Translations under genes and position numbers: made by a program
In this document: positions 1 to 64,000 of the stretch, piece by piece
Layout of the letters: each line of letters opens with the position of its first letter
How positions within the stretch are numbered: the stretch's first letter is position 1
Source of the DNA: Vicinamibacterales bacterium
GTDB taxonomy: Bacteria > Acidobacteriota > Vicinamibacteria > Vicinamibacterales > Fen-181
Direction of reading: 5' to 3'
Assembly: GCA_036504215.1 (NCBI GenBank)
Contig: DASXVO010000016.1
Span: forward strand, 250,001-314,000
DNA: 64,000 nt
Notes under the pieces: model-generated
Database searches by the model: none
The model's input: only the letters and a program-made list of their open reading frames with translations
Told to the model about the DNA's origin: nothing

Positions 1-912
1 GAGGTTCCTCGCCTGCCAGAACGCGTCGTACGTCTCGTGCGCCATCAGGTCGTTCCAGAACTGCACCTGGCCATGGAAGTAGCGCTCGTTCACGTGCGAG
101 AGCGGACCGAGCTTCTGGTAGAACTGGTAGCCGTCGAGGGTTCCGTAGTCGAAGCGCGCGAAGCCCGTGCGTGTCGGCTTGGGGCGCGGCCAACCGAACC
201 CGGAGAAGAACCCGAAGGCGTGCGGCAGATAGAGCGCACCGTTGTGGTGGAAGTCGTCGCCGATGAACCAGTCGCTGATCGGCGCCTGTGGAGAGACGGC
301 CTTGAGCGCCGGGTGCGCGTCGATCATCCCGATGGCCGCGTAGAAGCCCGGATACGAGATCCCGTACATCCCCACCTTGCCGCTGTTGTTGGGCACGTGC
401 TTGACGAGCCAGTCGATCGTGTCCCAGGTATCGGTGGCCTCATCGAAGTCGGTCGGGCCGCTCTTGACCGGCTTGTACGGACGCATGTCCACGAATTCAC
501 CCTGGGACATCAGCCGGCCCCGCACGTCCTGGTAGACGAAGATGTAGCCGTCGCGCATGAAGAGCCCCGACGGCCCGAGGCTCGACGGATAGTTGTCCAC
601 GCCGTACGGCGCGACGCTGTAGGGCGTGCGGTTGAGCAGGATCGGGTACGACTGAGAGCTGTCTCTCGGCACGTAGACCGCCGTGAACAGCTTCACGCCG
701 TCGCGCATCGGGATCTCGTACTCGAACTTCTTGTAGTGGGCCTTCGCGTAGTCTGGAGTCTGATCGGCGGCCACCTGCCCGGTGGGCGCCCGCCCGATGG
801 GCGGCACACGGGATCCCGTCGCGCCGAGCGCGACGAGCGCAGCCAGCCCGACGAGCACGGCCAGCCCGACGAGCACGGCCGGCCAGATGGAGCGACGAAT
901 CGTTGATCTCAT
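1..912 (-). CDS. CocE/NonD family hydrolase (X-Pro dipeptidyl-peptidase type), partial
   Basis: The N-terminal 304 residues of a secreted alpha/beta hydrolase are visible; the 3' end lies beyond the window. The frame is open to base 1. The protein starts with a basic stretch and a long hydrophobic segment (residues 8-35), which looks like a signal peptide or anchor. It then shows the CocE/NonD pattern: IPMRDGVKL near residue 65, a QDVRG motif, and the nucleophile elbow GISYPG with the catalytic Ser near residue 185. Family members hydrolyse ester or peptide bonds (cocaine esterase, X-Pro dipeptidyl-peptidase, glutaryl-7-ACA acylase); the substrate cannot be told from sequence. The Asp and His of the triad should lie in the missing part. 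It diverges from the DUF362 gene at 1021 across 108 bases. Confidence 0.88.
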   Translation of the reverse strand, partial: MRSTIRRSIWPAVLVGLAVLVGLAALVALGATGSRVPPIGRAPTGQVAADQTPDYAKAHYKKFEYEIPMRDGVKLFTAVYVPRDSSQSYPILLNRTPYSVAPYGVDNYPSSLGPSGLFMRDGYIFVYQDVRGRLMSQGEFVDMRPYKPVKSGPTDFDEATDTWDTIDWLVKHVPNNSGKVGMYGISYPGFYAAIGMIDAHPALKAVSPQAPISDWFIGDDFHHNGALYLPHAFGFFSGFGWPRPKPTRTGFARFDYGTLDGYQFYQKLGPLSHVNERYFHGQVQFWNDLMAHETYDAFWQARNL

Positions 913-1020
913 GGAGCACCTGTGGAACGTGTCTTTGGGTGATTCGTCCCGTGATGCTACCATAGCGCTCTGCCCCGTCTCCGTGTTCTCCATCCCCCTC
1001 CGTCACCGGGAGCCTTGAGC

Positions 1021-2004
1021 ATGGTGTTCGATCCGCCGGCGGCGGGCCGCCGCGAATTCCTGCTGCGCGTGCTGCGGGTAGGCGGCGTGAGCGCGGCGAC
1101 CTTGGGCGGCGCCGCCTGGCTGCGCAGCCGAAGCGACAAGCCGAGGGAATCCGATGTCCTCGTCGCCGATCGCCGCACCGGGGTGCCCACCGACCCCGGC
1201 CTGCCGGAGATGGTCGTCGCACAAGGCGAATCGCCGCAGGCGCTCCTCCGCCGGGCGCTCGACGAACTCGGCGGCATCCGCCGCTTCATTGCCAGAGGCG
1301 ACGTCGTCGTCGTGAAGCCGAACATCGGGTGGGACCGGGGGCCCGAGCAGGCCGCCAATACGAATCCGGTGCTCGTCGCGGAAATCGTGCGCGTGTGCCA
1401 GGAGGCGGGCGCGAAGCGGATCGTCGTGACCGACGTCAGCTGCAATGACGCACGGATGTGCTTCGAGCACAGCGGCATCGCGGCGGCGGCGAAGGATGCC
1501 GGTGCGGACGTGATCTTGCCCGACGAGCGGCGGTTCCGGGAAGTGAACCTGGGCGGCGACGTCCTCACGACTTGGCCCGTGCTCGAACCGTTCCTCTCGG
1601 CGGACAAGATCATCAACGTGCCGATTGCCAAACACCACAGCCTGACCGGCTGCACGGTCGGCATGAAGAACCTCTACGGCATCATCGGCGGACAGCGGAG
1701 CCGGCTGCACCAGCGGATCAACGAGAGCCTCGTGGACCTGACGGCCTTCGTACGCCCGACGCTGACCATCGTCGATGCCTATCGCGTGCTGATGCGCGGC
1801 GGACCGACGGGCGGCAGCCTGGCGGACGTGGAGTTCAAGAAGACGTTGCTCGCGGGCACCGACCCGGTCGCCCTCGATTCCTACGCGGCCAAGGCCTGGT
1901 GGGATCTCGACCACCAGCGACTGCCCTTCCTGCGAATTGCGCAGGCCCGGGGCCTGGGGAAGGCGAACTTCGAAGAGGTGCGGACGAAGATCGTGACGGT
2001 GTGA
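1021..2004 (+). CDS. Tat-exported DUF362 domain protein
   Basis: A 327-residue protein with a twin-arginine signal (GRREFLLRVLRVGG, then a hydrophobic stretch to about residue 40) followed by a DUF362 domain. Visible DUF362 features are VVVKPNIGWD near residue 95, a Cys-containing TDVSCND segment, and IINVPIAKHHSLTGCTVGMKN near residue 205. DUF362 proteins often sit next to ferredoxins and are thought to act in redox or Fe-S chemistry, but no general reaction is known. ATG 1021 is chosen because GGGAG sits 8 bases upstream; a TTG at 1015 is in the same frame. It is the first gene of a likely operon and ends 9 bases before the polyferredoxin gene. Confidence 0.88.
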   Translation: MVFDPPAAGRREFLLRVLRVGGVSAATLGGAAWLRSRSDKPRESDVLVADRRTGVPTDPGLPEMVVAQGESPQALLRRALDELGGIRRFIARGDVVVVKPNIGWDRGPEQAANTNPVLVAEIVRVCQEAGAKRIVVTDVSCNDARMCFEHSGIAAAAKDAGADVILPDERRFREVNLGGDVLTTWPVLEPFLSADKIINVPIAKHHSLTGCTVGMKNLYGIIGGQRSRLHQRINESLVDLTAFVRPTLTIVDAYRVLMRGGPTGGSLADVEFKKTLLAGTDPVALDSYAAKAWWDLDHQRLPFLRIAQARGLGKANFEEVRTKIVTV

Positions 2005-2013
2005 GCCACTCCT

Positions 2014-3822
2014 ATGGCTGTCCTCTCCCAACCGACTCTCGCGCGACTCCGACGCGTCTCACAGGTCGCGTTCGTTGCGGCGTTTCTCTTCCTCCTGTTC
2101 AAGTCGGAGTTCACTGGTTCGTTCCGGGGTGCAGTCGGCGACGTCCGCCTCCCATGGCCGGTCTCCCTGTTCCTCGAGGCCGACCCGCTCTCCGCCCTCA
2201 CCACAGCGCTGTCGACGCGCACGCTGTATCGCGGTCTGTGGTGGAGCCTCGTCGTGCTGGTTCCCACGTTCTTTCTCGGCCGGTTCTTCTGCGGTTGGAT
2301 CTGTCCGCTCGGCACGCTCAACCACTTCTTCGGCAGCCTGCGCTCGGAGAAGAAGCGCGGCAAGTCGCTCATCGAGTCGAACCGCTACAAGCCCTGGCAG
2401 GCGACGAAGTACTACATCCTCGTCGTCGTGCTGGTGGCCGCAGCGTGTGGAACGGCCGTCGCGGGCATCGTCGATCCCATTCCTCTCACCGTTCGTTCGC
2501 TGGGCCTGGCGCTCCTCCCGGGCGTCCACTACGCGTTCGGCAGCCTGCTGGACGTGTGGTATCAAAGCCCGGTTCGCTGGGTCCGTGTCGGCGCCGACAT
2601 CGTCCAGTTCCTGCTCCAGGGCACGCTCGTCACCTTCAGGCAGCCGCACTTCCGCCAGGCCTTCATCCTCGGCGTCATGTTCGTCGGCCTGCTCGCGCTC
2701 AATCTCCGTATTACCCGGTTCTGGTGCCGTGCGATCTGCCCGCTGGGTGCGTTGCTGGGCCTCGCTTCGCGCTGGTCGTTCGTGCACCTCGTGAAGGACC
2801 AGGCGCGGTGCGACACCTGTAACCGGTGCCTGGTACACTGCCAGGGCGGCGATGATCCGATCCCCGGGCCGAAGTGGAAGAAGGCCGAGTGCCACCTCTG
2901 CTTCAACTGCGTGGGGGACTGCCCGACGGGCGGCATCGCCTTCGCCATCGGATCTCCCGTGTCGCTGTCAACGACCGTCGAGGTTCCGCAGGCACAGCGG
3001 CGAAAGCTGATCACCGGCGCGGTGGCGGGCGCCGCGCTGGTACCGCTGCTCCGGTCAACGACCGGCCTGAAGGTCGAAGCCGACTCACGTCTCATCCGTC
3101 CACCGGGCGCCCTCGACGAACCGCACTTCCTCGAGCGGTGCATCCGCTGCGGCGAATGCATGAAGGTCTGCCCGAACAACGCGCTCCACCCGACGTTCAT
3201 GGAGGGCGGCCTCGAGGCGATCTGGTCGCCCGTGCTCGTACCACGCGTCGGCTACTGCGAGCCGAGCTGTGTGCTGTGCGGTCAGGCCTGTCCGACCGGC
3301 GCCATCTGGGAAATCACCGTCGCGCAGAAACTCGGCAAGCCAAGCGGCATGCAGACCGCGGGCGAGACGCCCGCGCCACTCGCAGCCGGGCCACTCGCAG
3401 CCAGACCACTCGCAGCCAGACCACTCGCAGCCGGACCACCCGCAGCCAGACCACTCGCAGCCGGGCCGAGTGGCACAGGCGCCCCGCCTGTGCAGACGGC
3501 CAACCCCATCAAGATTGGCACCGCCTTCTACGACCAGGGCCGCTGCCTCCCCTGGGCGATGGCCACCGACTGCATTGTCTGCGAGGAGTGGTGCCCGACA
3601 TCGCCCAAGGCGATCTACCTGGTGACGACCGACATCACCGACGCCGAGTCGAACTCGAAGTCGGTGCGCCGGCCGTACGTCGATCCCAAGCGCTGCATCG
3701 GATGCGGCGCCTGCGAGTACGCCTGCCCGGTGAAGGACCGGCCGGCCGTCTACGTGACGAGCGTCGGCGAGACGCGATCGAAGACGAACCAGTTCATTCT
3801 GCCCGCGGCACCGAAACGTTAG
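2014..3822 (+). CDS. NapH-type membrane polyferredoxin with in-frame repeat insertion
   Basis: A 602-residue integral membrane 4Fe-4S protein. The N-terminal part has about five transmembrane segments and two cytoplasmic CxxxCP motifs (FCGWICPLG near residue 92, WCRAICPLG near residue 237), as in NapH/NosR/CcoG-type electron-transfer proteins. Several 4Fe-4S motifs follow: CDTCNRCLVHC, CHLCFNCVGDC, CIRCGECMKVC, CEPSCVLCGQAC, CIVCEEWC and CIGCGACEYAC. It probably passes electrons between the quinone pool and the flanking exported DUF362 proteins. Between the fifth and sixth clusters (residues about 447-494) an Ala/Pro repeat with no Fe-S function is inserted in frame; it matches a palindromic DNA repeat (3357-3493). 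The neighbours are DUF362 genes on both sides. Confidence 0.9.
   Translation: MAVLSQPTLARLRRVSQVAFVAAFLFLLFKSEFTGSFRGAVGDVRLPWPVSLFLEADPLSALTTALSTRTLYRGLWWSLVVLVPTFFLGRFFCGWICPLGTLNHFFGSLRSEKKRGKSLIESNRYKPWQATKYYILVVVLVAAACGTAVAGIVDPIPLTVRSLGLALLPGVHYAFGSLLDVWYQSPVRWVRVGADIVQFLLQGTLVTFRQPHFRQAFILGVMFVGLLALNLRITRFWCRAICPLGALLGLASRWSFVHLVKDQARCDTCNRCLVHCQGGDDPIPGPKWKKAECHLCFNCVGDCPTGGIAFAIGSPVSLSTTVEVPQAQRRKLITGAVAGAALVPLLRSTTGLKVEADSRLIRPPGALDEPHFLERCIRCGECMKVCPNNALHPTFMEGGLEAIWSPVLVPRVGYCEPSCVLCGQACPTGAIWEITVAQKLGKPSGMQTAGETPAPLAAGPLAARPLAARPLAAGPPAARPLAAGPSGTGAPPVQTANPIKIGTAFYDQGRCLPWAMATDCIVCEEWCPTSPKAIYLVTTDITDAESNSKSVRRPYVDPKRCIGCGACEYACPVKDRPAVYVTSVGETRSKTNQFILPAAPKR
3357..3493. repeat. 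Composite palindromic / 15-bp tandem repeat inside the polyferredoxin gene
   Basis: A hairpin CGCGGGCG-AGA-CGCCCGCG (3357-3375) is followed by six tandem 15-bp units of the form CCACTCGCAGCCRGR (3376-3465) and a second hairpin GCACAGGCG-CCC-CGCCTGTGC (3473-3493). Both stems pair perfectly. Elements with the core GGCACAGGCG...CGCCTGTGC recur as REP-like intergenic repeats in acidobacterial and planctomycete-type genomes (from memory). Here the unit lies in a coding sequence and keeps the frame open because the repeat unit is a multiple of three. It encodes an Ala-Ala-Pro-Leu-rich linker. Confidence 0.85.
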
Positions 3823-3909
3823 GCGGCAAGGGGCGGCCAGAGGCCGGGAGATGGCTTGGGGGATTGGGAGCAGGAACCGGGAATTCATCCGCAGCTGAAA
3901 GGCAGTCTT

Positions 3910-5118
3910 GTGAAAAAGAAATACCGCTCGATGGAAGTGGCGCCAGGGTTCAGCCGTCGGGACTTCGTGAAATCAATTGGTGCCGCGTCGGCCGCGGCCG
4001 CCGGCGGCCTCGTTCTCGCCGGCCCGGGCTTCGGCCAGACCGCTCCGCCGCAAGCACCGGTCGAGACCAACATCGCCGACTTCCTGAAGGTGCCGAAGAC
4101 CGCGCGTTCGCTGCCGGGCCCGTTCCCCGGCAAGGTCGTGAAGGTCACCGACAAGCGGTCGCTCGTGGCGGAGAAGTTCGACGGCAAGGCCATCGGCGAG
4201 ATGGTCGAGAAGGGGATCACGACACTCACCGGCAAGAACATGAAGGAGTCGTTCAAGCTCCTCATCGACCCCAAGGACGTCGTCGGCATCAAGGTGAACC
4301 CGGTCGGGCCTCCGCTCATCCACACGCATCCGGAGGTCGTGGACGCGGTCATCAAGTGGCTGGTGGACAACGGTCTCCCCAAGGGCCAGATCGTCATCTG
4401 GGACCGCTTCGACTACATGCTCAAGGACGCGGGCTACACACCAGACCGCTTCCCGGGCATCGCGCTCGAGGGCCTGCAGACGATGGACGAGGAGGGGAAC
4501 AAGTGGCGGGGACCGGATGGGAACCACGTGTCGATCAACAACTTCGACAAGGACGTCTACTACTTCGCCAAGGGCATCGTCGGCAAGGGCGTAAAGGGCT
4601 ACAAGGATGACGAGTTCTATCTGAACCAGCACGTCTTCAACGGCGAGTACTCGTACTTCGGGAAGTTGCTGACCAAGAAGCTCACCCGGATCATCAACGT
4701 CGCCGCCTACAAGAACACCGGCGCGTCGATCTCGATGGCGACGAAGAACATGGGCTATGCCTCGCTCTGTAACGTCGGCCGGCTGCACGCGCCGCTGGCC
4801 TTCAAGGCGAGCACCGAGGTCCTGGCCGCGCCGGTGCTGCGGGACAAACTCGCCCTGAACATCACCGACGGCCTGCGCGGTCAGTACGATGGCGGCCCCG
4901 ACAAGAACGCCCAGTTCGTCTACGAGAACCACTCGCTCTACTTCGCGACCGATCCGTTTGCCCTGGACATGCTCTGTCACCAGGAAATCAACGCGAAGCG
5001 GAAGGAGATGGGCGCGACGGTCAACGAGAGCCCGCGGCTCACCGAGTACCTGCGCTACGCCGAGCAACTCGGCCTCGGCGTGGTGGCGGCGGACAAGATG
5101 CAGATTGTGAGGGTGTAG
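3910..5118 (+). CDS. Second Tat-exported DUF362 domain protein
   Basis: A 402-residue exported protein. A Tat signal (SRRDFVKSIGAASA followed by an Ala/Gly-rich hydrophobic stretch ending near GFGQT) precedes a long DUF362 domain with VVGIKVNPVGPPLIHTH, RIINVAAYKNTGASISMATKN and LNITDGLRG segments. It is longer than the first DUF362 protein at 1021 and only distantly similar to it, so the pair is not a recent duplication. GTG 3910 is the preferred start (a purine-rich AAAGGCAG lies upstream); ATG 3931 in the same frame would still leave the whole Tat motif. The 87-base gap after the polyferredoxin and the 2-base gap to the DUF6599 gene suggest one transcript. Confidence 0.86.
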   Translation: MKKKYRSMEVAPGFSRRDFVKSIGAASAAAAGGLVLAGPGFGQTAPPQAPVETNIADFLKVPKTARSLPGPFPGKVVKVTDKRSLVAEKFDGKAIGEMVEKGITTLTGKNMKESFKLLIDPKDVVGIKVNPVGPPLIHTHPEVVDAVIKWLVDNGLPKGQIVIWDRFDYMLKDAGYTPDRFPGIALEGLQTMDEEGNKWRGPDGNHVSINNFDKDVYYFAKGIVGKGVKGYKDDEFYLNQHVFNGEYSYFGKLLTKKLTRIINVAAYKNTGASISMATKNMGYASLCNVGRLHAPLAFKASTEVLAAPVLRDKLALNITDGLRGQYDGGPDKNAQFVYENHSLYFATDPFALDMLCHQEINAKRKEMGATVNESPRLTEYLRYAEQLGLGVVAADKMQIVRV

Positions 5119-5120
5119 GA

Positions 5121-6077
5121 ATGAGGCGGCTCCTGCTCGCGTTCGTGGCCGTCGCGGTTGGAAGCGCCTGGCAACTGGCGGCCGGCGCCCCGCTCGCACC
5201 CGGTCCGGTCGGCTCCGCACCCGGGAACGGCCATCCTGTCAGCCTGGGAACCGCACAGGCGGCAAGGACCTCCGGGGACGCCGCGCTGATGCCTGCCGAA
5301 GCGGGTCTCCCCGGTTGGAAGAGGATCGAGAACCAGCGCGTGTTCACCCGTGCGGACCTCTACGGGTACATCGACGGCGGCGCGGAACTGTTCCTGGAGC
5401 TTGGGTTCGATCAACTGACGCTCCAGAAATACCGCAACGGATCGAACGACGTCGCCGTGGAGATCTACCGGATGGCGGACGGAGCGGCGGCAACCGGCAT
5501 CTACCTGATGAAGTGCGGGAAGGAAACGCATGATCCGGCGTTCAAGGAGCGCCACACGATCAACCGTCACCAGTTGATGTTCGCGCGGGATCGTTACTAC
5601 GTCACGATTAACAACCTGTCCGGCGCGGACACGATGGCGCCGGAGCTCGTTCGGTTCGGATCGCTCGTCGGATCGAAGCTGCCGACCGACCGCCCTCCGG
5701 TCGAGCTGCAGCGCCTGCCGGTCGCGGGTCTCGTCGCGGGGTCGCAGCGACTGATCCGGGGCCCGTTTTCACTGCAGGCGCTCTACACCCTCGGTGACGG
5801 CGATATTCTGCAACTCGGCGGGAAGCTGACCGCCGTCGCGGGCAACTACAGGGACGCGGGCGGCGCATACACGCTCGTGGCGGTCGCCTATCCGGACGCC
5901 GCGGCCGCCAGGAAGGCGCTCGCCAACGTGCAACAGAACCTCGACAAGTACCTGAAATCCGTCAATTCGACGCCGTCGCGACTGGTGTTCAAGGACTACG
6001 AGAACAAGTTCGGCAGCCTGACTCTGACCGGGCGGCAGATCGAGATTCGGCTGCACCTGACCCGTCAACCGCAGTAG
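5121..6077 (+). CDS. DUF6599 family secreted protein
   Basis: A 318-residue protein of unknown function with a Sec-type signal peptide (MRRLLLAFVAVAVGSAW; cleavage probably in the Ala-rich stretch near residue 25). The mature part shows the DUF6599 pattern: GWKRIENQRVF, then LYGYIDGGAELFLELGFDQL, then VEIYRMADGAAATGIYLMK. No catalytic or metal motif is evident. It begins 2 bases after the DUF362 gene and is the last member of the 1.0-6.1 kb set, so it may be a periplasmic partner of that redox module. The function of that module is not known. Confidence 0.8.
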   Translation: MRRLLLAFVAVAVGSAWQLAAGAPLAPGPVGSAPGNGHPVSLGTAQAARTSGDAALMPAEAGLPGWKRIENQRVFTRADLYGYIDGGAELFLELGFDQLTLQKYRNGSNDVAVEIYRMADGAAATGIYLMKCGKETHDPAFKERHTINRHQLMFARDRYYVTINNLSGADTMAPELVRFGSLVGSKLPTDRPPVELQRLPVAGLVAGSQRLIRGPFSLQALYTLGDGDILQLGGKLTAVAGNYRDAGGAYTLVAVAYPDAAAARKALANVQQNLDKYLKSVNSTPSRLVFKDYENKFGSLTLTGRQIEIRLHLTRQPQ

Positions 6078-6547
6078 GTTGGCGACCCGACTCACTCCCG
6101 GAGTGGCCTGGCGCGACGGGCACCGGGACGCTTGGCGCCAAGTCGTTCCGAGAGCGGGTCTTGCGGGTGACACAGCCGCCGTGGATTTCAACAGCGCAAA
6201 TAGTAGACAAAACCGCACTCGTGCTGTGAAATCCCGCGCCGAAAACTCGGCGACACTTTGTGAACAGATTCACAAAAGCCCCTTGTCTGCTTCTCGCTGA
6301 TCCGTCAGAATATATCGGATCGGACGCGGCCGCAGACCGTGTCGAAGGCCACCAGGCTCATACTCGTCCGTTGACGTCTTCATTCATCGTCGCTCTCGTG
6401 GCTCTCGTCGGGGACAGTCTCTCGTCCTGTCGTCTGCTGCCGATCCGAGTTTGGTAACGGCACCGCCATCCTGGCGGCGCGACAAACTGGGTCCCCCTCG
6501 GGAAGGCACAGCATTTCCTACCTCATTCTCCATCAAGGGATTTGTCC
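6078..6547. other. 470-base intergenic leader of the hydrogenase operon
   Basis: No convincing coding sequence is seen here. The stretch separates the DUF6599 gene from the hydrogenase operon and contains the CRP-like palindrome at 6257-6276, a possible -10 (TATATC, 6311-6316) about 40 bases further, and a long presumed 5' untranslated region before ATG 6548. Confidence 0.6.
6257..6276. promoter_or_regulatory. CRP/FNR-superfamily operator candidate
   Basis: The palindrome TTTGTGAA-CAGA-TTCACAAA is perfect over 8-bp arms and contains TGTGA-N6-TCACA, the exact CRP consensus. It lies 180 bases after the upstream stop codon and 271 bases before the first hydrogenase gene. The A/T-rich TATATC at 6311-6316 would put the palindrome centre near -56 of a start site near 6323. 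The site is seen directly; which CRP/FNR-family protein binds it is inference. Confidence 0.6.
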
Positions 6548-7036
6548 ATGTACGACCTGCTGATCGTGGCGGCAATCCTGGCGTGTGCGTTCCAGGCAGT
6601 GCGGGGCACACGTCTGCTGATTGCCGCGCTCTGGCTGGCGGGCGCCTCGGCGCTCACGGCTCTCATGATGTATCGCCTTGGGGCACCCGAGGTGGCGGTC
6701 ATCGAACTCAGCGTCGGCGCCGGTCTCGTCACCGTGCTGTTCGTGTTCGCCATCAACATTGCCGGGGAGGAGCCACCCGTCACGCTACGGTCCCTCGTCC
6801 CGGCGCCCCTCGCGTGGATCGCGGCGCTTGGCGCCGTGGCCCTCGGGGCCTGGATGGCGATCCCGAATCTGCGGGCGGAGGCCGGCCTCGTGCAGCCCGA
6901 TCGGTTTGCCACCGTGCTCTGGGAGCAACGGCGCCTGGACGTGCTGCTTCAGATCGTGCTCATCATCGGCGGCGTTCTGGCCGTGCTCGGCCTCCTCTCG
7001 GAGGGGCGCTCGCACGCCCGGAAGGAGAACCACTAA
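6548..7036 (+). CDS. MbhD/DUF4040-like membrane subunit of hydrogenase complex
   Basis: A 162-residue membrane protein with about four to five hydrophobic segments. It carries the DUF4040/MbhD signature: LLIAALWLAGASALTALMMY, then GAPEVAVIELSVGAGLVTVLF, as in MbhD of membrane-bound hydrogenases and the equivalent segment of MrpA. In such complexes this subunit helps couple ion antiport to the hydrogenase arm. The start is ATG 6548 with AAGGGA upstream; a TTG at 6542 would add two residues. The gene opens an eleven-gene operon, and its stop overlaps the next start (TAATG at 7034-7038). Confidence 0.82.
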   Translation: MYDLLIVAAILACAFQAVRGTRLLIAALWLAGASALTALMMYRLGAPEVAVIELSVGAGLVTVLFVFAINIAGEEPPVTLRSLVPAPLAWIAALGAVALGAWMAIPNLRAEAGLVQPDRFATVLWEQRRLDVLLQIVLIIGGVLAVLGLLSEGRSHARKENH

Positions 7037-7347
7037 TGTCGCTCTCGCTTCCCCTGCTCTCCGCCGTGGCGGTGCTCGGGCTGCTCGGTATCGGGCTGCT
7101 CGGGCTGCTGGTCACGCGCAACCTGATCAAAGTGGTCGTGGGCATGCAGGTCCTGGTCAAGGGGGCGATGCTCGCGCTCGTACTCGCGGGCAAGCTCTCC
7201 GGCCAGATTCAGACCGGCCAGACGCTCGCGTTGACCGTGATCGTGGCCGACACGATCGTCTCCGTCGTTGCCCTGGCCTTTGCGGTGCAGGTGCGGCGGC
7301 AGTTCGGCACCCTGGATCTCCAGGCGCTGTCGACGCTGCGGAGGTAG
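7036..7347 (+). CDS. NuoK/MrpC-like membrane subunit
   Basis: A 103-residue, three-helix membrane protein. The segments NLIKVVVGMQVLVKGAMLAL and TLALTVIVADTIVSVVALAF are typical of the NuoK/MrpC/MbhG family, with a conserved-type acidic residue (Asp in VIVADTIV) in the third helix. It would form part of the ion-translocating domain. Its ATG overlaps the stop codon of the preceding gene, and the next gene starts 4 bases after its stop, so translation is probably coupled. Confidence 0.85.
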   Translation: MSLSLPLLSAVAVLGLLGIGLLGLLVTRNLIKVVVGMQVLVKGAMLALVLAGKLSGQIQTGQTLALTVIVADTIVSVVALAFAVQVRRQFGTLDLQALSTLRR

Positions 7348-7351
7348 GCCC

Positions 7352-9106
7352 ATGCCGACGATTTCAACACTCGCCATTCTCTCGATTGCCGTGCCGTGGC
7401 TCGGCGCCGTGGTCATCTGGCTGCTCCGCGACCGCGAGGCGTGGGTTCAGCACGCGCTGGCCGTGGCCTTCGCGCTCGCCGGCGCGGTGGCCGCCGTCGC
7501 GATGATCCCGTTGCGGACCGAGTCGAACGTGCTGGACTTCCCGCTCGGCGCGGCGTTCGGCCAGGTGACGTTTCTCCCCGACGGTCTGGCCGTCTTCCTC
7601 GCCGTCGTCGCGGCCGTCATCGGCAGCCTGGCGGTCATCTTCTCGGTCGACTACATGAAGGGCGAGAAGCAGCTCGCCCGCTATTACGCCTACGTGCTCT
7701 TCTTCATCGGCTCGATGGTGGGCCTGGTGCTCTCGAGCAATCTGCTGGTCGTGTTCGTCTTCTGGGAGATCACCGCGCTCTGTTCCTACGCGCTCATCTC
7801 GTTCTACAACGACGACCCGAAGGCCGTGGCTGCGGGCATCAAGGCGCTCATCATCACGCAGGTTGGCGGCATCGGTCTGCTGGCCGGCGCCTTGTTCCTC
7901 TTCGTCTATCAGGGAAGCTACGACGTGCCGACGTTCCTGGCGAACGCGGGCAAGATCCCGGCCAACGTCCTCGCCCTGATGGCCTTCGGATTCCTCGTGG
8001 CGGCGGCGGCGAAGTCGGCGCAGTTCCCGTTCCAGACCTGGCTGCCGGATGCGATGGAAGCCCCGACGCCGATCAGCGCGCTGATCCACGCCGCGACGAT
8101 GGTGAACGCGGGCGTGTATCTGCTGGCGCGCTTCTACCCGGCCTTCGAAGCGGTGCCGCACTGGAAGCTCGCGGTGCTGACCGTCGGCGCCGTCACGGCG
8201 CTGATGGCCGCGCTGATGGCGGTCGTCTCCAATGACCTGAAGCGGGTGCTCGCGTATTCGACCGTCAGCCAGCTCGGCTACATGGTTTACGCGATCGGTG
8301 CCGGCGGCCTGTTTGCGAGCCAGTTCCACCTGCTCAGCCACGCGGTCTTCAAGGCGTTGCTCTTCCTCTCGGCCGGCGCGATCATCCACGCCGCCGGCAC
8401 GCGCGACATGCGCGAGATGGGGGGCCTCGGCAGGCAGATGCCACTCGTCAGAATCGTGATGATCGTCGGCGGCCTGGCGCTCGCCGGCATCCCGATCCTG
8501 AACGGCTTCTGGAGCAAGGAACTGGTGCTCGAGGCCGGGCACGAGGGCGGGCCATATTGGGCCTGGCTGATCATGGTGTTCGGTGCCGGTCTCACCGCGC
8601 TCTACACGCTCCGGTTCATCACGATGGTGTTCTACGGCGAGCCGCGTGGAAAGGCCCACGTGCACGACGCCGGTCCCGCGATGAAGGTAGCGCTCGTGCC
8701 GCTCGCGCTCGGCACGCTCACGACCTGGCTCATCGCCGGCGAGTTCGGGGCGTTCCTGGGCAAGGCGGTCACGGGCGAGCGGCCGGTCGAATCGACCGCC
8801 GCGGTCCTGACGCAGGTCGCCACCGCGCCGCTCACGATGGTGGCCCTGGCCGTCGTCGCGCTGGGGTTGATCGCCTGGTGGCAACACGAGCGGCTGAGCG
8901 GCGTGGCGACGGCGCTCGGCGGCATCGGGACGATGGCGAGGAACAGCTTCGGGTTCGAGGCCATCAACCGGGGCGTCATTGCGGCAACGGAAGGCGCGGC
9001 CGAATCCCTGCGCGGCACGCAGAACGGCATCCTGAACTGGAACGTGATGGCGATCCTTGTCGGGCTGGTCGTCGTCCTGGCCATCCTGGCACTCGGAGGA
9101 GCCTAA
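7352..9106 (+). CDS. NuoL/MrpA-like antiporter subunit of hydrogenase complex
   Basis: A 584-residue, roughly 14-16-helix proton-conducting transporter (Proton_antipo_M family). Key ion-path residues are visible: Glu in the FWEITALCSY motif near residue 140, Lys in AKSAQFPFQTWLPDAMEAP near residue 220, and the following HAATMVNAGVYLLAR helix. It matches NuoL, MrpA and MbhH-type antiporter modules. The C-terminal segment (VMAILVGLVVVLAILAL) ends in a transmembrane helix. RBS GGAGG lies 7 bases before ATG 7352. It is one of two antiporter-like subunits in this operon. Confidence 0.9.
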   Translation: MPTISTLAILSIAVPWLGAVVIWLLRDREAWVQHALAVAFALAGAVAAVAMIPLRTESNVLDFPLGAAFGQVTFLPDGLAVFLAVVAAVIGSLAVIFSVDYMKGEKQLARYYAYVLFFIGSMVGLVLSSNLLVVFVFWEITALCSYALISFYNDDPKAVAAGIKALIITQVGGIGLLAGALFLFVYQGSYDVPTFLANAGKIPANVLALMAFGFLVAAAAKSAQFPFQTWLPDAMEAPTPISALIHAATMVNAGVYLLARFYPAFEAVPHWKLAVLTVGAVTALMAALMAVVSNDLKRVLAYSTVSQLGYMVYAIGAGGLFASQFHLLSHAVFKALLFLSAGAIIHAAGTRDMREMGGLGRQMPLVRIVMIVGGLALAGIPILNGFWSKELVLEAGHEGGPYWAWLIMVFGAGLTALYTLRFITMVFYGEPRGKAHVHDAGPAMKVALVPLALGTLTTWLIAGEFGAFLGKAVTGERPVESTAAVLTQVATAPLTMVALAVVALGLIAWWQHERLSGVATALGGIGTMARNSFGFEAINRGVIAATEGAAESLRGTQNGILNWNVMAILVGLVVVLAILALGGA

Positions 9107-9110
9107 GACC

Positions 9111-10637
9111 ATGAATCCGACTTTGGCGTTGACCTGGTTACTCGTCCTGCCCCTGGTGGCCTCGCCGATCATCTACCTGGCGGGTCGAATCAACGTGCGC
9201 CTGGGCGCGACGGCCGCCCCCGCGCGCTGGCTGTCGGCGCTGACGCTGGCCGCCGCGGGCATCCCGCTCTGGTATCTCGGTGAAGCGGTGCTCTCCGGCG
9301 GTCCGGTCGACATGGGCGTCGGGACGATCAGCCTTCGGATGGACGGTGTCGGCCTGCTGCTGGCGGGAACCGTCACCGTGCTCACCTTTCTCGTGTCAAT
9401 CTTCTCGATCCCCTACATGGCGGGCGAAGAGGGCGAGGAGAAGTACTACGCGCTGCTCGTGGCGATGGCCGGCGCGATGGTCGGTCTCGGCTGCGCGAAC
9501 GACCTCTTCAACCTGTGGGTCTGGTTCGAGGTGATGACGGTCACGTCGTTCCTTCTGGTGGCGTTCTATCGCCAACAGCGCGGGGCGCTCGAGGCCGGCG
9601 TCAAGTATCTCGTGCAGTCGGCGGTCGGCTCGGCGCTGGTGCTGATCGGCATCGCGTTCGTGTTCGCTCAGACGGGCACGCTCAACCTGCAGCAGGTCCT
9701 GGCGGCCTCGACGCACTCGACGCCACAGATGCTGGCGGCCGGCGCGCTGTTCCTCATCGGCTTCGGCGTGAAGACGGCGATGGTGCCACTGCACACCTGG
9801 CTGCCGGACGCCCACTCACAGGCCCCGAGCGGCATCAGCGCGATGCTGTCGGGCGTCGTGATCGAAGCGGGCCTCATCGCCATGCTCCGCGCGCTCGGGT
9901 GCCTGGCGCCCGTGAGCAGCACCTGGGGCGCGTTCATCCTGGCGTTCGGCGCGTTGAACATGGTTGTCGGCAACCTGATGGCGCTGCGGCAGACGCAGGT
10001 CAAGCGGATGTTCGCCTACTCGAGCGTCAGCCACATGGGCTACATGCTCATCGGATTCGGCGTGGCGGTCGGTTACGGGATTGCGAACGGCGCGGCCGGC
10101 GGGTTCTTCCACCTCTTCAATCACGCGCTGATGAAGGGCCTGGCCTTCATGGCGGCCGGCGCGCTGCTCTATTCGCTGCACGTGGCGCGGGGCAGCCATG
10201 ATTCGCTGACACTCGACGATTTGAACGGTGCCGCGAACCGCTACCCGATCACGGCCCTCGCGCTCAGCGTGGCGGTGCTCGCCCTCGGCGGCCTGCCGCC
10301 GCTCTCAGGTTTCATGTCGAAGTGGCAGATCTTCGTCGCGGGTTTCGAGACGCGGAACGCGGGCGTGGAGGCACTGGTCATCTTCGCGGCGCTCAACAGC
10401 GTGCTGTCGCTGGCGTACTATGCACCGCTCGTCAACCGGATGTACCGGCACGAACCGTCGCCAACGGTTGCAGCCGGCCATAACGTGAGCTTCCTGATGG
10501 CCGCGCCGCTGGTGGTGCTGACGCTGGCGGTGATCGTACTGGGATTCTGGCCGGGCCTCATGGACTTCATCACGCACCCGGCGGCCGTGCATTTCGTGTC
10601 CATCTTCAGCGGCGGTCCGGCGCTAGCACAGTTCTAG
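9111..10637 (+). CDS. NuoM/MrpD-like antiporter subunit of hydrogenase complex
   Basis: A 508-residue member of the proton-conducting transporter family, about 14 helices. It shows LWVWFEVMTVTSFLLVAFYR (ion-path Glu near residue 140), GVKTAMVPLHTWLPDAHSQA (Lys near residue 223) and SVSHMGYMLIGF. It is closest in type to NuoM/NuoN/MrpD. With the NuoL-like subunit at 7352 it gives two potential ion channels. RBS GGAGGAG precedes ATG 9111, which sits 4 bases after the previous stop. Confidence 0.9.
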   Translation: MNPTLALTWLLVLPLVASPIIYLAGRINVRLGATAAPARWLSALTLAAAGIPLWYLGEAVLSGGPVDMGVGTISLRMDGVGLLLAGTVTVLTFLVSIFSIPYMAGEEGEEKYYALLVAMAGAMVGLGCANDLFNLWVWFEVMTVTSFLLVAFYRQQRGALEAGVKYLVQSAVGSALVLIGIAFVFAQTGTLNLQQVLAASTHSTPQMLAAGALFLIGFGVKTAMVPLHTWLPDAHSQAPSGISAMLSGVVIEAGLIAMLRALGCLAPVSSTWGAFILAFGALNMVVGNLMALRQTQVKRMFAYSSVSHMGYMLIGFGVAVGYGIANGAAGGFFHLFNHALMKGLAFMAAGALLYSLHVARGSHDSLTLDDLNGAANRYPITALALSVAVLALGGLPPLSGFMSKWQIFVAGFETRNAGVEALVIFAALNSVLSLAYYAPLVNRMYRHEPSPTVAAGHNVSFLMAAPLVVLTLAVIVLGFWPGLMDFITHPAAVHFVSIFSGGPALAQF

Positions 10638-10670
10638 GCTCCGGGCCCGGAGCCTTCTTGCGAGGTATCT

Positions 10671-10982
10671 ATGAATTGGCTCTTGTCGCCTCCGGTTGCG
10701 TTTCTCGCGTATATCCCGCTGGTGCTCGTGATCGTCGGGGTCGGCCGCCTGTTGGCCGGCCCCGCGAACACCAGCGCCATGAAGTCGAGTGTCTATGGCA
10801 GTGGCGAGGCATCGCCCACGTTCGAGGCGGCCCCGGGCTACCAGCCGTTCTTCCTGATCGCGCTGTTCTTCGCCGTCGTGCACCTGGCGATGCTGGTGCT
10901 CGGCGTCGGCAGTCTGCCGGCGCCGGCGGGCATCTACCTCATCGGGCTCTTCATCGCCCTCGTGGCGCTCATTCTCGGATAG
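10671..10982 (+). CDS. NuoA-like (ND3) membrane subunit
   Basis: A 103-residue protein with three transmembrane segments. The first loop (YGSGEASPTF) takes the place of the YECG-type loop of NuoA, and PFFLIALFFAVVHLAMLVLG matches the second ND3 helix. A NuoA-like subunit next to an [NiFe]-hydrogenase is less common than the other subunits; in complex I, NuoA with NuoH and NuoK lines the coupling site near the quinone cavity. The gene is 33 bases after the NuoM-like gene and 10 bases before the small-subunit gene. Confidence 0.78.
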   Translation: MNWLLSPPVAFLAYIPLVLVIVGVGRLLAGPANTSAMKSSVYGSGEASPTFEAAPGYQPFFLIALFFAVVHLAMLVLGVGSLPAPAGIYLIGLFIALVALILG

Positions 10983-10992
10983 GAGCGTAGGT

Positions 10993-11481
10993 ATGGCAAA
11001 CCAGTCGCTGCTCCAGGCCATCATGAATCCCCTGCGGACCTGGGCGCGCGTGAATTCGCCGTGGGCCATTCACTTCAACAGCGGCTCGTGCAACGGGTGC
11101 GACATCGAGATCCTCGCCACGCTCACGCCGCGTTACGACATCGAGCGGTTCGGCATCAAGCTCCAGGGCAGCCCGCGGCACGCGGACGTTCTCATCTGCA
11201 CCGGTCCAGTCACACGCCAGGCGAAGGACCGCCTGGTGCGGGTCTACGAGCAGATGCCCGACCCGAAATTCGTCGTGGCCGTCGGGTCGTGCGGCATCTC
11301 CGGCGGGGCCTTCCAGGGCTGCTACAACATCGTCGGCAGCCTCGCGGATGTCATTCCCGTCAGTGCCTTCGTCCCGGGATGTCCGCCGCGTCCCGAAGCC
11401 ATCATCTATGGCGTCGTCGCGCTGCTGAACAGCCTGAAGCAACCTGCGCCGGCCGCCGCCAGCGCTGAAGCCGTGGCGTGA
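10993..11481 (+). CDS. Group 4 [NiFe]-hydrogenase small subunit (NuoB-like)
   Basis: A 162-residue electron-transfer subunit. Cys33 and Cys36 (GSCNGCDIEI), Cys100 (AVGSCGISGG) and Cys130 (VPGCPPRPE) form the proximal 4Fe-4S site shared by NuoB, EchC and MbhJ. The SCNGCD spelling is that of hydrogenases rather than of complex I. It passes electrons between the [NiFe] site of the large subunit at 12125 and the ferredoxin-type subunit at 14267. RBS GGAG lies before ATG 10993. Confidence 0.92.
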   Translation: MANQSLLQAIMNPLRTWARVNSPWAIHFNSGSCNGCDIEILATLTPRYDIERFGIKLQGSPRHADVLICTGPVTRQAKDRLVRVYEQMPDPKFVVAVGSCGISGGAFQGCYNIVGSLADVIPVSAFVPGCPPRPEAIIYGVVALLNSLKQPAPAAASAEAVA

Positions 11482-11491
11482 GGAGACTGGA

Positions 11492-12007
11492 ATGGACACC
11501 GCACAGACATTGACCACGGCACAGACCCTGTTGCAGCCCGTCACGGTGGGAGCGCCGAAGATCGAAGGCCACCGCCTGGATATCCCGGTGAAACGGGAGG
11601 ACCTCCTGCGCGCCGTCAAGATCCTGGTTGACGCGCACTGGGGCTACCTGTCGGCCATCACGGGCCTCGACCTTCCCTGGCCGAAGCCGAAGCCGGGAAT
11701 CAAGCCGGCGGAGCCCGCGCCCGAGGCCGGACCGCTCGAGGACGAGCTCGAGGCGCTGTACCACTTTGCGAGCGGCGCGGCCGTCGCGACCATCCGCGTG
11801 CGCGTGCCGTATCACGACACCCGCATCCCGAGCATCTGCCCGATCATTCCGTCGGCCACGCTCTACGAGCGCGAGTTGCAGGAGATGCTCGGGTTCATCG
11901 TCGAGGGCACGCCGGTGCCCGACAAGCTGTTGCTGCCCGACGATTGGCCGGCGGGGCTGTACCCGCTGCGGAAGTCGTTCACCGGGGCCGAGCTGGCCGG
12001 CAAGTAG
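11492..12007 (+). CDS. NuoC-like hydrogenase subunit
   Basis: A 171-residue soluble subunit of the NuoC/EchD/MbhK family. Visible marks are WGYLSAITGLD near residue 50, ALYHF, and ERELQEMLGFIVEGTP near residue 127 followed by LLLPDDWPAG, the usual NuoC C-terminal pattern. A Pro/Lys/Glu-rich insert (residues about 63-85) separates the two halves and would be a surface loop. In these complexes NuoC supports assembly of the small and large subunits. It lies 10 bases after the small-subunit gene and 117 bases before the large-subunit gene; that gap holds only an RBS (CGGAGG). Confidence 0.87.
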   Translation: MDTAQTLTTAQTLLQPVTVGAPKIEGHRLDIPVKREDLLRAVKILVDAHWGYLSAITGLDLPWPKPKPGIKPAEPAPEAGPLEDELEALYHFASGAAVATIRVRVPYHDTRIPSICPIIPSATLYERELQEMLGFIVEGTPVPDKLLLPDDWPAGLYPLRKSFTGAELAGK

Positions 12008-12124
12008 CACGGACAGCCCGCGCGGGGAACCAACAGGCCGCGGGAAGACACCGGCCTGAACGAAGGGCGGCAAACGAAGATCGGAGAACGTGGGGCCAGG
12101 CTTGCGCCTCGCCCGGAGGATACG

Positions 12125-13309
12125 ATGGACACGCAGCAGGAACTCCGCAAGAAATTCGTGGTGCCGATCGGGCCGCAGCATCCGGCCCTGAAGGAACCCG
12201 GGCACTTCGAGATCACGGTGGACGGCGAGATCGTGACCGCTGCCTCGGCCCGGCTCGGCTACGTGCACCGCGGCATCGAGAAGGGCGTCGAGAAGGGCAA
12301 CTGGGCGCAGGGCATGTACATGCTGGAGCGGATCTGCGGGATCTGCTCGCACGTGCACGCCACCGCCTACGCGCTCGGCGTCGAGGCGTTGGCCGGCGTC
12401 CAGGCGCCTCCTCGGGCGCAGGCCATCCGTGTCCTGGTCGCCGAACTGGAGCGCGTCCACAGCCACTTCCTGTGGCTTGGCGTCGCGGCGCACGAGGGGG
12501 GGTTCGACACGCTGTTCATGTACTCGTGGCGCGACCGCGAGCTCATCATGGACGTCCTCGAGGGCCTGACCGGCAATCGCGTCAACTACTCCTGCAACGT
12601 CCTGGGCGGCGTGAAGTTCGACGTGGACGAGACGCAGGCGGACGCGATCAGGAAGGCCATCGACTTCCTCGAGCCGCGCACGCACCACTACCTGAAGGTC
12701 GTGACGACCGACGAGACGCTGATCGGCCGCACCCGCGGCGTCGGGAGGCTGAACCAGGAACAGGCCGATGCCCTCGGGGCCGTGGGCCCGACGGCGCGCG
12801 CCTCCGGCGTGCCGCGCGACATCCGCGTCGACGCGCCCTACGCCGCCTACCCGGATTTCCCGGTCAAGACGATTACCGCCACGGCCGGCGACCTCGAGGC
12901 CAAGTTCGTCTGCCGCCTCCAGGAGCTCTTCGAGAGCTACCGCGTCATCCGCGAGATCCTCGACAAGCTGCCTCCCGGCGACCTCACCGTGAAGGTGAAG
13001 CCGCGCGTGCCGGCGGGCGAGACGATCAGCCGCGTCGAAGCGCCCCGCGGTGAACTGTTCTACTACCTGAAGAGCTCGGGCGGGCCGAATCCGGACCGTG
13101 TGAAGGTACGGACCCCGAGCCTGTGCAACTGGGGCACGGTGCTCGTGACCGCGCCCGGCCACAAGCTGGCCGACGTCCCGATGCTCATTGCCGGTATCGA
13201 CCCGTGCTTCTCCTGCAACGACCGCCTCGTCACCATCCATCGTCGCGCGGACGCGGAAACGTGGACGTGGGCCCGGCTGCGCCAATACGGAATCGAGTAC
13301 TACCGATGA
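12125..13309 (+). CDS. Group 4 [NiFe]-hydrogenase large (catalytic) subunit
   Basis: A 394-residue NuoD/HycE/EchE-type protein that keeps both nickel-binding motifs: RICGIC (Cys71, Cys74, followed by His78) and DPCFSC (Cys361, Cys364). Complex I NuoD lacks these Cys, so this is a hydrogenase that makes or uses H2. After Arg367 come 27 further residues; this tail fits removal by the maturation protease encoded at 14728 (cleavage after the Arg, as in HycE, is inferred). The stop overlaps the NuoH-like start (ATGA at 13306-13309). RBS CGGAGG lies ahead of ATG 12125. Confidence 0.94.
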   Translation: MDTQQELRKKFVVPIGPQHPALKEPGHFEITVDGEIVTAASARLGYVHRGIEKGVEKGNWAQGMYMLERICGICSHVHATAYALGVEALAGVQAPPRAQAIRVLVAELERVHSHFLWLGVAAHEGGFDTLFMYSWRDRELIMDVLEGLTGNRVNYSCNVLGGVKFDVDETQADAIRKAIDFLEPRTHHYLKVVTTDETLIGRTRGVGRLNQEQADALGAVGPTARASGVPRDIRVDAPYAAYPDFPVKTITATAGDLEAKFVCRLQELFESYRVIREILDKLPPGDLTVKVKPRVPAGETISRVEAPRGELFYYLKSSGGPNPDRVKVRTPSLCNWGTVLVTAPGHKLADVPMLIAGIDPCFSCNDRLVTIHRRADAETWTWARLRQYGIEYYR

Positions 13310-14223
13310 CCAACAACCTGCCACCACTCGTCGCGCTGTTGATTCTGCCCGGCGGCCTGTTCCTGCTGTCGGTGAGTACGGTGTACGAATGGGCCGACCG
13401 CAAGCTGGTCGCCCGGTTCCAGAACCGAATCGGCCCACGCTGGTTCCAGCCCGTCGCCGACATCGTCAAGCTCCTCGCGAAGGAGGAGATCGTCCCGGAC
13501 GGCTCGAATCGCGTGCTGTTTCACGGACTGCCGGTCGTGGCGCTCATCGGCACGCTCACTGCCGGGCTCTACGTACCGATGGCGGGGTTGGCACCATCGT
13601 ACAGCTTCACGGGAGACCTGATCGTCACGCTCTACCTGCTGAGCCTGATGACGTTGTGCATGGGGCTGGCCGGCGCCAATACCATCGACCGCTTCTCGCT
13701 CGTCGGCGCCACGCGCGCGCTGACGCAGCTGTTCTCGTACGAGGCGCCGTTCCTGCTCGCGCTGCTCGGCCCGGCGATCGTCGCCAATACCTGGCAGATC
13801 AGCGAGGTCAACACCTACGCGGCCAAGCACTGGTGGTTCGTCCTCACGCAGCCGGTGGGCTTCATCGTGGCGATCATTGGCCTGATGGGCAAACTGGAAC
13901 TGCCGCCGTTCGATTCTCCCGAGGCCGAAACCGAGATCGTCGCCGGCCCGATGACGGAGTACAGCGGCCGCGGGTGGGGCCTCTTCCGTCTCGGCCGCGA
14001 TGTCGAGTTGTTCGTCGGTCTGACATTACTCGCGGCGTTCTACCTTGGCGGGATCGCCAATCCGATCGAGTTCATCGTGAAGACGGGCGTGCTGCTGCTC
14101 GTCACCGCCGGTCTGCAGTCGCTGTTCTGCCGCTTGAGGATCGACCAGACGGTCGGCCTCTGGTGGCGCGTCGGCGTGCTGCTCGCACTCGCGCAATTGC
14201 TCGTGCTCGTGTTCATCCGATAG
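13306..14223 (+). CDS. NuoH-like membrane subunit (EchB/MbhM type)
   Basis: A 305-residue protein with about eight transmembrane helices that anchors the hydrogenase arm to the membrane. NuoH family marks are ADRKLVARFQNRIGPRWFQP near residue 28, the AKEEIVP loop, and KLELPPFDSPEAETEIVAGP near residue 198 with its acidic cluster, followed by TEYSGRGWGLF. In complex I this subunit forms much of the quinone cavity and the ion-coupling channel. The start overlaps the large-subunit stop, so translation is coupled. Confidence 0.91.
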   Translation: MTNNLPPLVALLILPGGLFLLSVSTVYEWADRKLVARFQNRIGPRWFQPVADIVKLLAKEEIVPDGSNRVLFHGLPVVALIGTLTAGLYVPMAGLAPSYSFTGDLIVTLYLLSLMTLCMGLAGANTIDRFSLVGATRALTQLFSYEAPFLLALLGPAIVANTWQISEVNTYAAKHWWFVLTQPVGFIVAIIGLMGKLELPPFDSPEAETEIVAGPMTEYSGRGWGLFRLGRDVELFVGLTLLAAFYLGGIANPIEFIVKTGVLLLVTAGLQSLFCRLRIDQTVGLWWRVGVLLALAQLLVLVFIR

Positions 14224-14266
14224 GACCTGTTCGTAGCGCAAGTCTCGTGGCTTGCGAGGAGCGGAT

Positions 14267-14713
14267 ATGAGAATCGGCGCAATGCTTGGTGACATCTCGC
14301 GGTCGCTGTTCAAGCGCCCGATCACGGAGCGGTACCCGTTCGAACGGAAACCGACTCCCGAACGCCTGCGGGGCCACCTGATGTTCGATCCCTCGAAGTG
14401 CACGGGCTGCAAGATCTGCGTGCGCGACTGCCCGGCGCTCGGGATCGAGTTGATGGTGGTGGACAAGGTCAACAAGCGCTTCGTGATGCGCTTCCACACC
14501 GACCGCTGCACCTACTGCGCGCAGTGCGTGGTGAGCTGCAACTTCGACGCGCTCGGCATGTCGCACGAGAACTGGGAACTGGCGGCCCTCAGCAAGGAGG
14601 CGTTCGAGGTATCACTCGGCCGCGAAGAGGACATCCAGGCGCTGCTGAACCAGGTGTCCTGCGCCCCGACGACGCCGGCGAAGCCGCCGACCCCGCTCCC
14701 CTCTCCGGCGTGA
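14267..14713 (+). CDS. NuoI-like 2x[4Fe-4S] ferredoxin subunit
   Basis: A 148-residue electron-transfer subunit with two complete motifs, CTGCKICVRDCP (near residue 46) and CTYCAQCVVSCN (near residue 84). It matches NuoI, EchF and MbhN and is the expected docking point for soluble ferredoxin. ATG 14267 is chosen because of GAGGAG just upstream; a TTG at 14252 and an ATG at 14282 are in frame. The stop overlaps a GTG at 14710 that is an alternative start for the protease gene. Confidence 0.9.
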   Translation: MRIGAMLGDISRSLFKRPITERYPFERKPTPERLRGHLMFDPSKCTGCKICVRDCPALGIELMVVDKVNKRFVMRFHTDRCTYCAQCVVSCNFDALGMSHENWELAALSKEAFEVSLGREEDIQALLNQVSCAPTTPAKPPTPLPSPA

Positions 14714-14727
14714 GCGTTCGGACCGGC

Positions 14728-15222
14728 ATGTCCCTCGCTCTCCCAACTCCCCGCCCCGCGCGCGTCGCCATCCTCGGCGTCGGCAACGACATGAATGGCG
14801 ATGATGGCGCAGGGGTCTCGGTCGTGCGGGAACTGGCTGCGCGGATGCCGGCAACGCCGGGCGTGCTGCTGATCGACGGCGGGACCGCCCCCGAGAACTT
14901 CACCGGCCCGATCCGCCGGTTTCGCCCCGACCTCGTCATCGAGATCGACGCTGCCGACCAGGGAGAACCTCCGGGAACGGTCGCGTGGATTGACTGGCGG
15001 GAGGCCGATGGCATGAGCGCCTCGACGCACACGCTGCCGCCATCGGTGCTCGCCAACTATCTGTCATCTGAACTCGGCTGCCGGGTCGCCCTCGTCGGCA
15101 TCCAGCCCGAAGGCCTCGAAATGGGCACCCCGCTCTCACCCACCGTGGCTTCCGCCGTTCGCGACCTGGCGGACGCCCTCAGCGGCTGGTTCGCCGATCG
15201 CACTCAGGGCATCGCCGAGTGA
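14728..15222 (+). CDS. [NiFe]-hydrogenase maturation protease (HycI/HybD type)
   Basis: A 164-residue endopeptidase that trims the C-terminus of the large subunit after nickel insertion. GVGNDMNGDDGAGV near residue 16 carries the metal-sensing Asp of the family; IEIDAAD (near residue 72) and the SASTHTLPPS and GIQPEGLEMG segments are also typical. GTG 14710, which overlaps the previous stop, could add six residues. The gene being last in the operon and the C-terminal tail on the large subunit support each other. hypA-F genes are not in the window. Confidence 0.9.
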   Translation: MSLALPTPRPARVAILGVGNDMNGDDGAGVSVVRELAARMPATPGVLLIDGGTAPENFTGPIRRFRPDLVIEIDAADQGEPPGTVAWIDWREADGMSASTHTLPPSVLANYLSSELGCRVALVGIQPEGLEMGTPLSPTVASAVRDLADALSGWFADRTQGIAE

Positions 15223-15232
15223 CGAGTCCACG

Positions 15233-16027
15233 TCAGATCTGCGAGTAGTCGGTCGGGCGCAAGAACACGACCGTCGTCGCGGATACGACATTCGCAAAGG
15301 ACGGGTCCGCGCTGAGCTGCTTCCACCCGGAGTCGCTCCTGAAAGCCTCCCAGGTCTTCTCGCGGGCCGGCATGTCTGCGTGGACGGTCAGGTAGACCAG
15401 GTTTGGCTGCCGCGGGCCGGCCAGCATCTGCCCGAAGAACACCGGTCGCAGGCCGACCCGGTCGAAGATGGCGATTTCGCCGCCCTCGTTGAACATCTCG
15501 ATCTTCTTCAGCGCCGCCGTCTCGCTGTGGCTCTCGTAGATGCGCAACTCGAAGATGCGCGGCTTGGCGGCCGACGTCTCGGCCGGAACGCGGAGTCGGG
15601 GCACGTTCCTGAAAGCGCGGAGCAGCCAGCTCTCGTACCGGGTGTAGGCAGGGTTGTCGATCGACGCGCCCAGATAGCCGGCCGCCGCCTTCCGGTATTC
15701 GGCGTCTCCCAATAGCCTGGCGGGCGCCGCCTGGTATGCCTCCAGGTCGGGATGGGGAATCAGCACGTAGAGCAACAGTGCATTCGCCCCGGACAACACC
15801 CCGAACACGCCCACCGGCTTGATGCCGATCCGGTTCCACGCCGGTATCGCGGCCTTCGACAGGTAATCGTTGAGAACCGCCTTGCGACTGCCTGTCGGCA
15901 TCTCGTAGATGCGAAGTTCGTAGAGCTCCCGCGGCGTCTCCGGGACGACGCTCTCCAAGCCGGACCAGCCTGACAGGGCAGCGGCCCCGGTGAGAGAGGA
16001 CGTCTTGAGGAATTCCCGTCGTTGCAT
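15233..16027 (-). CDS. Tat-exported NIPSNAP family protein
   Basis: A 264-residue protein with a Tat signal (QRREFLKTSSLTGAAALSG) and two NIPSNAP-type ferredoxin-like repeats, each opened by a YELRIYE or FELRIYE strand (near residues 36 and 148). NIPSNAP proteins are dimeric alpha/beta-barrel folds; exported bacterial members have no settled function. ATG 16027 has AGGAGG at good spacing. The gene converges on the hydrogenase protease gene with only 10 bases between the stops and lies downstream of the MFS gene on the same strand. Confidence 0.85.
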   Translation of the reverse strand: MQRREFLKTSSLTGAAALSGWSGLESVVPETPRELYELRIYEMPTGSRKAVLNDYLSKAAIPAWNRIGIKPVGVFGVLSGANALLLYVLIPHPDLEAYQAAPARLLGDAEYRKAAAGYLGASIDNPAYTRYESWLLRAFRNVPRLRVPAETSAAKPRIFELRIYESHSETAALKKIEMFNEGGEIAIFDRVGLRPVFFGQMLAGPRQPNLVYLTVHADMPAREKTWEAFRSDSGWKQLSADPSFANVVSATTVVFLRPTDYSQI

Positions 16028-16055
16028 GATCTCCTCCTGAAAACCCCACCCGCGT

Positions 16056-17321
16056 TCATCCTTCCGTGGTGATTGCCGCCAGGTCACGATGACGCGTTTC
16101 GGGAAGCGTCCAGACCCACGTCGCGGTTCCCAGGGCAAGGAACAGTGGCACGCCGAGGCCGCCCGCCAGGCCGTGCGTCGCCACGAAGAAGCTCACGAGA
16201 AACGGCGCGAAGAACTGGACGCCCCGTGCGGTGTTGTAGGTGGTCCCCATCGCGAAGTTCCGGATGTCGGTTGGGAACAGCTCGGCGAGCAGCGCGCCGA
16301 ACCCGGCAGTACAGCCGGAACCGAGACCCAGCGCCAGGAACGCGCCCCAGAACAGGAACGGATGCGGCAGCAGTTGCTGCCAGTGGAACGCCAGCGGGTA
16401 GAGCGCAGCCGCCGTCAGCAACGAATAGAGTGTGAACAGCAGTCGCCTGCCGAATCGGTCGGCGAGGTAGCCGAACGCCAGCATCCCGAGGAGTTGGCCA
16501 AGCTGCGCCGTGAGCATCCACGTCGCCGATCGGGCGATCGGCTGGTGGAACTCCGTCTGCAGGAACTTGGGCAGCCACGTATAGCACGTCCAGTAGGTGC
16601 CCAACTTGAGCACGCCAAGGACGAACCCCTTCAGTGTCGTCCCCACCAGACGACGTCGGACGATGAGCCGGAGGGCTTCGATCGGGGAGAGACGATCGTC
16701 CTTCTGCGCCACCCACAGTTGCGACTCCGGGAGGTGCCGTCGGACAAGGAAGGCCACGAGCGCCGTGGCCGAGGACGCGAGGAACACGGCGCGCCAGCCG
16801 ATCAGCGGCGCAACCAGGAACCCGACGATCGCGGCGAGGCCCACGCCGATTGGTTCGCCGGCCTGCAGCAGCGCCGACGCCCGCCCCCGCATCGCTGGCG
16901 GCGAGCTCTCGGCAAGCAGCGCATGACCAACCGCCCACTGCCCGCCCACACCGAGGCCCGTGATCAGGCGAAACAGCAGGACCGTCCAGAATCCAGTGGC
17001 AAACGCGGTGAGGGCCGTGCCGATCGAGTACACGAGAATCGTCCACGTCATCACATAGCGGCGACCGCGGAGGTCTGACAGGTAGCCGAACAGGATACCG
17101 CCGATGCCCGAGCCGCCCAGCGCAATGCCAAGCAGCGTTGCTTCTTCCGTACCCGAGAGCGCCAGGTCCTTGCCGATTGGGACGAGGAGGAACGAGAACA
17201 GCACCAGATCGTAGAAGTCGAACATCCAGCCGGCCAGCGAAATGAGCCAGATGCGAACCGGGAATCGACTGGGAGTCGCGGCAGACAGGGCCTCGGGAGG
17301 TTGGGTCATGCGGCGCATCAT
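16056..17321 (-). CDS. MFS transporter (sialate / aromatic acid:H+ symporter-like)
   Basis: A 421-residue, 12-helix major facilitator protein. The loop 2-3 motif GYLSDLRGRRYVMTW and the loop 8-9 counterpart GYLADRFGRRLLFTLYS are clear, and RLITGLGVGGQWAVGHALLAE resembles the helix-4 signature of organic-acid and sialate transporters. The substrate is unknown. Starts at 17321, 17318 and 17309 are all possible and none has a strong RBS. The gene ends 28 bases before the NIPSNAP start, so the two may be co-transcribed. Confidence 0.85.
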   Translation of the reverse strand: MMRRMTQPPEALSAATPSRFPVRIWLISLAGWMFDFYDLVLFSFLLVPIGKDLALSGTEEATLLGIALGGSGIGGILFGYLSDLRGRRYVMTWTILVYSIGTALTAFATGFWTVLLFRLITGLGVGGQWAVGHALLAESSPPAMRGRASALLQAGEPIGVGLAAIVGFLVAPLIGWRAVFLASSATALVAFLVRRHLPESQLWVAQKDDRLSPIEALRLIVRRRLVGTTLKGFVLGVLKLGTYWTCYTWLPKFLQTEFHQPIARSATWMLTAQLGQLLGMLAFGYLADRFGRRLLFTLYSLLTAAALYPLAFHWQQLLPHPFLFWGAFLALGLGSGCTAGFGALLAELFPTDIRNFAMGTTYNTARGVQFFAPFLVSFFVATHGLAGGLGVPLFLALGTATWVWTLPETRHRDLAAITTEG

Positions 17322-17395
17322 ACCGGAAATCCGCGCACTCCGGCGCGGCGATCGCTCCGGAGGCCGGACGTTCCGCGCACCGTGGTGGACTGGAT

Positions 17396-17629
17396 TCAGC
17401 GGCCCTGGGCGGATCGGCGTTGCGCCGTGGCAAATGACGCGCGGACGAGCGTCCGCCCGACCACGTGGGCGGCGAAGGCCGGCCCGAAACGTGTCGCATC
17501 CTTCTCGTCGAGGCACGGGCCCTGCGGGTGGCAGCCGAAGCACAGGCACTGCCCGCACGCCGGGCAGGAGTCCAGACTACCCCACGCCTGATTCCGTTTT
17601 CCGTTGGTGGCTGACGGTCTGTCGCTCAT
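17396..17629 (-). CDS. Cys-rich 77-residue protein
   Basis: A small protein with five Cys in 17 residues (CPACGQCLCFGCHPQGPC, near residues 22-39), a pattern suited to one metal site. GGAGG lies 8 bases before ATG 17629, which supports translation. The region after the Cys cluster is unremarkable. The gene sits between argH and the MFS gene, all on the minus strand. I do not recognise the family. Confidence 0.5.
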   Translation of the reverse strand: MSDRPSATNGKRNQAWGSLDSCPACGQCLCFGCHPQGPCLDEKDATRFGPAFAAHVVGRTLVRASFATAQRRSAQGR

Positions 17630-17712
17630 CGCCCTGCCTCCCGCGCGTCTGCATGAGTATACATCATGCTGCATACGCGCCCAAGCACAAATGAGATGGC
17701 CCCGACGCCCTT

Positions 17713-19131
17713 TCACGTCCGTCCCGCAGGCGCCGCTGCGGCGGCCGTCCGTCCGCCGCGGCCGTCGGCCCAGCGCCGCACGTCGGCAAGGGCTGCCGCG
17801 ACCGAAGCAGGGTTCGTGGACTGCGGCGTCAGCCTCGCGGTCACCGCAGCCTCCGGCGTGATCGCCTGGATCACATCGAGCCCGAACAGCGGACTGAACC
17901 GTTGCCACTCCTCGACGCTCAGCGCCATGAAGTCCCTGCCCTCACCGGACAACTGACGCACCATCGCCCCGACCGTCTCGTGGGCCTCACGGAACGGCAT
18001 GCCGCGCGCCACGAGGTACTCCGCCACATCAGTTGCCAGCAGCAGCCCTGACGCCGCGCTCCGCGAGCGTGCGCCGTCGACCGCCAGCCCCTCGACGACC
18101 GTAGTGGTTGCGGAGAGCGCCCCCTCGAGGGTGGCCTCCGCGTCGAAGACCGCTTCCTTGTCTTCCTGGAGATCCTTGTTGTACCCGCTTGGCAGGCCCT
18201 TCATCGTCGTCAGCCACCCGGTGAGGCGTCCGATGACGCGACCCGACTTGCCGCGGACCACCTCGAGAGGGTCGGGGTTCTTCTTCTGCGGCATCAGGCT
18301 GCTGCCGGTGGCCACCTCGTCGGACAGAACGAAGTAGCCGAACTCCTCACCCGTGAAGATGACGAGATCCTCGGCGAGGCGGCTGAGGTGCACCATCGTG
18401 AGGGCGCAGGCGTGCAGGAAGACCGCGACGAAGTCCCGGTCCGACGAGGCATCGATGCTGTTGGCGGCCACCCGAGAGAAGCCGAGCCGTTGTGCCAGAG
18501 CCTCGACGTTCAGGGGGTAGCTGGTGCCGGCGACGGCGCCCGAGCCGAGTGGAAGGCAATCGGCGGCCTGCGCCGCGAACTCGAGGTGTGTGTGATCGCG
18601 GCGCAGTGCCGCCACGTGGCCCAGCAGGAAGTGGGCCACCAGCACGGGCTGCGCGCGGCGAAGGTGCGTGTACGCCGGCATCGGCGTCGTGCCGGCGCGT
18701 TCGGCCCGGGTGGTGAGAGCCGCGACGAGGCCGACGAGTCGCTGCTGCAGCGCGGCAATCCGACGCCTGAGGTAGAGCCGGAGATCGAGCGAGACCTGCT
18801 CGTTGCGAGACCTCCCGGTGTGCAGGCGCTTGCCGGTGACGCCAATCCGCTCGACCAGCTTGCGCTCGACAAAGGCATGCACGTCCTCGTCCGGGCCACT
18901 GACGGAGCTCGGATCGCGGCGGGCGTCTTCCAGGATGGCGGCCAGCCCGGCCGCGATCACCGCCGCATCCGCGGCCGTGATCGCGCCGGCTGCCGCAATC
19001 GCCTCCACCCAGGCGAGGCTTCCCGTCACGTCATCTTCGAACAGCCGGCAATCGAACGGGAACGAGCGGCCGAATTCGAACACATCGGGGTTCGGCTCGC
19101 AGTCGAAGCGGCCGGACCACAACGTTGTCAC
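17713..19131 (-). CDS. argH: Argininosuccinate lyase
   Basis: A 472-residue fumarase/aspartase-superfamily enzyme that splits argininosuccinate into arginine and fumarate, the last step of arginine synthesis. The signature GSSLMPQKKNP (near residue 277) with the catalytic Ser, the TGRSRNEQ motif near residue 110 and the TPMPAYTHLRRAQP motif near residue 152 are all present. Its GTG start (19131) overlaps the argG stop in a GTGA, so translation follows argG. The C-terminal tail is Ala/Gly-rich and slightly longer than in Escherichia coli. Confidence 0.95.
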   Translation of the reverse strand: MTTLWSGRFDCEPNPDVFEFGRSFPFDCRLFEDDVTGSLAWVEAIAAAGAITAADAAVIAAGLAAILEDARRDPSSVSGPDEDVHAFVERKLVERIGVTGKRLHTGRSRNEQVSLDLRLYLRRRIAALQQRLVGLVAALTTRAERAGTTPMPAYTHLRRAQPVLVAHFLLGHVAALRRDHTHLEFAAQAADCLPLGSGAVAGTSYPLNVEALAQRLGFSRVAANSIDASSDRDFVAVFLHACALTMVHLSRLAEDLVIFTGEEFGYFVLSDEVATGSSLMPQKKNPDPLEVVRGKSGRVIGRLTGWLTTMKGLPSGYNKDLQEDKEAVFDAEATLEGALSATTTVVEGLAVDGARSRSAASGLLLATDVAEYLVARGMPFREAHETVGAMVRQLSGEGRDFMALSVEEWQRFSPLFGLDVIQAITPEAAVTARLTPQSTNPASVAAALADVRRWADGRGGRTAAAAAPAGRT

Positions 19132-20423
19132 AGCCCCACCCAGTCGGCCACGACCGCCGGCCGCGCGTGTCCACCGACCGTTGTCCGCACAGGCGCGCCG
19201 GCCGGCTGTCCGGCTCGTGCCGCGTGCGCGGCTATCTTCGCAGACTGCCGGGCCACAGTCTCGACCGGCAGCCCCCACAGCTTGATGAACCCCTCGGCGG
19301 CGGTGTGGTCGAAGGTGTCGCCTTTGTCGTACGTGGCGAGCGAGTGATCGTAGAGCGCGTAGGGCGAACGGCGTCCGACGACACGACACTCGCCCTTGAA
19401 GAGGCGCAGGCGCACCTCGCCGGTGACCTTCGGCTGAATCGTCGCCACGAACGCGTCGATGGCCTGGCGCGTCGGGGTGAACCAGAGGCCGTTGTAGACC
19501 AGATCGGCGTACCGGGTGCTCAGCTCGCGCTTCAAGCGGATCAGGTCTTTCGGCGTCACCAGGGACTCGAGTTCGTGGTGGGCCGCGTGCAGCGCGACGG
19601 CGGCCGGGGCTTCGTACACCTCGCGTGACTTGATGCCGACCAGGCGGTTCTCCACCATGTCGATGCGACCCACCCCGTGCACGCCGGCAATCGTGGCCAC
19701 GCTATGGATCAACTCGGTGAGCGGCATGCTGACGCCGTTGACCGCAATCGGGATCCCGCTCTCGAACGTCAGCTCGAGGTGGGCAGGAACGTCCGGGCAT
19801 CCGCTCCCCGACCGCGTCTGGGAGAACGCATCCTCGGGGGCCTCCACCCATGGGTCCTCGAGAATGCCGCACTCGATCGACCGTCCCCAGAGGTTCTCGT
19901 CGGTGCTGTACGGACTCTCCTTGGTGACCGGAACGGGAACGCCACGCTGCTTCGCGTAGTCAATCTCGTCGGCCCGGGTCATTCCCCACACACGGGCCGG
20001 CGCAATCACCTTGATCTTCGGGTCGAGGGCGCGCGCCGAGACATCCATGCGGACCTGGTCGTTGCCCTTGCCGGTGCACCCATGGGCAATCGCGCCGGCC
20101 ATCTCGATGTGGGCAATCTCCACCAACGTCTTCGCGATGAGAGGACGGCCCAGCGCCGTCGCGAGCGGATAGCGATCCTCGTAGAGGGCGCCTGCCTGCA
20201 GCGCCGGCAGGATGTACTCCTGCGCGAAAGCGACCTGTGCGTCGATGACGTACGCGTTGACGGCGCCCGTTGCGAGCGCGCGTTCGCGCGTGGCCTCCAG
20301 GTTCTCTCCCTGCCCGAGGTCCACCGTCACCGCGATGATCTCGGCGCCGTAGGTCTCGGCCAGCCAGGGAATCGCCACCGAGGTATCCAGCCCGCCCGAA
20401 TACGCCAACACGATTCGATCCAT
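19128..20423 (-). CDS. argG: Argininosuccinate synthase
   Basis: A 431-residue ATP-dependent ligase joining citrulline and aspartate. The N-terminal AYSGGLDTSVAIPWL is the N-type ATP pyrophosphatase P-loop; GCTGKGNDQVR and SPYSTDENLWGRSIE are family signatures. RBS GGGAGG precedes ATG 20423. A double ARG box lies 51 bases upstream, so expression should fall when arginine is plentiful. argH follows with overlapping codons and argR lies directly upstream. The last 40 residues are Ala-rich and look like a lineage-specific tail. Confidence 0.96.
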   Translation of the reverse strand: MDRIVLAYSGGLDTSVAIPWLAETYGAEIIAVTVDLGQGENLEATRERALATGAVNAYVIDAQVAFAQEYILPALQAGALYEDRYPLATALGRPLIAKTLVEIAHIEMAGAIAHGCTGKGNDQVRMDVSARALDPKIKVIAPARVWGMTRADEIDYAKQRGVPVPVTKESPYSTDENLWGRSIECGILEDPWVEAPEDAFSQTRSGSGCPDVPAHLELTFESGIPIAVNGVSMPLTELIHSVATIAGVHGVGRIDMVENRLVGIKSREVYEAPAAVALHAAHHELESLVTPKDLIRLKRELSTRYADLVYNGLWFTPTRQAIDAFVATIQPKVTGEVRLRLFKGECRVVGRRSPYALYDHSLATYDKGDTFDHTAAEGFIKLWGLPVETVARQSAKIAAHAARAGQPAGAPVRTTVGGHARPAVVADWVGL

Positions 20424-20473
20424 CTCGCTCGCCTCCCACACGTTGCCGCCGCGCCTCTGCACGTCAGGCGCAC

Positions 20474-20511
20474 AGAGAATGAATATGCACTGTCACTCAT
20501 ACTTATACATT
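20474..20511 (-). promoter_or_regulatory. Tandem ARG boxes (ArgR operator)
   Basis: Two 18-bp boxes read on the minus strand as AATGTATAAGTATGAGTG and AGTGCATATTCATTCTCT, with 2 bases between them. Both fit TGNAT-N4-ATNNN, the ArgR consensus with imperfect right arms, and their centres are 20 bp apart, about two helical turns as in known ArgR operators. They lie between argR and argG. The match is by eye. Confidence 0.65.
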
Positions 20512-20570
20512 CCCACGCGTCGCACGGCAAGGAGAAAATCGAATCAGGCGTCTCACGGGAAGAAGAAGGC

Positions 20571-21026
20571 CTATCCCGATGTCAATCGCTCGAGCTCGTC
20601 GACAAACGCCGCCGCGTGCCGCGGCCCCGCGGCGATGACCAACACGGTATCGTCCCCGGCAATCGTGCCGACGACCTCCGCGAAGGCGGCGCGATCGATT
20701 GCGATCGCGAGGTGCTGCGCCTCGCCGGGAGGCGTGCGCAGGACGACGAGCTGCTCGACGCGGGCGCAGTGCGTGAGCGATCGAACCGCGACGCGGTGGA
20801 GGTTGGTGAGCGCCGCCTCCTGGTTGGTGACTTCCCGGCCGGGCCGGCCGTACGCGCCGTCGCCCGCACGCTTCACCAGGCCGAGCTCGGTGAGATCGCG
20901 CGAGATCGTCGCCTGGGTGGCGTCGATGCCCTTCGCGTGCAATCGGCGCTGCAGCGTGTCCTGACTCGTGACCTGCTCGTGATCCACCAGTTCCAGGATC
21001 AGCGTCTGGCGGCGTGTCTTGGTCAT
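20571..21026 (-). CDS. argR: Arginine repressor ArgR
   Basis: A 151-residue repressor with the expected layout. An N-terminal winged helix holds [17 protein letters not shown] near residue 37, and a C-terminal oligomerisation and arginine-binding domain ends with [19 protein letters not shown]. The acidic GDD motif that binds arginine is intact. ATG 21026 has GAGG nearby; ATG 21041 would add five residues. It probably controls argGH through the boxes at 20474-20511. Confidence 0.93.
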
Positions 21027-21073
21027 GCGTGCCTCAACCATGCGCAACCGGGATGGGCGTCTGCACACCTATT

Positions 21074-22030
21074 CTATCTGGCGCGAGCGGGATCGGCCAG
21101 CAGGTGTTGCCCGACCCACTCCAGGCCGGCAAGGCCGTGGATATCCGATTCGAATTGCGGAATCGTGACGCGGCGCAGGTTGCCGAAGCGCCGGTCGATT
21201 TCGTCCCGGTACGTCCGCTCCTGTGCGCTGCGCGATCGGAAATAGTCGCCGGGAAGACCGTCCGGCAGGACCCGGTTGACCACGACGCCGGCCGGCTGCA
21301 GGCCGGCCTCCTCGAGCAGGTGCACCGCGCGCCCGGTCTCCTCGATCGGGAGCCGCTCCGGCACCAGCACCAGCACGACGGCCACACGATCCGCGCAGCA
21401 CAGCTCGGATCGCATTGCCCGAAGCCGCCCGGCACGCCGCTCGAGAATCTCGAGCACGGGATCGGAGGCCGCACCACCGGCCTCGACCTCGCCGCCAGCC
21501 GCCTGTGCGGCCGCCACATCCCGCCGCCGTCGAGCCAGCGCGTCAATCCAGGTGACCATCAGTTCGGGCATCCGCAACAACTGCAGCGCGTGGCCCGTTG
21601 GCGCCGTGTCGAACACAACCAGGTCGTACCCGCCGCCGCGCGCCAACACCAGGTCTGTCATGCGGTCGAAGAGCGCGACGTCGGCGACGCCAGGCATTGC
21701 CGCGGTGAGCTCGATCTGACGCGCGGCCTCCTTGACCACGGCAGGACTGAACAGCCCCGCCATCCGCGCCTTCGCCTCGTCCAGGTAGCGCCTCGCCTCG
21801 TGTGCCGAGTCGATCTCCAGGCCCGCGAGGTTCGGCAGGACCTGCCGTTCTTCTGCTGAGAACGGCTGCTCGAAGATGTCCGAGGTCGAGTGCGCCGGAT
21901 CGGTCGACACCAGGAGGACCCGTCGTCCGCCGCGTGCGGCCGCCAGCGCGAAGGCCGCCGAGCAGGTGGTCTTTCCGACGCCACCCTTGCCGGCGAAGAA
22001 CACGACGTGTCGGTCGAGCAGGTGTCGCAC
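21074..22030 (-). CDS. ArsA/GET3-family ATPase, single domain
   Basis: A 318-residue P-loop ATPase with a deviant Walker A FFAGKGGVGKTTCSAA (near residue 11), a STDPAHSTSD switch segment, and DTAPTGHALQLLR (near residue 125), the ArsA/GET3 hallmark. Single-domain bacterial members are not established arsenite pumps; some may handle membrane-protein tails or cofactor assembly. No ArsB or ArsR is near. The likely start is GTG 22030, five bases after the stop of the CC-terminal mini-protein gene, which suggests the two products work together. Confidence 0.85.
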   Translation of the reverse strand: MRHLLDRHVVFFAGKGGVGKTTCSAAFALAAARGGRRVLLVSTDPAHSTSDIFEQPFSAEERQVLPNLAGLEIDSAHEARRYLDEAKARMAGLFSPAVVKEAARQIELTAAMPGVADVALFDRMTDLVLARGGGYDLVVFDTAPTGHALQLLRMPELMVTWIDALARRRRDVAAAQAAGGEVEAGGAASDPVLEILERRAGRLRAMRSELCCADRVAVVLVLVPERLPIEETGRAVHLLEEAGLQPAGVVVNRVLPDGLPGDYFRSRSAQERTYRDEIDRRFGNLRRVTIPQFESDIHGLAGLEWVGQHLLADPARAR

Positions 22031-22034
22031 GGCG

Positions 22035-22292
22035 TCAGCAGCAGGACACGTTCGAGAGTGGCGAACGGTCCATGCCCATGCGCCGATGCCACAGGTGGAA
22101 TTCGTCGAGGAAGTACGGATAGACGTCGAGGAGGTACAGCGCGGCCGGGTTCGGCAGGCCCAGCATCTCCATGAAGCACAGCAGCAGGAAGAGATCCTGC
22201 AGAACGATGGCATCGCCGCGCAACTGCCGACGATAGCCCGCGACCGCCATCCCGTGGAAGAACTCCCGCGCGTGCAGCCAGAACTCACTCAT
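22035..22292 (-). CDS. Small protein ending in Cys-Cys, ArsA-ATPase partner
   Basis: An 85-residue protein with MSEFWLHAREFFHG at the start, a hydrophobic middle (QDLFLLLCFMEMLGLPNPAA), a Tyr/Asp-rich DVYPYFLDEFHLWHRRMGM segment, and a C-terminus reading NVSCC followed directly by the stop. From memory, this resembles small proteins called 'cory-CC-star' that neighbour ArsA-type ATPases. Function is unknown; the terminal dicysteine could bind metal or carry a modification. The start overlaps the methyltransferase stop by 8 bases. Confidence 0.75.
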   Translation of the reverse strand: MSEFWLHAREFFHGMAVAGYRRQLRGDAIVLQDLFLLLCFMEMLGLPNPAALYLLDVYPYFLDEFHLWHRRMGMDRSPLSNVSCC

Positions 22293-23286
22293 GTCGACCG
22301 ATGACCAGGTTCGTCCCGAAGGAGGTGTCCTTCCGGGCAATGACGCGGCATCCGGCTTCGTGCATCCATGCACGCACTTCGGATTCCGTGTACGTGTCAC
22401 CTTCCGGCGTACCGACCAGCATGTTCAGCGCGAAGAGCGCAGCGGGCAGCGGCCCGGTCCGGTCCTCGTCCATCAGGAAATCCTGCACGACGAGCTGACC
22501 GCCCGGGTTGAGCGCACGAACGCATTTGCCGAACAGGAGCCGGTTGTCGTCGGGTGAGTTGCTGTGAATGACCGCGGACAGGAACACGAGATCGAATCGG
22601 TCGCCGATCGGCGCCGTGAGGTAGTCGCCCGTGCTGGTCGTGACCTCCGCCGTCAGGCCTTCTTCCTGGATGTACGTGCGCGTCAGCGGCAGGACGTTCG
22701 GCAAATCGAACACCACTGCCGAGATGCCACGCCGTGCGCGCGCGAAGGCCATGGCGTACGCTCCCGACCCGCCACCGACGTCGAGCACGCGCGACACGCC
22801 CGTCAGATCCAGAAGGTCGATGATCTCCCCGGCGTTCTGCGTGGCGCGCCAGTGCATCGCCGCGATGAACGGCCGCAACCAGTCGTTTCCCCGATCGTTG
22901 GTCGGGGGAAGGTCCTCCGGATGGCCGGCCCGCACGACCTGAGTGAGGTGTCCCCACGTGTCCCACAGATGGCTGGTGTGACCCAGGCCGGCCATGTAGC
23001 CCGGCTTCCCTTTCACGAGATACGCGAGCGCCAGCGGGCTATTGCTGAACCGGTCGTGGTCTTTGGCGAGGAGCCCAAGGCCGACCAGCGCGTTCATCAA
23101 CCGATCGGTCGCACGCGGATCGGTCTCGAGCGCCTCGGCTGTTTCAACCGACGTGCGTGCCTCATCGTTCAGCACGGTGAAAAGGCCCAGGTCGAACGCG
23201 GTCAGCAATGGCCGGCTGCGCTGGAATGCGGTGGCGATCTCCATGATCGTTCTGGGAGATGGTCGCTGTGCCGTACCGGCGGTCAT
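22285..23286 (-). CDS. SAM-dependent O-methyltransferase (acetylserotonin OMT / CrtF-like)
   Basis: A 333-residue two-domain methyltransferase. The N-terminal winged-helix dimerisation domain (residues about 10-95, with LGLFTVLND) is followed by a Rossmann methyltransferase domain with motif I VLDVGGGSGAYAMAFAR (near residue 167), VVFDLPNVLP, and LNPGGQLVVQDF. Such enzymes methylate hydroxyls on small aromatic or polyketide-like molecules; the substrate is unknown. It is the first gene of a coupled three-gene set with the CC-terminal protein and the ArsA-type ATPase, an association not explained by known chemistry. Confidence 0.86.
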   Translation of the reverse strand: MTAGTAQRPSPRTIMEIATAFQRSRPLLTAFDLGLFTVLNDEARTSVETAEALETDPRATDRLMNALVGLGLLAKDHDRFSNSPLALAYLVKGKPGYMAGLGHTSHLWDTWGHLTQVVRAGHPEDLPPTNDRGNDWLRPFIAAMHWRATQNAGEIIDLLDLTGVSRVLDVGGGSGAYAMAFARARRGISAVVFDLPNVLPLTRTYIQEEGLTAEVTTSTGDYLTAPIGDRFDLVFLSAVIHSNSPDDNRLLFGKCVRALNPGGQLVVQDFLMDEDRTGPLPAALFALNMLVGTPEGDTYTESEVRAWMHEAGCRVIARKDTSFGTNLVIGRHE

Positions 23287-23462
23287 ACTGCCTCCCTCCC
23301 CCGCCTGCGGTGCGGGGTAGAGAGTGATGATAGCTCACTGGCGGGACAGATGGGGCCCGGGGATCATTGGCGACCGACAGGCTATCGAGGAGCAGATTTG
23401 TGACCGAGACCGCGACACGGCACACGGACGAGACGGCCGATGCCGGCGATCACCTTGCGCGT

Positions 23463-23777
23463 TCAATGCGCGGGAATGGTCGCGTACGTCGCGGCCCGGC
23501 CCTCGAGGACGAAGTGCATCAGGAGGGATTGGAGGACTGGCTCAGGCTCTGCCTTCGCCTTGCCGATTGGTGCGAAGCCGACGCCGACCAGGCGTCCACG
23601 GAGATCCGCAGCCCGCGCGAGCAACGCGCGCAGCTCTGTGTACTCCTCAGTGAGCAAACGCTCCCCTGCCCGCTCGATGACGAGCGTGAAGGCGGCCCCG
23701 CGCTCTGAAAAGAAGCAGTGGATGTCTTCGACGAATCCACGAAGCTGCCAGACGACAACGGCGGTCGGCGGAACCAT
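23463..23777 (-). CDS. Hypothetical protein, 104 residues
   Basis: An ORF starting at ATG 23777 with GGAGAGG at good spacing. The composition is that of a soluble alpha/beta protein (VVVWQLRGFVEDIHCFF, then TLVIERAGERLLTEEY). There is no signal peptide, membrane segment or recognised motif. It lies alone between the methyltransferase set and a repeat-rich intergenic stretch. The family is not recognised. Confidence 0.55.
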   Translation of the reverse strand: MVPPTAVVVWQLRGFVEDIHCFFSERGAAFTLVIERAGERLLTEEYTELRALLARAADLRGRLVGVGFAPIGKAKAEPEPVLQSLLMHFVLEGRAATYATIPAH

Positions 23778-24139
23778 GGGCACCTCTCCGGCTGTTTTCG
23801 ACCTGTCACGCAAATTGCCAGCCGTACCTGGTAAGGTATTGACTTCACGTGCTTTACTCAATCCTGACAGGTTCAGGACCCCGGGCGGGGCGGCGCTCAA
23901 TGGACTGCGCCAGGTAGGTTTTACACCATCATCGTCTTTTCAGGCCGAATCCGCTGGTGGCGCGGCGCGATGCGGTGTCCGGGGATGATACAGGAGGCAG
24001 GAGCCAGGAGCCAGGAGTCAGGTGCCAGAATCCAGGAGTCGAAAGTGAGAAGTGAGAAGGCTGAGCCGAGAACCGAGAAGTGAGATTAGGATTGTGACGA
24101 TGGCGCGAGTTCGGGGGGCGGAGAGAAGCAGGAGGCCAC
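23778..24139. other. Intergenic stretch with low-complexity repeats
   Basis: No gene is seen. Bases 23991-24088 consist of short degenerate purine-rich repeats, first CAGGAGCCAGGAGTCAGG-like units, then GAGAAGTGAGAAGG-like units. The stretch lies before the quinone reductase gene, whose RBS AGGAGG immediately follows it. Confidence 0.7.
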
Positions 24140-25111
24140 GTGAAAGCGATTGTCGTCCGCGAGTTTGGTGACCCACAGGTGATGCGCATCGAGGAGGTGC
24201 CGGTGCCGACACCCGCTTCCGAGCAAATCCTCGTGCGTGTCCGCGCCGCCGGTGTGAACCCAGTGGACACGTACATTCGCCGCGGCGCCTACGCTCGCCG
24301 GCCGACTCTGCCCTTCACGCCGGGCGCCGATGCGGCGGGGAAAGTGGAGGCCGTGGGCCCCCTCGTCGCGAGGTTTGTCCGAGGAGATCGCGTGTATGTC
24401 ACGGGCACGATCGCCGGTTCGTACGGCGCATACGCCGAGCTGGCCGTCTGCCATGTCAGCCAGGTCCATCCGCTTCCAGAAAGCGTGTCGTACCAGCAGG
24501 GTGCGGCGATCGGCGTCCCCTACGGCACGGCGTACCGCGCGCTCGTCCAGCGTGGCCAGGCGCGCCCCGGTGAGACAGTCCTCGTGCACGGCGCGAGCGG
24601 TGGGGTGGGAACAGCGGCGCTCCAACTCTGCCGCGCGTTCGGTCTCGTCGCCTTCGGAACCGCGGGCACGGACCGCGGGCTCGGACTCCTCTCGGAACAG
24701 GGGGCCGATCAGGCATTCAACCACCGCTCCCCGGACTACACCGATCAGATCCTCGCGGCCACGGATGGGCGCGGCGTGGACGTCGTGATCGAAATGCTCG
24801 CCAACGTCAACCTCGACCGGGATATCGCGCTGCTCGCCCGCGGCGGGCGCGTGGTCATCGTCGGCAATCGCGGGACGGTCGAGATCGACCCGCGCCAGAT
24901 CATGGCCCGCGACGCGGACGTCCGCGGCATGCTCCTCTTCAACACGCCGCCCGACGCGATGGCGGAGATCCATGCTGCGCTCGGTGCAGGCCTCCGCGCT
25001 GGCACACTGAAACCCGTCGTGGGACGCGAGTTCCCGCTCGCCGACGCCCCATTGGCGCACGAAGCCGTGATGTCGCCCGGCGCGCACGGGAAGATCGTGG
25101 TGAGGCCCTAG
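24140..25111 (+). CDS. NADPH:quinone reductase-like MDR family oxidoreductase
   Basis: A 323-residue zeta-crystallin-type medium-chain reductase without the structural zinc site. The N-terminal GroES-like domain shows AAGVNPVDTYIRRGAY; the NADPH-binding Rossmann motif is VLVHGASGGVGTAALQL (near residue 148), and the end is HGKIVVRP as in quinone reductases. It likely reduces quinones or enones with NADPH. The start is GTG 24140, with AGGAGG 4 bases upstream. It converges on the S9 peptidase gene. Confidence 0.9.
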   Translation: MKAIVVREFGDPQVMRIEEVPVPTPASEQILVRVRAAGVNPVDTYIRRGAYARRPTLPFTPGADAAGKVEAVGPLVARFVRGDRVYVTGTIAGSYGAYAELAVCHVSQVHPLPESVSYQQGAAIGVPYGTAYRALVQRGQARPGETVLVHGASGGVGTAALQLCRAFGLVAFGTAGTDRGLGLLSEQGADQAFNHRSPDYTDQILAATDGRGVDVVIEMLANVNLDRDIALLARGGRVVIVGNRGTVEIDPRQIMARDADVRGMLLFNTPPDAMAEIHAALGAGLRAGTLKPVVGREFPLADAPLAHEAVMSPGAHGKIVVRP

Positions 25112-25147
25112 TCCCGAGCTCGAGATGCGCCATCCATCAGGGCCCAC

Positions 25148-25172
25148 CGTCCCGATGCGCGCGGTCGGGACG
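25148..25172. terminator. Hairpin between convergent genes
   Basis: CGTCCCGA and TCGGGACG form a perfect 8-bp stem with a 9-base loop in the 70 bases between the quinone reductase stop and the S9 peptidase stop. There is no clear T-tract on either side, so it could be a bidirectional terminator or an mRNA 3'-end stabiliser. Confidence 0.5.
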
Positions 25173-25181
25173 AGACAGGGG

Positions 25182-28154
25182 CTACTTCCCGATCAGCTTC
25201 GCCCGCTCCCTGAGATGGTCCTCGATGTCCAGACGCGAGACGCCCTGTTTCAGCCAGGCTGGGGCCGTGACGCCCTTCAGATAGTGATCGAAGAACTCCC
25301 TCATGCGGACGGTGTAGTCCTGCATGTTGGCCGGCTTCCTCAGGCCGTGGTTCTCGCCGAGGTACTCCAGCATCCACACCGGCTTGCCGATGCGGCGCAA
25401 CGTATTGAAATACTCGACGCCCTGCGTGAAGTCGACCGCACCGTCCTTGTCGTTGTGCAGAATGACCAGCGGTGTCCTGACGTTGCGCGCGAAGAACACG
25501 GGCGAGTTGCGGTAATAGGCGTCCCAGTTGTCCCAGTAGCCGCCGAGGAATCGTCCCTGGCTGCTCTCGAAGATCGCCTGGTTCGTGTTGCCGCTGTTCT
25601 TGTAGATGAGACTGTACATGCTGACCATGTCGGTCAGCGGCGCCCCGGCAATCGCGGCCGCAAAGGTGTTGGTCTGCGTCACGAGGAACGCCGTCTGGTA
25701 GCCACCCCACGAGTGGCCCTGAAGGCCGACCTTCGTCGCATCCACGACACCGGTGGCCACCGCCGCCTTCACGGCCGGCACCACGCACCACACCGCCGAG
25801 CGGCCGGGGTCGTTCAACTTGTAGGTGATGTCGGGCATGAGCACGGCGTAGCCGTTGCTCGTGTAGACGGACTTGTTGAATCCGTTCGCCGTGGGCACGA
25901 AGAAGCGGTTGTAGTCCTGCGACAGCCGCTCGTAGATGTAGACGAGCGTCGGATACGGCTTGCCCTTCTGGTAGTCAGCCGGCAGGAACAGCGCGCCCTG
26001 CAGTTTCCGATTCCTCATCGTCTTCTCGTCGGGCGTGTATTCGACGAGCATCGACCCGGCTGACCAGCTCACGCGCGCCATCTGCGCGTCGAGCGCCGTC
26101 ACCTTGCGCCCGACCTTCAGCCACGCGTCGGCAACATAGAGATCCGGCGGCTCCTTGTAGGTCTCTCGCGAGTACACGAACGTCTCGGCGCTCTTCGCCT
26201 TCATCACCCGGTTGAATTGCGCATCATCCCAGAGCAACTGCTGGGCGCCGGGCTTGCCGGGTTCGATTCGCGCCACGCCGCCCTTCTTCGTCCATTCGCC
26301 GAACGTCGAGACGTAGAGGGCCTGCCCGAGATCGATTCCCTTCTCGTCCCGGTCGAGCACGAGGCGACGCTGATACCGGACCTGCTCCTTCCTGCCCGTC
26401 ACCGTGAGGTTCGTCGCGGGCCCCATCGACACCGGCACCTGCCAGATGTCCCAACCGTCCGACAGGAGAACGGCCTGGCTGTCGTTCGACCACCCGATCG
26501 GCGGGACCGGCGGTTTGGTGACGTTGTGATCGTCGCGGTCGTCGATGAACGACGTCGGCAGCGCGGCCGTGAGATTCGTGGTCTTCCCGGTCGCCGCCTC
26601 GTACGCGAAATAGTGACCGTCCTCGAAGTACAGCACGCGGCTCGAATCGGGCGACGGCACGACGCTGCCACGCACCTTGCGCACGGCCAGCCTTCTGTCG
26701 CCCGTCTGGAGATCGACGATGTAGACGTCCTGGTAGCGGCGCCCGTCCATACTCGCGCCAAGTTCGTACGGCATCGTGTCGAGGCCGACGGCCCAGCGGC
26801 TGCGCGGCGTGGCCTGCACCTCGCGCAGCGTGTCATCGGCCAGGCGCACCAGCTTTCGTGTCGCGGGTCGATAGACCGCGACGAACGAGAACCGCTTGTC
26901 GCGGTCTTCTTCGACCTGCTGCTGCGTCTGCAGGCGGCGATCCTGGTAGTGCCACAGCACCAGATCGGGCTTCTCGTCGGGATCCGCCTCCGCTTTCGCG
27001 GCATCCGCCTTGTCGTCGGCCGGATGGGCGGCAGGCTTCGCCTCGGCGATGTCGTCCTTCTTCTTGATCGCGTGCAGGCCCAGCACGACCGCGCTCAGAT
27101 CCTCAGACCATTCCGGGTTGCGGTCGGGACTAATCGTCATTCCCGCCGGGAGACCCTTGTCCCCGACCGGATCGTAGACGACTCTTGCGGGCTTCGCGCC
27201 CTCAAAGCCCGTGAACGCCACGAGCGCATAGAGCTTGTCCTTGTAGGCCTTGTCTTCCGTGCCCTTCAACGCCGCGAGGCCATCCCCCTTCTCGGTCCAC
27301 GTCGGACGCTCGTACCACGCCTTGCCGCCGTCGAGCAGAACCTGCACGCCGGTCTCGAGGTTGCGCGCCGTCACGCCGTTGCCCGACTGGTCCTGCGCGT
27401 CGGTCGTCCAGGCAATCCAGCGTCCGGGTTTGTCGAAAGCGAAGTCCGCGACGTTGCCCACGTTCAGTTCGTTGCCGGTCGGGAGTTCGCGCAGGATGAG
27501 ATCGGCACCCTTGGGCCGATCGCTGGCCGCACTGCCCGACCCAGCCGAAGCGCCGGGACCGCCGGTACCTCCGGCCGCAGAACCGGGCGTCGCACCCGCG
27601 CTGCCGCCCGCGTCGGCCTGGTACTTCAGCAGCGCCAGCCATCCGGACCTGCCGCCAGCGAACGCGAACCGCCGCACCCGCGGAAACTGCACATCCTTGC
27701 CTGTCGCCAGATCGACGAGCGCCACCCTGTCCTGCAGCGGCTTCCTCTGCTTCCTGAGCTGCGCCGCTTCCTTCTTCGTTGGCGCGACAGAGAATGCGAC
27801 CCACGCCGAATCGCCGGAGAACGCCAGCGAGTCGCTGCTCCTGCCGCCCGGCCCTGCCGGCCCGCCGGCGCCGCCTGCGACCGCGCTCACGTCACCACAA
27901 CCGAAGCGGTACTCTTTTTCGCCCTGCGTCTGCCGGACGACAACCTCGCTGTCCCCTTCGGTTGGAGACAACCGGTATGCCAGCCACTTCCCATCGTGCG
28001 ACAGCACCGGGCCGTTGATGCTCTTCCAGGCAAGGATGTCCGCCATCGTGATCGGAACTTTCGCACCGGGCGGGTCCGGCGCGGCACCGAGCGAGGTGAG
28101 TGACAGCAGGCACACGAGGGCCAAGACCAGCGGCGTACGACGGATGTGGCTCAT
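25182..28154 (-). CDS. Secreted S9 (prolyl oligopeptidase-type) peptidase, large
   Basis: A 990-residue protein with a signal peptide (PLVLALVCLLSLTSLGAA), a long beta-propeller region (residues about 35-700) and a C-terminal alpha/beta hydrolase. The nucleophile motif GHSWGGYQ lies near residue 811; HNDKDGAVDF and GENHG carry the probable Asp and His of the triad. It cleaves peptides outside the cytoplasm. Two low-complexity Gly/Ala/Pro insertions sit in the propeller (near residues 93-110 and 185-215), plus a Lys/Ala/Asp-rich one near residue 370; these make it longer than usual. AGGAGAG precedes ATG 28154. Confidence 0.88.
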   Translation of the reverse strand: MSHIRRTPLVLALVCLLSLTSLGAAPDPPGAKVPITMADILAWKSINGPVLSHDGKWLAYRLSPTEGDSEVVVRQTQGEKEYRFGCGDVSAVAGGAGGPAGPGGRSSDSLAFSGDSAWVAFSVAPTKKEAAQLRKQRKPLQDRVALVDLATGKDVQFPRVRRFAFAGGRSGWLALLKYQADAGGSAGATPGSAAGGTGGPGASAGSGSAASDRPKGADLILRELPTGNELNVGNVADFAFDKPGRWIAWTTDAQDQSGNGVTARNLETGVQVLLDGGKAWYERPTWTEKGDGLAALKGTEDKAYKDKLYALVAFTGFEGAKPARVVYDPVGDKGLPAGMTISPDRNPEWSEDLSAVVLGLHAIKKKDDIAEAKPAAHPADDKADAAKAEADPDEKPDLVLWHYQDRRLQTQQQVEEDRDKRFSFVAVYRPATRKLVRLADDTLREVQATPRSRWAVGLDTMPYELGASMDGRRYQDVYIVDLQTGDRRLAVRKVRGSVVPSPDSSRVLYFEDGHYFAYEAATGKTTNLTAALPTSFIDDRDDHNVTKPPVPPIGWSNDSQAVLLSDGWDIWQVPVSMGPATNLTVTGRKEQVRYQRRLVLDRDEKGIDLGQALYVSTFGEWTKKGGVARIEPGKPGAQQLLWDDAQFNRVMKAKSAETFVYSRETYKEPPDLYVADAWLKVGRKVTALDAQMARVSWSAGSMLVEYTPDEKTMRNRKLQGALFLPADYQKGKPYPTLVYIYERLSQDYNRFFVPTANGFNKSVYTSNGYAVLMPDITYKLNDPGRSAVWCVVPAVKAAVATGVVDATKVGLQGHSWGGYQTAFLVTQTNTFAAAIAGAPLTDMVSMYSLIYKNSGNTNQAIFESSQGRFLGGYWDNWDAYYRNSPVFFARNVRTPLVILHNDKDGAVDFTQGVEYFNTLRRIGKPVWMLEYLGENHGLRKPANMQDYTVRMREFFDHYLKGVTAPAWLKQGVSRLDIEDHLRERAKLIGK

Positions 28155-28258
28155 GGAACTCTCCTGACGATCTTCCTGAGCCTGCTGCACGACGCGAGCA
28201 GCAGGGCGCGGGCTGCGGTCCAGAACCGTCGGATTATAGCGCCACCCGACAATGAACT

Positions 28259-29137
28259 ATGATCAGCCCGATGTTCAATCGACAACGAACCGGCTCGGTC
28301 GTGTGCCCGTCGTGCGGCAACCTGGTCGGCGTCAACGATGCCACCTGCTACACCTGCGGACGCCGCAATCCCGGGCTGTGGGGGTTCGCGCCGATCCTGC
28401 GGAGACTGGGCAACGACCTGGGGTTCACGCCCCTCGTCATCGGCGGCTGTTCGGTCCTCTACGTCGCCACGTTGTTGTTCTCAGGCGGCAACATCGGGAT
28501 GAACGGCCTGTTCTCGCTGCTCTCCCCGAGTATGCCGGCGCTGTTCGTGTTCGGCGCCAGCGGCGCAGTACCGGTCTTTGGCTATGGCCGCTGGTGGACG
28601 ATTCTGAGCGCGGCGTGGCTGCACGGAAGCCTCCTCCACATCGTGTTCAACATGATGTGGGTGCGCCAACTCGGTCCGGCGACGGCGGGCCTGTTCGGGC
28701 CGAGCCGATTGGTCATCATCTATACCGTGGCCGCCGCCGCGGGGTTCCTCGCCAGTTCGACGTTCGGTGTCCTCCTGCCGGGCATTCCGATCCTCGGCGG
28801 CGCCAGCTTCACGATTGGCGCATCGGCGCCGATCTTCGGGTTGCTTGGCGCGCTGGTCCGCTATGGTCATCGCACCGGCAGCAGCCTCGTGCGCGGTCAG
28901 GCGTGGGGCTACGCGCTGACGCTGTTCGTGTTCGGCCTGATCATGCCGGGCGTGGACAACTGGGCGCACGCGGGCGGCTTCGCCGGCGGCTACCTCGCAG
29001 CCCTCTGGCTCGATCCGCTGAAGGCTGAACGCGTGGACCACATGCTGATGGCGCTCGGCTGCCTGCTGCTGACCGTGCTGTCGATTGTCGCTTCGCTGCT
29101 GCAGACGCTGAGCATGGCGGGCGGCGGAGCGCGGTGA
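28259..29137 (+). CDS. Rhomboid family intramembrane serine protease with N-terminal zinc ribbon
   Basis: A 292-residue protein. An N-terminal CPSCGNLVGVNDATCYTCG zinc ribbon (near residues 16-34) precedes a six-to-seven-helix rhomboid domain: LHGSLLHIVFNMMW (near residue 122), the catalytic Ser in IGASAPIFGLLGA (near residue 187) and the catalytic His in WAHAGGFAGGYL (near residue 241). It should cut transmembrane helices of unknown partners. ATG 28259 or ATG 28271 could start it. It diverges from the S9 peptidase gene. Confidence 0.9.
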   Translation: MISPMFNRQRTGSVVCPSCGNLVGVNDATCYTCGRRNPGLWGFAPILRRLGNDLGFTPLVIGGCSVLYVATLLFSGGNIGMNGLFSLLSPSMPALFVFGASGAVPVFGYGRWWTILSAAWLHGSLLHIVFNMMWVRQLGPATAGLFGPSRLVIIYTVAAAAGFLASSTFGVLLPGIPILGGASFTIGASAPIFGLLGALVRYGHRTGSSLVRGQAWGYALTLFVFGLIMPGVDNWAHAGGFAGGYLAALWLDPLKAERVDHMLMALGCLLLTVLSIVASLLQTLSMAGGGAR

Positions 29138-29277
29138 TACCAGACTCGATTGGTCGGGTCGTACGTTCAGCTACCGGCTTCCCGGCACGATCGCCGGGAT
29201 GTTGTCGTCCGCGCGGGAAGCGCCAACAAAAGCGAGGAGAAACCGCCGATTCCGTCCGGGACCGGCTTTTGCAGTAA

Positions 29278-29523
<246 letters not shown>

Positions 29524-29618
29524 CCTGGTTCGACGCGGCGCTGGCGTGTTCCATTGGACGGTCTCCCGCCTTCCAGCCCGCAATCATTTCCGACAGTCAA
29601 CGGGGACGCGCTCCCGCA

Positions 29619-29639
29619 GGGGCAGGGTTATCCTGCCCC
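29619..29639. terminator. Hairpin downstream of ferredoxin and dmsC
   Basis: GGGGCAGG-GTTAT-CCTGCCCC is a perfect 8-bp stem with a 5-base loop in the 236-base gap between the ferredoxin and the convergent dmsC-like gene. No T-tract follows, so terminator function is uncertain; it may be one more palindromic repeat. Confidence 0.4.
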
Positions 29640-29759
29640 GCCGGGCTCACCCGAGACCGTGTGTCCTCGTTGACCACAGTGACGTTCCTCTCCACTACGC
29701 GCTCCAGGAACACCAAGACACCAGGCACGCTGCGACCGAGACACAGAGACCCTCGTGCT

Positions 29760-30680
29760 TCAGACGCCATGGATTGGGCGTTTGGTGTAGAACATCACGC
29801 GCCCGAGCAGCGATTCCAGCAGAGCAAGAAGACATGCCGAGGCGAGCATGAACGCGCCGAGCGGCTCCGCGCCCGAGAGGGCGGGCTCGCGGAAGACAAA
29901 CCACGCGCTGGCTGCCATGGCCGCGCCCACGAGCGCGAGGCGGACGGTAGCGATGCGCTGATGTCGCAGGAGCGAGAGGTCGCTCTCGGGCAGGCTTGCT
30001 CGCAGCGAGGCCTTCCGGCGGAGACGCATTTGCCAGGGAATGAGCACGGCTTCGAAGCCGCAGGCAGCCGCCGCGGCCAGTGCCAGCAGCCGCAGCGTGC
30101 AATCGAGCGCCAGCACCCGCTCCGGGAACGCGCTCGGTGGTCCGAGCGACGCATAGCCACCCAGCAGGCACGACCCAGCCACAAGCAGCCCGAGCAATGC
30201 CGTCGTCACGTAGAAGCCGATGACCGTCGTCACGTGGTTCCACGCAGGGCGCGTTGGCAGCCGGTAGATCTGCCCCATCGCATGCACGAGACCCACGCCG
30301 AGACCGGCAGTGATCCCGGCGAGCACCTCGTGGACCGCAGAGGTGGCGATCTCGAGCGTCTCAGCCGAGAGGAAGGCCGTGAGCGCCCCACCAAACGCCA
30401 CGGCCATCAGGATCTCGATGCTCACCCACGACTCTGCCGCGTGGCACAGCGCGCGCCATGCGGCCAGCGGCCGGCCGAGATGGCCGAGTGAGGCCAGCAG
30501 CGAAAGCGCGAACAGACCGCTCACGACGACCAACGGGAGGCGTACGACGCCGGCGACGGCTCCTCCGAGGGCCGGCTGGAGGTGCACGCGGGCGACCCCG
30601 ATCGCGAGGAAGCCCCCGACGGCTGCTTGCGCCAGCAGCGTGAAGGCGACCAGCGGCCATTCGCGACGACCGGCCGTCAT
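29760..30680 (-). CDS. dmsC: DMSO reductase membrane anchor subunit (DmsC family)
   Basis: A 306-residue protein with eight to nine hydrophobic segments and the DmsC layout (SLLASLGHLGRPLAAWRAL near residue 60). DmsC-type anchors take electrons from menaquinol and hand them to DmsB. The start (30680) overlaps the stop of the Fe-S subunit gene in an ATGA, so the three dms genes are translated together. The sequence is more divergent than the A and B subunits, as is usual for this subunit. Confidence 0.85.
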   Translation of the reverse strand: MTAGRREWPLVAFTLLAQAAVGGFLAIGVARVHLQPALGGAVAGVVRLPLVVVSGLFALSLLASLGHLGRPLAAWRALCHAAESWVSIEILMAVAFGGALTAFLSAETLEIATSAVHEVLAGITAGLGVGLVHAMGQIYRLPTRPAWNHVTTVIGFYVTTALLGLLVAGSCLLGGYASLGPPSAFPERVLALDCTLRLLALAAAAACGFEAVLIPWQMRLRRKASLRASLPESDLSLLRHQRIATVRLALVGAAMAASAWFVFREPALSGAEPLGAFMLASACLLALLESLLGRVMFYTKRPIHGV

Positions 30681-31297
30681 CGCAGGATCTCCTCGTCGTT
30701 GGCCAGCTGAACACAGTCCGGCGACAGAGGGGACATGCGGGCGGGCGGGCTGATGACGACCGTCGCGCCCGTCTGCGCACCGTCGGGCAGCGGCGGGAGT
30801 TGTGCGAGCGTACCGTGCCGGGCCTGCAGTTGGTCGATCGGTCCCCAGTCGAGCGCGCGGAGCGGACACGCGGAGACACAGGCGGGCGGCCGGCCCGCGT
30901 CGCGTTCATCGGCACAGAAGTCGCACTTGCTCATGGTCCCGGTCGCCGCATCGAACTGCGGCGCCCCATACGGACACGCCCAGCCGCAGTAGCGGCAGCC
31001 GATGCAGGCGCCGCCGTCCACCGCCACGACACCGTCTGCCCGCTTGACGATCGCCTGCGTCGGGCACGACGTCATGCACGCCGGACGTTCGCAGTGCATG
31101 CACGAGAGCGAGATCGTGTAGGCGAAGACGGTCGAGCACCAGGCGTTGCCCTTCCGCGTCCACTCGCCACCTTCCACCTCGACGACGCGCCGCCACAGCC
31201 GCCCGGCCTCGAGGCCGTGTGCGTCCTTGCAGGCCAACTGGCACGCCTTGCACCCGCTGCAGGACGACACGTCGATATGGAACGCCAGGCCGGTCAT
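30677..31297 (-). CDS. dmsB: DMSO reductase Fe-S subunit (DmsB family)
   Basis: A 206-residue four-cluster ferredoxin: CSGCKACQLACK near residue 13, CMHCERPACMTSCP near residue 67, CIGCRYCGWACP near residue 98, then CDFCADER and CVSACP. It carries electrons from the membrane anchor to the molybdenum subunit. The order A-B-C with 4-base overlaps at both junctions matches classic dmsABC operons. Confidence 0.92.
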   Translation of the reverse strand: MTGLAFHIDVSSCSGCKACQLACKDAHGLEAGRLWRRVVEVEGGEWTRKGNAWCSTVFAYTISLSCMHCERPACMTSCPTQAIVKRADGVVAVDGGACIGCRYCGWACPYGAPQFDAATGTMSKCDFCADERDAGRPPACVSACPLRALDWGPIDQLQARHGTLAQLPPLPDGAQTGATVVISPPARMSPLSPDCVQLANDEEILR

Positions 31298-33618
31298 GCG
31301 CGCACCTTCTCGACCTGCACGAGGTTCGAGTGCTGCGCATTCCCGCGGGCGCCGGGGGTCGGCCGCTCCGAGGTCAGCACATTCACGTTGCCGCGCTGAT
31401 CGATTCCCCGTTCGTCGGGTGTCCACCACCCGCCCTGCGGGACGTCCACGAGCCCCGGGATGATGCGGCGGGTCAACCGCGCACGAATCTCGATCGCCCC
31501 GCGATCGTTGAATACGCGCACGAGGTCGCCGTTCTCGATGCCGCGCGGCGCGGCGTCGATGGGGTTCATGAAGATCCGCTGGGGCTGCGATTCCTCCAGC
31601 CAGTCCACGTTGTCGAAGATCGAGTGCGTCCTCCGCTGGTAGTGCCGGCCGAACGCCTGCAGGGGGTACTTCTCGAAGAGCGGATCCCACGGGCCGCCTT
31701 CCCATTCCGGGATGAACCTGGGAATCGGCGGGACGTGCTCGAGCGCCATGTCCGCGAGGCGCTGCGAGTAGATTTCGATCTTGCCGGACGGCGTGGCCAG
31801 GGGATGCTCGACGGGGTCCGCCCTGAACTCTCGGAACGCGACGTGCGGACGCTCGTACTTGAAGACGTGCACGCCCCGACGCCGGAACTCGTCGAACGAC
31901 GGAAACGAGGGGTCGGCCTCGCGCGCCGGCGCGACCATCTGCTCGAGCCAGTCCAGTTCGCTCTTGCCTTCCGTGAACTCGGAGCCCACGCCCAGGCGAT
32001 CCGCGATCGCCGCGCAGATGTCGTAGTCCGTTCGGCACTCGCCGAGCGGCGCGATCGCCTGGTTCATGAAGATCAGCGAATGGCCGTGGCCCCAGATGCC
32101 GCAGATGTCGTTCTTCTCGAACCACGTCACTGCCGGCAGCAGGACGTCTGCGAACCTCGCGCTCGGCGTGATGAACTGATCGATGCCGACGATGAAATCC
32201 ACGAGCGACGGGTCACCGAGAATGCGAACAGTGCGGTTGACGTTCGCGTGCTGGTTGACCAGCGTGTTGCCGGCCGTATTGAACAGGAACCTCACGTTGG
32301 TCCGCAGGCGCGACTGTCCCTCGGGCAGGTTGGTCACGCCGTCGGCTGCCCCCATCTCCGTGCCTCGCACGATGGCGTCGGTCCACGTGAACACGGGGAT
32401 CGATTCGGGGATTGGATTGCGGCCGCGCGGGAACTCCGCAATGGGCAGCGACCGGCTGATCGAGTACGACACTCCGCCCGGGCTGCCGCCCGGGATCCCG
32501 ACGTTCCCCGTCATCGCGGCCAGCGTGACCGTACCTCGTACCGGCTGCTCGCCATAGGCGCGCCGATTGAACGACAGCCCCGCGAGGAGCGCCGCGGGTT
32601 TGGTGCGTGCGAACTCCCGCGCCAGCGCGACGATACGCTCGGAGGGAATCTGCGTGTAGCCCTCCGCCCAGGCGGGTGTCTTCGGGATCCCGTCGGACAG
32701 GCCGAGCACGTAGCTCCTGTACGAGGCGCCGACGGGAGCCCCCGCCGGGAGGTGCTCCTCGTCGAAGCCGACGCAGTAGCGGTCGAGGAACGCCTGGTCC
32801 TGCAGCCCCTCGGAAATCGTGACGAACGCCATCGCGTCCATCAGCGCGCTATCCGTCCCGGCACGCAACGGCACCCAGTCATCCGCCAGCGCCTGGGCTG
32901 TCGCACTGAAGCGAGGATCGATGACGACGATGCGGGCGCCCGCCCGACGCGCGAGCTTCAGCCGGTAGCTGGTGTTCGTGCCGAAGACGGTCTCGGTCGG
33001 GTTGAAGCCCCAGAGCAGGATCAGCCTGGCGTTGACCCAGTCGTCCGGGCTGTGGCCGGCGTCGGCGGTGCCGAGGCTGAAGGGCGTCGCCCACCGGGCC
33101 GCGGCCGAGCTGTACGAGTTGTGGTGGTTGAGCTGTCCGCCGAACACGTTCAGCAGGCGCTGTGACATGCGGCTGCCCGCAAACAGGCTGGCGCCGCCGG
33201 TGCCGTGCATATTGAGGAACGCCGCCGGTCCGTACCGATCCCGGGCACGAACCATCGCCTGCGCGACCGAGTCGATCGCCTCCTCCCAGGACACCCGCTC
33301 GAACCGGGCCTCGCCGCGCGCGCCGACGCGCATCATCGGGTGCAGGAGGCGGTCCGGATGGTAGATTCGGCGAAGATACGATCGTCCACGCGGGCAGGCG
33401 CGGAGCTGCGGATCGTCGTCGAGGTCGGGGCGCTCGTCGGTCGTCAGGCGGACGATCCGCCCATCCTTCACCCAGGCCTTCAGGACGCAATGGCCACCGC
33501 AGTTGTGTGCGCAGCCGCTGGGGACGACCGTGACGTCGCCCTCGCGGAGGGCGGGCTCCGCTCGAAGCGGCCGACCGCCGACCATGGCGCCGAGCGAGGA
33601 GAGAACGCGTGAGAGCAT
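31294..33618 (-). CDS. dmsA: DMSO reductase-type molybdopterin oxidoreductase (DmsA family)
   Basis: A 774-residue molybdenum bis-MGD enzyme resembling Escherichia coli DmsA along its length: an FS0 cluster motif CAHNCGGHC with a fourth Cys in RACPRGRSYLRR, a YSS motif that should supply the Ser molybdenum ligand (near residue 170), GNTLVNQHANVNRT, TPSGKIEIYSQ and the C-terminal NAQHSNLVQVEKV. It would reduce S- or N-oxides in anaerobic respiration; the true substrate is unproven. The N-terminus is about 45 residues shorter than in E. coli and has no twin-arginine motif, so it may stay in the cytoplasm or be misassigned at the start. Confidence 0.9.
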   Translation of the reverse strand: MLSRVLSSLGAMVGGRPLRAEPALREGDVTVVPSGCAHNCGGHCVLKAWVKDGRIVRLTTDERPDLDDDPQLRACPRGRSYLRRIYHPDRLLHPMMRVGARGEARFERVSWEEAIDSVAQAMVRARDRYGPAAFLNMHGTGGASLFAGSRMSQRLLNVFGGQLNHHNSYSSAAARWATPFSLGTADAGHSPDDWVNARLILLWGFNPTETVFGTNTSYRLKLARRAGARIVVIDPRFSATAQALADDWVPLRAGTDSALMDAMAFVTISEGLQDQAFLDRYCVGFDEEHLPAGAPVGASYRSYVLGLSDGIPKTPAWAEGYTQIPSERIVALAREFARTKPAALLAGLSFNRRAYGEQPVRGTVTLAAMTGNVGIPGGSPGGVSYSISRSLPIAEFPRGRNPIPESIPVFTWTDAIVRGTEMGAADGVTNLPEGQSRLRTNVRFLFNTAGNTLVNQHANVNRTVRILGDPSLVDFIVGIDQFITPSARFADVLLPAVTWFEKNDICGIWGHGHSLIFMNQAIAPLGECRTDYDICAAIADRLGVGSEFTEGKSELDWLEQMVAPAREADPSFPSFDEFRRRGVHVFKYERPHVAFREFRADPVEHPLATPSGKIEIYSQRLADMALEHVPPIPRFIPEWEGGPWDPLFEKYPLQAFGRHYQRRTHSIFDNVDWLEESQPQRIFMNPIDAAPRGIENGDLVRVFNDRGAIEIRARLTRRIIPGLVDVPQGGWWTPDERGIDQRGNVNVLTSERPTPGARGNAQHSNLVQVEKVRA

Positions 33619-33800
33619 CTGATCTTGCGGGAGCGGCGCGCGCCGTCGGAGCCGCGCACCGCCGATACGAGGCCTCCCGCTGGCGGCCGACAGGTCTCAC
33701 ATGTTCTTGCGACGCTCGTCGCCCTGTCAACACCACTTGCCTCGGATCGCGGCGACAGACTACGCTGAAGGGCCGTCGAGTTGCCCCCCGGAGTGCCGCC

Positions 33801-35240
33801 ATGCCTGTCCGATTCGATGTTCGCTTCCTGCTGTTGGTCGTGTCACTCGCGCTTCTGGCACCAGCGGTGGTCGTCGCCCAGCCCGCCTTCGCCTCGTTCT
33901 TCACGGACAAGACGATGCGCGTGGACTACTACCACACCGGCGGCGGCCAGGAGATCTTCGCGCTCGATCAGGTCGTCTCCGATGGCCCGTGGCCGGGCAG
34001 TCGAACGAAGCTGCTCGACGACACGAACCTCGGGCCTTACTTCTTCGAGGTCATCGACCGCAAGACGAACCAGCCCATCTTCTCCCGCGGCTTCGCGTCG
34101 ATGTACGGTGAATGGGAATCGACCGACGAGCCGAAGCAGGGAATTCACCGGTCGTTCCACGAGACGATCCGCTTCCCGTGGCCGGCCGGCCCGGTGCAGG
34201 TCGTCGTCAAGAAGCGGGACAAGCTGAACGCGTTCCGTGAGGTGTGGACGACGACGATCGACCCGGCGTCGCGGTTCGTGAACGCCGCAGACCAGAAGCC
34301 GATCGGGAAGGTGTGGACGGTGTTCGAGAACGGACCGGCCGCCACCAAGGTCGACCTCCTGGTCCTCGGAGACGGCTACAGCGAAGCCGAACTGCCGAAG
34401 TTCCACGCGGACGTCAAGCGTCTCGTGGACAAGTTGTTCGCGACCGAACCGTTCAGGAGCCGCAAGTCTGACTTCAACGTGCGGGCGGTCGATCTGCCGA
34501 CCGCCAAGAGCGGCGTGAACCGGCCGCGCACGGCCGACTTCCGCCGAACCCCGATTGGCGTCTCGTACAACATCTTCGACTCGGAACGCTACGCGCTCGT
34601 CGAGGACAACCGGTCGATGCGTGACATCGCGTCGGCCGCACCGTATGACTTCCTCGAAGTCCTCATCAACGAGAAGCAGTACGGCGGCGGCGGCATCTTC
34701 AACGACCACGCGACGGCTGCTGTCGACACCGCGTTCGCCGACTACATCTTCGTCCACGAGTTCGGCCACCATTTCGCCGGCCTGGGTGACGAGTACTACA
34801 CGTCGGACGTCGCCTACGAGACGGGCGTCCAGGACCGGCCGGAGCCCTGGGAACCGAACGTCACCGCCCTGAAGGACCCGACTGCGTTGAAGTGGAAGGA
34901 CCTCGTCGAGGCCGGCACACCGCTGCCGACGCCGTGGGAGAAGTCGACGTTCGAGAAGAAGAGCCTCGAGACGCAGGCGCGCCGCCGCGACCTGCGCGCG
35001 AAGAACGCGCCGGAGTCGGAGATGAACGCGCTCTTCACCGAGGAGCGCAACTGGGAGACGCCACTGCTCGGCCGGATGCCGTACTCGCACAAGGTCGGCG
35101 CGTTCGAGGGGGCGTCCTACGAGGCCACGGGTCTCTTCCGCCCCGAGGCCGACTGCATCATGTTCACGCGAGACGATGTCGGCTTCTGCCGCGTCTGCCA
35201 GCGGGCCATCTCGCACATCATCGACATGTACTCAAAGTAG
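33801..35240 (+). CDS. Secreted M64-family (IgA peptidase-type) metalloprotease
   Basis: A 479-residue protein with a signal peptide (FLLLVVSLALLAPAVVVAQ) and a C-terminal zinc protease domain. The HEFGHHFAGLGDEYY motif (HExxHxxGxxD, near residue 318) gives the zinc ligands and catalytic Glu; LVLGDGYSE and KFHADVKRLVDKLFATEPF are M64 marks. The N-terminal 120 residues form the usual M64 beta domain. The start is ATG 33801. It diverges from dmsA and is followed 7 bases later by the OPT transporter gene, so peptide release and uptake may be linked. Confidence 0.9.
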   Translation: MPVRFDVRFLLLVVSLALLAPAVVVAQPAFASFFTDKTMRVDYYHTGGGQEIFALDQVVSDGPWPGSRTKLLDDTNLGPYFFEVIDRKTNQPIFSRGFASMYGEWESTDEPKQGIHRSFHETIRFPWPAGPVQVVVKKRDKLNAFREVWTTTIDPASRFVNAADQKPIGKVWTVFENGPAATKVDLLVLGDGYSEAELPKFHADVKRLVDKLFATEPFRSRKSDFNVRAVDLPTAKSGVNRPRTADFRRTPIGVSYNIFDSERYALVEDNRSMRDIASAAPYDFLEVLINEKQYGGGGIFNDHATAAVDTAFADYIFVHEFGHHFAGLGDEYYTSDVAYETGVQDRPEPWEPNVTALKDPTALKWKDLVEAGTPLPTPWEKSTFEKKSLETQARRRDLRAKNAPESEMNALFTEERNWETPLLGRMPYSHKVGAFEGASYEATGLFRPEADCIMFTRDDVGFCRVCQRAISHIIDMYSK

Positions 35241-35247
35241 CACCTGC

Positions 35248-37209
35248 GTGACCACAGAAACCGCGTCATCGGCCTCGGCAGCCCCGCTCGCCGAATTCAC
35301 CGTCAAGGCAGTCATCACCGGTATCGTCCTGGGAATCGTGTTCGGCGCCGCGAACGCCTACCTGGGATTGCGCGTCGGCATGACCGTGTCGGCCTCGATC
35401 CCCGCCGCGGTCATGACCGTCGCGATCTTCCGGCTCGTCGGGCGGAAGGGCACGATCCTCGAGGCCAACATCTCGCAGACGATCGGCTCGGCCTCGACGG
35501 CGCTCGCCACGGGCAGCATCTATACGCTGCCGGCGCTCTTCATGTGGGGCATCATTCCGCCGTACATGCAGGTCGTGGCGCTGTGCTTCCTCGGCGGCGT
35601 GCTCGGCCTGGCTGCGATGATTCCCCTGCGCCGGCTGCTCATCGTGGAGGCGGCCGCCGAACTCCCCTACCCGGAGGGTACCGCCTGCGCCGAGGTACTG
35701 CGCGCGACGGCCGCCGATTCGAGCGGAAGCATCTGGATCTTTCGAGGCATGGCGGTTGGTGCCGCCGTGAAGATCCTGGTGTCGCTCGCGTTCCTGATGC
35801 CCTCGTCGGTTCACGCCGCGCTGCCACCCATCCTGCCGAAGGCTGAACTCGCACTGGAACTGGCGCCCGCGCTGTTCGGCGTCGGCTACATCCTCGGGTA
35901 CCGCCAGTCGGCGATTTGCGTGGCCGGCTCGCTGGTCTCTTCGCTGGCACTCACGCCGCTCATCGCGTGGCTCGGCTCGACCCTTGCGGTCCCGCTCTAC
36001 CCCGAAACCACGCGGCTCATCTCCGCGATGTCTGCGACCGATATCTGGGCCCGCTATGTCCGGTACATCGGTGCCGGAGCCGTAGCGACGGCCGGCATTC
36101 TGACCGTCGCTCGCGGCCTGCCGACCATGGTGAGCGCGTTCGCGGCCGTGGCCAGGGGCATTCGGCAGGGTTCGCACGTACACGGCGCGGGCGCCACCCA
36201 GGCCGGTGCCCTGGCGGGCCAGCCAGCTGGTCGCGCGGCCGCCGGCCTCCATGCCCCCGACACCGATCGCGACCTGCCGGGCTCGTTCGTCATCGGCGCA
36301 ATTGTCCTGGTCGTCGCGGTGGCGGCGCTCGTGCCTGGCGTCTTCGCCGGCAACATGGGTCCGTTGCCTCGCGCCATATGCGCCGCCGGCGTCGGGCTCT
36401 TCGGAGTCCTCTTCGTCACCGTCGCCGCCCGCATTGTCGGCATCGTCGGCGTCACCTCACAACCGACGTCCGGCATCGCGCTGATCACCATCCTCGGCGT
36501 CGCCTCGGTCTTCGCCGCGATGGGATGGAACGACCCGGGTGCCCGCGCCGCGGTGTTGACCGTCGGCACCATCGTCGCCATTGCCGGATCGAAGGCGGGA
36601 GATATCTCGCAGGATCTCAAGACCGGCTACCTGGTCGGCGCCACCCCCGCGCGGCAGCAGTTCGGACAGTTGATCGGCGCCTCGTTCGCCTGCTGGGCCG
36701 TGGCCGGCACCGTCATCCTGCTGGGCACCGCCTATACCTTCGGGTCGAGGGAACTGCCCGCGCCGCAGGCCACGCTGATGAAGACGATCGTCGAGGGTGT
36801 GCTGTCGGGCGCACTCCCGTGGGGGCTGGTGTTGTCTGGCGGCGGCCTCACGCTCGGGGCGATGCTCTGCGGCGCGTCGGGGCTGGCGTTTGCGATCGGC
36901 GTGTATCTGCCCCTGGCCTCGATGGCCGCGCTCTACGTCGGAGGTTGCGTGCGGAAGATCGTCGAGCGGCGGGACGGGACCGCCGGAGGGAACAGCAATC
37001 CAGGCGTGCTTGCGGCGTCCGGTCTGGTGGCAGGTGAGGGTCTCGCTGGCGTCCTGGTTGCCGGCTTGGTCGCCTCTGGCCTCGCGCCGAAGTCGATGGC
37101 GCCGAGAATCGGCGGTGCCGCCGGCGAACTGGCCGTGGCGCTGGTCATCCTCGCCACGTGCGCGTTCCTGTGGAGAGCCGGAAGGATCAAGGCAGAGGCG
37201 GCGCGCTGA
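35248..37209 (+). CDS. OPT family oligopeptide transporter
   Basis: A 653-residue membrane protein with about 14-16 helices. The start (AEFTVKAVITGIVLGIVFGA, then NAYLGLRVGMTVSASIPAAV) and YPEGTACAEVLRA near residue 145 are typical of prokaryotic OPT proteins, which import small peptides or metal-chelating compounds by ion symport. GTG 35248 is the likely start. A short Gly/Ala/His-rich linker near residues 310-340 separates the two halves. It sits directly after the secreted M64 protease. Confidence 0.9.
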   Translation: MTTETASSASAAPLAEFTVKAVITGIVLGIVFGAANAYLGLRVGMTVSASIPAAVMTVAIFRLVGRKGTILEANISQTIGSASTALATGSIYTLPALFMWGIIPPYMQVVALCFLGGVLGLAAMIPLRRLLIVEAAAELPYPEGTACAEVLRATAADSSGSIWIFRGMAVGAAVKILVSLAFLMPSSVHAALPPILPKAELALELAPALFGVGYILGYRQSAICVAGSLVSSLALTPLIAWLGSTLAVPLYPETTRLISAMSATDIWARYVRYIGAGAVATAGILTVARGLPTMVSAFAAVARGIRQGSHVHGAGATQAGALAGQPAGRAAAGLHAPDTDRDLPGSFVIGAIVLVVAVAALVPGVFAGNMGPLPRAICAAGVGLFGVLFVTVAARIVGIVGVTSQPTSGIALITILGVASVFAAMGWNDPGARAAVLTVGTIVAIAGSKAGDISQDLKTGYLVGATPARQQFGQLIGASFACWAVAGTVILLGTAYTFGSRELPAPQATLMKTIVEGVLSGALPWGLVLSGGGLTLGAMLCGASGLAFAIGVYLPLASMAALYVGGCVRKIVERRDGTAGGNSNPGVLAASGLVAGEGLAGVLVAGLVASGLAPKSMAPRIGGAAGELAVALVILATCAFLWRAGRIKAEAAR

Positions 37210-37384
37210 CGGGGAGCACGGACGCGGCAGGTGCTGAAGGTGTTATGGGTGCCGCGGGTACCAGGGTACCGTGGGAGGCCGCACCTGCCGCACCCGCAGC
37301 ACCCTCGGCACCCCCAGCACTGGAACCTCCGGCACCCCCAGCACCTTTAGCACCTCCAGCACCCTGAGCAGCCCGTGCCCCTGG
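37210..37384. repeat. Low-complexity GCACC-rich repeat between convergent genes
   Basis: This 175-base gap consists mainly of degenerate repeats of the type CAGCACCTCCGGCACCCCCA in its second half (about 37288-37366). All GCACC cores are on the + strand, with spacing close to a multiple of three. No gene is seen. The stretch separates the OPT gene from the convergent DUF4920 gene. Confidence 0.7.
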
Positions 37385-37846
37385 CTAGTAGACGACCGCT
37401 CCCACCGTCTTGATCTGGAACCCCGGTGCCGCCGTCTTCATCTCGCTGCCGGTCTTGGCTTCCTTGGCGTCGGCAGCGTACTCCTTTGCCATCTCGGCGC
37501 TCACGGGCTCGAATACGCCCTCGGCCGATGCTCTCTTGCCCTTGGCGGACACGGGGAACACGATTTCGCCGTCCTTGACCTTCAGACGCAGCGTCCTGCC
37601 GGTCTTCGCGTCGGCCTTCTCGTCGCGCAGGTCCATCCAGCAGCCGGCCTTGTCGCACACCGCCGTGATCACGCCGTCAATCCGAACCGTCCTGCCAACG
37701 TGGTCCTTCGAGTTGGTCAGCAGCGTCTCGATGGGCGTCGCGGTCGTCAGCTTCACACCCGCGCCGTACTTGGTCCCCTCCGCCGCCGTCACCGTCATCG
37801 TTGCCGCCACGCACAGCGCCACGGCCGCTCCGAACAATGCTCGCAT
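37385..37846 (-). CDS. DUF4920 family secreted protein
   Basis: A 153-residue protein with a signal peptide (ALFGAAVALCVAATMTVTAA) followed by a small beta domain. The GRTVRIDGVITAVCDKAGCW stretch, with two Cys five residues apart followed by Trp-Met-Asp-Leu, is the DUF4920 hallmark. The Cys pair could bind metal or form a disulfide; the function is unknown. RBS AGGAGG lies ahead of ATG 37846. Confidence 0.8.
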   Translation of the reverse strand: MRALFGAAVALCVAATMTVTAAEGTKYGAGVKLTTATPIETLLTNSKDHVGRTVRIDGVITAVCDKAGCWMDLRDEKADAKTGRTLRLKVKDGEIVFPVSAKGKRASAEGVFEPVSAEMAKEYAADAKEAKTGSEMKTAAPGFQIKTVGAVVY

Positions 37847-37929
37847 GATGAATCCTCCTCTTGAACCCGCAGGGGGGCAGATCGCCCCGAAAGACAACCC
37901 GCAATCTTGAGCCGACCGTGTACGGGATG

Positions 37930-38511
37930 TCAATCTCCAGAGGCTCGCAGCCTGTCGTTGACCTGGGCCATGACCTCGAACGCGTCCGCGACGTACACGA
38001 CGTCCGCCTTGCCGCGCGCCCGCCCGCAGTTGGGATCCAGGTTCACGGCGCGGCGTTCGTTCACGAACCGCCAGCCGACGACGTGGGGTTCCTCGCCGTG
38101 GCAGCAGGTGGCCAGCCCCTTCGGATGGCGCGGAGTGGCGCCGGTCTGGCCGATCTGATTGAGGTGCGACATGAACGGCAGAACCGCGTGCCCCTCTCCG
38201 CTGAGATCGACCAGCGACTTGCTGCCGCCTCGGCAACGTGCGGCTGGCCGTCCTGCTGCTCTTCGTCCAGCCTGCCCCGGCCACGAGCAGCAAGGCGCTG
38301 TCTGTAGTACCACCGGCTGACGCTCACGCCGGCCCCGTCGACGCTCCCGCCCGATCCACTCGACGATCTCGCGGGCAATCTCGCGTGGCGGCAGGTCTTT
38401 GACGATGCGCGTGGCTCGCCGCTGGGCTGGCACCTTGACGAGCGGACCGGCGGCAGGCGTGGACGGCCAGATCTGCACGGTTCCAGCCGCCACCATTGCG
38501 TGATCGGCCAT
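37930..38511 (-). CDS. Hypothetical protein, probably with two compensating frameshifts
   Basis: The open frame encodes 193 residues. Its first 55 and last 100 codons look coding (GC-rich third positions, ordinary protein composition such as DLPPREIAREIVEWIGRE and PHVVGWRFVNERRAVNLDP). The middle (about 38210-38335) has many A-ending codons and an Arg/Gly/Cys-rich translation, whereas another frame there reads GVSVSRWYYRQRLAARGRG and LDEEQQDGQPHVAEAAASRW with GC-rich third positions. The natural product may therefore use that frame in the middle, meaning two indels or two sequence errors. The family is not recognised. It lies between the DUF4920 and acyl-CoA dehydrogenase genes. Confidence 0.5.
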   Translation of the reverse strand: MADHAMVAAGTVQIWPSTPAAGPLVKVPAQRRATRIVKDLPPREIAREIVEWIGRERRRGRRERQPVVLQTAPCCSWPGQAGRRAAGRPAARCRGGSKSLVDLSGEGHAVLPFMSHLNQIGQTGATPRHPKGLATCCHGEEPHVVGWRFVNERRAVNLDPNCGRARGKADVVYVADAFEVMAQVNDRLRASGD

Positions 38512-38554
38512 CTCTCACGGGCGAAACGCCTCCGGCCGGAGGCCTGAGCCCGCT

Positions 38555-40789
38555 CTACGCCGGGTAGTCCAGGGCTTCCGGGATCATGACCTTCGTCAGC
38601 GCATCCGCCGCGCGGTCCTTGGCCAGTCGTGAGCCGGTCAGGCATCCGTCGAGGCGCGTGCGCAGACGCACGAACTCCTCGAGACCCGCGAACGGCGCAC
38701 ACGGGCCGGCCTTGGGACGGTGGGATCCGTCGATCGCGATTACGTCCGAGTACGAACCCGCCGCGCTCTCGATCCCGGGCATCAGTTGATCGAGCGCGGC
38801 CAGATCTTCGGCTCCGTAGCAGCCTGCACAGCCCTCGTCGTCCCACGCCGGGTGCCGGTTGTAGCCGAACACGAGTTCGGCGGCGACGCGACCCACTTCG
38901 CCCGCGGCACGGGCGGCCTGCACGTGACAGAGGTCAGTGAAGAACTGCACCATGCCGGCTAGTCCCTCGACGAGCGTCGGGTTGTTCGGCCCCTCGGCCT
39001 CGAGTTCGAGTGTGTCGAGGATCTGCGCTCGCGACGCGAGCAGCCAACAGAGCGCGTCGGCCAGGGGGAACGTCACGCCCTGCCTCGCCGCCTGATACAG
39101 CGTGTTGCCGGACGCATCGTTCGCCCGCTGCAGGTGGTGCAGCGTCCAAAGCCAGAGTTCCATCGCGCTCGCCACCGCGCACGCGCCCGTCCCCGGCCGT
39201 CGCGCGGCCAGGTGCCGCATCTCACTGATCCAGATTTCGAACTGCGTGAGGAACACCTCGTCGATCATCGTGATCGCGAGCTGTCGGCGCTGGACCGACT
39301 CCGGCCCCTCGTACGTGGCCTCGAGCTGCGCATCCATCCACTTGTGTCCGAGGAAGCCCGGACAGTCCTCGGTGATGCCGCAGCCGCCCATGAGGCTCAC
39401 CGCCTCGCGCATCACGGTGGCACCATAACCGGTGTTCCAGAGCTTCCCGGCCGGACACAACACGTCGGCGAGCGAGTTCTGCACCAGGAACCGGACGAGG
39501 TCGTCGGACCCGAGCACCTGATAGCGCTCGTCGTTCCGCATGCCTTCGGGCTTCACCGACTCGCGGAGATACTCGACGGCGTCCTTCTGCAGAGCCCTCA
39601 ACGCGCGGAACTCGGACGCGGGCCCCGCGATCTTCTTCGCGGCGAGCACCTCGTTCTTCCGCTGCTCGAGCGGCTCGAGTTCATCGAAGCAACGCGCGGC
39701 GGAAAACCCCAGCGACGCCGCGGCTTCACCGGTGGCCCAGACGTCGATGAGGCGGTGCAGCGCGTCCTCGCGCTGTTGCAGGCCGAGTTCGTACTGGGGC
39801 GTGCCGGGCGCGACCGCATCGCCGCCACGGAAACGCCCGCGCTGGTAGCGGAGGATCGGCTCGACCGCCGAGAGCAGCTTGGCCGCGGTCATGGCGCCGA
39901 CCGTCACCCGCGTGCGCCGGAACACGGCCTCGATGATCTCGCTGTGGCTGTGGCGCGGAACGATGACGCCGTGCCTGACCGTGTAGCCGCCGATGATGCG
40001 GCCTGCCGGGATCTTCAGGCTGAAGATCGGATCGTTGGTTGACGACAGTTGATGGACGAGCTTCCTGGTCGGGACGCCGGGGTCGAATACGCCCGGGTCG
40101 GTCTTCTCCAGGATCACCATGCAGCTGCCCTGGATCCGCGGATCGCCGGAATCGACGGCCACCGTGACGAAGTCGGCGAACCCCATGTTGGTGATGAACC
40201 GGCCCCGCTTGTCCACCTGCAGGATCGGCTCCTCGCCATCCTTCCACTCGGCGACGCGGATCTTCCCGCCCAGCAGGCCGGTTTCGACGCCGACGTAGGG
40301 GATCGGCTCGGTGAGGCAGAAGGCACCGCGCATCGGGGGACGGCCGTCGCCGCCCGCCGCCTTGACCATGTAGGCCTCGCGCTGCTCGGGCGTGCCCCGT
40401 TCGTGAATGGGCGCGAGCGCGAGATGCTGCGCGAGGCTGCCGGTCGCCGCCCCCGCATCGACCCACGACAGCTCGAACGCGACGAGCGCCAGCGCCAGAT
40501 TCTTGGGCCCTTCGATCACACCGCCGACGGCCGGCTCGAGAGAAGCGGTGGTGATGCCGGCGCGGTCGAAGTCCTCGAGCAGCGCGTGCTTCTGGGCCGT
40601 CCATTCGTGCGTGTTGCGTCCCCCGGCGGCGACCAGACGCGCGACTGGCCCTCGCGCGACGGCGCGCGCCGATTGGACCAGCATCTGCACGTCGTAGCGT
40701 CCGACGAACCGCCACATGATCTGCCGGGCGTCGTCGCCGGGCAGCGTGCGCAGCCGCTCGATGGTCATGGCACCCACACTCGTGTCCAT
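38555..40789 (-). CDS. Acyl-CoA dehydrogenase family protein, 744 residues
   Basis: A flavoprotein dehydrogenase longer than the usual 380-600 residues. The N-terminal alpha domain is followed by the FAD and substrate segment GAFCLTEPIPYVGVETG (near residue 155) and a beta domain with VILEKTDPGVFDPG. The C-terminal domain holds SLMGGCGITEDCPGFLGHKW (near residue 465) and ATYEGPESVQ, whose Glu is the probable base. About 230 further residues follow and contain a Cys-rich WDDEGCAGCYGAE segment. It probably oxidises an acyl-CoA in fatty-acid or amino-acid breakdown. ATG 40768 is an alternative start. Confidence 0.85.
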   Translation of the reverse strand: MDTSVGAMTIERLRTLPGDDARQIMWRFVGRYDVQMLVQSARAVARGPVARLVAAGGRNTHEWTAQKHALLEDFDRAGITTASLEPAVGGVIEGPKNLALALVAFELSWVDAGAATGSLAQHLALAPIHERGTPEQREAYMVKAAGGDGRPPMRGAFCLTEPIPYVGVETGLLGGKIRVAEWKDGEEPILQVDKRGRFITNMGFADFVTVAVDSGDPRIQGSCMVILEKTDPGVFDPGVPTRKLVHQLSSTNDPIFSLKIPAGRIIGGYTVRHGVIVPRHSHSEIIEAVFRRTRVTVGAMTAAKLLSAVEPILRYQRGRFRGGDAVAPGTPQYELGLQQREDALHRLIDVWATGEAAASLGFSAARCFDELEPLEQRKNEVLAAKKIAGPASEFRALRALQKDAVEYLRESVKPEGMRNDERYQVLGSDDLVRFLVQNSLADVLCPAGKLWNTGYGATVMREAVSLMGGCGITEDCPGFLGHKWMDAQLEATYEGPESVQRRQLAITMIDEVFLTQFEIWISEMRHLAARRPGTGACAVASAMELWLWTLHHLQRANDASGNTLYQAARQGVTFPLADALCWLLASRAQILDTLELEAEGPNNPTLVEGLAGMVQFFTDLCHVQAARAAGEVGRVAAELVFGYNRHPAWDDEGCAGCYGAEDLAALDQLMPGIESAAGSYSDVIAIDGSHRPKAGPCAPFAGLEEFVRLRTRLDGCLTGSRLAKDRAADALTKVMIPEALDYPA

Positions 40790-40982
40790 CCCCGCATCCT
40801 TTCCCTCTCGAGGCGCCGCGCGCCCGAGCCAATCGGCTGACCTGCCACCCAGGTCAGGCCCGGGAAGAGACCACTCCTGTCTGGCGGAAAGTCGGAATTA
40901 TAGCGTAGGGCCCTGCCGCACGCAGCGGGCGCGCAAGGATCAGCTGGCTGCGCGAAGAACGGAGCCGCTGTATCATGGAGAC

Positions 40983-41549
40983 ATGACCGTCTCGGACTCC
41001 GCACCCGCCTCGGTGGCCCCGGCACTCCTGCTGTCGATGCCGCAGCTCGACGACCCGAATTTCCGGCGAACGGTTGTCCTGCTGTGCCAGCACACGAGCG
41101 ACGGCGCGTGGGGCCTCGTGCTCAATCGGCCGACGGGCACGCCGGCTGCGCAGGCGGTTCGACTGGACCCGCCGATCTCGCGCGACAACGGTCTCGAGCT
41201 GTGGGTGGGTGGCCCGGTCGAGCCCGAGCGCGGCTGCTTGCTGCTTGGCCAGGACCCGCAGGATCTCGACGCCGTCCAGATCTGCCACAGCATCTACATC
41301 TCAGGCTCGGCAGCGCTGCTCCGCCAGCTCCTCGAGCAGGACAAGCCGACCCGCACGCGGCTGCTGATGGGATATGCCGGGTGGGGCCCCGGCCAGCTCG
41401 ACACCGAGCTTCGACAATCGGCGTGGCTCATCACCCAGGTCGAAGTGGATCTGATCTTCGACGTGCCACCCCCGGAAATGTGGGAGACGGCCATCCGCCG
41501 CCTCGGCGCCGAGCCTGGCAGCCTCCAGATGAGCCCCGGCGTTCACTGA
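40983..41549 (+). CDS. YqgE/AlgH family protein (DUF179)
   Basis: A 188-residue protein of the AlgH family: APALLLSMPQLDDPNFRRTV at the start, GAWGLVLNRPTG near residue 43, GGPVEPERG, and the C-terminal LLMGYAGWGPGQLDTELRQS. AlgH was first linked to alginate control in Pseudomonas; the biochemical role is unresolved. It stands alone, diverging from the acyl-CoA dehydrogenase gene and converging on the ABC permease gene. Confidence 0.92.
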   Translation: MTVSDSAPASVAPALLLSMPQLDDPNFRRTVVLLCQHTSDGAWGLVLNRPTGTPAAQAVRLDPPISRDNGLELWVGGPVEPERGCLLLGQDPQDLDAVQICHSIYISGSAALLRQLLEQDKPTRTRLLMGYAGWGPGQLDTELRQSAWLITQVEVDLIFDVPPPEMWETAIRRLGAEPGSLQMSPGVH

Positions 41550-41567
41550 GCCACAGAAGCGCCGGGA

Positions 41568-42614
41568 CTATTTCCACCGGAAGATCTTCAGCGCGACGAC
41601 GAAGCAGAGACCGCCCCATCCGGCCATCACCATCCACTCGTGGGCCAGCGAGGCTGCCGGGGCGCCGTCGAGCATCACGGCGCGCAGCGCGTCGTTCACC
41701 GCGGTCAACGGCAGGGCGTGGATGATCGGCTGCATCGGCTTCGGGAAATTGGCCGACGAGAAGAAGACGCCCGACAGGATCCACATCGGCAGCATCGCGA
41801 AGTTCATCCAGCCCGACACCGACTCGATGGTCCGCGGACGGCTCGCGATGAGCAGGCTCAGGCCGCCGAACGACAACGTGCCAACCACGGCCACTCCGGC
41901 CAACGTGAGCCATGAACCGTTGATCGGGACACCGAACATGAGCCAAGCGAACACGAGCAGTGCCCCGACCTCGAGTGCGAGAAACATCAGGCGCGCGAGG
42001 ACCTGCGCGAGCAGGAAATGCGCACGTGACATCGGCGTGGCCGCGAGGCGCCTGAGCACCCGCCGCGTCCGCATCTGGACGATCGAAAAGCCGATGCCCC
42101 ACATGCTCGTGCCCATGATGTTCATACCGAGCAGGCCGGGAATCAGCCAGTCGATGTACCGTGCGCCGATCACATTCAGCCGGTGCTCGCGCGCCGAGAA
42201 CCGGTCGGTCCGACCGCTCGCCCGCTGCAGCGCGTTGTCGACGACGAGCCGTGCGAGCCGGCTCTCCGGGCGCGTCGGATCGAACTTGTAGGTGGGCGGC
42301 GTGCCAGGGATCACGATCACCTGTGCCTCGCCGTCGCGCAGCGCCAAATCGGTCCGGCTCTCGCGTACGATGCGCACCGTGATACCAGGCGTTCCGCGAA
42401 GGACTTCTGCGAGTCGCGCGGCCTGCTCTCCCTCGACCACGCCGGCGTACACCGGGTCATCCGCCTTGGTCCGAAACGCAATCCCGAGGGCGAACGCCAG
42501 CACGATCGGGAACACGAAGACCCAGAAGACGGCCTCGGGTTCGCGGGCGAACTCCCGGAGCCGGGCGGCCGTCAGTTCGACGAGCGGGTGGGACGTGCCG
42601 GAGGCGCTACTCAT
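41568..42614 (-). CDS. ABC-2 type exporter permease
   Basis: A 348-residue membrane protein with an ABC-2 layout: one N-terminal helix (VFWVFVFPIVLAFALGIAF), a periplasmic domain of about 150 residues, then five helices including LIPGLLGMNIMGTSMWGIGF. The region RTRRVLRRLAATPMSRAHFL is the usual cytoplasmic coupling loop. Its start overlaps the end of the ATPase gene by 8 bases, so the two form one exporter. The substrate is unknown. Confidence 0.88.
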   Translation of the reverse strand: MSSASGTSHPLVELTAARLREFAREPEAVFWVFVFPIVLAFALGIAFRTKADDPVYAGVVEGEQAARLAEVLRGTPGITVRIVRESRTDLALRDGEAQVIVIPGTPPTYKFDPTRPESRLARLVVDNALQRASGRTDRFSAREHRLNVIGARYIDWLIPGLLGMNIMGTSMWGIGFSIVQMRTRRVLRRLAATPMSRAHFLLAQVLARLMFLALEVGALLVFAWLMFGVPINGSWLTLAGVAVVGTLSFGGLSLLIASRPRTIESVSGWMNFAMLPMWILSGVFFSSANFPKPMQPIIHALPLTAVNDALRAVMLDGAPAASLAHEWMVMAGWGGLCFVVALKIFRWK

Positions 42615-43545
42615 CGCGGAGATGCCGTCCTGTGAGGGCGACGAAGACGTCCTCGAGCGTCGCCTGGTGGGTCACGAACCGGGAGAGCTTCATCTGCGCG
42701 TGATCCAATTCCGCGAGCAGCGCGGCAATCACGAGATGGGCTTCGGCCACGTTCAGGCTCACGGTCCCGGCATCCTCACGAACGTCCTTCACGCCGGGGA
42801 GTTGCGCCAGTCGCGAGACGGGAGGCCGGGCTCCGTGGGCCAGGGAGAACTCGATCACGTGGTCCGCCCCCAGCGAATGCACCAGTTCGTGGGGTGTCCC
42901 AAGCGCGATCATCCGGCCGTGATCGACGATCGCCACGCGGTCGCACAACGCCTCGGCTTCGTCCATGTAGTGCGTGGTGAGGACGATCGTGCCGCCGCCG
43001 GCGCGAAACCTCTCGAGCAGCTCCCAGAGCTGCCTGCGCGACTGCGGGTCGAGGCCGGTCGTCGGCTCGTCGAGGAACAGCAGATCGGGCCGGTTGACGA
43101 GCGCACACGCCACCGCCAGCCGCTGCTTCTGGCCGCCCGACAGCTTCCCCACCCAGCTCGCGCGTTTCGGTTCGAGTTCCACCATCGCGAGGACCTCGTC
43201 GACCGACGGACCCTGATGGTAGAACGAGCGGAACAACCGGACCGTTTCCCCGACCGTCAGTTTCTCGTTCAGTTGCGTGTCCTGAAGCTGGATGCCGAGA
43301 CGCTGGCGGAGCGCCTGATCGTCCGCGCCCCAGGTCAGACCCAGCACCCGAACGTCACCCGCGTCCCGATCCAGCAACCCCTCGAGGATCTCGACGGTCG
43401 TCGTCTTGCCCGCGCCGTTCGGTCCGAGCAGGCCGAAACACTCTCCGGCGTGCACCTCGAGATCGAGGCCGGCGACCGCCACGACATCGCCGTAGCGTTT
43501 CTGCAGGCCTCGGCAGACGACCGCCGGCTCCCTGGGCACAGGCAT
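42607..43545 (-). CDS. ABC transporter ATP-binding protein
   Basis: A 312-residue ATPase with Walker A GLLGPNGAGKTTT (near residue 38), signature KLSGGQKQRLAVA (near residue 139), Walker B LLFLDEPTTGLDP and an H-loop TTHYMDE. The C-terminal 80 residues form the extra domain seen in ABC-2 (CcmA/DrrA-type) exporters. ATG 43545 is preferred; GTG 43554 would add three residues. It pairs with the permease at 41568. Confidence 0.92.
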   Translation of the reverse strand: MPVPREPAVVCRGLQKRYGDVVAVAGLDLEVHAGECFGLLGPNGAGKTTTVEILEGLLDRDAGDVRVLGLTWGADDQALRQRLGIQLQDTQLNEKLTVGETVRLFRSFYHQGPSVDEVLAMVELEPKRASWVGKLSGGQKQRLAVACALVNRPDLLFLDEPTTGLDPQSRRQLWELLERFRAGGGTIVLTTHYMDEAEALCDRVAIVDHGRMIALGTPHELVHSLGADHVIEFSLAHGARPPVSRLAQLPGVKDVREDAGTVSLNVAEAHLVIAALLAELDHAQMKLSRFVTHQATLEDVFVALTGRHLRDE

Positions 43546-43632
43546 TTCGCTCACTTCCCGATTCTGACACAGCTCGCGCGCATACTCCCCACTATGGATT
43601 TCACGCATCGTCCACGCTAGACTGATGGCCGA

Positions 43633-44289
43633 ATGCCCGACGCTCGACTGATTCTCATTGCGGCCCCCGAGCTGATACCGGCGCTCCGCGAACGGGTCGG
43701 CGACCAGGACGTCCAGACGTTTGCCGACTCGGAGCCGCTGCGCGCGCTCGAGGCGATCGTGAGCCTGCGGCCCGCGGTTGTGGCGCTGGAGCGACTGTTT
43801 GCCGCGTCGCCGCGCGGTGCAGCGCTCATCGCGCGCATCAAGGCCGACCCCGCGCTGGAAGCATCTGAGATCCGCGTCCTGTCGCACGACACCGACTATC
43901 AGCGCGTCTCGCCGCGCCGGAAGAAGGTCCGCGAAGCCGCCCCCGCGGTGAAGCCACAGCCGCCGGCCACGCTCGACCGCGGCACGCGGCGCGCACCGCG
44001 CTTCCGCATGCGGTCGGAGGCGCAGTTGACGATCGACGGTCAGGCCGCCCGATTGATCGATCTCTCCCTGTTTGGCGCGCAGGTGCTCTCCTCGGCCGTT
44101 CTCAAGCCGGGGCAATCGGTGGCGCTGAAGATGGGCCCCGAGGAGGCCCCGATCGGGGCTTCGGGGAAGATCGTGTGGGCCCGCCTCGAACTGTCACGGA
44201 CGGGCCCGACGTACCGGGCAGGGATTGAATTCGAGGAACCCGATCAGGGCGCGGTCGGCACCTTCTCCGACATCTATCGGATCGCATAG
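43633..44289 (+). CDS. PilZ domain protein with receiver-like N-terminus
   Basis: A 218-residue protein. Residues 1-90 look like a degenerate response-regulator fold (LILIAAPELIPAL, VSLRPAVVALERLF, IRVLSHD) without the phospho-acceptor Asp in the expected place. Residues about 118-215 form a PilZ domain with RRAPRFR (the RxxxR motif) and DLSLFGAQV (the D/NxSxxG motif), so cyclic di-GMP binding is likely. It diverges from the ABC genes. Confidence 0.85.
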   Translation: MPDARLILIAAPELIPALRERVGDQDVQTFADSEPLRALEAIVSLRPAVVALERLFAASPRGAALIARIKADPALEASEIRVLSHDTDYQRVSPRRKKVREAAPAVKPQPPATLDRGTRRAPRFRMRSEAQLTIDGQAARLIDLSLFGAQVLSSAVLKPGQSVALKMGPEEAPIGASGKIVWARLELSRTGPTYRAGIEFEEPDQGAVGTFSDIYRIA

Positions 44290-44334
44290 CGGCGTCGCGC
44301 CGCCGGCCGCGTCATCGAGCGCGCGGGCCACGTG

Positions 44335-45645
44335 CTACATTTCGCACTGTGCGTCCTGGCCGAACCACTGCGCGGCCACCGAATCCTCGCGGAGAACCGT
44401 GTCGTCGCGATCCGAGCCGGTCGAGATGATCGCCACCGGCACCCCCGTCACCTCCTCGAGCCGCGCGACGTAGGCGCGGGCTTCGGCCGGAAGGTCGGCG
44501 TAGGATCTGGCGCCGCCGGTCGGGCGTGTCCAGCCGGGCAGCCGCTCGTAGACCGGCCGGCAATTCGCGAGCTGCCGCACGTCACTCGGGAACTCGGTGA
44601 GCCTCCGATCGCCACACTGGTACGACGTGCACACCTCGATCTCCTTCAGACCGTCGAGCACGTCGAGTTTCGTGAGCGCGATGGCGTCGAGACCGTTCAC
44701 GCGCGCCGCGTAGCGGACGACGACCGCGTCGTACCAACCACAGCGGCGCGGCCGTCCCGTGGACGCGCCGTACTCCTGACCGGTCTCGCGCAACCGCTCG
44801 GCCATCGGTCCCGACAGTTCGGTCGGAAGCGGCCCGCCACCGACGCGCGTGATGTATGCCTTGGCGATCCCGAGCACCTGACCGACCGCCCGAGGTCCGA
44901 TGCCGAGGCCGGTGCACACGCCGCCCGCGGTCGAGTTCGACGAGGTCACGTACGGATAGGTCCCGTGGTCGATGTCGAGCAGCGTTCCCTGCGCCCCTTC
45001 GAAGAGCACCTGTTGTCCCTTGGCCTGAGCCTGCCAGAGGAACACCGAGACATCCTTCACCCACGGGCGCATCCGCTCGCCGAACACGACGAGTCGTTCG
45101 AAGAGCGGCTTCCAATCGAGCGCGGCGTCGCCGACGAGCCGGTTGCGCGCCTGCACGTTCTCCCGCACCTGGTCGGCGAGCGACGACGGGTCGGCGAGGT
45201 CACCGACGCGGATGCCGCGGCGTCCGATCTTGTCCTCGTACGCCGGCCCGATGCCGCGCGAGGTCGTGCCGATCTTCTGGTCGCCGCGGCGGGCTTCGTG
45301 CAGCAGATCCAGGTCGCGATGGTACGGCAGGATGACGTGCGCCTTGTCGCTGATGACCAGCCGGTCGCCCACTTCGATGCCGCATCCGCGCAGCATCTCG
45401 ATTTCCTGGAACAGCGCCTCGGGGTCCACGACCACGCCGTTACCGATCACGCACGACACGCCCGGATGGAGAATGCCGGAAGGAAGCAGGTGCAGGACGA
45501 ACTTCGTTCCGTGCACCAGCACCGTGTGCCCCGCGTTGTGGCCACCCTGGTAACGGGCGACAATCGAGAAATGCGGGGTGAGCAGATCCACGATCTTGCC
45601 CTTGCCTTCGTCGCCCCACTGCGCACCAATCACGGCAACGTTCAT
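44335..45645 (-). CDS. purA: Adenylosuccinate synthetase
   Basis: A 436-residue enzyme that makes adenylosuccinate from IMP, aspartate and GTP in AMP synthesis. The N-terminal MNVAVIGAQWGDEGKGK signature, QGGHNAGHTV, GTTSRGIGPAYEDK and the C-terminal IISTGSDRDDTV are intact. ATG 45645 is the natural start by family length. It converges on the PilZ gene. Confidence 0.96.
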   Translation of the reverse strand: MNVAVIGAQWGDEGKGKIVDLLTPHFSIVARYQGGHNAGHTVLVHGTKFVLHLLPSGILHPGVSCVIGNGVVVDPEALFQEIEMLRGCGIEVGDRLVISDKAHVILPYHRDLDLLHEARRGDQKIGTTSRGIGPAYEDKIGRRGIRVGDLADPSSLADQVRENVQARNRLVGDAALDWKPLFERLVVFGERMRPWVKDVSVFLWQAQAKGQQVLFEGAQGTLLDIDHGTYPYVTSSNSTAGGVCTGLGIGPRAVGQVLGIAKAYITRVGGGPLPTELSGPMAERLRETGQEYGASTGRPRRCGWYDAVVVRYAARVNGLDAIALTKLDVLDGLKEIEVCTSYQCGDRRLTEFPSDVRQLANCRPVYERLPGWTRPTGGARSYADLPAEARAYVARLEEVTGVPVAIISTGSDRDDTVLREDSVAAQWFGQDAQCEM

Positions 45646-45846
45646 AGTCTTCACGCCTTCCCGGCGGTTGGCCGCGTGCCACACGCCGCCATCTCTGTCA
45701 CACTGTCAAATCGTAACACAGACGAATCGCGGGATCGGGCTGCCTGCGTCGATCTCCGTGCCGACGCCGGGCAATTCCGGTAGAATGATGCGTTCGCCGC
45801 TGGTGGTCCTCGACGGTCTTCGCGACTGGCCTCGTGGTTCTCTTCC

Positions 45847-46032
45847 ATGATCGACTTGGACGGCACATCGCTCACGCTCGATCATCCGACCGCCATCGCA
45901 GACACGCACGACGCGATCGCGCGCGGTGATGCGGCGACAACGAGCGTCACCGCGAAACGGGCGGACAGCTGCGATCACGATTCGGTAATCGTAAAAGCGT
46001 TGACAACCGTGGGCCAGCTTCATAACGTCTAG
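45847..46032 (+). pseudogene. Probable histidine ammonia-lyase N-terminal remnant
   Basis: A 61-codon frame reading LDGTSLTLDHPTAIA and then KALTTVG-type sequence, which resembles the first 55-60 residues of histidine ammonia-lyase (LDG-SLTL-D-VAIA...). It stops 32 bases before hutU, the gene for the next enzyme of histidine breakdown. The catalytic Ala-Ser-Gly region and the other 450 residues are absent. Third-position GC is high at first and falls towards the end, as expected for decay. The similarity is by eye; it could be chance. Confidence 0.45.
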
Positions 46033-46064
46033 GTTCACCGCGGGCTCTGGCCGCTGCATCCATC

Positions 46065-47762
46065 ATGACGACGCTCACTCATCACGTTCGAGCCCCGCGT
46101 GGCACGACGCTCTCCTGCAAGGGCTGGCCGCAGGAAGCCGCGCTGCGCATGCTGATGAACAATCTCGATCCCGACGTCGCTGAACGTCCCGACGATCTCA
46201 TCGTCTACGGCGGGTCGGGAAAGGCGGCGCGCAACTGGGCCTGCTACGAGGCGATCACGCGCGCACTGCGGGCCCTCGAGCACGACGAGACGCTGCTCGT
46301 CCAGTCGGGCAAGCCCGTTGGCATCTTCCGCACGCATCCCGGGGCTCCGCGCGTGCTCATCGCCAACTCGCTGCTCGTACCGGCGTGGGCCACGTGGGAG
46401 AATTTCCGTCAGCTCGAGCACAAGGGCCTGACGATGTACGGCCAGATGACGGCCGGAAGCTGGATCTACATCGGCACGCAGGGGATCCTGCAGGGCACCT
46501 TCGAGACGCTGGCGTCGGTGGCCACGAAGAAGTTCGGCGGCAGTCTCGACGGCCGCCTGTTCGTCTCTGCGGGCCTTGGCGGCATGGGCGGGGCCCAACC
46601 GCTCGCCGCCACCATGAACGGAGCCGCCGCCCTCGTCGTCGAGGTCGATCCGCACCGCATCGAACGGCGGCTCGCGACGCGGTACGTGGACGAGGTGTCG
46701 ACTTCGCTCGACGAGGCGCTCGACTGGGTGCTGACGTGGCAGCGCGAGAAGCGCGCCCGCTCGGTGGCGCTACTCGGCAACGCGGCCGACGTCCTGCCGG
46801 AACTCGTGAAACGCGGCCTCACGCCCGACGTGCTCACGGACCAGACCTCTGCCCACGACGCGTTGAACGGGTACGTGCCGAACGGCCTCACATTGGCGGA
46901 GGCGGAGTCGCTCAGGTGCGCGAACCCGGATGAATACGTGCGGCGGTCGGTCGCCGCGATGGGCGCGCACGTGAACGCGATGCTCACGCTGCAGCAGCGC
47001 GGCGCGGTCACCTTCGACTACGGCAACAACATCCGCGCGCAGGCCGTCAAGGCCGGCGTCGAGCGTGCCTTCGACATCCCCGGTTTCGTGCCCGAGTACA
47101 TCCGCCCGTTGTTCTGCGAGGGCAAGGGCCCGTTCCGCTGGGCGGCGCTGTCGGGCGATCCCGCCGACATCCGCGCGACCGACGAGGCCGCGCTCGAAAT
47201 GTTCAGGGACAACGAAGCGCTGTGCCGCTGGGTGCGCCTGGCCGGCGAGCGCGTCGCGTTCCAGGGTCTGCCCGCGCGAATCTTCTGGCTCGGCTACGGC
47301 GAGCGCGCCGCGTTCGGCCTGCGCATCAACGAACTCGTGCGAACGGGCGTCGTCAAGGCCCCGATCGTGATCGGCCGCGACCACCTGGACACCGGGTCAG
47401 TCGCCTCGCCCAATCGTGAGACCGAGGGCATGAAGGACGGCAGCGATGCGATTGCCGACTGGCCGATCCTGAACGCCCTGCTGAACGCCTCGTCCGGCGC
47501 GACCTGGGTGTCTGTGCACCATGGCGGCGGCGTGGGCATCGGGTACTCGCTGCACGCCGGCATGGTCATCGTCGCCGACGGCACGGCGGAAGCCGACGAG
47601 AAGCTGCAGCGCGTGCTGACCTGCGACCCGGGAACAGGGGTCGCCCGGCACGCTGATGCGGGCTACGACGAAGCGGTGGCGACGGCGCAATCCAAGGGGG
47701 TGCGCATCCCGATGCGCGAGTTCGGCGGCTCCGGACGGCCAGAGGGGAGCGTGGGCCGGTGA
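46065..47762 (+). CDS. hutU: Urocanate hydratase
   Basis: A 565-residue urocanase that hydrates urocanate to imidazolonepropionate with tightly bound NAD+. The start [20 protein letters not shown] and the segments [43 protein letters not shown] and FDYGNNIR are characteristic, and the C-terminal [15 protein letters not shown] is intact. No hutH, hutI or hutG is complete in the window. The stop overlaps the start of the following ATPase gene (GTGA at 47759-47762). Confidence 0.96.
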
Positions 47763-48871
47763 CCAGCCCCCACCGCCCGACCCTGGATCAGCGGATCAAG
47801 ACCACACTGACTGAAGACGGCGGGCACATCCCCGTCGTCCTCGGGCTGTGCGGCACCGGGCGCAGCGCCGTCCTGCGGAGGGTCCAGCAGGAGTTGGGTG
47901 CCGATCGCTGTCAGTACGTCAACGTCGAACGGACCGCGACCACGCCGGAGCGGTTCCTCGATGCGCTGGTCTCCGGCTCACCGTTCCGCGACAGCCGGCC
48001 TGCGAGCCGGCCGACCAGTCCGCGCCAGGCCTTCGACGCGATTCTGGCGTTTCTGTCCGGCGCGCGGCGCTCCGACCAGGGACGGGCGACGTTTCTGCTC
48101 GATGAGGTGCTCGAGTTCAGGACGTTCGAGAGCTTCCCCGGCCTGAGGCGTGCGCTCCCCGAGATGCTGGCGGTCATCGCGTCGACGCCGAATCGTTTCG
48201 TGCTGACGTCACGCTACGTGTCGCGCACCGAGCGGATCCTCGCCACCTCGTCGCCGCAGTTCGTGATGGTGCCGGTGCACGGGCTCGGAGCCGACGAGAT
48301 CGCGGCCATGCTGCACGAGACCCGGACGACCGGTACGACCGGCTTCGATCGCGCCCCGGCGGCCGGCGGGCCGATCGACACGGTCTCACGGGTGATCCAG
48401 CGGCTGTCGGATGGGAGGACGGTGTACGCCCGCGCGCTCACGGACATGATCGCCAGGATGGAATCCCACGGCGGTACCGATCCGGTGGCGGCGCTGGCGG
48501 CGCTTCTCGAGCCCGACGGCCGCCTGTCACTCGTCTGCGGCTTCTACTACGAGCTGCGTCTGCACCGGGCCCGCGGCTACGGCGCGCTCAAGGCGATCCT
48601 TGGCATCCTGTCCCAAAAGGAACCGCTCACGCTGACGGAGATCTCCCAACGGCTGGGCCGGACGCCCGGCTCGACGAAGGACTACCTGTCGTGGCTCGAG
48701 GATGTCGATCTCGTGGCGGTGAACCAGAAGCGCTACCGCTTCCGCGATCCGCTGCTGCGCGTGTGGGTGAGGCTCCACTGCCGCGCGACGCAGCCGACCA
48801 CGCAGGAAATCACCGCCGAGGTTCAGCAGTATGCGGCGGCGTGCCTCCCGGAACTCGTGACCGCGCCGTAG
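47759..48871 (+). CDS. AAA-type ATPase with C-terminal winged helix
   Basis: A 370-residue protein of the archaeal-ATPase-like kind. Walker A is loosened ([14 protein letters not shown], no Lys at the usual place), Walker B is [11 protein letters not shown] (near residue 115), and [11 protein letters not shown] is a sensor-1-like strand. The C-terminal part ([20 protein letters not shown], near residue 285) is a winged helix like that of DUF234-type ATPases. Because the P-loop Lys is missing, ATP hydrolysis is doubtful. It overlaps the hutU stop, so it is probably in that operon; a role in hut control is only a guess. Confidence 0.75.
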
Positions 48872-48883
48872 GCAATCCCAATC

Positions 48884-49843
48884 CTACGACTCGGACAGTT
48901 TCTCGATCGCACGCCGCGCGGCTTCCTGTTCCGCGGCCTTCTTGCTCGCGCCCCTCGCCGTACCAAGCACGTCGCCCTCCACCCGGACCTCGATGTGGAA
49001 CACCTTGCGGTGATCGGGGCCGCTCTCGGAGGCCACTGAATACTCCGGCAGCGGCAACTCGCGTGCCTGCACCTGCTCCTGCAGCACCGACTTGTAGTCG
49101 CGGCCCCAGAACTCCGGGCTCCGCACGTCCTCGATGTCGTCCTCGAACTCGCGGACGATGAAGGCGCGCGCGGCTTCGATCCCGCCATCCAGGTAGAGCG
49201 CGGCAATGACGGCCTCGTAGCCGTCTGCCAGCAACGCCTGCTTCTTGCGCCCGCCCGTCTTCTCTTCGCCCTTGCCGAGCGCCAGGAACTCGCCGAGGCC
49301 GAGCCGTCGCGCCAGGGATCCCAGCGTGGCCGTCGAGACGAGCGACGCCTTGATCTTCGATTTCTGCCCCTCGTCGAACTGCGGGAATTCGCGGAAGAGC
49401 AGGTCGGCCACCACGAACCCGAGTACCGCATCGCCGAGGAACTCGAGCGACTCGTTGTCCACCGTGCTGCCCGTCGCGTCCTCGTTCGCGCGCGATCGGT
49501 GCGTCAGCGCCCGTTCGAGGACGACCGGCTCACCGAACCGGTAGCCGAGTCGCTGCTCGAGGGCCGACAGGTCCCGCACATCCTGCAGCCGCACGATGTC
49601 GGTCGCCTCGCATCGCGCCCCCTGCTGAGCAATGATCGCCCGCGCATCGTCGGCCTGCGCCTCCGCCACGGAGATTCTGACTTCTCCCAGCCCGTCGATG
49701 GTCAATGGAAACACCGCGTGGGTGAGGTCCGACGACAGCGCGGCGAAGATGCCGTGTGCATCGAGCAGCCCCCGCACGATGCTCGCCTCGATGTCGGACT
49801 GAGTGCGAAACACGACGACGAGCGACGGCTCAGGCCTCTCCAT
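48884..49843 (-). CDS. rnc: Ribonuclease III with N-terminal DUF2007 domain
   Basis: A 319-residue fusion. Residues about 5-75 form a DUF2007 domain (SLVVVFRTQSDIEASIVRGL, then GLGEVRISVAEAQADDARAI), a ferredoxin-like fold predicted to bind a ligand. Residues 85-235 are RNase III with the NESLEFLGDAVLG signature and the second acidic site in ALLADGYEAVIAALYLDGG. Residues 245-315 are a double-stranded RNA-binding domain ending with KKAAEQEAARRAI. It processes rRNA and mRNA duplexes. ATG 49843 lies inside the preceding gene's end (14-base overlap); ATG 49882 is an alternative. Confidence 0.92.
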   Translation of the reverse strand: MERPEPSLVVVFRTQSDIEASIVRGLLDAHGIFAALSSDLTHAVFPLTIDGLGEVRISVAEAQADDARAIIAQQGARCEATDIVRLQDVRDLSALEQRLGYRFGEPVVLERALTHRSRANEDATGSTVDNESLEFLGDAVLGFVVADLLFREFPQFDEGQKSKIKASLVSTATLGSLARRLGLGEFLALGKGEEKTGGRKKQALLADGYEAVIAALYLDGGIEAARAFIVREFEDDIEDVRSPEFWGRDYKSVLQEQVQARELPLPEYSVASESGPDHRKVFHIEVRVEGDVLGTARGASKKAAEQEAARRAIEKLSES

Positions 49844-52103
49844 CGGCGAACCCCGTTTTGATGGCATCCGCAACGAAGTCATCGATCTTCAGGAGGATCA
49901 TGGTCATGTCGTCGTGCTGCGCTGCGCCGGCGACGAACGACTCGATTTCGCGCAGGACCCGTTCACGCAGTTCGCTCGCCGGCAGGTGACCGTGTTCGGC
50001 GACCAGCTTCGCGAGGCGCGCCTCACCGAACAGGTCCGATTCCGCGTTCATCGCCTCGCTGATGCCGTCGGTGAAGAACACGAAGACATCGCCGCGCGAC
50101 AGCGGAATCGTGGATTCCTGGAGCAGCCGGGAGAACAGTTCGCCGCCGTCGATCCGCAGGCCGAGCACGAGACCGTCCGGCGTCAGGATCTCCACCGTCG
50201 GCTCCGCCGTTCCGCAACCGGTGCGATAGATGAGCGGCGTGTGACCGGCGCGCGCGAAGGTCATCACATGCGCGTCGAGGTCGAGCACCGCATAGCTCAT
50301 CGTGATGAAGCTGCGGCTGTCGAGGTTGCGCGAGATGATGTCGTTCGCAACGAGCATCAGGTCGCGAGGCGACTGGTGAATGCGGCTCAGCGACAGGATC
50401 AGCCCCTTCAGCTCCGCCATGTAGAGCGCGGCCGAGGTGCCCTTGCCCGACACGTCGGCGATCAGGATGCCGAGCCGGTTGTCGCCGAGCGGCAGGAAGT
50501 CGTAGTAGTCCCCGCCCACTTCCCGCGCCGGCACGCACAGCGCACTGAGCGAGAGGCCGGGAATCGACACCTGGCCGCGCGGCAGCAGCGACATCTGGAT
50601 CTCGCGCGCGATGCGCAGTTCTTCCTCGAGGCGCTTCTTCTCCTCCGCCTGACGCAGCAGCTCTTCGATGCTGCCCGTCATCTGGTTGAACGAGTCGGCC
50701 AGCTCGCCGAGCTGGTCGCGCGTCTTCACCTCGATGCGGTGGCTGAAATCTCCCATGCGGACGCGCTCGGTCCCGGCGAACAATTCGTGCACCGAACCGG
50801 TGATCGATCGGGCGAGCGCCAGTCCCATGACGAGCGCCGCCGCCTCGATGATGAGCAGCAGCACTGCCAGGACCAGCAGCACGATCATCAACCGGCTTCC
50901 CAGGCTGGCGGACCCGAGAGGCGCGGTCGACAGCCGGTCGTAGATGTCGGCGAAATTCACCTGGATCGAGACCGTCACGTTGTCCAGGTTGCCGTTGGCC
51001 CAATCGGTTCCTTGCAGGAACGCGACCGACGGACGACGGCCGGTCGAGGTCGAGCCTGCGACGCTCTTGTGGCCCGGCAGGAGAGGACGCTGGAAGTGGG
51101 TTCTGAGCGAATCGTCCAATACGACGCTCGCATCGCCAATCTTGATGCTGGTTTCGTCGCGCAGGTGCTCGTCGAGACCATCATTCTTCGGGATATCCAC
51201 CACGACCGCGTACGACGGCGCTTCGGTGTCCGGCAGGCCGACGCCGCGTACGATAATCAGCGCCGGTGCGGTCCGGTCCGTCGCGCCGGCCGGTTTCGGC
51301 GACTCGGCCAGCGGCTCGACCACGATGCCCCCGAAACCCGCGCAGCTCACCCAGGTCGGCAACCTGCTCGGCACCGGGATATGTTCCCACGGTCCGGCCG
51401 ACGCGGGTGTGACCTGTGCGGCCACGGCAGCCGTGCCGAGCGGCGTCGAGGCCAGCACGTGGCGGCTCGCGGCCGACAGCGGCGGCACCTGAGGCCCGGC
51501 CGTGGGCCCCCCGACGCACGGATCGTCGCCCTTGGCCGTCAGGACAAACGCCATCGACGCGCCCGGGTACCTCGCCGCGAGGGCGGCCTGCCGCTCTTTG
51601 AGGATGGCCGCTGCCGCCTGCGGCCCGGGTCCGCGCTGAATCTCGAGCGCGGTCACGCGTGCCAGGTAGACCGCCTCGCTGGTCACGTTCGCAAACCCGT
51701 TCTGCACGAGGAACGACGCGACGTTGAGGAAGAGGATCAGACCCGAGACGACGAAAAACGCGACGATCAGGAATGCCGGAACCACGCCGATGAAGATGTA
51801 CGAGAGGATCAGCTTGCGTCGAACGCGCCAGAGCAGGCGGCGACGGGCGCGCTGGATGAGGCGATACAGGAAGTAGCCGAGCGCGGCGATGACCGCGATG
51901 CTACCGAGCGTGTCGCTGAACGCAAGAACCGACGGCTCGGCCCCCGCCGTCCAACGGATGAGGGCGGCGGCGACCTTCACGAGGACGCCGAGAATCAGGA
52001 GCCGACCGGGACGGGTACTGAAGAGCGCCTGACGCGCGAGGGCGAGGCGTCCAGGCGCCGGAAGCAGGGTACCGCCAGATGGCTCGGTGGAACTCGAACT
52101 CAT
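49830..52103 (-). CDS. Membrane SpoIIE/RsbU-type serine phosphatase with HAMP domain
   Basis: A 757-residue sensor phosphatase. Two N-terminal membrane segments and a third (SYIFIGVVPAFLIVAFFVVS near residue 105) lead to an extracytoplasmic sensor of about 250 residues, then a membrane helix (LMIVLLVLAVLLLIIEAAAL), HAMP (RMGDFSHRIEVKTRDQLGEL), a short coiled coil, and a PP2C domain with VGGDYYDFLPL, GILIADVSGKG and FVFFTDGISEA metal-binding motifs. It should dephosphorylate an anti-sigma-factor antagonist; no partner gene is adjacent. It overlaps the rnc gene. Confidence 0.9.
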   Translation of the reverse strand: MSSSSTEPSGGTLLPAPGRLALARQALFSTRPGRLLILGVLVKVAAALIRWTAGAEPSVLAFSDTLGSIAVIAALGYFLYRLIQRARRRLLWRVRRKLILSYIFIGVVPAFLIVAFFVVSGLILFLNVASFLVQNGFANVTSEAVYLARVTALEIQRGPGPQAAAAILKERQAALAARYPGASMAFVLTAKGDDPCVGGPTAGPQVPPLSAASRHVLASTPLGTAAVAAQVTPASAGPWEHIPVPSRLPTWVSCAGFGGIVVEPLAESPKPAGATDRTAPALIIVRGVGLPDTEAPSYAVVVDIPKNDGLDEHLRDETSIKIGDASVVLDDSLRTHFQRPLLPGHKSVAGSTSTGRRPSVAFLQGTDWANGNLDNVTVSIQVNFADIYDRLSTAPLGSASLGSRLMIVLLVLAVLLLIIEAAALVMGLALARSITGSVHELFAGTERVRMGDFSHRIEVKTRDQLGELADSFNQMTGSIEELLRQAEEKKRLEEELRIAREIQMSLLPRGQVSIPGLSLSALCVPAREVGGDYYDFLPLGDNRLGILIADVSGKGTSAALYMAELKGLILSLSRIHQSPRDLMLVANDIISRNLDSRSFITMSYAVLDLDAHVMTFARAGHTPLIYRTGCGTAEPTVEILTPDGLVLGLRIDGGELFSRLLQESTIPLSRGDVFVFFTDGISEAMNAESDLFGEARLAKLVAEHGHLPASELRERVLREIESFVAGAAQHDDMTMILLKIDDFVADAIKTGFADGEA

Positions 52104-52269
52104 GCAACCGTCTCGATCATATCAACTTTGCGGGCAAGCGGGTCGTCGAGCGATCGCGGATGCAATGACACACGGGCCGCGGGCCCGGCATAGTGGCCGC
52201 CGGCCACCCGTCTTCGCCAGACGGCGCCGGCGGGGCGAGCCGCGCTCGCGGGCGCGACGATGGAGACAT

Positions 52270-52617
52270 TCAGTCCAGGGACGACGTCTCTCCTCTCACC
52301 CAGTCCAGGTACGCCGGCCCGCCGCCGTCGCTCGCCAGCACGACCAACTCCGGCACCTCGTACGGATGGAGTTGGCCCACCCGGGCGATCAGCGCCTCGA
52401 CCCGCGCCCTGGTCGTCTTGATGATGACCTGCCGCTCGCGCTCGCGCTCCACGCGTCCCCGCCAGCGGTACACCGACTCCATTTCCGGCAACACGTTGAC
52501 GCACGCCGCCAGTCGCTCCTCGACGAGCGTGCCCGCGAAGGCCGCCGGATCGTGCGCGGCCGGCCAGGTGGTGAGGGCAATCACGACGTCCGTCGCGCCG
52601 CGTTCGAGCTGGTCCAT
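52270..52617 (-). CDS. cutA: Divalent-cation tolerance protein CutA
   Basis: A 115-residue CutA1-family protein: VVIALTTWPAAHDPAAFAGT, LVEERLAACVNVLPEMESVY (near residue 33), WRGRVERERERQVIIKTT and HPYEVPELVVLAS are all present. CutA proteins form very stable trimers with a ferredoxin-like fold; the link to copper tolerance is old and the function is debated. ATG 52617 is chosen with GGAGAGG upstream; ATG 52632 would add five residues. Confidence 0.93.
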   Translation of the reverse strand: MDQLERGATDVVIALTTWPAAHDPAAFAGTLVEERLAACVNVLPEMESVYRWRGRVERERERQVIIKTTRARVEALIARVGQLHPYEVPELVVLASDGGGPAYLDWVRGETSSLD

Positions 52618-52745
52618 TCTCGTCCTCTCCAACTATTTCGGCGGAGATCGCCGTTTTTCTGTTGAGTTTTCCTTAAAGTGCGGTAAAAAGTAACAGCACA
52701 CTTGCACGCTGGGTGTGGTGTCGGCGCTCAGGAACAATATCAGGC

Positions 52746-53111
52746 ATGGCCAAGACGGTGCGAGACCAGACGGTCGGGACGATGGCGCGGGACGGCGGCC
52801 CCGTTCACGCGGCGCCTCGCCACCGGCCTGTCATCGTCTTCGTGCTCCTGTTCCTTGCGGTGGCGTTGGTGCTCGATGGCATCGCGGGTGAGCGGGGCTG
52901 GCTGGCGAATCGGCAGGCACAGCAGCAGTTGGATCTGGCGATGCGGGCGCTCGAGCAGGCGCGGCGGCAGAACGAGGAATTGCGGGAGGACGTGCAGAGG
53001 CTGCGGACCGATCCCGCGACGATCGAAGAGGTGGCGCGGCGCGATCTGGGCTTCATCAGACCCGGCGAAAAGGTGTTCATCGTCCGCGACGTGCCGAAGC
53101 CGACGAAGTGA
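52746..53111 (+). CDS. FtsB/DivIC family septum formation protein
   Basis: A 121-residue bitopic membrane protein. A cytoplasmic N-terminus of about 27 residues is followed by one transmembrane helix (VIVFVLLFLAVALVLDGIAG) and a coiled coil (residues about 50-90, QQLDLAMRALEQARRQNEEL), then ARRDLGFIRPGEKVFIV, typical of the family. It would join FtsL and FtsQ in the division machinery. It lies just upstream of the initiator tRNA gene. Confidence 0.88.
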   Translation: MAKTVRDQTVGTMARDGGPVHAAPRHRPVIVFVLLFLAVALVLDGIAGERGWLANRQAQQQLDLAMRALEQARRQNEELREDVQRLRTDPATIEEVARRDLGFIRPGEKVFIVRDVPKPTK

Positions 53112-53128
53112 GGCGAAGGCGTCTGTGC

Positions 53129-53134
53129 TATGAT
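53129..53134 (+). promoter_or_regulatory. Extended -10 of the initiator tRNA promoter (candidate)
   Basis: TATGAT with TGC directly before it (extended -10) lies 35 bases before the tRNA 5' end and 18 bases after the ftsB stop. No good -35 is seen at the right distance. Confidence 0.45.
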
Positions 53135-53168
53135 TGACGGACGCGGTCGTTGAGTGATACCTTTCTGT

Positions 53169-53249
<81 letters not shown>

Positions 53250-53257
53250 TATTTGCA

Positions 53258-53293
53258 GGGCTGACGGCGATGCCGTCAGCCCTTTCGTCTTTC
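53258..53293 (+). terminator. Rho-independent terminator of the tRNA gene
   Basis: GGGCTGACGGC-GAT-GCCGTCAGCCC is a perfect 11-bp stem with a 3-base loop, followed by TTTCGTCTTTCT. It starts 13 bases after the tRNA CCA end. Confidence 0.9.
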
Positions 53294-53302
53294 TGGGGGA
53301 CC

Positions 53303-53336
53303 GGGGGCAGGATTTGAACTCCTGTTTGCCGGCAAC
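53303..53336. repeat. Inverted tRNA T-arm-like repeat, left copy
   Basis: The sequence beginning GGGGGCAGGATTTGAAC is the reverse complement of the tRNA-fMet T arm with one extra base, and continues as CCTGTTTGCCGGCAAC. A near-identical 35-base copy lies at 58881-58915. The two copies lie close to the two ends of the integrated region. Confidence 0.75.
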
Positions 53337-53365
53337 CACGCCGCCTTCGGCGGCGCGTTGCCTGA

Positions 53366-53384
53366 CTGCCCCCGCAACCAACGC
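53366..53384 (+). repeat. Attachment-site core (copy 2)
   Basis: An exact 19-base copy of the tRNA 3' end, 135 bases after the first copy and within the reading frame of the recombinase C-terminus. Confidence 0.75.
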
Positions 53385-54849
53385 CTTCTCTTGGGCTAAC
53401 GGCGGCTTCTCCTCCCCCGCGACTCCTTCAGCTGCACCCGAAATCAAGGCTGAATCGGCACCCAGTGTAGAGTCCGTCTGTGCTTCCCGAGCTGGGCAAG
53501 CAACGGCTGCGGTCTCGCTTGGCCATTCGACGCTCGCCGCGGCCGAGAGCATTGCCGCCAGATTCCCCTTCAATTCGATTCGGAGCGCCCCGTCGGCCGG
53601 ATTGAGCACAATCTCGTCGATCAGGCCCCGAAGCGGCTCTGTGGCCTCTGGGCGGATGTCCGGGTGCTCAAGGGGCTGCGCCAGACTCGTGACCTTCTGC
53701 CAGTAGAGATCCGCCATCAGGGGATGCAGCAGCGGCGGCGCCTGGCTGCCGGAGGCCAGTTGCCGTTCGACCTCGTCGCGTCGGGTGCCGATCGCGATCA
53801 GCCCGTCCTTCACTTCCCTGACCGGCACGCCCTCCATGATCGACTCGACGATCTTCGCGCGGCCCGCCTCGAGTCGCTGGAGTTCGCGCTTGAGCGCGGT
53901 CACCTCCGCGCGGTGCTCCATGACGAGCCGGTTCATCTCCCTGGTGAACTCGTCGCAGAACTCCTCGAACAGCTCTTGGCGGAGGAGCTTCTCGGTAAGC
54001 GCCTTGAGCACTCGCTGCTCGACCTCGTCGCGCCGAATCGTCAGGTGGTTCGTGCACGTCCCTCGAGACGAGGCCCCGAAGCAGCCGAGGCGGTTGCGGG
54101 CGACGGTGATGTAACCGGCGCCGCATTCGCCGCAGCGAGTGAGGTTCGAGAACAGGTAGCGGGGACGCCGTAGGCCAGCAAGCCCAGAGCCGGCCGGCTG
54201 CGACAGCTTCTTGCGGGCGCGCTCCTGTCGTTCCTTGGCCGCGGTTTACAGCTCGTCGTCCACGATCCGCAGGCCGGGCACGCTCGTCGTCACCCATTCC
54301 GATCGAGGATTCGGTCGCGACACGCGTTTTCCAGTGTCCGGATTCTTGATGTGGCGGAGTCGATTCCAGACGAGGCGGCCGACGTAGAGCTCGTTGTTCA
54401 GGATGCCCGTGCCGCGCGCGTGGTGGCCGTGAATTGTGGACGGACTCCATTGGCTGCCGAATGGTCCGGCAACGCCTTCGCGGTTCAACCGCCATCGTCC
54501 CCTTGAAGCCGACGCGGAGGTGGCCCACTTCGCCTTCAGCGAGGGTGACAATCCGAACGCCGACAAACGTCAGGCGCTTGAACAGGCCGGCGGTGTCCTC
54601 CTGGTCGCGGCTGAAGCGGTCCAGCGATTCGGCGACCACGATGTCGAAGTCGTGCCGGAGCGCGTCTCGCATCAGAGCCTGGAACCCTGGCCGCAACAAC
54701 GTCGCCCCGGAGACCGCATGGTCCGAGTACTCGCGGGCGGTCGTCCAGCCTTCACGGTGAACCAGGAGCCGACACAGGCGGAACTGGTCGGCGATGGACG
54801 CGTCACGCTGGTTGTCCGACGAGTAGCGAGCGTAGAGGGCGACTCTCAT

Positions 54850-55218
54850 CACTGGCCACCTGTAGAAGCATCGCCGCCGCGCGTGGCGGCCGTCCCCCGT
54901 TCGAAGCATTCGCGCGCGGCTCGGCTACTCCCGCCGCTCGCCTGGGGAGCGCTATTAGGCGGCGGAGTCGGCACGTGCGTCGGGCTTGGACCGCTGTTTC
55001 GGTTAACGAGCACTGCGCCAGCAGTGGTGCTCCGCAGGAGCTAATGTAGCAGTCGTGGAACGTCTTTCCCTGGCCGAGAGACGTTACGGAACGATGCGCG
55101 ATGGCCGCTCGCCTGTCCAGCTTCGGCGGCTTGCCGAACTTCCCCATCCGTGCGACGGTGGTCACACAGCAGCAGTCGGTGTGCGGCGACAATTAGGAGA
55201 TCTGCCGGCCGTGTTGCC
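54850..55218. other. Non-coding stretch upstream of the recombinase
   Basis: No intact gene is found. A minus-strand frame near 55140-55060 reads GKFGKPPKLDRRAAIAHR, which faintly resembles the helix-turn-helix tail of resolvases, but it soon loses similarity. It is probably decayed element DNA. Confidence 0.4.
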
Positions 55219-55515
55219 TCAGAAATCGATCTTACCCGACGTCCTCAGAATCCCTGCTACCAGTGACGTCGCCGGGGCAGACCCCACGACGGAGCTGATG
55301 GGCGGTCTTGAGCGTCCAGGCCGCCGAAGCAGGCCGCCCACCCAACAGCGGCCGGCGCAGGCGCCCCCGTGCAGCATCACCGCGACCAGGAAGCGCGTCT
55401 GGCGTTCGGTAAAGCCGAAGCTCTTGATTGCCCCCTCGCGGTACTCGGGCGCGGCCGTCCAACTGGGGCGGTCGAATGGACTGGAGAGGAAGACGGAATC
55501 GTAGGTTGTTGACAT
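55219..55515 (-). CDS. Truncated hypothetical protein of a recombinase-associated family
   Basis: A 98-residue frame starting at ATG 55515 with GGAGG 5 bases upstream. The first 55 residues (STTYDSVFLSSPFDRPSW, then KSFGFTERQTRFLVAVMLHG) resemble larger proteins I recall next to such recombinases, which begin with an FTERQARFL-type helix-turn-helix. After GGACAGR the sequence turns Gly/Arg/Pro-rich and no longer looks like the family, so a frameshift or deletion is likely. It is upstream of, and on the same strand as, the recombinase remnant. Confidence 0.5.
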   Translation of the reverse strand: MSTTYDSVFLSSPFDRPSWTAAPEYREGAIKSFGFTERQTRFLVAVMLHGGACAGRCWVGGLLRRPGRSRPPISSVVGSAPATSLVAGILRTSGKIDF

Positions 55516-55906
55516 CGTCGCCTCCTTGCAGAGTCGTGCTTTCAGGTTGGGCGGCGAGTTCCGGCGGATGTTCGCGGGAACCGAACCGGGACCGAAGTGC
55601 TCATCTCGAGAGCACCTGGCGTGGTGGCAAGACTTCGCAGCCGAGAGGGCGACGAGGTCAGTCCTCGGCGACACCGGGCGGCGCGCTGCTGACGACGGAC
55701 TCTTCCCTATATATGGCGAGGTCGGATTCGGTGCAAGCTGAACCGTTCAGTAGAAACGCCTGTGTCTCTGGAGATGGGCAGCGAGTCCCCACGGCTCAGG
55801 TGCTGGCTATGGCTCCCCGGCGAGGTCGCCGACCCCGACATCGTTGCCAACCGGTCGATGAGCACGTAAAATGGTGCTGCACGTGAGTATCGTGCTAGGA
55901 CGAAAG
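55516..55906. other. Intergenic stretch before VapBC
   Basis: Frames on both strands are short and lack RBS or family features. TATATATGG near 55711-55719 is an AT-rich island in GC-rich DNA, possibly a promoter or a foreign remnant. Nothing else is supported. Confidence 0.4.
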
Positions 55907-56140
55907 ATGAAGACTAACGTCACACTGAAACTCGACGCGGACCTACTGCGAGAAGCACGAGTGGTGGCTGCCGAAGAAGGACGGTCCGTCAGCGCCCTTC
56001 TGGCCGATCGCCTCGAGGCGATCGTGCGGGAGCGAAAGGCCTTCGACAATGCCCGCCGACGCGCCCTGGCCCGGCTCCGTGAAGGTCTCGATCTTCAATG
56101 GACGCCCCCCGAATCGCGGGACGAACTCCATGAGCGGTAG
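55907..56140 (+). CDS. VapB-like ribbon-helix-helix antitoxin
   Basis: A 77-residue antitoxin. The strand and two helices TNVTLKLDADLLREARVVAA and GRSVSALLADRLEAIVRERK form a ribbon-helix-helix DNA-binding fold; the C-terminal WTPPESRDELHER would bind the toxin. ATG 55907 follows GAAAG. Its stop lies 8 bases inside the toxin gene start, so the pair is coupled. The pair appears intact, unlike most of the element around it. Confidence 0.85.
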   Translation: MKTNVTLKLDADLLREARVVAAEEGRSVSALLADRLEAIVRERKAFDNARRRALARLREGLDLQWTPPESRDELHER

Positions 56141-56558
56141 GTACTTCGTCGACACGAACATTCTGATGTACGCGCACGACGCGGCCACGGGCGACAAGCA
56201 CAAAGTAGCCAGGGCGCTCGTGGAGGAACTGTGGGAGACAAGGTCGGGTGTCGTCAGCACTCAGGTTCTTCAGGAGCTGGCCGTCAACTTGCGCAGAAAA
56301 GCGGCGAAGCCTCTCGACGCGAGGACCACTCGTGACGTAGTGTCTGACTACCTTGCCTGGCACGTCGTTGTGAACGATGGGAAATCCGTTTTAGAGGCTC
56401 TCGACCTCGAAGAGCGGCATCACGTTTCCTTCTGGGATGCCCTCGTCATTCAGGCTGCGAACGCTTCGGGTTCTGACATCCTCTACTCGGAAGATCTGTC
56501 CGATGGGCAACGTTACGGAGCGGCGCGAGTGGTCAATCCGTTTCGAGCCAGAGCGTAG
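56130..56558 (+). CDS. VapC-like PIN-domain toxin
   Basis: A 142-residue PIN ribonuclease. FVDTNILMYAHD (first Asp, near residue 8), a central acidic residue in VLQELAVNLRRKA, and the WDALVIQAANASGSDILYSEDL block (near residues 98-120) supply the metal-binding acidic residues. VapC toxins cut tRNAs or rRNA. The start ATG 56130 overlaps the antitoxin gene end by 11 bases. No frameshift or missing key residue is seen. Confidence 0.88.
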   Translation: MSGRYFVDTNILMYAHDAATGDKHKVARALVEELWETRSGVVSTQVLQELAVNLRRKAAKPLDARTTRDVVSDYLAWHVVVNDGKSVLEALDLEERHHVSFWDALVIQAANASGSDILYSEDLSDGQRYGAARVVNPFRARA

Positions 56559-56749
56559 GCGTTGGCCGGCCGAATTCCACAGATGGCAGGTCTCATTGCG
56601 GCGCACCGCCGGCGCGATCGCGGCGATCAGCTCGCATCAGGGTGGCGGCCGGCTGGACACTGCCCCCCCGGCCCCTCACGCTGCCCCGAAAGGCAGGGGT
56701 ATGGAGTTGGTTGCCTCCCCCGCGACGTGCGCTATTGGCAGGCATTACA
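56559..56749. other. Gap between VapC and AbiE
   Basis: About 190 bases without a supported gene. A + strand frame ends RQGYGVGCLPRDVRYWQ but has no RBS or family resemblance. Confidence 0.35.
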
Positions 56750-56783
56750 AAACGTCGGGCCTTGCACACAACTCCCGACGTTT
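56750..56783. promoter_or_regulatory. AbiE operator: 10-bp inverted repeat
   Basis: AAACGTCGGG (56750-56759) and CCCGACGTTT (56774-56783) are perfect inverted repeats with a 14-base spacer. They straddle the -35 of the abiE promoter. AbiEi antitoxins are known to repress their own operon by binding inverted repeats, so this is a likely operator. Confidence 0.65.
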
Positions 56784-56791
56784 CGTATCAT
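56762..56791 (+). promoter_or_regulatory. Promoter of the abiE remnant, possibly leaderless
   Basis: TTGCAC (56762-56767) and TATCAT (56786-56791) are separated by 18 bases. The first ATG (56798) is 7 bases after the -10, so the transcript would begin at or next to the start codon. Confidence 0.5.
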
Positions 56792-56797
56792 GCTTTC

Positions 56798-57327
56798 ATG
56801 CAGCGAATGTCGAGGCCCCATGCGCTCGAAGTCATCAAGGCGAAGGGCTCGTCATTCGACAGTCTCGGGGCCTCTACACTGTGGCAGGCCATGAGCCGAC
56901 CGCCGAGCACACGCTGGCGCAAGTGGCCAAGCGCGTTCCGGACGGTGTTCTCTGCCTTCTGACCGCTCTCCGGTTCCATGGCCTGACGACCCAATCCCCG
57001 GCGGAGGTCTGGCTCGCGCTCCCCGAAAAGGCGCGCCGGCCGCAGCTTGACTACCCGCGCCTGCGAATCGCGCGGTTTTCTGGGGAGGCGTTCACAGAAG
57101 GTGTCGAGGAGCGCCGCGCGGAGGGCGTCACCCTGCGCATCTACTCGGCAGCGAAGACGGTCGCCGACTGTCTCAAGTACCGCCACAAGATCGGCATCGA
57201 CGTGGCCGTGGAGGCGCTGCGCGACTTCAGCCGGAAGTACCGCGGTGGGGCCACCGACCTCGCGCGCTTCGCGCGAGTTTGCAGGGTTGGGCGCATCATG
57301 CAGCCCTACCTGGACGCCATCGCGTGA
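56798..57327 (+). pseudogene. AbiEi-family antitoxin, N-terminal deletion and frameshift
   Basis: The C-terminal domain is well kept: LAQVAKRVPDGVLCLLTALR, LRIARFSGEAFTEGVEERR, RIYSAAKTVADCLKYRHKIG and VCRVGRIMQPYLDAIA match AbiEi antitoxins. The first codons at 56798 (MSRPHALEVIKAKG) fit the start of the N-terminal winged helix, but about 25 residues are missing after them and the frame changes near 56850. A shortened protein could start at an in-frame GTG near 56878. The N-terminal DNA-binding domain is lost, so autorepression should fail. Confidence 0.8.
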
Positions 57328-57789
57328 CCCGCCATCCCAACCTCGCCGCGTCTGTCGCTGCGCGTCTGCTCAGCCGCGCGAAGGTAACCGGCGACGACTA
57401 CCAGACGTTGCTCACGACCTATTGCCTGGAGCGCTTTCTCTATCGCCTCGGGACCTCCGATCGCCGCGACCGCTTCATCCTCAAGGGTGCGATGCTCCTT
57501 CGGCTCTGGTCGGATCGACCCTACCGCGCCACGCGCGATCTGGACCTCCTGCGTCGTGGCGACGGTGCATCCCACGCGATCAGACACGACCTCGAGGCGA
57601 TCGTCGCGACACCCGTTCCGACCGGCGCAGATACGCGCGTTCTCGCGACGGACGCACGTTGCGGCCGGAGAGGATTTCGCGGACGAGTGCTCGCGGATCC
57701 TCGCCGCGTTTCTCTCGCCTGTGCTCGAGGACCTGCGTACGAATGCCGCGCCTTCGAGGACTTGGCCGCCGGGCGGGCCGTGGCGATGA
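57324..57789 (+). pseudogene. AbiEii-family nucleotidyltransferase toxin, internal deletion
   Basis: The GTG start overlaps the AbiEi stop (GTGA), as in intact abiE operons. Residues 1-90 are family-like: LLTTYCLERFLYRLG, RFILKGAMLLRLW and ATRDLDLLRRG, with the catalytic Asp pair. After VATPVP the frame no longer matches. The family's C-terminal end (FLSPVLEDLR, then WPPGGPWR) reappears in another frame just before 57789. About half the protein is gone, so no active toxin is expected. Confidence 0.8.
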
Positions 57790-58318
57790 AGACGGGGGAG
57801 CTCCCCACTCCGCCGCAGCCGCGACGCCAATCCCCCTAGCGTATGCCTGCGCGTACCTCGCCAGCACACCGGCGACGGTGGAGGCCCGGCCGGTCGCCTC
57901 CGACCTGGCGTCATCTCGCACCTCGGCGTCTGGCCGGGGGACGCCGGCGGCTTGGCGTAGTTCCCAGCAACTCTCGCTCCAGGGCGTCAGCCTCGGCGAG
58001 GCCCAAAGCCCCGGTTCGCCGCCCATCGGCGATCGCGGTGCCGACGGTCTCAGTACCAACGTGGCTAGCGTGGGCATCGCGGATGGTCCTCACGGGGGTC
58101 GTGACGGGGCGACGAGGTTGGCAGGTCCACCGCGCGTCACAGAACGACCATCTCGAGATAGGGCTGCATGACGCATTGGACGCGAGGTTTCGCTTCGCGC
58201 CGGTTGAGGTCGTCGAGGTTCGCCGTTCGGGTGTGTTATCGTCTCCTGGAGCCGGGGGAATCGACGATCGGCACGTCGGCCATGCGGCAGCACGAGGGCG
58301 TGGGCCCGGAGTTCGATT
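57790..58318. other. Decayed DNA between AbiE and HicBA
   Basis: No gene is supported over 529 bases. The stretch contains the first copy of the 134-bp direct repeat (57838-57971). Its minus strand reads VLARYAQAYAR, as in the second copy, but the frame then degrades. Confidence 0.5.
57838..57971. repeat. Direct repeat, copy 1 (134 bp)
   Basis: About 95 percent identical to 59184-59318: six substitutions and one single-base indel counted by eye. Both copies start AGCGTATGC and end TTCCCAGCAAC. Confidence 0.85.
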
Positions 58319-58558
58319 GTGATTACCAACTACATCAGCGAGGCGCTGCACAGGGCGCGGTACTCGGTCGTCGACGGCGGGGTGTTCTGTGCGACAGTCC
58401 CGGGGCTCCCTGGCGTGATCGCCACCGCCGACAGCCTCGAGAACTGCCGGGATCACCTCGCCGAGGTCGTCGAGGAGTGGGTCCTGGTCCGCGTCTCGCG
58501 TGGTCTCTCGGTGCCGCGGCTTGGAACCGCCCGGGTTCAGGTCAGGCGAGCCAGCTGA
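58319..58558 (+). CDS. hicB: HicB-family antitoxin
   Basis: A 79-residue HicB-like protein: RARYSVVDGGVFCATVPGLP near residue 13 is the partial RNase H-like fold of HicB, followed by GVIATADSLENCRDHLAEVV. It is short and lacks a separate DNA-binding domain. The start is GTG 58319. The stop overlaps the HicA start (TGATG). In this order (hicB before hicA) the antitoxin is made first. Confidence 0.85.
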   Translation: MITNYISEALHRARYSVVDGGVFCATVPGLPGVIATADSLENCRDHLAEVVEEWVLVRVSRGLSVPRLGTARVQVRRAS

Positions 58559-58776
58559 TGCCGCCCTGGGGACCGGTCAGCCGTCGAAAGCTGGTCGCTT
58601 CGCTCCGGCGGCTCGGCTTCACGGGTCCGTACTCTGGCGGCCGCCACCAGTTCATGGCTCGCGCGGATCTCGTGCTGACGATACCGAACCCGCACTCTGG
58701 GGACATCGGCGTTGGCCTCCTGGCGCTCATCCTTCGCCAGGCGGGCATCACCCGGGCCGCGTGGGAAGACGCGTAG
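58558..58776 (+). CDS. hicA: HicA-family mRNA interferase toxin
   Basis: A 72-residue double-stranded-RNA-binding-like toxin: SRRKLVASLRRLGFTGPYSG and GGRHQFMARADLVLTIPNPH, where the His after Arg is the catalytic residue of HicA toxins. It cuts mRNA when free of HicB. The start codon overlaps the HicB stop. The gene looks intact. Confidence 0.88.
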   Translation: MPPWGPVSRRKLVASLRRLGFTGPYSGGRHQFMARADLVLTIPNPHSGDIGVGLLALILRQAGITRAAWEDA

Positions 58777-58827
58777 GTATTCGTCATGCGGCCCCGAAAA
58801 ACATGGGGAAATGGCGTCCGTTGCGTC

Positions 58828-58840
58828 CCCCCGCAACCAA
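58828..58840 (+). repeat. Attachment-site core copy (right end)
   Basis: CCCCCGCAACCAA is identical to the tRNA-fMet 3' end plus one base (53234-53246). It is followed at once by a terminator hairpin, as a tRNA gene end would be, but no tRNA body precedes it. Confidence 0.65.
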
Positions 58841-58842
58841 TG

Positions 58843-58872
58843 AAGCCCTCTGGGTAGACCCAGCGGGCTTTT
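58843..58872 (+). terminator. tRNA-type terminator at the right end
   Basis: AAGCCC-T-CTGGGT-AG-ACCCAG-C-GGGCTT forms a 12-bp stem with one mismatch, then TTCC. Its position right after a tRNA-end copy suggests it once followed a tRNA gene. Confidence 0.75.
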
Positions 58873-58880
58873 CCATTTGC

Positions 58881-58915
58881 GGGGGACAGGATTTGAACCT
58901 CCTGTTTGCCGCAAC
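58881..58915. repeat. Inverted tRNA T-arm-like repeat, right copy
   Basis: GGGGGACAGGATTTGAACC and the following CCTGTTTGCCGCAAC match the left copy at 53303-53336 except for three single-base indels. Confidence 0.75.
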
Positions 58916-59033
58916 GCTCCCCCACCGCTCACCACCGGGGCCGTGTTGCTTGGCCGACCCCGCAACCACCGTCTGCGGCAGGGACCAACGACGAACCCAT
59001 CCATCGGCTGCGGCGAACGCCACGCGGAATGAC

Positions 59034-59213
59034 CTACGAACCCGCGCTGAGGATGCGCCCGACGAAGCGACGCACCCGGATGAGCGCCGTCTCGATATCG
59101 GTGTCTGGCAAATCGAGTTCAGAGCGAGCAATCATGTAGGCAACCCACGCCCGAACCCGGCCTTCGGCGATGCCAATCTCCCGAGCGTATGCTTGCGCGT
59201 ACCTCGCCAGCAC
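59034..59213 (-). CDS. Short hypothetical frame overlapping direct repeat copy 2
   Basis: A 59-residue frame from GTG 59213: VLARYAQAYAREIGIAEGRV, then ARSELDLPDTDIETALIRVR. Codon use is coding-like, yet the N-terminus falls within the 134-bp repeat, no good RBS is seen and no family is recognised. It may be the tail of an older gene. Confidence 0.3.
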   Translation of the reverse strand: MLARYAQAYAREIGIAEGRVRAWVAYMIARSELDLPDTDIETALIRVRRFVGRILSAGS

Positions 59214-59318
59214 ACCGGCCGACGGTGGAGGCCCGGCCGGTCGCTTCCGGCCTGGCGTCACCTCGCACCTCGGCGTCTGGCCGTGGGACGCCGGCGGCTT
59301 GGCGTCGTTCCCAGCAAC
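59184..59318. repeat. Direct repeat, copy 2 (135 bp)
   Basis: Second copy of the sequence at 57838-57971, in the same orientation, 1.35 kb away and beyond the attachment-site copy at 58828. Confidence 0.85.
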
Positions 59319-59584
59319 CCGCAGCGGCGGTGCCGTCAGTCGAAGCACGCGGGTGCCCCGCGGAATGGCGATTTAGACCTCGGACCGCAGCTCTGTGCCG
59401 ATTCCGTGGAATCGAAGTGCCGAGACGAGGCGCCCGACGTTCTGCTGAAACACCGCAGCGGGCGGCGGTGGACGAAGGACTTCAGCCTTGATCTGCGGGA
59501 ACCACGTCGTTCACGATCTGAGTGCCGACAATGCGCCAGAACGCCTGTGAACAGGACGCGCACCAGGAGGTGTCCAGCTAGACG

Positions 59585-59820
59585 CTGCTGCACGCCGACC
59601 CGTCGTTCATCCATCAGCATGTGGTCGATGCCTACACCGCCCAACACGTCGATGAGACCACCAAGCCGATTGCCGTCGCGTTCGCGCGCCCCAACACCGA
59701 GGCGCTGTCACGGCCATTGACGTCGCGATGGCCACGCCGGACGAACTGCGAGATCGGGCGATCACCAGATGGTGCGCGTCGGTGTGGGATGCGTGGCAGG
59801 ACAGCGGGACGCAAGCCTCA
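59585..59820 (+). pseudogene. DUF5946-family remnant
   Basis: Two fragments in different frames resemble one family. Bases 59585-59703 read ADPSFIHQHVVDAYTAQHVD and then KPIAVAFA; bases 59713-59820 read ATPDELRDRAITRWCASVWD and AWQDSG, the usual end of such proteins. The middle (about 60-80 residues) and the N-terminus are missing. The assignment to DUF5946 is from memory. Confidence 0.55.
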
Positions 59821-59880
59821 ACCCTGCCCCCCCCGCGACGGGAACGGTGGCGGCCGCGGCGTCCCTCGCCGCTCCAGAGA

Positions 59881-60645
59881 CTACTTCTCGGTCGCGAGCG
59901 TCAGGGTGCCGGTCACGTCGAGCGGCTTGAGCAACGCACCGTCCACGGGGGGCAGCATGATCCCGGGACCGCCGGGCCCCGGCCTCACGCCGACCCCGAT
60001 ACCCACCGGCCCGCGTGCTATCGGCGCCGGACCGCGCCACTCGGGCGTCTGCAATTCCACCCGGAGCCGGTCACCCGGCTGAGCCTTGAGCGTGTACCCC
60101 GGCCCGCCACCAGACTGGAGCGGCACCTTCAATTCGTAGACGACGAGGTTCCCGTGCACGCCGACGGCAACGCGGATCCCCCCCGTATCGGTCATCGGAG
60201 CCCGCTGCACATCGTTTCGCCCAGGACCCAGGATCGCCAGGACGTCTCCAGGATCCGTCTCGACACGCCGGCGCATGGCGTCGACGGGGTACTGAATCCC
60301 GAACGTCCGCTTCTTTTCATTCGCGCGATTGAGCCACACGATAAGGCCCTGCCGCTCGATCTGTGTGGCCGTGACGCGGTCTTTGGTCACGATGCAGATG
60401 TACAGGGCGTCGGCGTCGTTGACGAAGCCTGCTGCAAACCGCTGCCCCTTGACTGGGACCGTCAGGTCACGCCATTCCTCGTCGACGCCGTCGATCCGGA
60501 TCTCGCGGTCGCGCCACACGCTCGCGATGTCGCGCGACGTGTCGGCGCGGGCGGCGGCGAACGGAGTGGCCAGCAGGGCGACGACGAATGCGACCGCCAG
60601 CGAGGCACCGACTGGGACCGCGACATCGGACAGACTGCGAGGCAT
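59881..60645 (-). CDS. Secreted protein with carbohydrate-binding-like (CBM9-type) domain
   Basis: A 254-residue exported protein. The signal peptide ends near ATPFAAARADT (residue 38). The mature part (IRIDGVDEEWRDLTVPVKGQ, then DADALYICIVTKD and GLIVWLNRANEKKRTFGIQY) has the beta-sandwich pattern of family-9-like domains often found in secreted proteins of unknown role. A Gly/Pro-rich stretch near residue 220 precedes the C-terminus. RBS GGAGG lies ahead of ATG 60645. It diverges from the VWFA gene. Confidence 0.7.
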   Translation of the reverse strand: MPRSLSDVAVPVGASLAVAFVVALLATPFAAARADTSRDIASVWRDREIRIDGVDEEWRDLTVPVKGQRFAAGFVNDADALYICIVTKDRVTATQIERQGLIVWLNRANEKKRTFGIQYPVDAMRRRVETDPGDVLAILGPGRNDVQRAPMTDTGGIRVAVGVHGNLVVYELKVPLQSGGGPGYTLKAQPGDRLRVELQTPEWRGPAPIARGPVGIGVGVRPGPGGPGIMLPPVDGALLKPLDVTGTLTLATEK

Positions 60646-60789
60646 CTGAACCTCCACGGAGGACGGGACGAGGATCATCGGCACGGCGTACGGCTCACCC
60701 GTGCGCCCGATTGGCAGGAACGGACCCGGCAGGCAATTCCAGTGTAGCGCAGAATCGGCACTCCAGGGCGCGCCCCGTCCCGGAGTACA

Positions 60790-63069
60790 ATGAACGAGCC
60801 AGCGCGTCCACGTCTTGGCGCGCACGCCTGCCGGTTGAGCATACACCCCGATATGTTGCATCTTGAGTGCTCGCGTCCAGGTCTGCGACGGTTGGTCACC
60901 ATCGTCTTCGCGCTCGCGTTGGGAGCGATCGCGGTCGTTTCCGCCCGCCAGGCGGGAACACCGCCATCTGCCGGACAGGCCAAGACGCCATCGGCCACCT
61001 ACCGCGTGGACATCAACTACGTGGAAATCCCGGCCGTGGTCGTCGACAGCAAGGATCGGTTCGTCGAGACGCTCCAGCAGGGCGACTTCGAGATCTACGA
61101 GGACGGCAGGAGGCAGACCCTCTCCGCGTTCTCGGTCGTCAACGCGCCCGTCGAACGGGCGGACGCGCCGCTCGTCACGAACCGTGTGGTCGAAGCCGAC
61201 GTGCAGACCAACGCGATGCCGTTTCAAGGGCGGCTGTTCGTGATCCTGCTCGACGACCTGCACATCGACGCGGCGGATACCATGCCGACGCGCCGTGCCG
61301 CGCGGAGCTTCATCGAGCGACAGATCGGAGCGGACGATCTTGGCGCCGTCGTGTGTGCGAGCGGCAGGTCCGACGTCGCACAGGACTTCACCGCCAACAA
61401 GTCACTGCTGGCAGCTGCGGTGGATCGGTTCACGGGCCGCCGCCTGCAGTCGGCTGCCATGAACCGCTTCGAGAACCCGGCCAACCAAGGGGCGCGCGCG
61501 GCGGGTGCGAGCCGGAGCGGAGGCCAGGTGTCGGCGGACGACCTCGAGGCCGGCGAGCGCAGCTACAACGCCAGGCTCACGCTGTCGGCCATCCGGCGGC
61601 TGTCGGACGGTCTCTCGGCGATCAAGGGACGCCGGAAGGCGCTCGTCCTGTTGAGCGGAGGCATCGACGCGTCGATCGCCAACATCACCGTCGCCGAATC
61701 GTCGCTCGAGCGGGGTTCCGAGCCGACACTCACGACGAACCTCCTGCCTGGCGCGGCCGCGGAACTGCAGTCTGACGCAGCCGACGCGATGTCGGCGGCG
61801 ACCCGCGCCAACGTCAGTATCTATGCGGTGGATCCGCGCGGACTCGTCGGCCCCGGCGGCGCCGACTTTCGCGTCTACACCGAGAAGCTCGACCCGAACC
61901 TGAGGATGGGCACCCAGGCGCTGGAGGACGAGATCCGACAGGGACACGACAGCCTCCGGCAGCTGGCCGACAGCACCGGCGGTTTCGCCACGGTGAACAC
62001 GAACAACCTCGGCGGCGCGTTCGACCGGATCCGCCAGGACAACAGCCGGTATTACCTGCTGGGCTACTACCCCGCCAACGACAAGCGTGACGGGAAGTTC
62101 CGGCGCATCGACGTCAAGGTGACCAAGCCCGGCCTGACGGTTCGGGCCCGCCGTGGGTACCTCGCCGCAAGGATCGCCAACAGGGCTCCGAAGACGACGA
62201 GTCCGAGCGTCGAGACTGCGGCACCTACCGTGCCCGCGGCGGTCGAGGAGGCGATCAACGCGCCGCTGGCGGTGCCCGGCCTCCGGCTGACCGCGTTCGC
62301 CGCGCCGTTTCGCCGGAGCGGTGGCGACTCGTCGGTGACCCTGGTCCTCCAGGTCGACGGCCGCGACCTGCGGTTCAAGGAAGCGAACGGGCGCTTCGAC
62401 GGCGCACTCGCGCTCTCGGTGATTGCGGTCGCGCCCGACGGCAAGGTGAAGGCGAGCCTGGGCCGGACGATCGCAATGCCGCTCAAACCGGAGTCCTACA
62501 AGCAGGTATCAGCGAACGGCATCCGGATCGTCGAGCAGCTCGATCTGCCGCACGGGCGGTATCAACTGCGCATCGGCGCGCAGGATGTCGACAGTCAGCT
62601 CGTTGGGTCGGTCCACTACGAACTCGACGTCCCCGATTTCCACGCTGCGCCGATCGCCATGAGCGGCCTCGTGCTGACATCGAGCCTCGCGGGCATGGTG
62701 CCGCTGGCGCCGGGCAGCCAACTGGAGCAGCTCCGCAAGCAATTACCGGGCCCCCCGACGGTGTCGCGTCGGTTCCGTGCCGGTGAGTTGCTGGCCGTGA
62801 TGGCGGAGGTCTACGACCGGGATGCGTCGCTGCACACGATCGACATCGTCACGACCGTGACCGCGACGGACGGGCGGCAGATGTTCCGGCACGACGAGGC
62901 GCGATCGAGCGCTGAGCGGGACGCCAACCAGGGCGCGTACGCTTACGCGGCGCGCATTCCGCTGGCGCAACTGCCGCCAGGGCTCTACGTGTTGAAGGTC
63001 GAGGCCCGCTCGCGCCTCGACGCCAAGCTCTCCGTGGCGAGGGAAATCCAGTTCGAGATCGTGCCCTAG
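60790..63069 (+). CDS. VWFA-related acidobacterial-type secreted protein
   Basis: A 759-residue protein of the TIGR03436 kind ('VWFA-related Acidobacterial domain'). A membrane segment (LVTIVFALALGAIAVVSA, near residue 36) is followed by RVDINYVEIPAVVVDSKDRF and DFEIYEDGRRQTLSAFSVV. The VWA domain contains FVILLDDLHIDAADT, where a DDLH motif replaces the usual MIDAS DxSxS, and ends with RYYLLGYYPANDKRDGKFRR. The last 300 residues are beta-rich. GGAG precedes ATG 60790; ATG 60853 is an alternative. The family is expanded in Acidobacteria; its role is unknown. Confidence 0.88.
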   Translation: MNEPARPRLGAHACRLSIHPDMLHLECSRPGLRRLVTIVFALALGAIAVVSARQAGTPPSAGQAKTPSATYRVDINYVEIPAVVVDSKDRFVETLQQGDFEIYEDGRRQTLSAFSVVNAPVERADAPLVTNRVVEADVQTNAMPFQGRLFVILLDDLHIDAADTMPTRRAARSFIERQIGADDLGAVVCASGRSDVAQDFTANKSLLAAAVDRFTGRRLQSAAMNRFENPANQGARAAGASRSGGQVSADDLEAGERSYNARLTLSAIRRLSDGLSAIKGRRKALVLLSGGIDASIANITVAESSLERGSEPTLTTNLLPGAAAELQSDAADAMSAATRANVSIYAVDPRGLVGPGGADFRVYTEKLDPNLRMGTQALEDEIRQGHDSLRQLADSTGGFATVNTNNLGGAFDRIRQDNSRYYLLGYYPANDKRDGKFRRIDVKVTKPGLTVRARRGYLAARIANRAPKTTSPSVETAAPTVPAAVEEAINAPLAVPGLRLTAFAAPFRRSGGDSSVTLVLQVDGRDLRFKEANGRFDGALALSVIAVAPDGKVKASLGRTIAMPLKPESYKQVSANGIRIVEQLDLPHGRYQLRIGAQDVDSQLVGSVHYELDVPDFHAAPIAMSGLVLTSSLAGMVPLAPGSQLEQLRKQLPGPPTVSRRFRAGELLAVMAEVYDRDASLHTIDIVTTVTATDGRQMFRHDEARSSAERDANQGAYAYAARIPLAQLPPGLYVLKVEARSRLDAKLSVAREIQFEIVP

Positions 63070-63288
63070 ATATCTTCCTGGGGCCAGAGCGTGACGAATG
63101 AAACAAGTTCTCGCGCCTCGCGTTCGCGCCTGGAAGACGTCGAGGACGACGCCGGAGGCGTCGCCCAGAAACAGCGTGGGCGAGCGAGTTCGGCGGCTCG
63201 AGGCGAAGCTTCGCTGGGTTTCCGCCGCCCGCCTGGAGTGCCGACCGCCTGCCGACGCCGAGCAGAGGCGTCCTGACCCGGCACCCGC
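63070..63288. other. Intergenic stretch, nothing recognised
   Basis: A 219-base gap between convergent genes. No gene, strong hairpin or repeat is seen. Confidence 0.4.
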
Positions 63289-64000
63289 TCACCGCCTCGT
63301 CGCCAGCAGCGCCTCGATCTCAGCGATCTCCTTCGGCACGCCGCGCGTCAGCACCTCGCATCCGTCCCGAGTGATCAGGACCGTGTCCTCCACACGGATG
63401 CCGATTTGCTTGTCGGGAAAGTACAGGGCCGGCTCGATCGCGAAGACCATCCCTTCGCGGAGCCGATCGATCGCGCCCACGTCGTGCGTCGCGAGACCGA
63501 CGTGGTGCCCGAAGCCGCCCTCGAGGCCGCCGGCGTCAATCCCCTTCCGCTTCAAGGCGTCGGCCACCGCACGCTTCACGTCCGCCTCGGTCACGCCGGG
63601 GCGATAGGCGTCGATGCATGCCTTCTCCACTTCGAGGACCTGCTCGTACACCCTCCGCTGTTCCTGTGTGAACTTCCCCGACACCGGCCACGTCCGCGTG
63701 ATGTCCATCGTCAGGTGATCGAGCTGGGCCCCGAAGTCCATCAGCACGAGATCCCCCGCCTCGGCCTGGCGGCCGTTGTCGTCGTAGTGCCACACACACG
63801 TGTTCGGGCCCGAGCCGACAATCGGCGCGTACGCCGGCCCGCGCGCTCCACGCTTCAGCACGTAGCCCATCGCCGCCGCTTCGATCTCGTACTCGAACAC
63901 ACCGGGTCGAGACGCGAGCATCGCTTGACGCACCCCCTCGGCCGAGATCTGGCCGTTGCGGCGCATGACCGTGATCTCGGCTGGCGTCTTGATCACGCGC
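63289..64000 (-). CDS. M24-family metallopeptidase (Xaa-Pro aminopeptidase type), partial
   Basis: The C-terminal catalytic 'pita-bread' domain is seen; the gene runs off the right edge. The frame is open to the window end, and the GTG at 63996 is probably an internal Val (VIKTPAEITVMRR). Metal ligands are visible: Asp in LVLMDFGAQLDHLTMDITRT, His in GFGHHVGLATHDVG, Glu in FAIEPALYFPD and Glu in GIRVEDTVLIT. It removes N-terminal residues ahead of proline. The missing N-terminal domain would distinguish aminopeptidase P from prolidase. Confidence 0.88.
   Translation of the reverse strand, partial: RVIKTPAEITVMRRNGQISAEGVRQAMLASRPGVFEYEIEAAAMGYVLKRGARGPAYAPIVGSGPNTCVWHYDDNGRQAEAGDLVLMDFGAQLDHLTMDITRTWPVSGKFTQEQRRVYEQVLEVEKACIDAYRPGVTEADVKRAVADALKRKGIDAGGLEGGFGHHVGLATHDVGAIDRLREGMVFAIEPALYFPDKQIGIRVEDTVLITRDGCEVLTRGVPKEIAEIEALLATRR

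Follow-up and report, generated by a model that had tools for sequence, protein, structure and literature searches.

Which regulator, and hence which signal, controls the hydrogenase operon that starts at position 6548 of the window (the whole 64-kb stretch of DNA that was analysed)? The operon is preceded by a 470-bp gap, bounded by a DUF6599 gene (stop at 6077) on one side and by the first hydrogenase gene (ATG at 6548) on the other. In this gap, 271 nt 5' of the eleven genes of the operon, lies the palindrome TTTGTGAA-CAGA-TTCACAAA (6257-6276, no strand assigned; 18-bp core at 6258-6275). An earlier note gave these letters and coordinates exactly, took the palindrome to be an exact CRP consensus at the head of the operon, and suggested control by cAMP or redox through a protein of the CRP/FNR family. 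We arrive at another regulator: judged from the sequence, the palindrome is very probably the Rex operator (ROP) of a group 4 [NiFe] hydrogenase operon, which Rex would hold off and NADH would release.

The eleven-gene run headed by the palindrome is indeed a [NiFe] hydrogenase operon, complete with a HycI maturation protease, and all of its genes are on the + strand. It begins with an MbhD/NuoJ-like gene (6548-7036; PF13244 over cut-off), followed by genes for a NuoK/MnhC-like subunit (7036-7347; PF00420), a NuoL-like antiporter subunit (7352-9106; PF00361 and PF00662, with TIGR01974 over cut-off), a second antiporter-like subunit of the NuoN/MrpD kind (9111-10637; PF00361) and a small membrane subunit (10671-10982) which gave no Pfam or NCBIfam match and which its position in the operon suggests to be NuoA-like. 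Then come the NuoB-like hydrogenase small subunit (10993-11481; PF01058, with TIGR01957 over cut-off), a NuoC-like subunit (11492-12007; PF00329), the catalytic, NuoD-like [NiFe] large subunit (12125-13309), a NuoH-like membrane subunit (13306-14223; PF00146), a NuoI-like 2x[4Fe-4S] ferredoxin subunit (14252-14713; PF12838) and the HycI protease (14725-15222, start codon approximate; PF01750, E 2.3e-18 on 14713-15219). The best solved relative of the large subunit is 6cfw_L, the alpha subunit of a membrane-bound hydrogenase (E 6.3e-80), and in the alignment to it both nickel-binding cysteine pairs are present, CGIC and DPC-x2-C. The nickel-cysteine motifs in the NuoD-like subunit, together with the NuoB/C/H/I-like and antiporter subunits, place the enzyme in group 4 of the [NiFe] hydrogenases. 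Among named organisms, those closest in this operon are Acidobacteria MAGs; over the upstream stretch compared, two of these MAGs are identical in sequence to G072 and G075, genomes of the window's genus and family. Upstream of the gap, on the same strand (1015-6077 of the window), are genes for two DUF362 proteins, a multi-[4Fe-4S] protein and the DUF6599 protein; genes adjoining the hydrogenase operon recur in three relatives (G072, G074 and G076).

A palindrome of this quality is unlikely by chance in GC-rich DNA, and on this point the earlier note was right: at the window's 67% GC, a genome of 5.92 Mb should hold about 0.001 perfect copies of TTGTGAANNNNTTCACAA. The whole 5.9-Mb genome holds one perfect copy only, that at 6257-6276, which is also the sole match in the 64-kb window when up to 3 mismatches are allowed; none of 100 dinucleotide shuffles of the window gave any match at this tolerance. 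With at most 2 mismatches the genome has nine sites, against one for a reversed-pattern control.

The claim of an exact CRP consensus is correct for the ten-base core TGTGA-N6-TCACA (10/10). This core is common to CRP and Rex operators, which accounts for the match; to the full 22-bp CRP consensus the agreement falls to 11/22. The fit to the FNR operator TTGAT-N4-ATCAA is 6/10, and the palindrome does not qualify as an FNR operator. Against the Rex operator TTGTGAANNNNTTCACAA all 14 positions agree. This sequence is quoted as the Rex operator in three papers (PMC6391272, PMC13077300, PMC5355995), and by the account of papers citing it, its source is Ravcheev 2012. The same three papers describe Rex as a repressor which senses NADH/NAD+ and leaves the DNA as NADH rises.

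The genome has two rex genes. Their products, Rex1 (contig C89) and Rex2 (contig C39), score 248 and 197 bits against NF003995, for which the cut-off is 126; both match solved Rex structures, and they are 36% identical to each other. Orthologues of Rex1 (77-81% identity) occur in G071, G072, G073, G074 and G076, all relatives from the same family, and orthologues of Rex2 in G071 (79%) and G076 (83%). In G075 the second Rex is a distant one (41% identity to Rex2); it adjoins a molybdopterin oxidoreductase and has two sites in front. The rex2 gene itself is preceded by the site CTGTGAATCACTTCACAG (2 mismatches), 18 bp 5' of its called start; it is followed by genes for NuoE, NuoF and an NADH-dependent group A6 [FeFe] hydrogenase, and HydG is encoded upstream of it. 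In front of the Rex2 orthologue of G076 there are two sites, and in front of that of G071 nothing closer than a variant palindrome, which has 4 mismatches. It should be noted that the gene starts in the fetched loci are those of our own gene caller.

A scan of the genome for the palindrome, proposed by the earlier note together with a list of the genes downstream, gave the nine sites mentioned above, and the genes alongside them were read. Apart from the sites at 6257-6276 and at rex2, one lies before a second [FeFe] A6 cluster and one overlaps the nuoA start. Of the remaining five, two belong to a cluster for an Mtr-type cytochrome and a porin, and one of these two lies within the end of the ORF in front. 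The other three fall within ORFs; one of them, in the ORF ahead of atpB, is also seen in G072 and the loci L139 and L142. The nuoA site is found in the source genome (G000), G075 and G076. At the second [FeFe] A6 cluster the sequence TTGTGCC-N4-TTCACAA stands 5' of the response-regulator gene in the source genome, G072, G073, G074 and G076; its TTGTGCC half deviates from the Rex consensus. An asymmetric site, TTGTGCC-N3-CTTCACAA (L018:5166-5183, and in L181, L187 and L189), was seen 118-139 bp 5' of the response-regulator gene of the [FeFe] A6 cluster, and in G076 (L203) this gene has two sites, 194 and 217 bp upstream.

The distribution of sites and regulators was surveyed in 193 genomes of the class, where a site was allowed at most 1 mismatch and a genome was taken as Rex-positive when a Rex scored over the Pfam cut-off. 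A site was found in 147 genomes and a Rex over the cut-off in 138 (141 at E 0.001). The site is present in 128 of the 138 Rex-positive genomes versus 19 of the 55 Rex-negative ones (odds ratio 24, p 2e-16), in counts which ignore phylogeny; within the order the corresponding figures are 128/138 and 17/24 (p 0.005). Among the 19 Rex-negative genomes with a site 14 are less than 90% complete. The same test was applied to proteins like the C85 pair, the tandem CRP-type proteins of contig C85 discussed below, and it covers the C85-like type only, with any match at E 0.001 accepted, distant kin included. Here the odds ratio is 1.5 (p 0.33) in the class and 1.0 (p 1.0) in the order; the Rex-negative and the C85-negative genomes were partly derived by elimination from the 193. 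The site occurs in 27 of 29 genomes which have a Rex and no C85-like match, versus 12 of the 36 in which a C85-like match was found and a Rex was not, and among the 31 class-only genomes 21 have a C85-like protein, two of these with a site. Because the odds ratio is 24 for Rex and a non-significant 1.5 for the C85-like proteins, we conclude that the distribution of the site follows Rex and not the C85-like pair. Tandem paralogues of the CRP family with the recognition helix TTRSRVNFF were observed at L024:4799-6245, and 145 of the 193 genomes gave matches to them at E 0.001.

Thirty of the class sites were read, one per genome, being the first 30 among the matches listed. Seven are at nuoA, six at a multihaem cytochrome gene (in five cases with a divergent ABC transporter gene) and five at an atpI-like gene; the rest are within an atp-region ORF (three, with atpB called adjacent in two), at nadA (three), at another ABC transporter gene (three) and elsewhere (three). 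Most of these loci were typed by likeness of the first 60 residues, and one per main type was confirmed by Pfam. The site is conserved at other NADH-linked genes, i.e. nuo, atp, nadA and hydrogenases.

Could a member of the CRP/FNR family be the regulator all the same? According to this alternative a cAMP- or redox-sensing protein, for example the tandem C85 pair, binds TGTGA-N6-TCACA and activates the operon, and the nearest case would be of the HcpR type: the consensus of Desulfovibrio HcpR, TTGTGANNNNNNTCACAA, written TTGTGAN6TCACAA in PMC545781, is nearly identical to the sequence found here. CRP/FNR regulators were sought as the earlier note had advised. In the genome 3 proteins with a CRP-type HTH score over cut-off, besides 9 cNMP-binding matches and 2 to Guanylate_cyc (class III cyclase), and the operator lies 5' of the putative -35 box described below, where an activator would sit. 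Arg180, Glu181 and Arg185 are the residues with which CRP contacts its bases, and none of the three proteins over cut-off has all of them (three more HTH matches are below cut-off): the C85 pair is without equivalents of Glu181 and Arg185, and the C33 protein has both of these and misses that of Arg180. The C85 pair does keep the Arg180 equivalent, the residue linked to this signal in PMC545781, but C85-like proteins do not track the sites. The likeness to HcpR, which belongs to the CRP/FNR family, is one of consensus; Rex is of another protein family. A further point against CRP comes from the 20 TTGTGA-N6-TCACAA sites of the order: 26 of their 40 half-sites have A as the seventh base, which the CRP core leaves unspecified; the argument is only a modest one since the centre of these sites is A-rich as well (36/80). 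Of the earlier proposal there remains a redox-related operator for the hydrogenase operon. The assignment to CRP/FNR is unsupported because the palindrome agrees with Rex at 14 of 14 positions, because there are two rex genes, one of them behind such a site and together with an [FeFe] hydrogenase, and because the sites follow Rex; we consider it improbable.

Conservation upstream of orthologous operons had been named in the earlier note as a test of the site. Besides the source genome, six relatives in the family carry the operon's first gene; in one of them, G071, the contig starts at this gene, leaving the upstream DNA unreadable. Among the six species with readable upstream DNA the operator precedes the orthologous operon in four, the source genome, G073, G075 and G076. 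At these Mbh-type operons the site is perfect in G076, has 1 mismatch in G073 and is present as two perfect copies 22 bp apart in G075. The sister species G072 and G074 have no site upstream of the operon, though both have kept the operon and Rex1; their leader aligns, the stretch at the operator position does not. Because L025 and L027 have the same sequences as G072 and G075 over the upstream stretch compared, G072 and G075 were each counted once. Set against Rex2, the operator of the operon is found in both readable species with this paralogue (the source genome and G076) and also in G075, and it is found in one of the three species in which only Rex1 was detected (G073; not G072 and G074). 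The absence in two close relatives is what one would expect if the palindrome were a product of chance or an unused sequence such as a relic, yet a sequence expected at about 0.001 copies per genome is present at the operon here and again at its orthologues in three further species, and this explanation seems very unlikely to us. The Rex reading is preferred because of the complete agreement with the consensus, the two rex genes, the sites at the orthologous operons, those at rex2, two [FeFe] clusters and nuoA, and the co-occurrence in the class. Speaking against it are the missing site in G072 and G074, the position relative to the putative promoter described below, the variant palindrome of G071, the deviating TTGTGCC half, the five sites elsewhere in the genome and the 19 Rex-negative genomes that have a site.

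The AT-rich -10 candidate pointed out in the earlier note is present, GAATAT at 6308-6313 on the + strand (AGAATA also in G073 and G076), yet a sigma-70 consensus scan of 5900-6700 called no promoter. A candidate -35 box, TTGTCT (6283-6288, + strand), lies 7 bp past the operator core and 19 bp before the -10 candidate; -35-like boxes in the relatives are TTGTCT in G073 and TTGTCG in G076, each 6 bp past the operator core. With this putative promoter the operator would span about -62 to -45, on the 5' side of the -35 box, whereas the Rex operators of nuoA1 and atpI in S. avermitilis include the -35 region (PMC5355995). Since the putative promoter places the operator upstream of the -35 box, repression of the operon can only be presumed; an activating role of the operator, or a different promoter, is possible. 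The long 5' leader (6314-6547, + strand, about 230 nt) is alike within the genus, with 79% identity to G072 and 78% to G074, and has no convincing RNA structure; it is partly alike in G073 and G076. A structured leader RNA or riboswitch is not proposed here, as the fold z-score against shuffles was -0.56, covariation among five sequences was weak and no Rfam family was found at gathering score. That the palindrome is no protein site but an RNA or DNA hairpin, i.e. a terminator or processing site, was rejected as very unlikely, for although its 8-bp arms with a 4-nt loop are able to pair, the stem is AT-rich without a T run, no terminators were found in 5900-6700, and the element lies upstream of the putative promoter.

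Ech is a group 4 [NiFe] hydrogenase. Rex control of such hydrogenases is already known in Bacillota: it is published for the [NiFe] Ech and [FeFe] hydrogenases of Caldicellulosiruptor (PMC6391272), and for Parageobacillus Ech there is a prediction (PMC13077300). The Rex regulon of Caldicellulosiruptor bescii comprises Ech, the [FeFe] hydrogenase Hyd, hydG and rex itself, with gel-shift support (PMC6391272). We find the same operator consensus and likewise [NiFe] and [FeFe] hydrogenases and rex as predicted targets; the differences are that C. bescii is a member of Bacillota for which gel shifts are available, whereas the present case is a prediction, with relatives named Acidobacteria, a pair of Rex paralogues, an operon of the Mbh/Mrp type and two clusters for A6 [FeFe] enzymes. 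The Ni-CODH/Ech operon of Parageobacillus sp. G301 has a predicted Rex site, TTGTGAA-N4-TTCACAA, and is expressed when electron acceptors are lacking (PMC13077300). It thus shares with our locus the same consensus before an energy-converting hydrogenase operon, but according to the same text it is CO dehydrogenase-linked, while no CO dehydrogenase is among the eleven genes here, and its site is 31-37 bp upstream, compared to 271 nt. In Streptomyces avermitilis the Rex targets are nuoA1-N1, the atpI operon, cydA1B1CD and rex-hem, of which the nuoA and atpI operons are proven (PMC5355995). The nuo and atp sites are found in the class Vicinamibacteria too; the regulon of S. avermitilis is aerobic, and the word hydrogenase is absent from the text of PMC5355995 as far as available. 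Among the literature matches listed, in a coverage which leaves out most subscription journals, no report of Rex control of a hydrogenase in Acidobacteriota was met.

The NADH release and the repression are carried over from this published Rex work, and by analogy with it the following sequence of events may be suggested. We infer that Rex binds at the palindrome, in the form of either Rex1 or Rex2, and the sign of the control is put forward with the same reserve. With abundant NAD+ the operator would be occupied by a Rex dimer, and the ferredoxin-linked group 4 [NiFe] operon would be off. When NADH accumulates, as oxygen or another electron acceptor is missing, Rex would be released and the hydrogenase made. 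The hydrogenase would pass surplus electrons to protons, so that the evolution of hydrogen relieves the excess of reductant, and the ion-pumping arm of the enzyme would save energy. Such an NADH/NAD+ model replaces one with a carbon or oxygen signal and calls for a different experiment. If true, Rex control of hydrogenases reaches from Bacillota to Acidobacteriota, and there is a testable rule, namely that hydrogen is made when reductant has no other outlet.

A more tentative idea concerns the division of labour between the paralogues. In this acidobacterial family Rex2, whose gene heads the run for an NADH-linked [FeFe] hydrogenase, might be a self-controlling regulator dedicated to hydrogenases. 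A single NADH/NAD+ switch would then govern the group 4 [NiFe] enzyme together with both A6 [FeFe] enzymes, nuo and atp would be served by a housekeeping Rex1, and the switch might be a later addition to an operon that Chloroflexota also possess. The evidence for the dedication of Rex2 comes from few species, and we put it forward as a possibility on the doubtful side.

Outside Acidobacteriota the closest relatives of the operon (6548-15222) are mostly from Chloroflexota (Anaerolineae; loci L028-L083), with at most 75% identity in the large subunit, and this suggests horizontal exchange of the operon. For the comparison 71 loci were taken, of which 50 had a match to the first gene and 49 of these enough upstream DNA (L044, with 185 bp, was dropped). 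A site upstream of the first gene was found in 13/49 loci at up to 2 mismatches and in 22/49 at up to 3, or, without the acidobacterial L025 and L027, in 12/47 and 21/47. The exact sequence TTGTGAT-N4-TTCACAT is present upstream of the operon in 5 of these 47 non-acidobacterial loci. Whether the operator is shared with Chloroflexota along with the operon was also considered: a quick tree of the large subunit, on which rows without readable upstream DNA were scored as lacking the site, required 11 label changes, against 13.0 in shuffles (47/500 as low), and common descent of the operator is thus unsupported.

The sites at the cytochrome clusters may finally be mentioned. A pair of palindromes resembling Rex or CRP sites (L016:4975-5047, 55 bp apart) is located at a cluster for a multihaem cytochrome and an MtrB/PioB porin, and single sites are seen in L184 and L195 at what are apparently the same multihaem cytochrome/MtrB/PioB porin clusters.
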